This document shows positions 1 through 36,416 of a stretch of 36,416 nucleotides of DNA, piece by piece. Source of the DNA: a virus. Position numbers and translations under genes: made by a program. The notes under the pieces are model-generated. The model searched no databases. It was given only the letters and a program-made list of their open reading frames with translations, and was not told the DNA's origin. The first letter of the stretch is position 1. Every line of letters begins with the position of its first letter. The DNA lies in the IMG/VR virus record IMGVR_UViG_3300032333_000160, positions 1-36,416 of that record, one strand, 5' to 3'.

Positions 1-123
1 AGTAAAAGACTGGTCTGAAAACGACAAGACGACAGCCAGGGAAGCGATCAAGAAACTGCAGGCTGGCACCCCGTGGTCACAAATCGTGAAGGACAAGGTG
101 TTTTCGTGATTATCGGAATCTTA
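1..123. repeat. Left copy of the exact 123-bp terminal repeat
   Basis: Bases 1-123 are identical to bases 36294-36416. The repeat contains the 3' end of the Erf gene and the start of the following membrane-protein gene. It can be read as a circular assembly overlap, in which case the unique genome is 36,293 bp, or as a short physical terminal redundancy. A k-mer-sized overlap ending mid-gene favours the assembly explanation. Confidence 0.97.
2..109 (+). CDS. erf: Erf-type annealase, 3' fragment repeated at the window start
   Basis: The last 35 codons of the Erf gene are duplicated here by the terminal overlap. The frame ends in residues KDKVFS and a TGA at 107-109. The complete gene is at 35770-36402, so this is the same gene seen twice on a circular map and not a separate truncated copy. 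Its stop overlaps the GTG start of the next small gene in a GTGA junction. Confidence 0.95.
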   Translation, partial: VKDWSENDKTTAREAIKKLQAGTPWSQIVKDKVFS

Positions 124-240
124 ACACTGGTAGCGTGGATCATTGCTTTAGGCATGATTCTCACGCTGTTCGCCTATTCGATGATTAAACTAGATGAATC
201 CATCACCAACTACATTAGAAACAAAGGAAGCAAGAAATGA
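106..240 (+). CDS. Small single-span membrane protein (44 aa), GTG start
   Basis: The reading frame starts at GTG 106, which overlaps the Erf stop codon (GTGA), and ends at TGA 240. The product is one long hydrophobic segment (about residues 2-25, starting IIGILTLVAWIIALG) followed by a charged tail ending RNKGSKK. That indicates a tiny inner-membrane protein with one helix and a basic cytoplasmic end. No family is recognised. The stop/start overlap suggests translation coupled to Erf. A second gene of the same design lies at 275-391, so the two may be divergent copies. A role beside recombination genes is only contextual. Confidence 0.7.
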   Translation: MIIGILTLVAWIIALGMILTLFAYSMIKLDESITNYIRNKGSKK

Positions 241-278
241 GTTTTGCACAAATCACCAGAGATAAGGTGTTCTCGTGA
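237..278 (+). CDS. 13-codon mini-ORF resembling the Erf C-terminus
   Basis: ATG 237 overlaps the previous stop (ATGA) and the frame ends at TGA 278, giving MSFAQITRDKVFS. The end of Erf reads PWSQIVKDKVFS, so nine of the last ten residues are identical or conservative. In the shared DKVFS codons the two DNA changes are synonymous. The mini-ORF's stop forms a GTGA junction with the next GTG gene, exactly as the Erf stop does. It could be a functional peptide, a coupling relay between two membrane genes, or a remnant of duplication. It is too short for coding potential to be decisive. Confidence 0.5.
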   Translation: MSFAQITRDKVFS

Positions 279-391
279 TCAACGTACTTTGGTGTCTCTT
301 AGGAATCGTATGCTTTGCTGCAGGTCTTGCTGGCCTTGCAGCCTTAGGAATCTCTGTTCTTCACTACATGATGGAAAGGAAAAGATTATGA
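275..391 (+). CDS. Small single-span membrane protein (38 aa), GTG start
   Basis: GTG 275 overlaps the mini-ORF stop, and the frame ends at TGA 391, overlapping the SSB start (ATGA). The product is almost entirely one hydrophobic Ala/Gly/Leu-rich helix (about residues 4-30) with a basic end, MERKRL. The design matches the gene at 106-240: GTG start, V-I as the first residues, one helix and a basic tail. Sequence similarity is weak, so common origin is an inference from layout. No known family is recognised. It lies in a tightly coupled chain from Erf to SSB. Confidence 0.68.
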   Translation: MINVLWCLLGIVCFAAGLAGLAALGISVLHYMMERKRL

Positions 392-756
392 GCTACATGA
401 ACATCACAATCATTGGACGAGTCGGCAAGAATCCTGAAGTTCGCATGACACAGAACGGAAAACAGATCACATCCTGCTCCGTGGCTTCTGGTCCGAAAGG
501 TAGAACAATGTGGTTCAACGTGGCTGCCTTTGACGCCATGGGCAAGTGGATGATTGACGCTGAGAAGGGTGATCAGATCTACGTCTCAGGAACTCTCGAG
601 ATTAACACCTACGAGCGCAAGGACGGCAAGACTGCAGTTGATCCCAAGATTCTCGCCAACGCCATCAGAGTGTTCAAGAAGGGTGAGAAGGCTGAAGTTG
701 TCGAACGTCAAGCCTCACCTGTTCAAGCTGACTTTGAGTCAGATATTCCGTTTTGA
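388..756 (+). CDS. ssb: Single-stranded DNA-binding protein
   Basis: This 122-aa OB-fold SSB binds single-stranded DNA during replication and recombination. The N-terminus (MSYMNITIIGRVGKNPEVRM) and the central WFNV and YVSGTLE segments are typical of bacterial and phage SSBs. It ends in the acidic tail DFESDIPF, the usual docking peptide for SSB partners. I chose ATG 388 because it overlaps the upstream stop (ATGA) and gives the standard SSB N-terminus; a longer in-frame extension to 244 runs through the membrane-protein gene. It lies downstream of Erf and a RecE-like nuclease, as in phage recombination modules. Its C-terminal 15 codons are duplicated at 1329-1373. Confidence 0.95.
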   Translation: MSYMNITIIGRVGKNPEVRMTQNGKQITSCSVASGPKGRTMWFNVAAFDAMGKWMIDAEKGDQIYVSGTLEINTYERKDGKTAVDPKILANAIRVFKKGEKAEVVERQASPVQADFESDIPF

Positions 757-763
757 GGCAACA

Positions 764-985
764 ATGAAACGCAGTGAAATGGTTAAGACAATCAAAAATT
801 TCTTTTATGACAATGATTTTTACAACTTTAATGATGAACACGCCGACCTGTTGTTAGACAAGCTAGAAAGCCAAGGAATGAAGTTGCCAAGTGAAAACGA
901 CAAATGGAAAGACGAGATGTTAGAAATTGCCGAAGCCATGAGACGTGCAAACGCCCTACTTCAAGATGAAACGCAAAAGCCATGA
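764..985 (+). CDS. MKRSEM-family small protein, copy 1 (73 aa)
   Basis: The start at ATG 764 follows a GAGG site that overlaps the SSB stop region. The protein begins MKRSEMVK, a motif shared with genes at 982 and 1385. It continues as a mostly charged helical protein with a central block (DLLLDKLESQGMKLP) that aligns with ILSHIESCGMCPP and LLTALEDAGMQPP in the other copies. No catalytic motif is visible and no function is known to me. It ends in an ATGA overlap with copy 2, so the two are probably translated from one message. Confidence 0.75.
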   Translation: MKRSEMVKTIKNFFYDNDFYNFNDEHADLLLDKLESQGMKLPSENDKWKDEMLEIAEAMRRANALLQDETQKP

Positions 986-1236
986 AACGTAGTGAGATGG
1001 TCAAAAAAGTATTGAAACACTTTGAATCACTTGCATATCCAATCGTCGAAGAAGCCGCAGATCGGATACTTAGCCATATAGAAAGTTGTGGGATGTGTCC
1101 TCCGCCGGTCTACTACGAAGGCAAGTTTGGTTGGTATTCAAAGCATGAATGGGAACCTGAAAATGCAACGCAAAATCATTCAACTTATTGTGACAACAAT
1201 GTGGAACTAGCAAGTGCTGAACGCCCTTTGCGATGA
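982..1236 (+). CDS. MKRSEM-family small protein, copy 2 (84 aa)
   Basis: ATG 982 overlaps the stop of copy 1 (ATGA). The N-terminus MKRSEMVKK is shared with the neighbours. The middle keeps the family pattern (ILSHIESCGMCPPP, then YSKHEWEPE), which matches CYDWEPE in copy 3. The last 24 or so residues after WEPE overlap the start of another reading frame at 1163 and look unlike the other copies. The gene may therefore once have ended earlier or been extended by recombination. Function unknown. Confidence 0.7.
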   Translation: MKRSEMVKKVLKHFESLAYPIVEEAADRILSHIESCGMCPPPVYYEGKFGWYSKHEWEPENATQNHSTYCDNNVELASAERPLR

Positions 1237-1321
1237 CGGCACAGTTTGGTTTTTCGGCGTTGATGAACAATGGCATCAAATGAAACCTATTCCTCAGGAT
1301 GAAGACAATGATCAGCATTGA
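1163..1321 (+). pseudogene. Small conserved phage gene interrupted by an in-frame TAG
   Basis: The frame from ATG 1163 starts MQRKIIQLIVTT and reaches TAG at 1208-1210. The same frame then continues VLNALCDDGTVWFFG, a lone W, then PIPQD, to TGA 1319-1321. I recognise the overall pattern (M-R-K-I-I-Q, then ALCDDGTVW, then a late IPQD) as a small protein family of environmental phages with no assigned function. A single C-to-T change from CAG would explain the stop. Other genes here end in TAG, so genome-wide TAG recoding is unlikely. Restart at GTG 1214 is possible. Confidence 0.6.
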
Positions 1322-1373
1322 GAAGCAAGCATCACCTGTCCAGGCTGACTTTGAATCCGACATTCCGTTTTAG
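1308..1373 (+). CDS. 21-aa ORF made of an SSB C-terminal tail
   Basis: ATG 1308 opens a frame encoding MISIEK followed by QASPVQADFESDIPF and TAG 1373. The last 15 residues are identical to the end of this phage's SSB, while six of the 15 codons differ, all synonymously, and the stop changes from TGA to TAG. The first residues match the start of the gene at 1980 (MISIEK). Such a peptide would carry the full SSB partner-docking tail without the DNA-binding domain. It could be a functional decoy or a recombination remnant of a second ssb gene. Expression is not shown by sequence alone. Confidence 0.5.
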   Translation: MISIEKQASPVQADFESDIPF

Positions 1374-1384
1374 AAAGTGATGTT

Positions 1385-1666
1385 ATGAAGCGCAGTGAAA
1401 TGTTAAAACTGATCACAGAAGTGTTGGAAGTGTTTAAAAGAATGAATAAAACCGACGACGAAACCAAAGCCGTCGCCCTGCTTACAGCATTGGAAGATGC
1501 GGGAATGCAACCGCCAGCATATCGTCTTTATTCATTAGATCGGGAATGGGATTGCTACGATTGGGAACCTGAAACCCTGCCAGGCATCACTCAAGAAACA
1601 ATCGACGACGCCCTGGAACACATCGGCAAGAAGGGTGTGTGCGGTGAAATGGAGATTACAGAATGA
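1385..1666 (+). CDS. MKRSEM-family small protein, copy 3 (93 aa)
   Basis: This is the longest copy, starting MKRSEMLKLI. It contains the family block LLTALEDAGMQPP followed by a Tyr/Trp-rich stretch, DREWDCYDWEPE, then an acidic helical end. It directly follows the SSB-tail ORF, just as copy 1 directly follows SSB, which suggests that tail plus MKRSEM gene were duplicated as a unit. Its stop overlaps the next start (ATGA 1663-1666). No function is known; the conserved Trp and acidic residues suggest a protein-binding or regulatory part. Confidence 0.75.
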   Translation: MKRSEMLKLITEVLEVFKRMNKTDDETKAVALLTALEDAGMQPPAYRLYSLDREWDCYDWEPETLPGITQETIDDALEHIGKKGVCGEMEITE

Positions 1667-1980
1667 TCGGCACTGAGATTGAAGAGGATTATACAACTTG
1701 GCCACGTCTGATTGCTGACTTGTTGAAAAAACTCAAAGCGAAAGACAAGATTGAACAAGTAGCCATTCAAAACAATCTGATAACGTGGCGCAAAGCACTC
1801 AAAACCCCAGCTTTTACGAAAGTGTTTTATGAAGGTTTTGGACGCACAGAGGGCGAACCATTTACAGCTTGGTCAAAGGAATGGGTTTACTTTCCTGTCC
1901 AATATGACGGACGTGAATCAGTTGGTCGGGTGCCACGCAATCCTTGCGCAATCAGCACAGAACATTTTGGTGGTGGATAA
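1663..1980 (+). CDS. Small conserved phage protein with VYFPVQYDG motif (105 aa)
   Basis: ATG 1663 overlaps the stop of the MKRSEM gene. The N-terminal half is helical and charged. The C-terminal half carries FTAWSKEWVYFPVQYDG and then VPRNPC near a Gly-rich end. I recognise this VYFPVQYDG...VPRNP arrangement from small proteins in freshwater and marine phage genomes, where it has no assigned function. The stop shares its last base with the next start (TAATG). It belongs to the coupled small-gene chain downstream of ssb. Confidence 0.75.
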   Translation: MIGTEIEEDYTTWPRLIADLLKKLKAKDKIEQVAIQNNLITWRKALKTPAFTKVFYEGFGRTEGEPFTAWSKEWVYFPVQYDGRESVGRVPRNPCAISTEHFGGG

Positions 1981-2171
1981 TGATCAGTATCGAGAAAGTT
2001 TCCAACGGCTACATAGTCCGCATTGAAGAGGCTGAAACAGACGAAACCCTTGTTTGCCAGCGTGAGTTTAGTTCCATGAATGCAGCCCTGGCGTCCGTCT
2101 GCAACATCTTAAAGGAACACTGGTTCGAAGCAGACGAAGGCATACAACTTACAATTGAGGCTAAACCCTGA
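1980..2171 (+). CDS. MISIEK-family small protein (63 aa)
   Basis: The start ATG 1980 overlaps the upstream TAA. The product begins MISIEKVSNGYIVRIEEAE and ends in an acidic, beta-rich segment (GIQLTIEAKP). The pattern of a start M-I-x-I-E, then NGY/WI(V/I)R, and a late I-x-I-E is shared with the gene at 2570, so they are probably paralogs. The first six residues also head the SSB-tail ORF at 1308. No known function. The stop overlaps the next ATG (TGATG). Confidence 0.7.
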   Translation: MISIEKVSNGYIVRIEEAETDETLVCQREFSSMNAALASVCNILKEHWFEADEGIQLTIEAKP

Positions 2172-2374
2172 TGGTTGGACGGCCTAAGGGCGCACCTAAA
2201 AAGGCGATACTGTTAAGACTTCCGTTGCCTTTGTATAATCAAATCAAAACAGAGGCCAAAGGCTTATCAGTACAAACTCTTATCATCCACAAAATGAGGT
2301 CTGAATATGAATGGAATAAGCGAAATGGTCAGGCAAAATCAGCTACGAAAGATGATGACAGATCAGTCTCATGA
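2171..2374 (+). CDS. Ribbon-helix-helix-like small DNA-binding protein (67 aa)
   Basis: After a basic N-terminus (MVGRPKGAPKKA) comes a strand-like segment ILLRLPLPLYNQIKTEAKG, then a helix starting LSVQTLIIHKM. This fits the Arc/MetJ ribbon-helix-helix layout, in which the strand inserts in the major groove as a dimer and two helices follow. Such proteins usually repress promoters. A candidate target is the dyad-rich promoter at 4447-4487, but that link is only inference. The last 68 bases overlap the next frame. Confidence 0.6.
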   Translation: MVGRPKGAPKKAILLRLPLPLYNQIKTEAKGLSVQTLIIHKMRSEYEWNKRNGQAKSATKDDDRSVS

Positions 2375-2573
2375 TCAGATGATCCTTGACGTGCTTATCC
2401 GTTTAGGTGGCAAGTTCGCAGGCAGGGTTATGGAACTCCGCCGTCACCTGCCAATGCCCATCAGAGAAGCGCAGATCAAAGACAGCCTTAAACGCCTTAC
2501 TGTTGCAGAGAAGATCAAGGTGTCCGGTGAACGTAATGCGGCCAAGGGCAACACCTATGAGGTCTACAAATGA
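2307..2573 (+). CDS. Winged-helix-like small protein (88 aa)
   Basis: From ATG 2307, seven bases after a GAGGT site, the frame encodes a basic helical protein. Its core reads ILDVLIRLGGKFAG, then a helix (REAQIKDSLKRLTVAEKI), then a short wing-like strand pair ending GNTYEVYK. That order of helix, helix, recognition-like helix and beta wing suggests DNA binding. A shorter version starting at ATG 2379 would avoid the 68-bp overlap with the upstream gene; I kept 2307 because of its ribosome site. The stop overlaps the next start (ATGA). Confidence 0.6.
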   Translation: MNGISEMVRQNQLRKMMTDQSHDQMILDVLIRLGGKFAGRVMELRRHLPMPIREAQIKDSLKRLTVAEKIKVSGERNAAKGNTYEVYK

Positions 2574-2815
2574 TCAAGATTGAACGTGCCTTGAATGGCT
2601 GGATCATAAGGCATCAACCTGAAGGCGAAGCAGAGGAAATTCACGTCTTCGATGACGGCAGCAGTGAACGTGACGAGGCTGAATCCTTTGCCGATGTTCT
2701 GTGGAAAATCAAAAGCTTTTGTGGCCCACAGGACAGCAGGTACAGCGCGCACCGTGTCATGATCCACATCGAACCCGGGGACAAACATTCAAGTCACCCT
2801 GACAACCAGGACTAG
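2570..2815 (+). CDS. MIKIER-family small protein (81 aa)
   Basis: The product starts MIKIERALNGWIIRHQ, continues with an acidic beta-rich part (EEIHVFDDG), a helix (ESFADVLWKIKSFCG), then SRYSAHRVMIHIEPGDK. I recognise this pattern (MIKIE...NGWI, EAE.FADVLW, SRYS, IEPGDK) from many environmental phage genomes; its function is unknown. It is a likely paralog of the gene at 1980. It is the last gene of the plus-strand early chain. Its TAG stop shares the CTAG at 2812-2815 with the stop of the convergent nuclease gene. Confidence 0.8.
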   Translation: MIKIERALNGWIIRHQPEGEAEEIHVFDDGSSERDEAESFADVLWKIKSFCGPQDSRYSAHRVMIHIEPGDKHSSHPDNQD

Positions 2816-3303
2816 CCTTTCATCCATTGATCAACCTGGTAGATCGCCAGGCTTACAAGCTTGTTCTGATCCACGACGTGGCTTTCATTCCAGACCTTGC
2901 ATCCCTTCACAGTTTCAACGTCCGCCATTCCTACTAGCCTGAACGTGGGAAACGTGCCCGTCATAAGCGCGTAAGCATCCGCAGTACCGATCTTGCGTAC
3001 TGGCACCCAAAGTGCAGCCTTGGCCTTCTTTGAGGTCTTTACGTCGATACGCTGTCCATTGAGGACACAATCACCCTGATCGTCACCCTTGAACGCTGAC
3101 CTGTTGTGAACCGTCAGGTCTGGGAAGACGTTTGCCAGGCGACAGAAAGCCAGTTCCCCACCGAAACCTTGAAGGTCAATCTCGAAATCCGACATATCCG
3201 ATCTACGGTTGTTGCCTGTTCCTGCGTTCCTGTTGTTTGCGGTTCTCTGTTCTGCGACAAACTTGGCGATAAGCTGTTCTGATTCAGTCAAAGTGTATTC
3301 CAT
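2812..3303 (-). CDS. Putative PD-(D/E)XK nuclease (163 aa)
   Basis: The minus-strand frame encodes a protein with residues arranged like a PD-(D/E)XK nuclease: GGELAF with Glu50, GDCVLNG with Asp78, and RIDVKTSKK with Asp87 and Lys89, followed by a strand LWVPV. The start at 3303 was preferred over an ATG four codons upstream because GGAG lies six bases before it. A role in recombination intermediate or host DNA cleavage is likely given Erf, SSB and RuvC in the same genome, but the substrate is unknown. It is the last gene of the minus-strand block and follows a GC-rich hairpin cluster. Confidence 0.7.
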   Translation of the reverse strand: MEYTLTESEQLIAKFVAEQRTANNRNAGTGNNRRSDMSDFEIDLQGFGGELAFCRLANVFPDLTVHNRSAFKGDDQGDCVLNGQRIDVKTSKKAKAALWVPVRKIGTADAYALMTGTFPTFRLVGMADVETVKGCKVWNESHVVDQNKLVSLAIYQVDQWMKG

Positions 3304-3389
3304 TACATTCTCCATAAGTTAATCTCATGCGAAGCGGGAAATCCTAAACCCAGACTCCTAACCTCAAAGAAAAGGGCGGGGGGCGAAGC

Positions 3390-3468
3390 GGGGCCGGCTT
3401 AAGGCCCCATGCGGGCAGCCGCAAAGCGGCGCTGGGCGGCAAGCCCAGTAATGCGCACCGTCAGGTGC
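3390..3468 (-). other. Cluster of four adjacent GC-rich hairpins
   Basis: Four perfect stem-loops lie side by side: GGGGCC/GGCCCC (3390-3408), GCCGC/GCGGC with an AAA loop (3418-3430), CTGGGC/GCCCAG (3432-3448) and GCACC/GGTGC (3455-3468). The region is far more GC-rich than its flanks. Read on the minus strand it lies immediately after the stop of the gene ending at 3461 and before the nuclease gene, ending in a C/T-rich stretch. It may be a transcript-end or processing element, a non-coding RNA, or a transposed REP-like repeat. Confidence 0.6.
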
Positions 3469-3667
3469 TTTCCCTTCTCTTACGGATCTTTTCCATTTCA
3501 CGGTCTGCGATGACTCGGTTTTCTGCTTCGATAGCCTTGCGATCAATCTCAAGTTCCTTGTCCCACATATCGCACAGCCATTGAACGTAGGGTGTCTTAT
3601 CTGCGACCTCAGGTGCGTTGCGTATGGCTTGAATGACTTGCAGCCTGAATCCCCATTCATCATTCAT
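3461..3667 (-). CDS. Small charged helical protein (68 aa)
   Basis: I place the start at the ATG at 3667 (MNDEWGFRLQVIQAIRN), which overlaps the end of the upstream gene by eight bases. Longer in-frame starts would overlap that gene by up to 170 bases. The product is predicted to be almost all helix, with a Trp-containing middle (YVQWLCDMWDKELEID) and a very basic end (MEKIRKRREST). It is probably translated by coupling to the upstream winged-helix-like gene. No family is recognised. Confidence 0.6.
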   Translation of the reverse strand: MNDEWGFRLQVIQAIRNAPEVADKTPYVQWLCDMWDKELEIDRKAIEAENRVIADREMEKIRKRREST

Positions 3668-4193
3668 CGTCCGGTTCTGCAGGGCCTCTCGTTGACGGAA
3701 CTGCGTTTCTAGCATCCTGAAATGCTTCAATTCTTCGTTTGACAACTTGGAACGGTTCTCTGTCGGTGTGTTTCTGGGAATGATTATCATCTTTGCCTCT
3801 TTCTTTAGCAAGGACGGTTTTAGCGTCACGATATATATTATGTCTATTTCGTGGCCTTATTTTCGGCCTTGCATACTTTTCATGCAATGTGATTCTGTAG
3901 GGATGGTTGCTTACCTTTTCGGTCACAATAATTTCCTTGTCCTCCAATGAAGCTACAACTTTTGTCCAAGTATCTTTGTGTAAATGGCAGGCGCGGCACA
4001 TAGACTCACGACTTTCAAAGCAGACGCCATCTTCGGCAAAACCTATGTTTTTCAGAATGCGCAGGAGGACGACAATCTCTGATTGCGAGTCAAGTAAGTC
4101 CCAAAACTCATGTGGAAACTTAGTAAACAAAACGCAGCGCCTTTGTTGCAAGGAACGTGCGATCTTGGTAGGAAGAAAGCACGTCCGGTTCAT
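3660..4193 (-). CDS. Winged-helix-like DNA-binding protein, possible replication initiator (177 aa)
   Basis: From ATG 4193 the protein has a hydrophobic helical part (FWDLLDSQSEIVVLLRILKN). This is followed by a helix-turn-helix-like stretch (ESRESMCRACHLHKDTWTK), a helix (VVASLEDKEIIV) and a beta wing (NHPYRITLHEKY). The C-terminal third is basic and unstructured. This layout resembles the DNA-binding domain of phage replication and regulatory proteins such as O- or RepA-like initiators. A TTG start at 4265 is possible but would place a strong terminator hairpin inside the gene. It faces the promoter region at 4447, so it could be a regulator or initiator. Confidence 0.65.
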   Translation of the reverse strand: MNRTCFLPTKIARSLQQRRCVLFTKFPHEFWDLLDSQSEIVVLLRILKNIGFAEDGVCFESRESMCRACHLHKDTWTKVVASLEDKEIIVTEKVSNHPYRITLHEKYARPKIRPRNRHNIYRDAKTVLAKERGKDDNHSQKHTDREPFQVVKRRIEAFQDARNAVPSTRGPAEPDDE

Positions 4194-4217
4194 TGTCGTA
4201 GATGAACGGGTTGTCTG

Positions 4218-4246
4218 CCCTTGGTTTACTCCAAGGGTTTTTTTTT
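4218..4246 (+). terminator. Rho-independent terminator, plus strand
   Basis: A perfect seven-base stem CCCTTGG/CCAAGGG with loop TTTACT is followed by nine T residues (4238-4246). It would stop rightward transcripts running out of the early module across the leftward block. No T-run exists on the other side, so it is one-directional. Confidence 0.85.
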
Positions 4247-4446
4247 GCCAATAAGCAGGGTACAATATCTTAAACTGACAATCTTTGGCCGTGCTTACCT
4301 ATGGTTAAACGTCAGTTTCCACCGTCCCCGTGGCAGGCAGCGGGTCAAGGAACACATGGAGTGTTTCAAGAGAAATCGCTTGGGATGCGCGATGGGGCTT
4401 CCTGGTTGTGACGACGCGCGAAAGACAGTCGGTTAACCAGGCACTT

Positions 4447-4475
4447 TTGACATTTTGTCAAGATCCTTGTAGAGT
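4447..4475 (+). promoter_or_regulatory. Sigma-70-type promoter for the rightward resolvase-terminase operon
   Basis: A perfect -35 box TTGACA (4447-4452) is followed by 17 bases and a -10-like TAGAGT (4470-4475, four of six matches), with the transcription start expected near 4482. The first downstream gene starts at 4509. This is the clearest promoter in the window. Confidence 0.7.
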
Positions 4476-4487
4476 TATCTTAACTCT
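4447..4487. promoter_or_regulatory. Two perfect dyads overlapping the -35 and -10 boxes
   Basis: TTGACA-TTT-TGTCAA (4447-4461) is a perfect six-base dyad containing the -35 box. AGAGTTA-TCT-TAACTCT (4471-4487) is a perfect seven-base dyad covering most of the -10 box and the start point. Both have three-base spacers, as expected for dimeric repressor sites. Their sequences differ, so two regulators may be involved. Confidence 0.6.
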
Positions 4488-4508
4488 CACGGAATGAGGC
4501 TAACCCAC

Positions 4509-5120
4509 ATGGGCGTCTTGGGAATAGACTGCGGTAAATCAGGTGCGATTGCGTTCTACGATGGCGCGCACACAAAGTTCTATTCCATGCCTCTCAAAGA
4601 CGGCGAAATAGACATCCTCGAACTTAACAAACTGACTTTCATGTTGCCTTTAGACGTTATCGTCATCGAGGAACAAACATCCTTCGCGTCTGACGGACGT
4701 TTTGGCGTGTTTACTATGGGCCTCAACTACGGACGCCTCTTAGCCTGGGCAGAGGCACGCTGCAGCCAGCTTTGCAGGGTACGCCCACAAGTCTGGCAAA
4801 AGTCTTTTGGCATAGCCCTCAAGCATGAAAAGGGCATAAGCCAGACAGAACGCAAGAAAGCCACAAAGCAGGCAGCTTTAGACGCCCTTGTTGGCATCAA
4901 CCCTTTACTCGCAGAACAAACCTTCGGCCCTCGTGGTGGCAACCGTGACGGCATAGTCGATGCAATCTTGATCGCAATGTGGGGACAAAATGAACTACGA
5001 AAGTCTTATTGGCCTACTCGCACTGGCCTCGGGTGTTTTTCTGACGTTGTGTTGGCAGCTACACCAAAAGGCAGCAAAGGCCGTCAAGGAAGCAAAAGAA
5101 GCGGTGGAAAGCGTAGATAG
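4509..5120 (+). CDS. RuvC-like Holliday junction resolvase (203 aa)
   Basis: The N-terminus MGVLGIDCGKSGAIAFYDG has the first RuvC acidic residue (Asp7). VIVIEEQTSF supplies the second (Glu54 or Glu55), and RDGIVDAILIA supplies the last pair (Asp147, Asp151). VRPQVWQKSFG is typical of phage RuvC-like proteins. These enzymes cut branched DNA made by recombination and packaging. I chose ATG 4509, which follows GAGG, over ATG 4494. The last 44 residues are basic and low-complexity (GSKGRQGSKRSGGKRR) and overlap the next gene by 131 bases, so they may be a read-through extension. Confidence 0.88.
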   Translation: MGVLGIDCGKSGAIAFYDGAHTKFYSMPLKDGEIDILELNKLTFMLPLDVIVIEEQTSFASDGRFGVFTMGLNYGRLLAWAEARCSQLCRVRPQVWQKSFGIALKHEKGISQTERKKATKQAALDALVGINPLLAEQTFGPRGGNRDGIVDAILIAMWGQNELRKSYWPTRTGLGCFSDVVLAATPKGSKGRQGSKRSGGKRR

Positions 5121-5280
5121 CCTATCCGACACGGTAAGAACGCAGCAAGACGTGTTTGCGCGCCAAATAGAGGCCAACCTCAAAGCGCAGCAGACTGAAA
5201 CAGACAAGCGTATCCAAAAGCTTGAGATCCGCCTGGAAGACGCAACTACACGCCTGACGGCACTACAGATCAAACGATGA
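4990..5280 (+). CDS. Membrane-anchored coiled-coil protein (96 aa)
   Basis: The product has an N-terminal transmembrane helix (about residues 5-24, SLIGLLALASGVFLTLCW). A long Ala/Glu/Lys/Gln heptad-like helix follows to the end (for example KAVKEAKEAVESVDSLSD and RIQKLEIRLEDATTRL). This is the shape of an inner-membrane spanin or another small membrane protein with a coiled-coil tail. A GGGGA site lies five bases before the ATG. It starts inside the resolvase gene and its stop overlaps the methylase start (ATGA). It is far from the other lysis genes, so a spanin role is doubtful. Confidence 0.75.
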   Translation: MNYESLIGLLALASGVFLTLCWQLHQKAAKAVKEAKEAVESVDSLSDTVRTQQDVFARQIEANLKAQQTETDKRIQKLEIRLEDATTRLTALQIKR

Positions 5281-6170
5281 AACCAGTCATTAGTTATTAC
5301 GGTGGAAAGCAACGCATGGCATCAAAGATTGTGCCTTTGATTCCAAGGCATACAGTCTATGTCGAACCGTTCTGCGGTGGCGCGGCTATCTTCTTTGCAA
5401 AGCCCTGGCCGCAGGTGACGAACACCCATCACTACCGCGAAGTTATCAATGATCACGACAAAAGGCTAATTAACTTCTACCAGCAACTACGCGACAATGG
5501 CCCTGCACTTATCGATGCACTGCAACTCACATTGTACAGCGAACACGAACACCAGATTGCCAAAGAATTAGATTGCGAAGATAAACTCGAGGCTGCGCGT
5601 AGATATTACGTCAACGTGCAGCAGAGTTTTTCAAATGTGCTTGGCGGTGGTTGGGCAAGAAAAGTGTTCAGCCGAAACAATGGGGCAACATGGTCAAACA
5701 AGATTGCACAATTGCCAGACTATCTTGATCGTATGGCATCGGTGGTCATAACTTGCGACGATGCACTCAAGATCATTAAACAGTGGGACAGCCCACAAAC
5801 CTTTTTCTATTGCGATCCGCCATATCCGGCAGCCTATCAGGGACACTATAACGGCTATACGATGGAACACTTTCAGGAACTGGTGAACACGCTGGACGCC
5901 TGCCAAGGCAGTTTCATACTGTCGAACTATGACCAGCCTATTGAGATGCCCAAAGATTGGGAACGCTTTGAGTTTGAAGCGACAGCGTCAAGCAGGGGCC
6001 GTGTCGGCTATGACCGTTCAAAGAAGGCAGATGAATCAGATCAAAACCGCAAGCGAACAGAAGTTGTATGGCGTCGCTTTAACAAGGTGCCAGTCAGAGA
6101 AGAGATACAGAAGCTGTATGATTCAGGTGCGTTTGATTGCTTTGCAAAGCCAACAAAGGAACTTTGGTAA
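5277..6170 (+). CDS. DNA adenine methylase, D12 class (297 aa)
   Basis: This N6-adenine methyltransferase has the D12-class motifs in order: YYGGK (7-11), VEPFCGGAA (29-37, S-adenosylmethionine binding) and DPPY (180-183, catalytic). A C-terminal SNYD-type segment is also present. The length is normal for the class. It probably methylates phage DNA to resist host restriction or mimic host marking. GATC specificity is possible but cannot be read from sequence. The ATG overlaps the upstream stop, and the next gene starts directly after its TAA. Confidence 0.93.
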   Translation: MKPVISYYGGKQRMASKIVPLIPRHTVYVEPFCGGAAIFFAKPWPQVTNTHHYREVINDHDKRLINFYQQLRDNGPALIDALQLTLYSEHEHQIAKELDCEDKLEAARRYYVNVQQSFSNVLGGGWARKVFSRNNGATWSNKIAQLPDYLDRMASVVITCDDALKIIKQWDSPQTFFYCDPPYPAAYQGHYNGYTMEHFQELVNTLDACQGSFILSNYDQPIEMPKDWERFEFEATASSRGRVGYDRSKKADESDQNRKRTEVVWRRFNKVPVREEIQKLYDSGAFDCFAKPTKELW

Positions 6171-6611
6171 ATGGCAAAGCGTGGGCCTAAACCAAAACAG
6201 GTCGATCCTGCGGAAGTCGAAAGGCTTGCCCGCATTGGCCACACACAACAGGATATTGCCCCAAAGTTAGGCGTTGCCGTTGATACTTATTACCAAAGAA
6301 TGAATGAAAATCCAGAAATCGCCGAAGCATACAAAAAGGGCAGAGAGGAATTTCTTAGTTACATAAGGAAAACTCGGTCTGAACGTGTCTTGGAAGCCTT
6401 GGATCAGCTGATAATGGAAAGGCACCCTGCAGCAGTCATCTTCGCCTCAAAGACCATCCTTGGCCTTCAAGAGAACGTCCAGATCACTCACACTGCTGCG
6501 CGTGACGTCCTAACCAACCAAGACAGGCTTAAAGAACTCGAAGAGAAGAGGAAGGCCCTGATTGCGGCGTCTGTTGACGTAGCGTTTGAGAAAGAACCCG
6601 ACAGCTTATGA
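6171..6611 (+). CDS. terS: Terminase small subunit-like protein (146 aa)
   Basis: A basic N-terminus (MAKRGPKPKQVD) leads into a helix-turn-helix (VERLARIGHTQQDIAPKLG and VAVDTYYQRMNENPE). A helical middle (AEAYKKGREEFLSYIRK) and a segment with HPAAVIFASKTILG follow. This is the layout of many phage small terminases, which bind the packaging start site and recruit the large subunit. The start directly follows the methylase stop. Its 3' end overlaps the minus-strand gene at 6529-6813, and it is separated from the large subunit by that opposite-strand pair. Confidence 0.8.
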   Translation: MAKRGPKPKQVDPAEVERLARIGHTQQDIAPKLGVAVDTYYQRMNENPEIAEAYKKGREEFLSYIRKTRSERVLEALDQLIMERHPAAVIFASKTILGLQENVQITHTAARDVLTNQDRLKELEEKRKALIAASVDVAFEKEPDSL

Positions 6612-6813
6612 ACAATTCACCGTCCAACTCAAACAAGCTTTCGCCTTCCTCGCCTACGATGGTGAACCTTACGCAGTTCTCTAGTTCCCACGTGAAACTA
6701 CGTTTGCCGCGCACCTTCTTTGTGACAGTCTTTTTATCCAAGCAGTATATGACTTCAAAGGTGTACCAAGGCAAAGCCTTTAGTTTGTCTATCTCAGACT
6801 TGGTTAGCATCAT
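6529..6813 (-). CDS. Small beta-rich protein coupled to the phosphoesterase (94 aa)
   Basis: ATG 6813 overlaps the stop of the phosphoesterase gene (ATGA on the minus strand). The product begins MMLTKSEIDKLKALPWYTFE and has alternating charged and hydrophobic strands (VIYCLDKKTVTKKVRG, ELENCVRFTIVGEEGE). The C-terminal 27 residues come from the part overlapping the small terminase antisense by 83 bases and look less ordered. Coupling supports it being real. It may be a partner of the phosphoesterase. No family is recognised. Confidence 0.6.
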   Translation of the reverse strand: MMLTKSEIDKLKALPWYTFEVIYCLDKKTVTKKVRGKRSFTWELENCVRFTIVGEEGESLFELDGELFISCRVLSQTLRQQTPQSGPSSSLRVL

Positions 6814-7535
6814 ATTAACTTACCTCTCACGATTGCTTTGCCGTCTATCACAGGCACGAAAGAAGGCACTGCATGTTTAAGGTCGTTTGTGTACTCGACA
6901 AGGCCAAAACCCATAGTCCAGTCTGCAACGCCACCGTAAAGGTATTCCTGTTGGTCCATATCACTGAGATGCCCGCAGTTGAGTGCCCACATACGGGTGA
7001 CAGCGTTTGCGAAGTACCGAAGGGCAGCCCCGTGATCATGGCCGTGGACTACATTGCAGCCATACTTGCGAATCATGTTCATAGACACGTTCATTCCACA
7101 GCGGTCACCGTGCATGTAAAGCACATCACCAAGACGCCACAGCTTGCCGTATGGAACGTGAACCCAGCCAAGGCGTTTAAGGTGCAGGTAGTCTGGCAGG
7201 CTAGGAATCATCTTCCCCAAATCCATTGCGTTAGACCATATCCATTTCTGAAGCCTGTTTTCGTGATTGCCTTCGATAAAGACCTTCTCGCACTTCAAAG
7301 GCAGGGCACCATCAACCTTGTAGAACCATCGCCTTGCAAGGTCACAGTCATCCGAAACTGTAGTCTTGCGGCTAGGATCTTTGTCGAAGCGACTAAGCTG
7401 ATAGAAGTCCAGAAGGTCACCAAGGCAGACAAAGTAATCAGGTTGGAGAACCTTACAGACACGCACAAGGCACTTAACAGCGGCCTCATGTTCGTACGGG
7501 ATATGAACGTCAGGACAGATAAGCACTGTTTTCAT
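6810..7535 (-). CDS. Calcineurin-like metallophosphoesterase (241 aa)
   Basis: All metal-binding motifs of the family are present in order: DVH (9-11), GDLLD (39-43), GNHE (89-92), HGD (142-144) and HGHDH (164-168). Such enzymes hydrolyse phosphomonoesters or phosphodiesters, including nucleotides and nucleic-acid ends. The real substrate is unknown. It is on the opposite strand to the terminases on both sides. Only 52 bases separate its start from the large terminase start at 7588, so its promoter probably overlaps terminase coding sequence. Confidence 0.9.
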   Translation of the reverse strand: MKTVLICPDVHIPYEHEAAVKCLVRVCKVLQPDYFVCLGDLLDFYQLSRFDKDPSRKTTVSDDCDLARRWFYKVDGALPLKCEKVFIEGNHENRLQKWIWSNAMDLGKMIPSLPDYLHLKRLGWVHVPYGKLWRLGDVLYMHGDRCGMNVSMNMIRKYGCNVVHGHDHGAALRYFANAVTRMWALNCGHLSDMDQQEYLYGGVADWTMGFGLVEYTNDLKHAVPSFVPVIDGKAIVRGKLI

Positions 7536-7587
7536 TTTAGCCCTAGGTCAGAATATCATGGGCAGATATTTCCGAGGTGCGCGTAAT

Positions 7588-9015
7588 ATGACGCCCAAGG
7601 AACTTGCGGAATATCAGGCATTGATACAGGCAGACATCTTGCGTCTGACGGAACAGGCTTGGAACGCTGGAAACCTCAGCTACAAACTACATGCAGGTCA
7701 AAAGCAAATATGGCAGACATTACGGAACACGAAGGCGCAGGAAGCTTTGCTGTTCATCAGCCGGCAGTGGGGCAAGTCCTATCTGTCAGCTTGTTACGCC
7801 CTCAGCTATTGCCTGCAGAATCCCAACAGCATCGTCCGCATCGCTGCACCTACATTGAAGCAGGCTAAAGACATCGTGTCTGACAACCTTGGCCCTATCT
7901 GCCAGGATGCGCCCGAAGGCCTCATTCAGCCTATAAAGTCGGACTACAGATGGAAGGTCGGAAACTCGGAACTTCGGTTAGGCGTCTTAGAACGTGCGCA
8001 TGTGGACTCACTGCGTGGTGGTAATGCAAAGCTTATTATCTGCGAGGAAGGCGGCTTTGTTCACAGTGACGACTACGACTACGCATTGCGTTCTGTCATA
8101 GGCCCTCAGCTTCTGAGGTCTGGTGGACAGCTTCTTCACGTCACAACACCATCAGAGGAACCCGATCATTACATACACACAGAAGTGTATCCGCGATGTT
8201 CTGTAACAGGCACCAAGTTCGAGTTGGACATTTACACCAACCCTCAGTTGACCATAGACCAGATAGACAAAGCCAAGGTGCTTGCTGGCGGTGACAATAG
8301 CCCCGCTTGGAAGCGTGAGTACCTTGTCCAGATTGTTCGTGACGGCGCGTCAGTCTGCGTGCCAGAGTTTAGCGACAGCCATGTTGGTACGTTTGACCCT
8401 GCAGAACACACTCTCTGGACAATCTCTGCAGACTTCGGCGGTGTGCGTGACAAGACTGTCAGCTTGCTTGTGACCTACAACTTTGAACAGGCTGTCATCG
8501 AAGTCCACGACGAACGTGTTCACGACAGTAACACTGATACGGACACTATCGTTCAGGCTATGCGGGAAATGGCTGGCAGCCGCAGAATCAAAGCAGCCTA
8601 CATGGATGCCCCGGGACAGCTTCTCGTAGACCTACGTTACAAGCATGGCTTTGAAGCCCTGCTACCGCACAAGGATGACTTTGAGGCCGGCATTAACGCA
8701 GTTCGCCTTGCCTTCACTCAAAACAAGATCCGCATCCATTCAAGATGCAAGTTCCTGATTGCAACCCTTAGAGGCGCAACATTCAACAAGCAACGCACAG
8801 ACTTTGCCAGATCCGTGGCACTTGGACACATGGATGCACTGGCGGCCCTCATATACGCTAACCGTATGGTTGATAGGCACACAAACCCAGTGCCAGACGG
8901 CCTCACTTATGCGGAAAAGGTGGCCCCAGCATGGATGCAAAAGCCCAAAGACGCGCAATCAAACAAAGCCTTGGCAGAAGCGTTGCTAAACTCGTTTGGC
9001 AAACGGAAAGGATAG
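7588..9015 (+). CDS. terL: Terminase large subunit (475 aa)
   Basis: The ATPase half has a Walker A-like RQWGKS near residues 59-64 and a Walker B strand with catalytic acids, LIICEEGG. The nuclease half has ISADFGG, AAYMDAPG and GHMDALAAL, supplying the RNase H-like acidic residues. It cuts and pumps DNA into the prohead. I chose ATG 7588 (MTPKELAEY), eight bases after GAGGTG, which matches the recurrent ribosome site in this genome; ATG 7558 is an alternative adding ten residues. It ends in TAG. Confidence 0.95.
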   Translation: MTPKELAEYQALIQADILRLTEQAWNAGNLSYKLHAGQKQIWQTLRNTKAQEALLFISRQWGKSYLSACYALSYCLQNPNSIVRIAAPTLKQAKDIVSDNLGPICQDAPEGLIQPIKSDYRWKVGNSELRLGVLERAHVDSLRGGNAKLIICEEGGFVHSDDYDYALRSVIGPQLLRSGGQLLHVTTPSEEPDHYIHTEVYPRCSVTGTKFELDIYTNPQLTIDQIDKAKVLAGGDNSPAWKREYLVQIVRDGASVCVPEFSDSHVGTFDPAEHTLWTISADFGGVRDKTVSLLVTYNFEQAVIEVHDERVHDSNTDTDTIVQAMREMAGSRRIKAAYMDAPGQLLVDLRYKHGFEALLPHKDDFEAGINAVRLAFTQNKIRIHSRCKFLIATLRGATFNKQRTDFARSVALGHMDALAALIYANRMVDRHTNPVPDGLTYAEKVAPAWMQKPKDAQSNKALAEALLNSFGKRKG

Positions 9016-9023
9016 GCGGCGCA

Positions 9024-9212
9024 ATGCAGTTTGCACAGGTTCCAACAGAACAGTGGGAAGAAACGACAGAAGACTTTGATGACATGTCGCTTGCCCAAGC
9101 ACTGATAGACGCCATTGCTGCATCTGCAAGCGGATACGTTATAGTCTCACTCAACGAACAGCGTGAAATCGTCATTCAAACAGGCGTCGATACAGAAACA
9201 AGGGACAACTAA
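9024..9212 (+). CDS. Small acidic protein after terminase (62 aa)
   Basis: From ATG 9024, after AGGCGG, the product reads MQFAQVPTEQWEETTEDFDD and then helical and beta segments (LAQALIDAIAASASGYVIVS). A longer in-frame start at 8931 would lie inside terL. The TAA stop shares its last base with the next ATG. It resembles the small accessory proteins often found between terminase and head genes, but no family is recognised and a head-completion role is only positional. Confidence 0.7.
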   Translation: MQFAQVPTEQWEETTEDFDDMSLAQALIDAIAASASGYVIVSLNEQREIVIQTGVDTETRDN

Positions 9213-9577
9213 TGGCTAAGATCACCGTCTCTCGCATCTTTGAAGTGTCACTGATTGCCACAACCAAGGCCTACACAGAACTGCAGCCGTTCATCGACTA
9301 CGTTAACAGCCTTGCAGACAACACGATCAGAATCCTGCGTAACGGCATTACACTGGGTGACAACATCCGCTGCAGTATCATCACTCAAAAGCTGACGCCT
9401 GGCACTGCATTGTCTTTCTCTGTGAACTCTAGACCTGTTGGAATCATCGTCCTGCAGTCTGATCAACCTGTGACTTCTTTCACCTGGCAGGCAGGCGAGG
9501 GTAACGAAGTCTCAGCCACCATCACATCAACTTGGCCAACATCGTTCAACGTCAAAATGTGCGTGTTCTACTCATAA
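9212..9577 (+). CDS. Unknown beta-rich protein upstream of scaffold (121 aa)
   Basis: The product starts MAKITVSRIFEVSLIATTKA and is rich in beta-prone and Thr/Ser/Val residues. Near the end is a fold-like stretch with VTSFTWQAGEGNEVSATI. It has no signal or membrane segment and no motif I recognise. It is coupled to the preceding gene by TAATG and lies ten bases before the scaffold gene, so a minor virion or head-associated role is plausible. Confidence 0.75.
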   Translation: MAKITVSRIFEVSLIATTKAYTELQPFIDYVNSLADNTIRILRNGITLGDNIRCSIITQKLTPGTALSFSVNSRPVGIIVLQSDQPVTSFTWQAGEGNEVSATITSTWPTSFNVKMCVFYS

Positions 9578-9586
9578 GGGGGTACC

Positions 9587-10492
9587 ATGGAAGGAATGGA
9601 AAGCGTCGATACTGGTTCATTGGAAGGCGCGGCGTCTGCTGCAGAACAAGATTCACAAGGCATTGAACAGGAACTTGGTCAAAAGCCAAAGACTGAACAA
9701 AAGCCAGTCAACAAGTACAAGGTTAAGGTTGATAACGAGGAACTTGAAGTTGACGAAGACGAACTCAAGCGCGGTTATGCCCATAACAAAGCAGCAGCCA
9801 AGCGCATGGAACAAGCAGCCGAACTCCGTAAGCAGTACGAACGCCAGGTTCAGATTGCTGAAGGCTTCGAGAAATGGATTCACAACGTAAAGACCAACCC
9901 AGAAGCTTTGTTTAGCCTTGCAGAACAGCTTGGCCTCGACGTCGATGACATTGCCATGAAGCGTGCGGCCGAACGTCTCAAGTACGAATACATGGACGAA
10001 GACCAACGCCGGGCATACGACAATGAACGGGAACTTCGCCGCTACAAGGAAATGGAACAAAAGCAGGCAGAGTTGCAGCGTCAACAGGCCGAACAGCAGT
10101 TTGTTGCAAAAGCAAGGGAAACTGTGGAAAATGAGTTTGTAGAATTTTTCACCGAACAGGGAATCCGCCCTACGCCAACCATTTTGGCGCGTATCGCAGA
10201 ACTCAAGTTGGGTGCCGCTTCCGCAGGGAAGCAAATCTCCGTTGCGCAGGCCTATCAAAGGGTCGTCAAAGAACAGCAACAGGCGCGATTAGAACTACTC
10301 GCTAACCTCTCCGAAGATGACATCAAAAGCCTGCCAAAGGAACAGTTACAGAAATTGCGTCAAGCAGACATGCGACAGTTTAATCAGGGCCGTAGACCAA
10401 CCGCACAGGCGTCTCAGGCACAGAGAAAACCCCAAGCAATGTCAACAGACGACTTTTTCGCAATGAAGGATAAACAATTTTCTAAGAGGTGA
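9587..10492 (+). CDS. Scaffolding-like protein (301 aa)
   Basis: This is an acidic, Gln/Glu/Lys-rich, mostly helical protein with the segment YKVKVDNEELEVDEDELKRG typical of phage scaffold proteins. Long coiled-coil stretches (for example ELRRYKEMEQKQAELQRQQ) and a C-terminal Arg/Lys-rich tail (MKDKQFSKR) follow. Scaffolds organise coat subunits during prohead assembly, and the basic C-terminus usually binds coat. Its location two genes before the coat gene supports this. It follows a GGGGG-containing ribosome site. Confidence 0.85.
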   Translation: MEGMESVDTGSLEGAASAAEQDSQGIEQELGQKPKTEQKPVNKYKVKVDNEELEVDEDELKRGYAHNKAAAKRMEQAAELRKQYERQVQIAEGFEKWIHNVKTNPEALFSLAEQLGLDVDDIAMKRAAERLKYEYMDEDQRRAYDNERELRRYKEMEQKQAELQRQQAEQQFVAKARETVENEFVEFFTEQGIRPTPTILARIAELKLGAASAGKQISVAQAYQRVVKEQQQARLELLANLSEDDIKSLPKEQLQKLRQADMRQFNQGRRPTAQASQAQRKPQAMSTDDFFAMKDKQFSKR

Positions 10493-10498
10493 TTTAAA

Positions 10499-11002
10499 AT
10501 GGCACAGCCTAGTTACATTCTCGCAAATGACAGCCTTGCGCGTCATCAGAAAGCTTCGATTGACCTGATTTACAACATCACTGGCGCAAAGGCCGGAAAG
10601 TTTGTCGCACTTCCACCACAAGCATTGGTTGCTTATGACGCTTCGGTCATCACGCAAGCAGCTATCGACGCCCTGTTGGGTTCGGTACTTGAGTTTGATG
10701 CAGCAGACTTCACATCGACAGCTATGGGAACAGACGCCCTTGGCTTGGTTCTTGATTGCGGCGGACAAATCGCAGCAGTCCACGGCATTAAGATTCACGC
10801 CCTGACAGACGACGGCGCAGGCGCAGTTGCACAAGCTACACAGCTTGGAAAAGTTGCACCACTCGTCAACACATCGCTGGCAGCTATTGCCCGCGTTGAA
10901 AAGTCTGCACTCGGAAACCTCGGCGTTCAAATGGTTGTTACTGGATTGGACGCAGCCACTAGCGGCCAGTTGCAGATCAGCATTCTCGTTGACCTCAAAT
11001 AA
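10499..11002 (+). CDS. Putative head decoration or accessory protein (167 aa)
   Basis: This is a small Ala/Gly-rich protein (MAQPSYILANDSLARHQKAS, later VLDCGGQIAAVHGIKI and SGQLQISILVDLK) with no membrane segment. Between scaffold and coat, phages often encode a decoration or stabilising protein of this size, so that role is inferred from position. The ribosome site AAGAGGTGA precedes the ATG. No catalytic motif is visible. Confidence 0.7.
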   Translation: MAQPSYILANDSLARHQKASIDLIYNITGAKAGKFVALPPQALVAYDASVITQAAIDALLGSVLEFDAADFTSTAMGTDALGLVLDCGGQIAAVHGIKIHALTDDGAGAVAQATQLGKVAPLVNTSLAAIARVEKSALGNLGVQMVVTGLDAATSGQLQISILVDLK

Positions 11003-11020
11003 TTGAAAGGAAACTAACGT

Positions 11021-12346
11021 ATGTCACAAGTATCAAATCAGCAGGTCGTTGACCTCTTTAAGCGCGTTTATGGCGACCTTCACAACCTGTTGCCACAAGA
11101 CTTTCCTTTGGCACGCGAAATCCCTTTCTCTGAAGGCCGTAAGGTCGGTGACAGCTTTGTTGAAGCTTTCGTCCTGGCTAACGAAACCGGCTGGACCCTC
11201 GCAGGAACAGGACAAGACGCATTCGACATCAACCCTGCAATCGCTGGCGTTGTTAAGCAATCGTCTATCATCCCAAGTCAAGTTGTTTTGACTTCGGTTA
11301 TCCCTTTCGCGTTCATCTCCCGTTCTGCTGGCGGTGGCGAGAAGGCTTTCTATGACGGTACTAAGCACGTCATGCAGAACCACATCCGTTCGCACAGCCG
11401 CTTGCTTGAGGCTATGCGCATCCACGGACAGCGCGCTGCAAAGCTTGGCTACGTCAGCTATGCACCATCGGGAACTGTTTACCGCGGCGCAACCTACTCC
11501 GCATCAGGCAACATCACTGTCGGCGGCGTTGCTTTCACCGCAGGCGTGAACACAACCTCTAAGGCTATCCTGTTGGCACCTGGCTACTTCGCTGCAGGCC
11601 TGTGGGTTGGTCTTGAGGGATGCGTGGTTCAACAGTTGGATTCGACTAACGCAGTGGTTGCTTCCGGCAAGCTTGTGTCTGTCGATGCAGACAACGGCAT
11701 CCTCTATGTTGACTTTGTTCCTGTTGCCGCTTCTGGACTCACAAGCCACAAGGTTGCATTTGAAGGAATGGAAGCTGACAAGGAAATGGTTGGCTTGCAC
11801 AAGATCCTCGAAAACACTGGAACACTGTTCGGCATCAGCGCGACTCAGTACGCACTGTGGAAAGCCAACAAGGTCGACCTTCTCAAGAAACGCTTTAGCC
11901 TCAAGGCACTCCAGGAAGGTGTTGCGCAGGCTGTTAACAAAGGTGGCTTGGACAAACCTTTGATGGTTTGTGTGAACCCACGCACTTTCGCTGCGCTGAC
12001 TCAGGATGAGGCGGCTATGCGCAAGTACGACGCAAGTTACAAGTCTGCTGCACAGAACGGCTTTGAAACCATCGAGTACTATGCTGCAAACGGCCTCAAC
12101 AAGATTGTGCCACACCGCATGATCATGGAAGGCGACGCTTACGGCTTGGAGATCGGTGACTGGCTGCGGTCGGGTTCTGCGGAAATTTCCTTTAAAGTTC
12201 CGGGACTTGACAAAGAAGTCATATTCCCCTTGGAGAACCAAGCTGGCTGGGTGGTCAGATCTTTTTCTGACCAGTTTGTGATGTGTCGTGCGCCTGCGCG
12301 CCAGATTGTCTGGACGAACGGAAACGACGAGGGCGTGGCGTACTAA
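11021..12346 (+). CDS. Major capsid protein (441 aa)
   Basis: This is the likely coat protein by size, position after scaffold, and content: an N-terminal helix region (QQVVDLFKRVYGDLHNLLP), a long extended loop, a central beta domain and C-terminal ENQAGWVVRSFSDQFVMCRA. The sequence resembles coat proteins of environmental podoviruses; an HK97-type fold is inferred, not seen. A strong AAAGGA ribosome site precedes the ATG. A short hairpin plus six T residues follows, which may limit read-through. Confidence 0.85.
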   Translation: MSQVSNQQVVDLFKRVYGDLHNLLPQDFPLAREIPFSEGRKVGDSFVEAFVLANETGWTLAGTGQDAFDINPAIAGVVKQSSIIPSQVVLTSVIPFAFISRSAGGGEKAFYDGTKHVMQNHIRSHSRLLEAMRIHGQRAAKLGYVSYAPSGTVYRGATYSASGNITVGGVAFTAGVNTTSKAILLAPGYFAAGLWVGLEGCVVQQLDSTNAVVASGKLVSVDADNGILYVDFVPVAASGLTSHKVAFEGMEADKEMVGLHKILENTGTLFGISATQYALWKANKVDLLKKRFSLKALQEGVAQAVNKGGLDKPLMVCVNPRTFAALTQDEAAMRKYDASYKSAAQNGFETIEYYAANGLNKIVPHRMIMEGDAYGLEIGDWLRSGSAEISFKVPGLDKEVIFPLENQAGWVVRSFSDQFVMCRAPARQIVWTNGNDEGVAY

Positions 12347-12353
12347 CGCCTGC

Positions 12354-12375
12354 CCTCCTTTGCAAGAGGTTTTTT
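12354..12375 (+). terminator. Weak terminator or attenuator after the coat gene
   Basis: CCTC (12354-12357) pairs with GAGG (12366-12369), extended by TT/AA with one bulged base, followed by TTTTTT (12370-12375). The GAGG arm is also the ribosome site of the next gene at 12376. The structure could both reduce transcription beyond the coat gene and mask that ribosome site. Confidence 0.4.
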
Positions 12376-12672
12376 ATGCTTTTACCACAACAGCTTGGTC
12401 TGAAAGTGTATCATGCTGATATTACTGCAACTGACAACGTGGCTGTCAGCTTGAAAGATGCGTCCATTCTTGGCGGCATCCCAAGCAAGCCAGCTATTCA
12501 CGGTTGCGTTGTAATCGAATCAGCGTTGGGTGCAGACGCAGACGGCATTCCGCACAAAGTGAAAGGCGCAGCCGCAGAAATCAATCTCACAACTGGGATT
12601 ATTAGCGTTACTGTGCAGTTCTCTGCATCCATTACACGCGACGTTCGGGTAGCCATTCTCATAAAGGAATAA
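12376..12672 (+). CDS. Small protein after coat (98 aa)
   Basis: The ATG at 12376 follows GAGG and a T-run; a longer start at 12283 would overlap the coat gene. The product (MLLPQQLGLKVYHADITATD, then SITRDVRVAILIKE) is beta-rich without membrane segments. It contains a Gly/Ala patch similar in style to head accessory proteins. Function unknown; its position suggests a virion or head-completion protein. Confidence 0.75.
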   Translation: MLLPQQLGLKVYHADITATDNVAVSLKDASILGGIPSKPAIHGCVVIESALGADADGIPHKVKGAAAEINLTTGIISVTVQFSASITRDVRVAILIKE

Positions 12673-12675
12673 GGT

Positions 12676-13482
12676 ATGTCGGTAAGCGTGACCTTCAACG
12701 GCGTTGCGTACTCCATACCGGAAGACGGCGAAACGGGGTGGTCGGCACTTACCGACTACCTCGTTGCTTTGTCTAACGCAGCAGTCGCGACGTCTCTCAA
12801 AACATCGGTTCGCACAGTGACGGTAACGCCTTCCACTGCGCAGGCAACGGATTGCGTGTTGCTTTGTGGTGCAGGCGCGTCTGTCATCGACTTGCCTACT
12901 GGTATCAAAGGCCAGTTCTACGCAGTTTTTGACAAGCAAGGCACGGCACAGTCGGCAAACCTGACAATTGACCCTGCAGTGGGTGACACCATCCAAGGCG
13001 CGTCAACTTATACGATCAAGACAAACTACGGCGGCGTGTTGCTGCAGTACGCTGACAGCGGAAACGTCTGGGAAATCATTGCAGAGATCAAAGACATTTA
13101 CGCGCAGCCTTTCCGCGTCTCGACAGATGGCACTAACGCAAGCTTTGTTCGCGGTGCAGTGGTGCCGGAATCAGTGGCGTTTGTGAACGTGACAAATGGT
13201 CTGTCCTGTACTGCTGACTTTATCGGCAGCAAGGCAATTCACTTTGTTGTCGCTGTTGGTAATGACCAGATCTACTGCGTCACAGACTTTGCAGGCAACG
13301 TGATTACGGCATTGTCAGACCGTGCTAATCTGTTGTTGGAAGCTGACGCAGGGACGGGAATCTATATCACCAAATCCGCAGCGTCCGCAGGTATCACGTT
13401 CAAGAACCGCATGGGAGTCTCGAAAGTCATCGAGATCCGCGCGCTGACAAACCAACTTTCACCAGTAACAGCATGGGCATAA
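12676..13482 (+). CDS. Putative head fibre or decoration protein (268 aa)
   Basis: The N-terminus (MSVSVTFNGVAYSIPEDGET then GWSALTDYLVALS) has the FNG...IP..GE.GW pattern I know from phage head-fibre or virion-associated proteins. The rest is beta-rich. The C-terminal 55 or so residues (GTGIYITKSAASAGITFK to SPVTAWA) are clearly related to the C-terminus of the fibre at 27021-28577. A shared C-terminal module suggests surface exposure and trimerisation. It follows the coat region directly. Confidence 0.75.
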   Translation: MSVSVTFNGVAYSIPEDGETGWSALTDYLVALSNAAVATSLKTSVRTVTVTPSTAQATDCVLLCGAGASVIDLPTGIKGQFYAVFDKQGTAQSANLTIDPAVGDTIQGASTYTIKTNYGGVLLQYADSGNVWEIIAEIKDIYAQPFRVSTDGTNASFVRGAVVPESVAFVNVTNGLSCTADFIGSKAIHFVVAVGNDQIYCVTDFAGNVITALSDRANLLLEADAGTGIYITKSAASAGITFKNRMGVSKVIEIRALTNQLSPVTAWA

Positions 13483-13494
13483 GGGGAAACTAAG

Positions 13495-13842
13495 ATGCAA
13501 CATCAAGCAGAAATGCAAATCTACAAAGAGATCCTCGACAAGTTCCGTCAGCTTATGGCTATGGAAGCCTCTGAAGAGGAATCAGGCGTTGAGGGCACAC
13601 CTTTCAAGTCTGCTGCACCTGAAGCCATTGAAGAATTGGGCGAGGCTATGGGCGAAGACGAAGACAAAGCTGAAGACGCTGAAATGGAAGCGTTGGGCGA
13701 ATCTGAAGCCAAGTCGGGCCTCAAGGATGAAATGAAAGCTTTCTTCGGCGGCGGTAAGCCTTTGATGCCTGAAAAGAAGGGCCTGAAGGTTGGCGTGACC
13801 GAAATCGCAGTAATGCCTGGTAAGAAGAAACCCAAATACTAA
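13495..13842 (+). CDS. Very acidic protein of the head region (115 aa)
   Basis: The middle is strongly acidic and alanine-rich (EAIEELGEAMGEDEDKAEDA), with a helical N-terminus (MQIYKEILDKFRQLMAM). The basic Gly/Lys end contains GGGKPLMPEKKG and PGKKKPKY. Such composition is seen in small scaffold-like or head proteins. No motif allows a firm call. It lies between the head-fibre gene and the adaptor gene. Confidence 0.75.
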   Translation: MQHQAEMQIYKEILDKFRQLMAMEASEEESGVEGTPFKSAAPEAIEELGEAMGEDEDKAEDAEMEALGESEAKSGLKDEMKAFFGGGKPLMPEKKGLKVGVTEIAVMPGKKKPKY

Positions 13843-13854
13843 TAGGTGGAAGCA

Positions 13855-14790
13855 ATGGACACCACGTCATTCCTTGCGGCGGTGGACAGGGCCATCACCG
13901 TACCAAATTACCAACCTCGGTTCTCGCAGACCGACATCCTGGCACTGGCCAACGAGGAACAAGCCTCGATGATCGTGCCAATGATCGTTGCGCTGCGGGA
14001 AGAGTTTTTCGTTTTCCGTGAAGAAATCGCAGTGAACGCTGGCGATACAGGCTTTCGTATCCCAGAACGTGCGATTGGACGCACATTGCGTGAAATTCAG
14101 TACAACAGCACTGGCGGCGGCCTTGTGTATGACCTGCCGCGCATCAGCATTGAAGACAGCTACAGGTTTACAAACCTCGGCCAAGGCACGCCTAACGGCT
14201 TTATGGTTGAAGGTGACAGCATCCGCCTGCTTCCAACGCCTTCAAGCAATGGAACGGTTATCCTGTACACTCTGCGTAAGCCTTCAGACCTTGTACTGAA
14301 CAGCCGCACTGCGGGCATCACAGCATTCGGGACTAACACCATCACAGTCAGCAAGGTGCCGGCTAACCTGACGATTGGCAGCAAGATCGACGTGACGGAC
14401 ATCAGGCCTGCACATCCTCTGCATTACAAAGATCTGACAATCACCAACATCACGGGCCTTGTTCTTACTGTCAGTGGCTTCTCAGGAACTGCACTTGACG
14501 GTCTAGAAGCTGGCGACGTTGTAAGCACAGCCCTGGAAACAAGCCTGATTCAGATGCCAGACGAGGCGGCAACCGTACTTGTCCATGCAACTGCAGTGCG
14601 CGTACTCGAAGCGTTGTCCATTCCTGACCAGATGAAAATTGCGGAGGAAAAGCTGCAACAGAAGATCAGATATTGCCGTGAAATCCTGTCGCCTCGCGTT
14701 GAAGGTTCGACGCCAAAGGTCATCCAACGTGACGGATTGCTGCGCGGACGTGTTACGGTACGCCGATTCCCATCAGTGAGTGTGCCATGA
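13855..14790 (+). CDS. Head-tail adaptor, P22 gp4-like (311 aa)
   Basis: The N-terminal part (DRAITVPNYQPRFSQTDILA, then LANEEQASMIVPMIVALREE) matches the gp4-type tail accessory or adaptor family that closes the portal and starts tail assembly. A helical end follows (MKIAEEKLQQKIRYCREILS). A beta insert (about residues 165-235) resembles the HG...D repeats of the next gene. ATG 13855 follows GGTGGA; GTG 13846 is less likely. The stop overlaps the next start (ATGA 14787-14790). Confidence 0.8.
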   Translation: MDTTSFLAAVDRAITVPNYQPRFSQTDILALANEEQASMIVPMIVALREEFFVFREEIAVNAGDTGFRIPERAIGRTLREIQYNSTGGGLVYDLPRISIEDSYRFTNLGQGTPNGFMVEGDSIRLLPTPSSNGTVILYTLRKPSDLVLNSRTAGITAFGTNTITVSKVPANLTIGSKIDVTDIRPAHPLHYKDLTITNITGLVLTVSGFSGTALDGLEAGDVVSTALETSLIQMPDEAATVLVHATAVRVLEALSIPDQMKIAEEKLQQKIRYCREILSPRVEGSTPKVIQRDGLLRGRVTVRRFPSVSVP

Positions 14791-17700
14791 AACAAAACAC
14801 AATTGAGAAATTTACGGGCCTTGCCATTCAGCCCAACAGCTTGACCGTTCCGCCTGGACGATTGGAACGTGCAGAGAATGCCATCATTAACCAAGACTAC
14901 ATTATTACGAAGTGCCGGGGTGAGAACCTTCTGGCACAGTTCCCTAACACTCAAAGCCTTAACCGCATCTGGGAATACGGCACAAGCCTGTTTGCCATTT
15001 CACAGAACACACTTTACCGCGTGGTCACTGCGCCAGTGTTTGCTACGATTCAGTGCTATTTGAACAGCACAAACGTCAGCGTCCGCCGCACGTCGCATGG
15101 CCTGCGCAACAACGATTACATTTCACAGTTCAGCATTCCTACAACAGACGCCGTTGCGGAAGCCTTTGAACACTTGACTGCAGACCTCTATGGCGTCCGC
15201 CAGGTGCAGACAACCTTTGCAGCCAGCGTCAGCACGTCAGGTGCGACAACAACTATCGACTTTGCAGAACATGGGATGATTACAGGCAACAACATCACCA
15301 TTTCGACAAACGCCCGGGGCATCACACCCGGCAACTATGCCATCACCAAGGTGAACGAAAACAGATTCACCATCGCAACGGCGTCTAGTTCGACAGGCGC
15401 AGTGACTTACGAAGCCAAAGACGCTTTTAGAATATCGTCAACAAACCCTGCAAACGCATCAGTTCTAGCCTCAGCGACAAACGCCGCCAGCTACCTGTAC
15501 TACAATGTAGTAACTAGCCCTGCGATCAGCGTCACAGCTAACGGAATTGGCGTCTCGAGGCAGTTTGCAGCCCAAGGAAACAGCTACTTCACGACAGATA
15601 ACGGCATCTATAAGCTTGAACGCGAAGACTTGCCTGCACTTGAGGCCGGTATGCCGCCAGGATTGGACGTCCAGGTCGCAGCAGTGGGTGCAGCAGGCCC
15701 AATCAAGGCAAACTCACAGACTGCGTACCGCATTGTGTTTGGACGCAAAGACGCCCAAGGCAACCTTGTAATCGGCGCACCCTCGCAACAGGCTATTCTG
15801 TACAACAGCACCCGCATAGCGGCGTCTATGAGTGTGACCATTGTAGGCACGTTAGCCACCATGACAGTGTTGGACAGCGGGCATCCATTTACGCAAATCG
15901 GTGAATTTGTAACAATAGTGCAATATACGCCCGTCACGACAACAACGCCGCCCATTACAATCGCACCTAATAGCCAGTTTGATATTAAAACAGTGAGTGT
16001 AGGCGCATCTTTTACCTTTCAGTATCCTGTGCCTGCAGGGATTCCACCTTCGCCGCCTTCATATCTTGCGACTATTGAATACTCTTATAATCCGACGGGC
16101 AGAATCACCGCCAGCGTTCCGAATGAAGTTGCATCGACGGAATACTTGTACCAAGTTTACCGCACATCAGGGTCTGTGAGTGCCACAAGCGAACCGTTCG
16201 ACGACTTTCGCCTTGTTGCAGAACAAAACCTTTCATCGACAGACGTTTCAAACGGCTTTTTGACCTACACGGACGACTTGCCCGACCTTTTGCTTGCCGG
16301 TCAGCCATTCCTGTACACGAACAGCAACCAAGAAGGCATTCTGCAGGCAAACGCAAGGCCACCACGCGCTGAAGATGTTGCCGTGTTTAAAGGTTATGCC
16401 TTCTATGCCAACACTGTGCAGTATCATTTGAGAAGCCTGACGACAGTTGACCCGACTTTGATTGCAAACGGCGACACTCTCAGCGTTACAGACGGCACGA
16501 CGACTGAAACCTACAGATTCTACACAGACGCGACTAACGCACCTGTAGGAAATGAAACAGTCACCAACTCGATTGCAGTTGCCGGCACTACCGCGACAGT
16601 AAACCGCACAGCACATGGCTTTCAAAACAATGATTACATTAGGATTCTATCGTCTGTCGGCGGGATTCCTGTTGGCGAGTACCAAATCACGGTCACAACG
16701 GCCAACCAGTTCACATTTACAGTGGCATCCGGTGCCACGGGTGATTGCACGTTCGAAGGAACACGCACATCAACAGGCCAGCGCATCGTCAAGGTTGTAA
16801 AAACCACAACGCCAGCAACGTTTACTGTATCACAGGCTATTTATTACACAGCCAGCTACCTGATTAAGGCTTTCAACCGCAACTCGACGTCTATTGTGTA
16901 TGCGCAGTACACATCTGAAGTGACTCAGCCGCCCGGTGCGATCACTTTGCTTGCCAAAAACCTTGATCAAGATGCTTTTAGCCTGACAACCAACGCGCCT
17001 TCAGCACTCGGACGGGCGTTTGAACCTGTCATACCTGCGTCTGGCACGTCTGTGCAGTCTGAAGCGGACATCGGGCCTAACAGGCTTTACATTTCAAAGA
17101 TAAACGAACCCGAAGCTGTGCCTTTGTTCAATATCCGTGACGTTGGCAGCCGGGCATCGCCGATTCTGCGCGTTGCAGCACTGCGTGACTCGCTGATTAT
17201 TCTCAAAGGCGACGGTATCTATCGCTTGAACGGTGACAGCACGTCTAACTTCGTTGTGACAGCGTTGGACAACACGGTTTTCGTCAAGGCAACGGATTCT
17301 GTGTCTGTTCTCAACAACTCAGTCTATTGTTTGTCCAACCAGGGCGTGGTTCAGATCACAGACAGCGCGGTGCGCATCGTTTCGCGTATCATTGAACCGC
17401 TTTTGACTGCCATCCTTGGCCAAGACTTGGAAAACAACACCTCAGCCGTGGGTTATGAATCAGAACGCCTTTACTTGCTGTCAGTTAAGCGGCCTAACAC
17501 GCTGTCAGCAGTGGCAGACATTACTTACTGCTACAACTACCTGACAGAAGCTTGGACAAGCTGGACAGGCGCAAACAAAGTCTTTTTCAACGGATTCCTG
17601 CGGCCATCAGATGACAAGTTGTATTTCATCCCTACGCTTGCGCAGAACAAGATTGTCAAAGAACGCAAAGACCAAAACCTTATTGATTACACAGGCCAGG

Positions 17701-18866
17701 AATACTGCGCCCCAGTGATTAAGGCTTTGATTGGCAGCGTGCTTGTGACGGCAAGTTCAGATGTTGTGCAGGTGACGACACTTGTTGCGCATGGATTGTC
17801 GCAAGGTCAATTGGTGACGGTCAGCAGGCCGTCAAGTACTCTAACCGCAGCATTCAGCGGTGGGGCGGTGGACCTGATTGGCCTGCGAACCGTTTCAATC
17901 ATATCAGACACGCAGTTTACCTTCACAGCAAGCACCAACTCTTTGGCAGGTGCAGTTGGCGAAATTTACACTGCGCCCTACATCAGCGAAGCAAGTTTGA
18001 CTGCAACAGTGGCAAACGGCGTCCAGACGGTTACCATTGTCACATCAGAACCTCATGGCCTAATCACAGGCGACGCGGTGACAATCGAGGACATCAGTGC
18101 AGGAATTGCAGCTTGCTTTACTAATCCAAGCGACATACTCGGCTATCGTTCGGCAACATACATCGACGCGACGACGTTTTCGGTGTTGGCGACTAACTCG
18201 GCTATTGCTTCGGCGGTTGATACGTTGGTGCTTACGGACAAGAAACAGTCTAATCTCACGGTGACAATCGACACTGTAGGCTTGTTCCAACCAAGTGCTG
18301 GGGATGCGATCATTTGTGAAAACAGATTGTACAAGATTGAATCGGTTATTAAATTCTCGACAATTTCGTATATCGCAAAACTACAGACGCCATACAAAGC
18401 ACAGTCGAACTCGCTGTCATTTGTGAATCAAGCCTACAGGACTCTCGTGAAGTTTAGCCCGCTTGTTATTGGTCAAGTTGGCTTGTTAAAACAGTTCTCC
18501 GAATTTCAATGCACCTTCCGCAGCTTCCAAAGCTGTTCGAACATTTCTTTGGACTTCAGCAGTGATAGTGTAACCTCAAGCACAAAACAGCAGTGGAACT
18601 ATAAAGTGGGGACCAACGGTGTTGCACCGACGTTTGGCGGTTGGGGCGAACTCGAATGGGGTAATTTTCCTTGGGGTGGAGAAGCCTCTATTCAACGCAT
18701 TTATACAACACAGCCTGCGGTTATTCTGCGAACTTATGTGCCGCGTGAAGTATTTATCGGCACCTTTATTCAGCCTATCCTTGACCACAAGGTTGCAGGT
18801 GAACCATTAGAACTACAAGCAATAAGCCTATTCTCGAAACCAGTCACGCAAAGGGTTAGCAGATGA
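14787..18866 (+). CDS. Large gp10-like tail hub protein with internal repeats (1359 aa)
   Basis: The start (MKQNTIEKFTGLAIQPNS, then GRLERAENAII) and middle (RASPILRVAALRDSLIILKG, then LNNSVYCLSNQGVVQIT) match P22 gp10-type proteins, beta-propeller-like tail components attached to the adaptor. It is about three times longer than gp10. The extra length is partly repeats with an HG(L/F)..(G/N)(D/N).(I/V) turn followed by (T/Q)FTF, near 15240-15420, 16580-16790, 17754-17970 and 18010-18225. A weaker one lies near 15085. The stop overlaps the portal start. Confidence 0.8.
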   Translation: MKQNTIEKFTGLAIQPNSLTVPPGRLERAENAIINQDYIITKCRGENLLAQFPNTQSLNRIWEYGTSLFAISQNTLYRVVTAPVFATIQCYLNSTNVSVRRTSHGLRNNDYISQFSIPTTDAVAEAFEHLTADLYGVRQVQTTFAASVSTSGATTTIDFAEHGMITGNNITISTNARGITPGNYAITKVNENRFTIATASSSTGAVTYEAKDAFRISSTNPANASVLASATNAASYLYYNVVTSPAISVTANGIGVSRQFAAQGNSYFTTDNGIYKLEREDLPALEAGMPPGLDVQVAAVGAAGPIKANSQTAYRIVFGRKDAQGNLVIGAPSQQAILYNSTRIAASMSVTIVGTLATMTVLDSGHPFTQIGEFVTIVQYTPVTTTTPPITIAPNSQFDIKTVSVGASFTFQYPVPAGIPPSPPSYLATIEYSYNPTGRITASVPNEVASTEYLYQVYRTSGSVSATSEPFDDFRLVAEQNLSSTDVSNGFLTYTDDLPDLLLAGQPFLYTNSNQEGILQANARPPRAEDVAVFKGYAFYANTVQYHLRSLTTVDPTLIANGDTLSVTDGTTTETYRFYTDATNAPVGNETVTNSIAVAGTTATVNRTAHGFQNNDYIRILSSVGGIPVGEYQITVTTANQFTFTVASGATGDCTFEGTRTSTGQRIVKVVKTTTPATFTVSQAIYYTASYLIKAFNRNSTSIVYAQYTSEVTQPPGAITLLAKNLDQDAFSLTTNAPSALGRAFEPVIPASGTSVQSEADIGPNRLYISKINEPEAVPLFNIRDVGSRASPILRVAALRDSLIILKGDGIYRLNGDSTSNFVVTALDNTVFVKATDSVSVLNNSVYCLSNQGVVQITDSAVRIVSRIIEPLLTAILGQDLENNTSAVGYESERLYLLSVKRPNTLSAVADITYCYNYLTEAWTSWTGANKVFFNGFLRPSDDKLYFIPTLAQNKIVKERKDQNLIDYTGQEYCAPVIKALIGSVLVTASSDVVQVTTLVAHGLSQGQLVTVSRPSSTLTAAFSGGAVDLIGLRTVSIISDTQFTFTASTNSLAGAVGEIYTAPYISEASLTATVANGVQTVTIVTSEPHGLITGDAVTIEDISAGIAACFTNPSDILGYRSATYIDATTFSVLATNSAIASAVDTLVLTDKKQSNLTVTIDTVGLFQPSAGDAIICENRLYKIESVIKFSTISYIAKLQTPYKAQSNSLSFVNQAYRTLVKFSPLVIGQVGLLKQFSEFQCTFRSFQSCSNISLDFSSDSVTSSTKQQWNYKVGTNGVAPTFGGWGELEWGNFPWGGEASIQRIYTTQPAVILRTYVPREVFIGTFIQPILDHKVAGEPLELQAISLFSKPVTQRVSR

Positions 18867-20836
18867 TCAACATCAAATCCGATCGATATTGGGCAACAGA
18901 CGACACCGATACCGTGATTGGGCACCTAGACGATCACGTTCAGATGTGGGGTTCAAACACAGCCGCATCGTCTGTTTTCACGTCCATCCTTGCAGCCTAC
19001 TGGCGCAATATGTCGGCATACTACTCGCCAGTCATAAACCCAGATTCCTGGCTGACAAGCTTGGGGTTCTCAGGTGAACAAGGCGAACTTGTGCGCATGG
19101 TTGTCCCACAGGCCCGCACTCTTATTCGTCAGTTTGTCTCTGTTATCACCAAGCAACGTTACAATTGGGAAGCTTTGACAGACATCGACGACGCAAACCC
19201 TCTGCAGACTGCAAAGATCGGCAAGGCACTGGCTAATGACCTTTGGCAAAAGCAGGGCATGGACAAACTGTCAGAATCAGCCGCAGAACGTGTTGCGGTT
19301 CTCGGCCATGTGTTCGGTTCAGTGACTTGGAACCAAGCAGGCGGACAGCCTATTGGAGTTCGTCCCGAAGGTGATGGCCTGCAGTACCAAGGCGCACTTG
19401 AAATGGACATCCACGATCCGCATGACATCGTGTTTGACTGGTCTATCGAAAACGAGAAAAACATTGATTGGGTCGTTATTAAGCGCGTTCGCAACCGCTG
19501 GACGTATGCAGCGCGTTATCCTGAACTTGCAGACCAAGTGCGTAGCATTCCGTCCGTTAAGGAAGTGCGTCAGACGTTGCCTAACCTCAACTTTTTGTCG
19601 CGCTACGAATCGTCAGACATGATCTATGTTTACGAGTTCTATCACAAGCCAACGCCCGCACTGCCACAGGGCCGCATGACCATCTATGCCAGCGGGACTT
19701 GTGTCTTTGAAGACGGTGAAAACCCTTACGGACAGATTCCTGGCAGGTTCCTGAAGTTCGAAAACATCTTGGGGACAGGCCTTGGCTATCCAATGCTTTC
19801 CAACTTGTTGCCCGCGCAGGAACTGCTTGACCACAGCTTTTCGGCAATCGCCACAAATCAACAGGCGACTGCAGTTCAAAGCGTTCTGGTGCCCAAGGGC
19901 GCAGACATTAGCGTAAACGACATCAAAGGCCTTTCGTTCATTAGCTACACCCCTGCAAACGCGGAAGGCGGCGGCAAGCCAGAACCTTTGCAGCTTACAA
20001 GCACACCACCTGAGGTGTTTAACTTCCTCAACATCTGCAGCCAGTACATGTCAAACGTGTCGATGATCACGGAAACCCTGCGCGGACAACCGCCGGCAAA
20101 CGTGACGTCTGGTGCAATGGCGGCAACCCTGGCAGCCAACGCGATGGAGTTTCTCAACAGCGCGTCCAAGTCGATCACGATATGGGCAGAGGAACTGGTG
20201 AACGTCGCTATTCAGAATTACAAACTGTTTGCTTCAGAGGAACAGATTCTCGACATCACCGGCGAGGGTTCTGTTTCCTACGTCAAACAGTTCAAGTCTG
20301 AAGACCTCAAAAGCCTGCGTCAGATTAAGATCCGCACTCAATCGCCTTTGATGAACACAGTCGCAGGCCGTCTGCAGTTCGGTGACAGCCTTTTGCAAGC
20401 TGGCCTTGTAAAGAAGCCTCAGCAATATCTCAACCTGATTGAAGGCGCGCCAGTTGACACCCTGTTTGATGACGACCTGTCGGAAAACATGGCAGTTCAG
20501 GGTGAAATCGACGCTATCCTTGAAGGCAGACCAGTTGCCCCAATGATGACCGATAATCATCCGATGTTCATCAATGCCTACAAAAAGCTGTTGTATAATC
20601 CTTACGTTCGAACGCAGTCAGAAATTACACAGGCTGTGATAGCATTGATGCAAGAACGTATTACTATGGAACAGCAACTTGACCCCATGCTGAAAGCCAT
20701 TCTGCGTGGCGAACCCATGCAACAGGCGGGCGCACAAGGCCAACCCGCAGCACTCCCAGGACAAACAGCAACAGAACTAACAGACTTAGCAGCAAAACCT
20801 TCGGCACCGGCTGAAGAAGCTGCGCCAATGCTTTGA
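18863..20836 (+). CDS. Portal protein (657 aa)
   Basis: This dodecameric DNA-entry ring protein is recognised from FSGEQGELVRMVVPQART, LIRQFVSVITKQRYNW, the helical clip-like region and LLPAQELLDHSFSAIATNQQ. GQPPANVTSGAMAATLA and the C-terminal barrel helices follow. Its length is in the normal range for podovirus portals. ATG overlaps the preceding stop. The gene is unusual in being downstream of adaptor and tail genes instead of next to the terminase. Confidence 0.9.
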   Translation: MINIKSDRYWATDDTDTVIGHLDDHVQMWGSNTAASSVFTSILAAYWRNMSAYYSPVINPDSWLTSLGFSGEQGELVRMVVPQARTLIRQFVSVITKQRYNWEALTDIDDANPLQTAKIGKALANDLWQKQGMDKLSESAAERVAVLGHVFGSVTWNQAGGQPIGVRPEGDGLQYQGALEMDIHDPHDIVFDWSIENEKNIDWVVIKRVRNRWTYAARYPELADQVRSIPSVKEVRQTLPNLNFLSRYESSDMIYVYEFYHKPTPALPQGRMTIYASGTCVFEDGENPYGQIPGRFLKFENILGTGLGYPMLSNLLPAQELLDHSFSAIATNQQATAVQSVLVPKGADISVNDIKGLSFISYTPANAEGGGKPEPLQLTSTPPEVFNFLNICSQYMSNVSMITETLRGQPPANVTSGAMAATLAANAMEFLNSASKSITIWAEELVNVAIQNYKLFASEEQILDITGEGSVSYVKQFKSEDLKSLRQIKIRTQSPLMNTVAGRLQFGDSLLQAGLVKKPQQYLNLIEGAPVDTLFDDDLSENMAVQGEIDAILEGRPVAPMMTDNHPMFINAYKKLLYNPYVRTQSEITQAVIALMQERITMEQQLDPMLKAILRGEPMQQAGAQGQPAALPGQTATELTDLAAKPSAPAEEAAPML

Positions 20837-20844
20837 GGTGAAAC

Positions 20845-22263
20845 ATGGCAGTCGCACTAAAACCAAGATCTGAGGAACAATACGGACGCCTTATGGGCAT
20901 GATCGCACCAGAAGCGACACCTTCAAAGCGCGTTGGAACTGAAGCACCGACCGGCGCACCTTCCGTTGGTCCAAGCGCAAATAAAGCACCAGAAGACTTC
21001 ACGAAGGCAGGCGCGGCACCAGGCGCAGCGTTCCAACGTCAGCTTCAAGGTGCAAACATCGGCGGCATCACAAAGCTTGCTGAACAGCCTTTGTTGCGTG
21101 AAGCAGGACAAGAGGCAACGCGCGTCGCACAGGAAGGCCTCGGATACAAAACAGCAGAGGCGGAAAAACTGAAAAGCGAACCTCAGTTTTCAGACTTTGG
21201 CCAAGCTGTTGAAGGCGTTGCAAAGGGCGACGAAAAAACCACAGGCACAGCACAAAACATTCTGACACGTTCGACAATTCCAACTACCACGGCAAGCATT
21301 GCTGACGTGAAGGAATTTACCCCGTTGCAAGCACTGCGCGGCGGTTCTGTTGAATCACTATTGCGCAAGGAAGCTACAGGCCCATACACCACAGGCATGG
21401 CAGGCCTCGACGCTTTGCTGTTTCAAAAGAAAGGTGGCGCGGCAGACTTGGCAACCAAGGGTGTGGCGTTGCGTGCTACTGAACAGGCGGCTGCAGATGC
21501 ACTCGAGAAGAAACTGACAGAAGAGGCGCAGGCAAACGCTGCCAAGTTGGTTGAATCGCAAAGAACCGGACTTGTAGGCGCACTGACTGGCAAGATTGAT
21601 CCAATGTTGGCCGGTTATCAGGCAGGAATCGATCCTTTGAAACAGGGTCGCATGGCAGCTTCAGCGCAGCAGAATCAGGCGATGATCGATTATTACAATA
21701 CTTTGTCAGCACCTTTAAAAGAACAATTCCTTCAATCATACATGGCATCTGTGCTTCCACAGGTACCAGCCGGAGAGGAAGTCGAATATGTGCCGCTATC
21801 GGGAGACTACAACAACCTGCCGACAGCACCGGGAAGTCAGATTCCTTTTAGTCCAGAACGAACTATTACCGAACCAGATATTGCTGCAATTCAAGCAGCA
21901 GTTCAGGGCGTAGACATTCAAAGTATTATTCAGGGAATGCTACAGGGCGGACAACCTATTGATCCAACGCTTGCAGACGTTGCGGCATTGAACCCAGAAC
22001 AGGCGCAACAATATCAAAGATTGGTGGGCTTGCTTGGCATGGCACCTGGACAAGATATTTCGCAGTATAGCCTTGGCAAAACAACGGAAGCTTTGGAACC
22101 GTCAACAAAATTGAGTGAAGATCAAGTTCGCGCAACAATCAATCAAGCTTTGCAGGCTGCGGCAACCGGCGTTCCATTGAAAACAACAACGATTCCAGCA
22201 GGACCAACTACAACATCGTCTTTTGATCCGTATGAAGCTGCAAGACGCAGGGCGGGGGCATAA
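20845..22263 (+). CDS. Putative internal virion protein 1 (472 aa)
   Basis: This is an Ala/Gln/Gly/Thr-rich, mostly helical protein with no membrane signal (MAVALKPRSEEQYGRLMGMI, later ALEKKLTEEAQANAAKLVES). It begins a run of four genes between portal and fibres, where podoviruses encode proteins ejected into the host with the DNA. The ribosome site GAGGTGA overlaps the portal stop. No domain is recognised, so the ejection role rests on position and composition. Confidence 0.65.
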   Translation: MAVALKPRSEEQYGRLMGMIAPEATPSKRVGTEAPTGAPSVGPSANKAPEDFTKAGAAPGAAFQRQLQGANIGGITKLAEQPLLREAGQEATRVAQEGLGYKTAEAEKLKSEPQFSDFGQAVEGVAKGDEKTTGTAQNILTRSTIPTTTASIADVKEFTPLQALRGGSVESLLRKEATGPYTTGMAGLDALLFQKKGGAADLATKGVALRATEQAAADALEKKLTEEAQANAAKLVESQRTGLVGALTGKIDPMLAGYQAGIDPLKQGRMAASAQQNQAMIDYYNTLSAPLKEQFLQSYMASVLPQVPAGEEVEYVPLSGDYNNLPTAPGSQIPFSPERTITEPDIAAIQAAVQGVDIQSIIQGMLQGGQPIDPTLADVAALNPEQAQQYQRLVGLLGMAPGQDISQYSLGKTTEALEPSTKLSEDQVRATINQALQAAATGVPLKTTTIPAGPTTTSSFDPYEAARRRAGA

Positions 22264-22265
22264 CC

Positions 22266-23375
22266 ATGGATCCAGCAACCTTAGCACTTATTCTCGGGCC
22301 GCAGGTTCTCAGTGGCTTTTTGCAATATGGGCAATCTCAAGAGGCACAAGCTTACGCGCGTGACCAAGAGGCAAAGCTGCAGGAAGCTTTAAATAAGATC
22401 GGTATTCCTGAAGCACGTCCTGAATACTTCACGCCAGAAGTTTACAAGTGGCTTGAAAACTACGATCCGGAAGTTGCGCAGTACGTTCGTGAACGTGATC
22501 CTCGCATGGTTGAAATGAAATCTGCAGAGGCGCAACGTGCAAAAGGCGCAGAACAGCAGGTTTTGCAAGACTTGCTTGACCGTTCACGCAGCGGCACGGA
22601 CGTTATGGCTGAAATCCAACGTGCCAGAGGCATGAGAGAAGCGGCAGGCACTATGGCAAGCCAAGCGGCAACCTTGCAGCAACAGTTGCAACGTCAGGGT
22701 CAACAAGGCGGCCTTGCAGCTTATGGCGCAGCACTTCAGCAGCAACAGGGCGCAGGAATGCAGGCAGCACTTGCCGGTGAACAAGCAGCACTTGCAGGCT
22801 TGCAGGAACGCGCGAGGGCACAAACAGAAGCAGGCGGACTTGCTGGCAAACAGCTTGGCCGTGAACTCGACATCGAACGCGGCAACGTGAACGCAATCAA
22901 CGCATTCAATCAACGCTTGGCGTCGTCCATGCAGGAACAAGCAAACCTTGCTGCGGAAATTCGCAACCGTGGTCAGATGTTTAACATCCAAGGCCGCCAA
23001 GGTATCGCCAACAAAAACGTCGGTTCACAAGCAGAAGCCCGTGACCGTGCGATGCAGTTTGCCCAACAGCAGTATCAGAACCAACTTGCTAAATACGGCA
23101 AACAATCAGGCCTTGCTGCCAGTGCAGCGGACAGACGCACAGGCGAGGCGCAGGACACTAATAAGCTTATTCAAGGTATGGGCGACCTTGCATCGACTGG
23201 CGGCTATCTCAGCGCGGGATATGTTCCAAAGGGATACGTCAAGCAACAGCAAGCACCCGCAGGTGGACAATATCAACAGCCTTTTGGTGGCGCAGGCTAC
23301 CAGGAAGCACCGTCCTATCAGGATGAAATTGATCCACTAACAGGACGCAAAAAATATCCGTCAGCAAACGCATGA
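22266..23375 (+). CDS. Putative internal virion protein 2 (369 aa)
   Basis: The N-terminus is hydrophobic (MDPATLALILGPQVLSGFLQ) and is followed by long Gln/Ala helices (AATLQQQLQRQGQQGGLAA, LAGEQAALAGLQERARAQTE) and a Gly/Gln/Tyr-rich tail. T7 gp14-like and P22 gp7-like ejection proteins share this style: a short hydrophobic start and low-complexity helices. The sequence is too divergent for a firm family. The ribosome site is GGGGGC. Confidence 0.65.
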   Translation: MDPATLALILGPQVLSGFLQYGQSQEAQAYARDQEAKLQEALNKIGIPEARPEYFTPEVYKWLENYDPEVAQYVRERDPRMVEMKSAEAQRAKGAEQQVLQDLLDRSRSGTDVMAEIQRARGMREAAGTMASQAATLQQQLQRQGQQGGLAAYGAALQQQQGAGMQAALAGEQAALAGLQERARAQTEAGGLAGKQLGRELDIERGNVNAINAFNQRLASSMQEQANLAAEIRNRGQMFNIQGRQGIANKNVGSQAEARDRAMQFAQQQYQNQLAKYGKQSGLAASAADRRTGEAQDTNKLIQGMGDLASTGGYLSAGYVPKGYVKQQQAPAGGQYQQPFGGAGYQEAPSYQDEIDPLTGRKKYPSANA

Positions 23376-23384
23376 GGTGAAAGT

Positions 23385-25166
23385 ATGCCATTGAGTCCAT
23401 ATTACAAACGCTTGTCCGGCGACGTGCGGATTCCCGACGCCAACGATCCTGTTGATATGTCTCAACAGGGCAACACAACTTACATGAATTTTGGGTCGCC
23501 AGCAGAACCGTCGTCTGTGCTTGGCGGAATGTCATCGCAAGACTTGCGCAAAGGCTTTCTTGAACTGTTCAGAGGCAAGCAAGCAGTTCCGCCCGCACCA
23601 CCGATGCCACAGCTTGAAACAGGCTATGAACCGCTGGAAATGGACTATGCGTCCACAACAAGCCAGTCTTACCAAATCCCACAAGCTGAAAAGCCTAAGC
23701 CTCAACAGTCATACGGAACAAACAGAGGCGGTACAGGAGGCGCAGGCCGTGGCGTGCAACTTGGCAAAAGTCAGTTCGATATTGGTCCGCAGTTCAGTGA
23801 ACCGGATACGGGTCTGTCGATTGCAGACCTTAGAATGTTGGACGACAAGCCGTGGGAACTCGACGACAACACAAAGGCAGATGTTGCGCCTGGTACAAGC
23901 CTTGAACCGCAGAAAGACAATGTTACGGATAAGATGCCAGACCTCAACACGCCTCAAGGCCTCTATTCTGCTTTGGCTAAAAAGTATCCTGACATGCTGC
24001 AGCAGAACCTTGACCAAGTTCAGCAGGCCCGCGTTGCTATGGAAGATGTTGACGCGCTGCGTGACCGTGGTGGCCTTGGCAGTCTGTTCATTGCTGCGTC
24101 TAAGGCGGCATCGGGTGCCGGTTCAATCGGTGGCAAGCAAGCTGAAAGCATTGCAGAGAAGATTGTAACCCGTGAAGACACACTTGCGCGTCAGCAGTTG
24201 AAAGACCGCTTGGATGTTGCCAATGAAAACATGCAAATGAACGCCCGGGCCGTTGACCTTGCAATTAAGCAAATCAACTTTGCAGACGAACGGGAACAAT
24301 ACGACCCCAACAGCGACGTTTCACAGTTTGCCCGTGACTTTATGAGGCAGGAATTTGATGTGAACGTGCCTGCAAATGTTCCAGCCTATCAGTTGAAGCA
24401 GTTTATGCCTGCAGTTGTGCAAAAGTATCAGGCAGAAGAACGCGCAAGGTATCAGTCGGCATTGCTTGGACAGCGTACTGAAGAAAGCCTTAATAACGAC
24501 GCATACAGACGTTACGAAACGGCTACACGCAGCGGTGACAAGCAGGCACAAATCGAAGCGCAGAAAGAAATTGCACGCCTACGCGCAATGCAGAAAGCAC
24601 AACCTCAAGCACCAAAAGCAGAAAAGCCTCCAAAGATGTTGGGCGATGTTCCAGCGGACGTGGCGAAGGTTGAAATGGACTTGGCAGGCAAATACCGCGC
24701 AGACAAAACGGTGCAAGCACATGAACTAATGAAAAACGAACTCGCACAGCTTAGAACGCTGGCCAACGAAGGCACACCTCAATCTGACCAAGCACTTATC
24801 ACCAAGTTTGCAAAGATCCTCGACCCTGGGTCTGTTGTGCGTGAAACAGAGTTTGCCATCACAGAACGCGGCGGCGGCCTGATCGATTCCATGCGTAACA
24901 CGCTGTCCAAGGCGGCAGGAACAGGACGTTTGCAGCCAGGACAACGCCAGAACCTCATTCAGACAGCCGAAGCCCTGTTTAGAGGTATTGAAGAAACGTA
25001 CCAGGCAAAACGCCAGCAGTTCATCGAACAAGGTAAACTGTACGGCGCGCGTCCTGAGGCGGTGGTTGGCGTTGAACAAACTGCGCCAGCGGCACGCGGT
25101 GGCATGACACCTGAAAAGAAAAAACGTCTTGAAGAATTGCGCAGCAAATTGAGAGGGGGCCAGTAA
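23385..25166 (+). CDS. Putative internal virion protein 3 (593 aa)
   Basis: A Pro/Gln/Gly-rich N-terminal third (VPPAPPMPQLETGYEPLEMD, GGTGGAGRGVQLGKSQ) leads into a helical C-terminal part with repeated charged segments (ARLRAMQKAQPQAPKAEKPP). A terminal Gly/Arg stretch follows. A ribosome site GAGGTGA precedes ATG. No enzyme motif was seen. Its place in the ejection cluster suggests a DNA-ejection or internal core role. The TAA stop overlaps the next start. Confidence 0.6.
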   Translation: MPLSPYYKRLSGDVRIPDANDPVDMSQQGNTTYMNFGSPAEPSSVLGGMSSQDLRKGFLELFRGKQAVPPAPPMPQLETGYEPLEMDYASTTSQSYQIPQAEKPKPQQSYGTNRGGTGGAGRGVQLGKSQFDIGPQFSEPDTGLSIADLRMLDDKPWELDDNTKADVAPGTSLEPQKDNVTDKMPDLNTPQGLYSALAKKYPDMLQQNLDQVQQARVAMEDVDALRDRGGLGSLFIAASKAASGAGSIGGKQAESIAEKIVTREDTLARQQLKDRLDVANENMQMNARAVDLAIKQINFADEREQYDPNSDVSQFARDFMRQEFDVNVPANVPAYQLKQFMPAVVQKYQAEERARYQSALLGQRTEESLNNDAYRRYETATRSGDKQAQIEAQKEIARLRAMQKAQPQAPKAEKPPKMLGDVPADVAKVEMDLAGKYRADKTVQAHELMKNELAQLRTLANEGTPQSDQALITKFAKILDPGSVVRETEFAITERGGGLIDSMRNTLSKAAGTGRLQPGQRQNLIQTAEALFRGIEETYQAKRQQFIEQGKLYGARPEAVVGVEQTAPAARGGMTPEKKKRLEELRSKLRGGQ

Positions 25167-26674
25167 TGCCATTGTCACCCGAAGAACAACGAGAACTAGA
25201 TCAACTTGAATTTGAAGAACTTGAAGCCGAAGAACGTGCGACTGTGTCACCCGCAAAACCTGCACGCCCTGCCAAAATGCCAGAACCAGACGTGCCTGTG
25301 TCATCGCCAGAGGCTACAGCACGTGGCCTAGCGGACGTATTGACCTTTGGAACGGCAAAGTATGTTGCGCCAGCCATTCGTGGCCTTGGACATACTGTTT
25401 TGCCAAAAAAAGCTTCTGAATTTTTAAACTTGGATCCATACGAAGTAGAAAAAGCACGCTACGCAGAACGCGAAAAGATTGCCCAAGAATACGAACCCGG
25501 TTCCTATATGGGCGGACAGGCTTTGGGACTTGGAAGTCAACTTGTTGCAGCCCCGTTTGCGGCTGTCGGAACAGGAACGCGCGCACTTGCTAGTCAATTG
25601 TTTCAATCGCCAACAGGTCAGGCGATAGTCAGTGGCGTCCAAGCCGGCGCAGAATCAGGCTTTGATCCTTTGGAAGTTCTCAAAGGCGCAGGAACTGGCG
25701 CAGCACTGACAAAGGTAGGGCAAAAAGGTGCTGAATATTTGCAGCCAAAACTTGAATCTGCGGCCTATGAACGCGCAGCAAAGGCAACTGGTGCCGATAT
25801 TCTCAAACCTTCTCGTAGAATTGAACGCCTTCCAGGTGGACGCCAAGCTTACGGCAAACAGGTGCTTGAACAAGGTATTGTTACAGCCGGAAAGAACGTG
25901 CCACAAATTGCAGAAAAAGCGGCGCAGCAAGAAGCAAAGCAAGGCAAAATAATCGGCGACATTTACGCCAAAATAGACAAGATTGCAGATGGCAAAGTTC
26001 CAGAAGGCACGATGGAAAACATCCTTGCAAAGATTTACAAAGACGTAATCCAGCCATTGCGCAAAACAGCATCAACCGCAGACATGGCCGATCGCGTTGA
26101 AAGCGCATATGTGTCACGCCTCGCCAACATGATAGAGGAAGGTTACCAACCGTCATTTAAAGGTTTGCACGATGAATTGCGCGGTATTGGAGAAAAAGCC
26201 TACACGCCGACAGGCACCGACAAACCATTGAATGAACAGATGCAGAAAATATCAAAAATTGTGCGTGGTCAGCTTCAAAAGTCAGCAAGCGAATTAGAAG
26301 GCGGCGAAAGTCTTGTAAAGAAACTCAAAGCAGCCAATCAAAAATACTCGTTCGCCACTGAAGCGGCACAGACAGCACAAGAAAAAGCGACGCGCATGGC
26401 AACAAACAGAGGCATTAGTCTGACAGACTACATTACTGGCGCAGGACTTGCAGGCGCAGGTGGTGCTACGATGGGTGTCGGCGGTGCGATCGGTGGTGCA
26501 TCACTCGCACTTGTAAACAAGATTGCCCGCGAACGTGGCCCGCAGGTTGCGGCATCCATGTTAAACGCTGCGCAAAAGCTAGCTAAAAACGATCCAGAAC
26601 TTGTCGGCGTATATCTAAACTTTTTAGCAGGTGAACAAGCTACGAAACGACTTCCCGGAGGAAAAGAACAATGA
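25166..26674 (+). CDS. Putative internal virion protein 4 (502 aa)
   Basis: The N-terminus is acidic (EEQRELDQLEFEELEAEER). Long helical stretches follow, and the C-terminal part has a Gly/Ala-rich hydrophobic segment (residues about 422-450, including LAGAGGATMGVGGAIGG) that could insert in a membrane. That feature fits a protein forming a DNA channel across the host envelope. It shares its last bases with the next gene (ATGA 26671-26674). No known domain is identified. Confidence 0.6.
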   Translation: MPLSPEEQRELDQLEFEELEAEERATVSPAKPARPAKMPEPDVPVSSPEATARGLADVLTFGTAKYVAPAIRGLGHTVLPKKASEFLNLDPYEVEKARYAEREKIAQEYEPGSYMGGQALGLGSQLVAAPFAAVGTGTRALASQLFQSPTGQAIVSGVQAGAESGFDPLEVLKGAGTGAALTKVGQKGAEYLQPKLESAAYERAAKATGADILKPSRRIERLPGGRQAYGKQVLEQGIVTAGKNVPQIAEKAAQQEAKQGKIIGDIYAKIDKIADGKVPEGTMENILAKIYKDVIQPLRKTASTADMADRVESAYVSRLANMIEEGYQPSFKGLHDELRGIGEKAYTPTGTDKPLNEQMQKISKIVRGQLQKSASELEGGESLVKKLKAANQKYSFATEAAQTAQEKATRMATNRGISLTDYITGAGLAGAGGATMGVGGAIGGASLALVNKIARERGPQVAASMLNAAQKLAKNDPELVGVYLNFLAGEQATKRLPGGKEQ

Positions 26675-27012
26675 AACAAACAGTTGACCTTGTAATCATC
26701 GAATCACAGGCACTTGGCGCAGGCTTCAATACGCCAGCCATTTCGGTTGCACCTTATCAGCTTGTCAGCCTTCAAATCATCTTCACCTTTGGTGCAGGAA
26801 CATCGGCAGGCAGCGTTAGCCTTCAGTCGTCTAATGACGGTGTGAACTTCAGCACAGTTCCGTCTAGTTCTCTTAGCTACACATCGACGACGACAAATCA
26901 TATCATCGAACTGCAGCGCGTAGGGTTTAAATTCCTGCGCCTCAACAATGCGCACACATCCGGTTCTGGCGGCACTTGCAAAGTTATCGCACACTGCACA
27001 ATCAACGGCTGA
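26671..27012 (+). CDS. Small beta-rich fibre-associated protein (113 aa)
   Basis: The product begins MKQTVDLVIIESQALGAGF and has VSLQSSNDGVNFSTV, a motif often seen in phage fibre and sheath-like beta domains. It ends in a Cys-containing strand (GGTCKVIAHCTING). The size and place just before the fibre genes suggest a fibre connector or small adhesin. Its ATG overlaps the previous stop. The following gene begins after GAGGTGA. Confidence 0.7.
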   Translation: MKQTVDLVIIESQALGAGFNTPAISVAPYQLVSLQIIFTFGAGTSAGSVSLQSSNDGVNFSTVPSSSLSYTSTTTNHIIELQRVGFKFLRLNNAHTSGSGGTCKVIAHCTING

Positions 27013-27020
27013 GGTGAACC

Positions 27021-28577
27021 ATGGCGCACCTTTATATCCCGTTAGACGGGGTGCCAATTGTCCCGGATATACCGACGCCGGACTTTATTGCGGCTGACGG
27101 CTACGTTGTTTTCGTTCTCTCAGTTCGCCAGTTTTATGCTTACAATCAAAGCATTGCAGACTGGCAGCCAGCCGGTGGCGGGATTGTCGTTGCCGATACT
27201 AATAGCATCGACCTGACGGACACCTTAGGCACTTTGACTGCAGATGTGCGCATTTCAACGGACGCGGCACCTGTAGGCAACCTCAAAGCAACCATTACGG
27301 TGCAATCTGGCGCGTCGCCTGGCTTGTTGGCGGTTGTTAGCGAATCAAGCATCAAAGCGTTGTTTAGCGTTACAGATACTGACAGCGTTGACCTAACTTA
27401 CAGCAGCGGCGCGACAAGTGCGGACGTCCGTCTATCGGCAAATGCTGCAGACGTTGGCTATCAGCTTGTTCCGCTGAACATCGAAAGCACCACAAGCAAA
27501 GGCTTGCGCGCACAAATCAGCAACGCATCTATTCAAGCGGCACTGTCCGTCACTGACAGCAACTCGATTGACTTGACCTATTCAGGCGGTGCAATGACCG
27601 GCGACGTTCGCTTGTCAGCCAATGCAGCAGACGCAGGGTTTAAGAAAGTTGACCTCAATATTGAGTCAGCAACGTCCAAAGGCATCCGCGCACAGATTGC
27701 TGAATCTGCAATCACTGGCCTCATTAGCGTAACTGATACGGACGTGTTGGATCTTACATACGCATCGGGTGCAATCAGCGGAACACTGTTTTTGTCAGCG
27801 GATTCAGCGGCGCTAAACTATCAGCCTGTCGAGTTGTCAATTAAGACGCCAGGCACAAGTAAAGGCTTGCACGCGCAGATTGCAGATTCTAGTATTCGCG
27901 GTGCCATTAGCGTCTCAGACACCAACAGCCTTGATATGACGTTCGGCGCAGGCATCATCAATGGCGACGTGCGATTGTCTACAGACGCGGCAGACGCAGG
28001 CTATACGATAGTTGGTTTGACGATTCAGTCTGGCGCATCCAAGGGTCTACGCGCACAGGTACAAAACACCGCTGTGCAAGGCTTGTTTAGTGCGACGGCG
28101 CCAGTTGTTTACAGCGCAGGCGTGTTCAGTTTTGACACGGCAACCACAGCATTGACTGCGTACCTGTTGAAAACTGGCGGAACTATGACCGGGGCAATAG
28201 TGTCGGCCATTCCTTACAGCAACCTTACGGTCGTAAGTGCAATGTTGCAGCCGTCTGCGACAGCTTTTGGAAACGTCACACACCTGCAAAGCACGACTTT
28301 GACTTTTGATGCGACAAAAGGCGAGTGCTTTAAGTTCAGTATTAACGCAGAAGGTCACGCAGGTTTAGAAGTTGTAGCGTTCTACAAGCACGGGTTGTTT
28401 ACGATCCTGTCAGATCAGGAAAACAAATACCAAGAAGCAGATTCGGGTAATGGCTTCTATATCTCAAAAGGCAACAACACTGGCGTTATCACAATTAAAC
28501 AAAGATTAGGCGGGACTCATAAAGTATTGATTAACATTAAAGAAGGCGTTCTGTTGTCGGCAACGGCATGGGCGTAA
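27021..28577 (+). CDS. Tail or head fibre with five tandem repeats (518 aa)
   Basis: The N-terminal about 55 residues probably attach the fibre. Five repeats of about 60 residues follow, each with a (V/T)(T/A/S)D(T/S)(N/D) core, an L(T/D)...G pattern and K-G-(L/I)-R-A-Q. Then comes a stalk (TTALTAYLLKTGGTMTGAI, a sequence frequent in phage fibres) and a C-terminal head ending ATAWA. The C-terminal module is shared with the protein at 12676-13482. This is probably a receptor-binding or surface fibre. It has no signal peptide. Confidence 0.85.
   Translation: MAHLYIPLDGVPIVPDIPTPDFIAADGYVVFVLSVRQFYAYNQSIADWQPAGGGIVVADTNSIDLTDTLGTLTADVRISTDAAPVGNLKATITVQSGASPGLLAVVSESSIKALFSVTDTDSVDLTYSSGATSADVRLSANAADVGYQLVPLNIESTTSKGLRAQISNASIQAALSVTDSNSIDLTYSGGAMTGDVRLSANAADAGFKKVDLNIESATSKGIRAQIAESAITGLISVTDTDVLDLTYASGAISGTLFLSADSAALNYQPVELSIKTPGTSKGLHAQIADSSIRGAISVSDTNSLDMTFGAGIINGDVRLSTDAADAGYTIVGLTIQSGASKGLRAQVQNTAVQGLFSATAPVVYSAGVFSFDTATTALTAYLLKTGGTMTGAIVSAIPYSNLTVVSAMLQPSATAFGNVTHLQSTTLTFDATKGECFKFSINAEGHAGLEVVAFYKHGLFTILSDQENKYQEADSGNGFYISKGNNTGVITIKQRLGGTHKVLINIKEGVLLSATAWA
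27189..28092 (+). repeat. Five tandem protein repeats of about 60 residues
   Basis: Five consecutive units of about 180 bp are recognisable at protein level. Their starts fall at VADTNSIDLT, VTDTDSVDLT, VTDSNSIDLT, VTDTDVLDLT and VSDTNSLDMT. The DNA has drifted synonymously, so they are old duplications and not recent slippage. Confidence 0.85.
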
Positions 28578-28587
28578 GGGGGTTAAA

Positions 28588-29598
28588 ATGGCTTTTTTTC
28601 CAGAACGCTTGCAGACAACTAAGGAACTAATCACACGGGAAGGCACGGTGATTGCTGCCGGCAACAACGTGAACCTTGGTGCAAGTTCATTTCTGCGTTT
28701 AACGTCTGGCACAAGTCTCACAGGTTTGGCCGGTGGACTCAGTGGTTATGAAGTGACGTTGATCAATGCAACTGGCGCAACAGTGACGATTGCCCATAAC
28801 AGCGCGTCGTCATCTGCAGGAAACAAGATTGCGACAGAATCAAGCGCGGACAGACCATTGGTCAACGGCGCAGCGATGCTTCTCAAGTACTCTGCAAACC
28901 TGTTTGCAGGTGCAGGCGGCTGGCAAGTGGTGTCTGTTCTGACAGGCGCACAGCTTCCAGAAGGAACGGCAATTGCAGCCGGTAACGACGTCTCGTTGGC
29001 CTTGGCTGACTTTGTGCGCATTACGTCGGGAACGTCGCTGACAGGCCTCGCAGGCGGCATTTCTGGCTATCAGTTGACTTTGATCAACGCGACAGCCGGA
29101 GACGTCACAATTGCTAACAACAGTGGTTCATCCTCTGCGGGAAATAAGATTGTCACAGGAACAGGCGGGGATATTGCATTGCCATCTGGCGCGGCACTTT
29201 ACCTCAAATGGTCTGCAAACCTTCTTACAGGTGGCGCATGGCAGGTTGTCGGCGGTGTGGCTGGCGGGTTCAAAACTTCAGCAGTTCAGACGCTTGGCGC
29301 GGGCGGCACACCTACAATCGGGACACAGCCTTTCCAGAGAATCAAAGTCAAAAGCAGCGGCGGCCCTCTTAGCATGGCAACAACCCTTGCAGGCGGCACT
29401 GACGGAATGACAATTTTGTTTATCGGCGATGACAGTACGAACACCATCACAATTGCACAGAATGACGCTGCAAATGGTTGGATTCTGAACGGCGATGTTG
29501 TTTTGTCGAAGTATTCAACGCTTTTGGTACAATATGATTCAAGCGGTACAGGTCGATGGATTGAAATTTCTCGCAATATGATCGCAAGTTACGTTTAA
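28588..29598 (+). CDS. Three-repeat fibre-like protein (336 aa)
   Basis: After a short head (MAFFPERLQTTKEL) come two closely related repeats of about 98 residues sharing SGTSLTGLAGG, GY.(V/L)TLINAT and SSSAGNKI. A third, more diverged repeat contains NTITIAQNDAANGWIL. Each repeat ends with a YSANL or YSTLL strand and a GGW or GRW(I/Q) turn, as in phage receptor-binding or collar fibres. No signal peptide is present. It follows GGGGG and lies between two other surface genes. Confidence 0.8.
   Translation: MAFFPERLQTTKELITREGTVIAAGNNVNLGASSFLRLTSGTSLTGLAGGLSGYEVTLINATGATVTIAHNSASSSAGNKIATESSADRPLVNGAAMLLKYSANLFAGAGGWQVVSVLTGAQLPEGTAIAAGNDVSLALADFVRITSGTSLTGLAGGISGYQLTLINATAGDVTIANNSGSSSAGNKIVTGTGGDIALPSGAALYLKWSANLLTGGAWQVVGGVAGGFKTSAVQTLGAGGTPTIGTQPFQRIKVKSSGGPLSMATTLAGGTDGMTILFIGDDSTNTITIAQNDAANGWILNGDVVLSKYSTLLVQYDSSGTGRWIEISRNMIASYV
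28639..29253 (+). repeat. Two near-identical 98-residue units in a fibre-like gene
   Basis: The units at 28639-28938 and 28960-29253 share segments such as SGTSLTGLAGG and SSSAGNKI. Their DNA shows mostly synonymous differences. A third diverged unit follows, within the same gene. Confidence 0.85.
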
Positions 29599-29609
29599 TC
29601 GGAGGTTAT

Positions 29610-31688
29610 ATGAATTTTAAGAAACTAGCCTTTTGGACAACATTGTTTACAACAGCGGCGGTGCCATTGGCCACAGCCCAAAACCCTGTAATCCTGCAAG
29701 GAAACTACGTTTCCAACGTGTTTGGGCAAAGCAACTTCGTGTTGAACCCTAATGCGCAGACAAACCTTTCCAACACATCCACCACGGCGGGTATCAGCCT
29801 CAGCCGGTCAACGACAACACCCTTGGTGGCAACATCAGAATTTACACTGTCAACCACATCCTTCGGTGCAGGTGTTCATGCCACTTGGACACTGCGTGCC
29901 TTTGACCAAGGCATGAAAGGTCAAAACTGTGAAGCAAGATTCAGCTACAGAGGCTTTGCAACAGCGACAACAAAAGCTGAACTTGTGCAGAACAGCCTAG
30001 TAGTCGCAAGCCTTACGCTTACGCCATCGACAGATCCTCGTATTGCGTCGATAAACTTTCCATGTGGCGACCTTACAAACCTGACAACTTTTAGAATCGC
30101 ACAGACTACTGCCAACATGACAGGCACAAACGAGATCGGTGGAATTTACGTTGGACTTGCGACAAACCAAGCGAACGTGGCGCAGGCTGAGTTGATCGGT
30201 ACGTTGAGAAACTATGGCGCAAATTGTATTTGGACTGGCGCTAACACAAGCGCGATTGCAGCAGATACTGATTGTTCGAATTATACAAAAGAAGGTTTGG
30301 ATTTAGCACCTACCACACGTGTTCCGGCAATTACGTTTACAGCAACAAAATCAGGAAATCATTTGATTGGTGTATCTGGGTATATTGGACTTAGTGCTTT
30401 GAGTGTTGGTCAATGCAATGTTTATCAAAACGGAACTCTAAAAAACAATCTTTTTGCGGTTTATACTTCGACCGGAGCAACATCCAATGAAATGCGTCAA
30501 TCAGTTCAATTTAATGCGGAACTTGTAGCTGGAACGGCTTATACTTTTGATGTGCGGTGTGCTACTAGTATGCTTGTTATTTCCAGAAGCGTTGAAGAAA
30601 GTCTTTATTGGACAGTCTACCGCTTCCCCACCTCCTCAGAACTTGTCGTGACGCCGGAAAGGCAGAATACTTTTGGTGGTGTTGCGTGGTCTGGAAATAT
30701 AGACATTTCTACAATCGGTGCGACGACCAATACGATAATAAATACAACAAATTTTGGAACGCCAATTCCATTTGGTAAAGCAACTATTGCATCCACATCT
30801 TGTGGTTTAACAGCAAATGACGTTGGTGTTTGTTTTGAAAATGTTCCACCGGGAACATACGAAGTTACAACATCGTTTGAACAGGGTGCAGTTTATAGTT
30901 TTGGAACGGCTGGTGCGACTGCTTGTAGTGCACGCATTCATGTTAGCGGAACGTCATTTTCAGACACATCCGTGGCTTCTGCATTTACAGAAGTCGGTGC
31001 GGCTGGACAAGTTGATTGGGTCACATTGAGCAGTGGTGTTGTAACAATTTCATCATTTCAACCAAAACTTGCACTGGTGTTAAAACAAAGTAAAAGTGGC
31101 GGAAACGGACGTTGCTTAATTCGTAGTTCAGCAAACGGCACAACGTATCCTGCAAAGCCAACAATTACGTTTAAGCCCCTCGACCAACCATCAAACTCTG
31201 CGCTGTACGTTGAAGGCCCTGTGAAAGCGAGTGCGACAGGTGCGGCTATCAGCAGCGGCTATGTTGGGGAAATGCGTGCAAATGAAAATGATTCATGTGG
31301 AACATCTGCTATCTATAGTGATGGTGCTTCTATAACTTTAACGCCGGGAGTTTGGATAGTTAACATTCATGCACAGTTGAATGTTGGCGCTGCGGCATCA
31401 GTAACTGATTTTTTGGCATGGATTGGGCCACAATCAGGAAACGTAACTACGTGGCGAGTAAGTGGAGTTAATGATGCTTGGTTGAGTGCACTTACATTTG
31501 CTAAAATGAATATAACGCCACCAACAGCCTTGATTCGTTACGATGGAACAAATTTCTACAGGTTACGTAACAATGTTTGGTCAGATGCTTATGCTTCAGC
31601 CAGCGGCATCTTGTACGCAAAGAAATATCGAGATTCCACCGCTTGCACTTGGTTAACGACCACCTTAACAGCAACGCGAGTGAACTAA
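29610..31688 (+). CDS. Exported multi-domain surface protein (692 aa)
   Basis: The N-terminus is a typical Sec signal: MNFKK, a hydrophobic core (LAFWTTLFTTAAVPL) and an ATA cleavage motif before Gln24. Three Cys-containing beta domains follow, roughly 200-335, 345-520 and 530-692. They are joined by polar linkers (YRFPTSSELVVTPE, KPLDQPSNSALYVEGPVKA). Tail proteins normally lack signal peptides, so this protein may be secreted or surface-displayed before lysis, or be an acquired host-like adhesin. The domains use a more AT-rich codon style than the linkers. No enzyme motif was seen. Confidence 0.8.
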   Translation: MNFKKLAFWTTLFTTAAVPLATAQNPVILQGNYVSNVFGQSNFVLNPNAQTNLSNTSTTAGISLSRSTTTPLVATSEFTLSTTSFGAGVHATWTLRAFDQGMKGQNCEARFSYRGFATATTKAELVQNSLVVASLTLTPSTDPRIASINFPCGDLTNLTTFRIAQTTANMTGTNEIGGIYVGLATNQANVAQAELIGTLRNYGANCIWTGANTSAIAADTDCSNYTKEGLDLAPTTRVPAITFTATKSGNHLIGVSGYIGLSALSVGQCNVYQNGTLKNNLFAVYTSTGATSNEMRQSVQFNAELVAGTAYTFDVRCATSMLVISRSVEESLYWTVYRFPTSSELVVTPERQNTFGGVAWSGNIDISTIGATTNTIINTTNFGTPIPFGKATIASTSCGLTANDVGVCFENVPPGTYEVTTSFEQGAVYSFGTAGATACSARIHVSGTSFSDTSVASAFTEVGAAGQVDWVTLSSGVVTISSFQPKLALVLKQSKSGGNGRCLIRSSANGTTYPAKPTITFKPLDQPSNSALYVEGPVKASATGAAISSGYVGEMRANENDSCGTSAIYSDGASITLTPGVWIVNIHAQLNVGAAASVTDFLAWIGPQSGNVTTWRVSGVNDAWLSALTFAKMNITPPTALIRYDGTNFYRLRNNVWSDAYASASGILYAKKYRDSTACTWLTTTLTATRVN

Positions 31689-31703
31689 ACAAAGGAAAAG
31701 CGT

Positions 31704-32609
31704 ATGAAACATGTTTTCCTCTGCGCTTTTTTTCTCTCCTCTTGCGGGTTTCCTGACCCGCGAGATCCTTCTCTCTCACCAGACACACTTCAAGCAATCA
31801 AACTCAAAGCCTCAGAGACAGCTTTATGGGCACCTTGGTGTGACGGCTATCCTTCAGGACAATACTGCAATGATGGCGATGGAATGGCTGGAATACTAGG
31901 CTTCGGCTGTGCTGTTGGTTTTAAGCCTGCCTGTAACGGTGTTTCAGCCTCAGTCAAAGACGGCCAACTTTACAGGGCACCGAATCGCAATGACACAGAC
32001 AATACTGCCTCAAGAGATCAGTTGTTTGGCTTTATGGCTGCACAGCTACATGGCGAGAACAAATGGTTAGACGTAAAGCGTGGCATCAAAGACAACGGCC
32101 AAATATGCAATGATGCCACTGATGGACGTTGTGATCTCACACCCGTCTCACTTGCGTTGCTTGGCTTCACACACGCACACCTTGGCTTTGTAAGAGACCC
32201 GACGATGTGGTTCAACGGACAGATATTCAGCAAGACATTACTTATGCAGTCCATTGCGGTGCCAACAGGCTACCAGCTTAACTTAGTCGTGAATGCTGCA
32301 TACATCGCTTGGAAGACGGGCTTCGAGACGCTTATCTCATATGAAGCTGCAAGAAACGCTTACCTTAGACAGCCTGGCAATCCGTGGTTCTGTTATGTGG
32401 TAGAAGGTGCCGATGAATCCTGCGCCCAACTTGCCCTTGCTTTGTGGCCTTCTGAACCGGACTTCAAGGAAGATTGGTCAATACAGCGCGACACAACCGA
32501 TAGCGCATGGCAAAGGTCACAAGGTTGGGAATGGCTGTTTCTCGCAGGCCTGTTTGGTGTAGACTTAAACGCACTTACCTACACAGGAAAACACTACTCA
32601 AAGAGGTGA
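31704..32609 (+). CDS. Lipoprotein with possible helical-toroid domain (301 aa)
   Basis: The N-terminus MKHVFLCAFFLSSCG has a short hydrophobic core and an LSSC lipobox, with the lipidated Cys at residue 14. The mature part contains ASRDQLFGFMAAQLHGENKW, NGQICNDATDGRCDLTP and repeated aromatic helices. I recall similar SRDQ...DLTP patterns in unassigned bacterial and phage proteins, perhaps alpha/alpha-toroid enzymes. It follows the exported protein with an AAAGGA site, so the two may be made together. It could alter the cell surface or block superinfection. Confidence 0.7.
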   Translation: MKHVFLCAFFLSSCGFPDPRDPSLSPDTLQAIKLKASETALWAPWCDGYPSGQYCNDGDGMAGILGFGCAVGFKPACNGVSASVKDGQLYRAPNRNDTDNTASRDQLFGFMAAQLHGENKWLDVKRGIKDNGQICNDATDGRCDLTPVSLALLGFTHAHLGFVRDPTMWFNGQIFSKTLLMQSIAVPTGYQLNLVVNAAYIAWKTGFETLISYEAARNAYLRQPGNPWFCYVVEGADESCAQLALALWPSEPDFKEDWSIQRDTTDSAWQRSQGWEWLFLAGLFGVDLNALTYTGKHYSKR

Positions 32610-32613
32610 TCCC

Positions 32614-33081
32614 ATGGCCCACGTCCAGATTCCTGCAAAAGAAGACGTCAACCAGTTTCCATTCCATCACTCTGGAAAAAGTGACCCTCAAATAAGGCTT
32701 ACAGGCGACGGTTGCGAGGTGGAGAAGGTAAACGCTAACGACTTTATCATTCGCGTGCCTACAGCCTCGTTTGACGCCTTCCAGAACATCACAGACCTTT
32801 CGCCTGTTTGGGATGCAGTGCATGACCTTGAAAAGCACGTCAAATGGGCAACGGAACACTCAGACTACAACATCCAAGATTCTCTCAGCCGTGGTAAATT
32901 GAACGCAGGTCAAATCGACCGTCTGGCAAGTGCTGTGACGAATCTGGAAGCCAGGCTAAACATCGAATCCGCCAACCTCGCAGCGGCGCGGGAACTTGCT
33001 AAATACGCACTTTACGGTGTGGCTTTTTCAACTACTTTAAGCGTTGCAGTGGGGATCGCATTATGGATCTTAAAGGCATAA
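32614..33081 (+). CDS. Coiled-coil protein with C-terminal membrane helix (155 aa)
   Basis: The N-terminal part is soluble (MAHVQIPAKEDVNQFPFHHS). A helical section with DRLASAVTNLEARLNIESAN follows, and the last 25 residues are a hydrophobic helix (ALYGVAFSTTLSVAVGIALW). It is tail-anchored, as seen for some holin- or antiholin-like proteins. Its 3' end overlaps the next membrane gene by 19 bases. The ribosome site is AGAGGTGA. The lysis role is inferred from position. Confidence 0.65.
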   Translation: MAHVQIPAKEDVNQFPFHHSGKSDPQIRLTGDGCEVEKVNANDFIIRVPTASFDAFQNITDLSPVWDAVHDLEKHVKWATEHSDYNIQDSLSRGKLNAGQIDRLASAVTNLEARLNIESANLAAARELAKYALYGVAFSTTLSVAVGIALWILKA

Positions 33082-33272
33082 CAGATTGGGTTATCAGAGG
33101 GATCATCGCCTTCTTTCTGCTTCAAGCAATTGAGTTTATGAAAGAGACAAAACTTGGCTTGCAGGATCTCTCTGTTAAACTTGCAGTCATTGTTGAAAAG
33201 GTAACAAATCAAGACAGACTGATCGATATGCATGAAAAGCGCATCCAACAACTTGAAAGGAACGCAAAATGA
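33063..33272 (+). CDS. Small membrane protein with coiled-coil tail, holin-like (69 aa)
   Basis: A single hydrophobic helix near the N-terminus (WVIRGIIAFFLLQAIEF) is followed by a charged heptad helix (VKLAVIVEKVTNQDRLIDMH, then EKRIQQLE). The size and shape fit holin-like or i-spanin-like phage proteins. It overlaps the previous gene and its stop overlaps the next ATG (ATGA). Which of the four genes in this cluster is the true holin cannot be decided from sequence. Confidence 0.65.
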   Translation: MDLKGITDWVIRGIIAFFLLQAIEFMKETKLGLQDLSVKLAVIVEKVTNQDRLIDMHEKRIQQLERNAK

Positions 33273-33529
33273 CAGACGTCCAACAGACAAAACAAGCACT
33301 TGTAGCACTCATCAAACTTGGCAAAACGGTTGCAGACCTTGCAAAAGACGGCCTTGACCTGTCAGACGCAGTTGCCTTGGGAAGCAAACTTGTTTCCGAT
33401 GAAAAGTTCCGTGACCTGTTGGTTGAAGGCGTGAAGGGCGCAGGCGAAATTCCTGCAGAGATTAAAGACATCGCAGCTTCTGAAGCACTGGAACTTTTGG
33501 GTGCAGTCTATGAAGCCCTCAAGGCTTAA
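33269..33529 (+). CDS. Small helical phage protein (86 aa)
   Basis: The product is helical and mildly acidic (KQALVALIKLGKTVADLAKD, then LSDAVALGSKLVSDEKF) and lacks a membrane helix. I recall this pattern from small proteins near phage lysis genes. No function is assigned. It overlaps both neighbours: its ATG overlaps the upstream stop and its end overlaps the next gene's start. Confidence 0.7.
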   Translation: MTDVQQTKQALVALIKLGKTVADLAKDGLDLSDAVALGSKLVSDEKFRDLLVEGVKGAGEIPAEIKDIAASEALELLGAVYEALKA

Positions 33530-34001
33530 AACAGTCCTGCAGTTTATTTCAGGCTTGCTGGCGATCGTGAAATGGTTGCCAGTGGGCCAGTGGCGTCAAA
33601 TCGCCATGACGCTATCGGCCATTGTTGGATTGTTGTTGGGTATGCTAACGAAGTGCGAATCCGAGGACACGCCTTCACAGCCTGCCCCAACACCCGCGCC
33701 AACAATCACTCCAAGCCCCACGCCTTCCCCAACATCAAAACCAACGCCTCGGCCTCCACGCATCCTGATAGACAGGTCTGTAGTTGTGCTGCACCCGTTT
33801 ACTGTCAGATACACTGCGCCATTTCAGTACAATACGCATCTTTGGGCAGACAAATGGCGTTTGGGTTACATGGGAAAGGATGTTGATGGAACCCACGTCT
33901 TATATGGCGTAGTTCTCAAGAATCCTGGAAAACGTCTTTTGACTGTAAGGAATGACGCCGGCGACGTTCTTGCGTCTGAGGCTGTGACAGTTTCGCCTTA
34001 A
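33510..34001 (+). CDS. Membrane protein with proline-rich linker and beta domain (163 aa)
   Basis: A hydrophobic N-terminal region (SGLLAIVKWLPV, then IAMTLSAIVGLLLGML) is followed by a long Pro/Thr/Ser linker (residues about 55-83, for example PTPSPTPSPTSKP). An 80-residue globular beta domain ends EAVTVSP. Such a shape spans the inner membrane and reaches into the periplasm, like lysis accessory or spanin-like proteins. GTG 33501 is an alternative start. Its stop shares TTAA with the stop of the convergent endolysin. Confidence 0.7.
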   Translation: MKPSRLKTVLQFISGLLAIVKWLPVGQWRQIAMTLSAIVGLLLGMLTKCESEDTPSQPAPTPAPTITPSPTPSPTSKPTPRPPRILIDRSVVVLHPFTVRYTAPFQYNTHLWADKWRLGYMGKDVDGTHVLYGVVLKNPGKRLLTVRNDAGDVLASEAVTVSP

Positions 34002-34678
34002 CGCTTCCAAGGCGATTTAGGCAGTTCGACCTTCTTTGGTTCTGCAGGCGGCAAGTCTACTTTCTTAGGTTCAACCATTACGACCTTGTTAGGCTTACAG
34101 TTGGCCAACAGGTACGCTTCGATGTAGGCGGCCTCTGCGTCTGCAGCCTTTAATGACAACGCCTCGAGATCATCAGGATCAAGGCTACTGTTGTCCATGA
34201 AATACGATTCAACCAGGACTCCAACTTGCACGCTATCCGGCACAGTTCTCAACACTCCAAGGCTTTGCTTCTTAGCCCCACGGTCTGCATAGCCAAGGGC
34301 GTTAGCTATGGCCTTTGAAAGACCTTCGGCAAACCGTTTGTCCGTTGCAGTGCCTTGCAAGTGCAACAAGACTTCTGTCCCTTGTGCCTTTTTGCCCTGA
34401 GAAGCGTTGTGGTGGTGACTGATGAAAAGGTGGTGCCCGGCAGCCTGCAGGCCACGTTGTCCAAGGGACAGGCCGTTGCCCTTAGTGCAGATGACCTTGC
34501 TGACGCTGCAGCCCTTAGCCTCGAGAAGCTTTGCAAGGTGTTCAACCTGCGCGACGTTCAGCATGTGTTCGTGAATGCCCTTATTGTTTGCGCCCGAATC
34601 ATAGACGTTATCGTCATGGTACCCATGGCCAGCCTCAAGACAGACGCGATAACCCATCAGCGTTTTTGTGTTTTCCAT
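33998..34678 (-). CDS. N-acetylmuramoyl-L-alanine amidase, endolysin (226 aa)
   Basis: This is an Amidase_3-type zinc amidase that cuts the bond between muramic acid and the first peptide residue. The expected metal and catalytic residues are visible: EAGHG (His18), IHEHML (Glu37), FISHHHNAS (His88-90) and VGVLVESYF (Glu157). A Lys/Pro tail with two EPKKV(D/E)LP units follows the catalytic domain, perhaps for cell-wall or envelope binding. AAAGG precedes the ATG. It lies opposite the other lysis genes and uses its own promoter. Confidence 0.92.
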   Translation of the reverse strand: MENTKTLMGYRVCLEAGHGYHDDNVYDSGANNKGIHEHMLNVAQVEHLAKLLEAKGCSVSKVICTKGNGLSLGQRGLQAAGHHLFISHHHNASQGKKAQGTEVLLHLQGTATDKRFAEGLSKAIANALGYADRGAKKQSLGVLRTVPDSVQVGVLVESYFMDNSSLDPDDLEALSLKAADAEAAYIEAYLLANCKPNKVVMVEPKKVDLPPAEPKKVELPKSPWKR

Positions 34679-34695
34679 TGTTTATGCCTTTAAAG

Positions 34696-34724
34696 TTGAA
34701 TTATTGATATTAAAAATGTATCAC
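34696..34724 (+). promoter_or_regulatory. Candidate promoter for the early recombination module
   Basis: TTGAAT (34696-34701) and TATCAC (34719-34724) are separated by 17 bases, upstream of the gene at 34759. Each box has four of six matches. It overlaps the proposed endolysin promoter on the other strand, so the two would compete or be jointly controlled. Confidence 0.35.
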
Positions 34725-34736
34725 ATCCGACGGCAA
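34707..34736 (-). promoter_or_regulatory. Candidate promoter for the endolysin
   Basis: On the minus strand TTGCCG (34736-34731) is followed by 18 bases and TAATAT (34712-34707). Each box has four of six consensus matches. The expected start is about 20 bases before the ATG at 34678. A TGATA/TATCA inverted repeat (34705-34709 and 34719-34723) lies across it and could be an operator. Confidence 0.4.
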
Positions 34737-34758
34737 TTAAGCCCATAGGAGTATCATT

Positions 34759-34992
34759 ATGTTTTTCTCTATTTCTGGCAAATTTGCACCCGATGCACGC
34801 AAAGCGTTCTTTAGCGAACTGTCCATGCGCCTTGAAATGATGGCTGAAGCTGTAAGCCTAGAAACCAAGCCTGCAGACTTTGATGAAATCATTGAAATCG
34901 TCAACGCACTCAAGACACAGGCAACAAGCTATCAAGCAGACCAGATCCTTGCAGAGTACGAAGGCAAGCGCGCTGCAGAGGTTAAGTTTTAA
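34759..34992 (+). CDS. Small helical protein before the exonuclease (77 aa)
   Basis: The start follows GGAG eight bases upstream. The product (MFFSISGKFAPDARKAFFSE, then DFDEIIEIVNALKTQATSYQ) is helical and slightly acidic, with no recognised domain. It is the first gene of the early rightward module and lies one base before the exonuclease start, so it is probably co-expressed with recombination genes. Function unknown. Confidence 0.75.
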   Translation: MFFSISGKFAPDARKAFFSELSMRLEMMAEAVSLETKPADFDEIIEIVNALKTQATSYQADQILAEYEGKRAAEVKF

Positions 34993-34993
34993 G

Positions 34994-35773
34994 ATGTGGA
35001 AACAACTAACAGACAACGAGTATTTCAATGAATATGGAACTTTCCTTTCCTCTTCTGATATTAGGCGTTTGCTTCGCAGCCCTGCACATTATCGCAACCC
35101 TGCGAAACTGGAATCGCCCGCGCTGGCATTCGGAAGTCTGGCGCACACGTTCGTACTGGAACCTTACATTGCAGAGGCGCGTTATAGGCCGCGCGCTGAC
35201 GTTGACGGCAGGACAAAGGAAGGAAAGGCCGTTCGTGACTGGGAAGCAAGCCTTGCAGCACAGCAGGGAATACAGTTCGTCAGCCGTGCAGATTACGACG
35301 CGGCGACTTCCATCGCCTCCGCAGTACGCACACATTTGGGGGCAAGCGCACTCCTTGCCGGTGGAATGGCTGAAACAGCGGGTGTCATTGATGGATTCCG
35401 CGATGTTAACGTCAGGATCAAGCCAGATTACAGAACAGACAAATATATCGTCGACCTCAAAACCACTACTGACGCCAGACAGGATGCGTTTGTCCGGTCT
35501 GTTGTGAACTTTGGCTTTGAAGTGCAGGCCGCTTTCTACATTGACGTCGCCTTAGCAATAGACGGCTTCAAGCGCGACTTCTATTGGGTTGCTGTCGAGA
35601 AAGACGCACCCTATGCCGTGGCTGTTTACAAGGCTTCAGACGAAATGTTGGAACGCGGTAGGCAACAGTACATCAAAGCGATTGAACTTTACAAAGAATG
35701 CGCGTCGTTGGATCTCTGGCCTGCATACTCTCAACAAGTACAAACCCTTGAACTCCCAGGATGGTTGAAATGA
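34994..35773 (+). CDS. RecE-like PD-(D/E)XK exonuclease (259 aa)
   Basis: Motifs typical of phage and RecE-type exonucleases are present: FGSLAHTFVLEP (His51), an acidic MAETAG (Glu127), KPDY (Asp145), VDLKTT (Asp154, Lys156) and FGFEVQAAFYIDV. Such enzymes resect double-strand ends to give single strands for annealing. I chose ATG 34994 over an in-frame start at 34880, which would lie inside the previous gene. Its stop overlaps the Erf start. Together with Erf and SSB it forms a recombination unit. Confidence 0.9.
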   Translation: MWKQLTDNEYFNEYGTFLSSSDIRRLLRSPAHYRNPAKLESPALAFGSLAHTFVLEPYIAEARYRPRADVDGRTKEGKAVRDWEASLAAQQGIQFVSRADYDAATSIASAVRTHLGASALLAGGMAETAGVIDGFRDVNVRIKPDYRTDKYIVDLKTTTDARQDAFVRSVVNFGFEVQAAFYIDVALAIDGFKRDFYWVAVEKDAPYAVAVYKASDEMLERGRQQYIKAIELYKECASLDLWPAYSQQVQTLELPGWLK

Positions 35774-36402
35774 AAGACATTTATCAGGCACTTGTCAAAG
35801 CACAGTCACAAATCAGAATTGCAATCAAAGACAGCAACAACCCACATTTTCGCAGCAAGTATGCAGACTTGGCGTCAGTCTGGGACGCAGTGCGCGATGC
35901 CCTGCACTCCAACGGCCTGGCTGTTCTCCAACTTTCAGACGTCGATGCTTCCGGCGTTCCTGTTCTGTTGACGAGAATCATCCACACAAGCGGCCAGCAC
36001 GTTGAAGGCCGTTACCCAATTGTCTGCAAGGATCCTCAAGATCCCCAGAAAATGGTCGCAGCGACGACCTATGCCCGGAGGGCGTCTTTGAGTGCGGCCT
36101 TGGGTGTCATAGCGGATGACGATGACGGCAACGCAGCAGCTGGACACACAACAGGTCATACAGCCCCACCAAGCGTTGCAAAGCCAGTCTCAGCACCAGT
36201 GGCAGCCAAGCCTCAGGGAAATGCAATGGTGGACCTGTTTGCGGCCCATAGGCTTGAATACCCAAAGGCTGTTGAGGATCTTGTAGGTAAACCAGTAAAA
36301 GACTGGTCTGAAAACGACAAGACGACAGCCAGGGAAGCGATCAAGAAACTGCAGGCTGGCACCCCGTGGTCACAAATCGTGAAGGACAAGGTGTTTTCGT
36401 GA
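35770..36402 (+). CDS. erf: Erf-family single-strand annealing protein (210 aa)
   Basis: The N-terminal sequence (MKDIYQALVKAQSQIRIAIK, then NNPHFRSKYADLASVWDAVR) and the later TTYARRASLSAALGV motif are characteristic of P22 Erf-family annealases. These rings pair complementary single strands and can circularise phage DNA. A Pro/Ala linker (residues about 130-150) precedes a C-terminal helical domain ending KDKVFS. ATG 35770 overlaps the exonuclease stop (ATGA); ATG 35761 is less likely. The gene runs through the window end into bases 2-109 on the circular map. Confidence 0.93.
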   Translation: MKDIYQALVKAQSQIRIAIKDSNNPHFRSKYADLASVWDAVRDALHSNGLAVLQLSDVDASGVPVLLTRIIHTSGQHVEGRYPIVCKDPQDPQKMVAATTYARRASLSAALGVIADDDDGNAAAGHTTGHTAPPSVAKPVSAPVAAKPQGNAMVDLFAAHRLEYPKAVEDLVGKPVKDWSENDKTTAREAIKKLQAGTPWSQIVKDKVFS

Positions 36403-36416
36403 TTATCGGAATCTTA
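36294..36416. repeat. Right copy of the exact 123-bp terminal repeat
   Basis: This is the second copy of bases 1-123. It starts inside the Erf gene and runs past its stop codon into the start of the next small gene, so the two window ends join seamlessly in frame. Confidence 0.97.

Follow-up and report, generated by a model that had tools for sequence, protein, structure and literature searches.

How does a viral genome come to encode the docking tail of its own SSB protein a second time, detached from the rest of the protein? The window analysed here, the whole 36,416-nucleotide stretch of an IMG/VR virus record (G000), contains an intact ssb gene and, downstream of it, a frame of 21 codons (1308–1373, reading MISIEKQASPVQADFESDIPF-TAG) whose greater part repeats the end of SSB. 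Such a frame could have evolved as a decoy peptide, or it could be what was left when two genes were joined. We find that its two halves derive from different parent genes, with the break at about 1324–1326, and that it sits within a doubled block of small genes. It is very probably an in-frame gene-fusion scar produced by recombination, and not an evolved decoy.

The resident ssb and its second tail

An exact direct terminal repeat of 123 bases closes the window on itself, so the record probably represents a whole genome, either circular or terminally redundant. Among named phages, a Silvanigrella phage has the nearest terminase, at 34% identity; IMG/VR itself supplied closer relatives, with terminase and capsid matches of 63–100% over the aligned part. 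The early region of these relatives has the order Erf, ssb, MKRSEM genes with other small genes, MISIEK. In the window the corresponding region runs across the record ends, where the Erf gene is followed by small genes, ssb and a further run of small genes to about position 2815 (Table 1).

Table 1. Features of the window and, in the last row, of related loci (L numbers)
Feature	Position	Strand	Evidence and remarks
Exact direct terminal repeat, 123 bases	1–123 and 36294–36416
Erf-like annealing protein gene	35761–36402		phrog_2324, E=2.4e-36
ssb, intact, 122 aa	388–756	+	Pfam PF00436, E=3.5e-16; phrog_44, E=3e-20; ends QASPVQADFESDIPF-TGA; Erf gene precedes across contig ends
MKRSEM-family gene, copy 1	764–985	+	Directly after ssb; alignment A3; ssb–MKRSEM adjacency also in L014 and L108
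MKRSEM-family gene, copy 2	982–1236	+	Usual short end lost; frame extends into the start of the following gene
Small MQRKII...CDDGTVW gene	1163–1321	+	In-frame TAG at 1208–1210; L107 alignment, 78%; codon alignment
Start region of the fusion frame	1294–1307	+	AGGA at 1296–1299, 8 bases before ATG; read by eye
5' end of MISIEK gene	1308–1324	+	17/17 bases equal L107 5001–5017
Second ssb, of which only the final 15 codons and the stop are present	1326–1373	+	40/48 bases equal 709–756; six silent changes
MKRSEM-family gene, copy 3	1385–1666	+	After the tail frame and a short gap; occupies the usual post-ssb MKRSEM place
MIGTE gene, unknown function	1663–1980	+	phrog_21631, E=9.9e-13; repeat families D3 and D8
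MISIEK gene, full copy, 63 aa	1980–2171	+	Alignment A5 with L003, L005, L013 and L014
Proteins with SSB-like tails, no Pfam match	L041:3670–3921, L050:3862–4110, L057:5609–5857, L066:2721–2954, L081:3076–3324

Codons 7–21 of the small frame encode residues 108–122 of the resident SSB exactly; six of these 15 codons (for Ala, Val, Gln, Glu, Ser and Asp) differ silently, and the stop is TAG where ssb has TGA, all of which the initial annotation had read correctly. When the DNA is aligned from positions 709 and 1326, the next-best place in the window, on either strand, reaches 26 of 48 identical bases, so that the agreement of the tails lies beyond chance, and chance similarity was rejected as an explanation. 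By the Nei–Gojobori count the 15 codons carry six changes over 10 synonymous sites and none over 35 non-synonymous sites. The acidic tip ADFESDIPF, with its [ILV]PF end, is the same in both proteins (ESDIPF being the last six residues), and SSB residues 1–107, with the OB-fold domain, are absent from the frame. A second in-frame ATG at 1299 gives a version of 24 codons; read-through of the TAG would reach a TGA four codons later. The idea that this phage reads TAG as a sense codon found no support; a search of the window for tRNA genes found none.

Two parent genes and a doubled block

The six residues preceding the tail have a parentage of their own. The six MISIEK codons open the genes of a small family, recognisable though unnamed (alignment A5), with relatives in L003, L005, L013, L014, L105, L107 and L108; identity to L107 at every base of this segment, together with the synteny there, rules out an arbitrary start or a part of the second SSB. 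In L107 the MISIEK gene is preceded by, and overlaps the end of, a small gene (MKRKII...CDDGTVW...DQH), and the same pair is present in the window at 1163–1325. The alignment of window 1159–1324 with L107 4843–5017 takes in this upstream gene and ends where the SSB tail starts, which places the MISIEK part in its native position. Of this family, the fusion frame thus keeps the 5' end, preceded by the usual upstream gene and start site; the resemblance ends after codon 6, and the rest of the protein, about 57 residues (NG, VCQ.E, S.N.AL), is missing.

Base by base, the sequence is MISIEK-like and not SSB-like over 1308–1324, and SSB-like and not MISIEK-like from 1326. Identity to the L107 MISIEK gene stops after 1324, and the SSB match, which begins at 1326, has no continuation upstream. 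The gene order of the relatives assigns the two halves to different genes, and each side of the junction is intact in different relatives, one in L107, the other in L014 and L108; none of the relatives carries the doubled block in full.

The right-hand side is equally well placed. The succession of SSB tail, stop and MKRSEM gene is the native order in L014, in L108 and at the intact ssb of the window, so that the tail and MKRSEM copy 3 are the 3' end of an ssb gene and the gene that natively follows it. Accordingly, ssb–MKRSEM–MISIEK occurs about twice as a block; of the second ssb only the final 15 codons are left, and of the first MISIEK gene only the first six. A doubled block is also expected to reverse the order of certain genes relative to L107, where the MKKSEM and MQRKII-like genes adjoin: the 3' half of MKRSEM copy 3 (1556–1666) matches L107 4740–4850 at 77%, a segment that directly precedes the MQRKII-like gene there, and in the window the two counterparts, at 1556–1666 and 1159–1324, stand in reversed order.

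Damage to the neighbouring genes fits a reshuffled region. The usual end of MKRSEM copy 2 (...EWEPEND-stop) is seen in L005 and L014. The MQRKII-like gene, whose 3' part matches phrog_16915 (E=1.9e-4), is open at the TAG site in its L107 counterpart (4847–5014), and the window copy is probably a recent pseudogene. Gene starts are themselves repeated in the region, three being ATGAAACGCAGTGAAATG-like and three ATGATCAGCATTGAGAA-like. The start of the MIGTE gene (1663–1700) also resembles the MISIEK start, with ATGATCGGCACTGAGA followed by IEEDYT, like IEEAET; judged by this resemblance, another fusion may have taken place there, again at a gene start of this kind.

Silent differences and the age of the fusion

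Does the exclusively silent divergence of the two tails call for selection on the small peptide? The yardstick was the final 15 codons of complete proteins with such tails, not all of them Pfam SSBs, in loci fetched by their Erf gene. The tails of L057 and L058 differ by six silent changes and those of L081 and L092 by five, neither pair showing an amino-acid change; L042 and L064 differ by one amino-acid and 10 silent changes. By this comparison, which applies to such tails in general, silent-only differences are ordinary for two intact homologues, and selection on a peptide is not required. Joining two diverged alleles can in this way leave silent-only changes that mimic strong selection, a trap for the discovery of small ORFs.

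The relative L107 provides a rough date. The divergence of the two tails amounts to a dS of about 1.2, a rough estimate on 15 codons, and that of the upstream segment from L107 to 0.39–0.58, a rough clock of few codons. Since L107 is unfused, the fusion should have come after this segment and that of L107 separated, and since the latter divergence is smaller than that of the tails, most of the silent changes should predate the fusion, which is presumably recent. Under the same rough clock of few codons, the probability of no amino-acid change since the fusion is 0.10–0.15 if its age is drawn evenly over the time since the window/L107 split, and 0.001 or less at the maximum age, that of the split itself. 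The former value is compatible with drift as well as with selection since the fusion. If instead truncation came before every one of the differences, and the tail has drifted since while SSB stayed under constraint, all six would be silent with a probability of 0.002–0.007.

Recombination scar or free peptide

We propose that the frame arose by unequal or illegitimate recombination between related phages or between copies. The left copy would have contributed ssb, two MKRSEM genes, MQRKII and the start of MISIEK; the right copy, joined at a point in the final 15 codons of its ssb, would have contributed the tail, MKRSEM, MIGTE and MISIEK. The silent differences would then record the divergence of two full ssb genes, mostly accrued before the join. 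The Erf gene lies adjacent to ssb, on its upstream side, and may have taken part in the fusion: Rad52-like phage recombinases, among them Erf of phage D3, efficiently recombine diverged DNA (PMC3945230). The locus shares with the mosaic junctions and gene remnants left by such annealing proteins (PMC3945230) the joining of related-phage genes near gene ends, the adjoining Erf gene and several short diverged repeats at gene starts (D1–D3); it differs in that the remnant is an in-frame fusion, with the whole SSB docking tail placed after a start site that looks functional. The AGGA, spaced from its ATG exactly as before the intact MISIEK gene of L107, makes translation of the fusion plausible, and the start site inherited from MISIEK may thus yield a peptide of 21–24 residues without any evolved function being needed.

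Several points count against a recombination scar. The lack of any non-synonymous change is somewhat unlikely for a fusion as old as the window/L107 split. An in-frame outcome is a one-in-three chance event; our guess is that short homology at ATTGAGAA perhaps aided it. The relatives yielded neither a genome with two full ssb genes nor one in which the second block is unfused, and the five SSB-bearing relatives have one SSB each, none with an intact second ssb at this spot. The search for a donor ssb in viral contigs returned nothing close; the pattern QASPVQAD matched nine frames, all other than SSB tails; the genome contigs searched held no relative of SSB or MISIEK, and the annotated phages held SSBs below 40% identity, with no DNA match.

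Could the frame nevertheless be kept for its product? Free of DNA, the tail peptide might sit in the pocket that receives the SSB tail, either in host proteins (RecO, RecQ, ExoI and PriA, for example) or in recombination proteins of the phage itself, and so shift recombination or repair in the phage's favour. The exact 15-residue tail with its ESDIPF end, the inherited start site, and the lack of any non-synonymous change, with the low probability of an all-silent outcome after truncation, speak for such a role, as does the activity of SSB-Ct peptides on SSB partners (PMC7913777, PMC5928155): the last nine residues of E. coli SSB are the main docking site and the free SSB-Ct peptide alters RecO assembly (PMC7913777), while the last six residues of HK620 SSB are required for stimulation of the annealase Sak4 (PMC5928155). 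The frame has the acidic last residues ending in D-I-P-F of bacterial and phage SSB-Ct, identical to those of the resident SSB, but it is a tail alone, without the OB fold and hence without a DNA-binding domain. HK620 likewise combines an acidic-tailed phage SSB with a recombinase of the phage's own, but there a full SSB carries the tail, and Sak4 takes the place of Erf as recombinase (PMC5928155).

Against maintenance as a free peptide stand the silent pattern of intact homologues, which is the same, and the gene order, which accounts for both halves of the frame. The low probability, moreover, presupposes that all divergence followed truncation, and the comparison with L107 argues otherwise. 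No stand-alone tail ORF of fewer than 70 codons was present on either strand of the other fetched loci, except one frame of three codons; tblastn in annotated phages gave no match; and the exact tail did not recur among 2.9 million viral contigs of IMG/VR, though these scans may have passed over records very near the window. Such a role thus seems unlikely. Of the two interpretations in the initial annotation, the one it favoured, an evolved free-tail competitor, gained no positive support, whereas the relatives support its alternative, that recombination captured a second ssb of which this is a remnant: in them, the 3' end of ssb and its usual downstream neighbour can be recognised as the sequence now joined to the MISIEK 5' end.

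That the scar has since become a new gene, translated into an untethered SSB-tail competitor, is a combination of the two ideas to which we give little credence; competition with SSB tails as a side effect of a translated peptide is possible but unsupported. Searches of open-licence papers found no description of a phage-encoded SSB-tail mimic or decoy, and if the competitor were real, the frame would be, within our limited search, the first natural stand-alone SSB-Ct peptide. Translation would in any case make it a clear natural example of recombination at gene starts giving a docking motif to a new ORF.

Alternatively, a single phage lineage might have duplicated the block in tandem long ago, lost most of the second ssb early and kept its tail since then by selection or conversion. 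This would account for the doubled block, for the high silent divergence of the tails and for MKRSEM copies 1 and 3 being only 36% identical. Conversion from the intact ssb, however, would also erase the silent differences, and the fusion must postdate the L107 split, which by the rough, few-codon estimate is younger than the tail divergence; we regard this history as very unlikely. A chimeric assembly, made from two related phages of the same metagenome, would explain why the junction unites parts that lie apart in related phages, but is highly improbable, as the record closes with its terminal repeat and the few bases that MISIEK and SSB have in common at the break are too little for the usual assembly overlap.

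SSB-like tails (DDDLPF, ESDIPF) also end several proteins of 77–83 residues encoded downstream of Erf in related loci (Table 1, last row). Those of L050 and L057 match phrog_18187, of unknown function, and the proteins are possibly an uncharacterised family of small SSB-like proteins or Erf partners.
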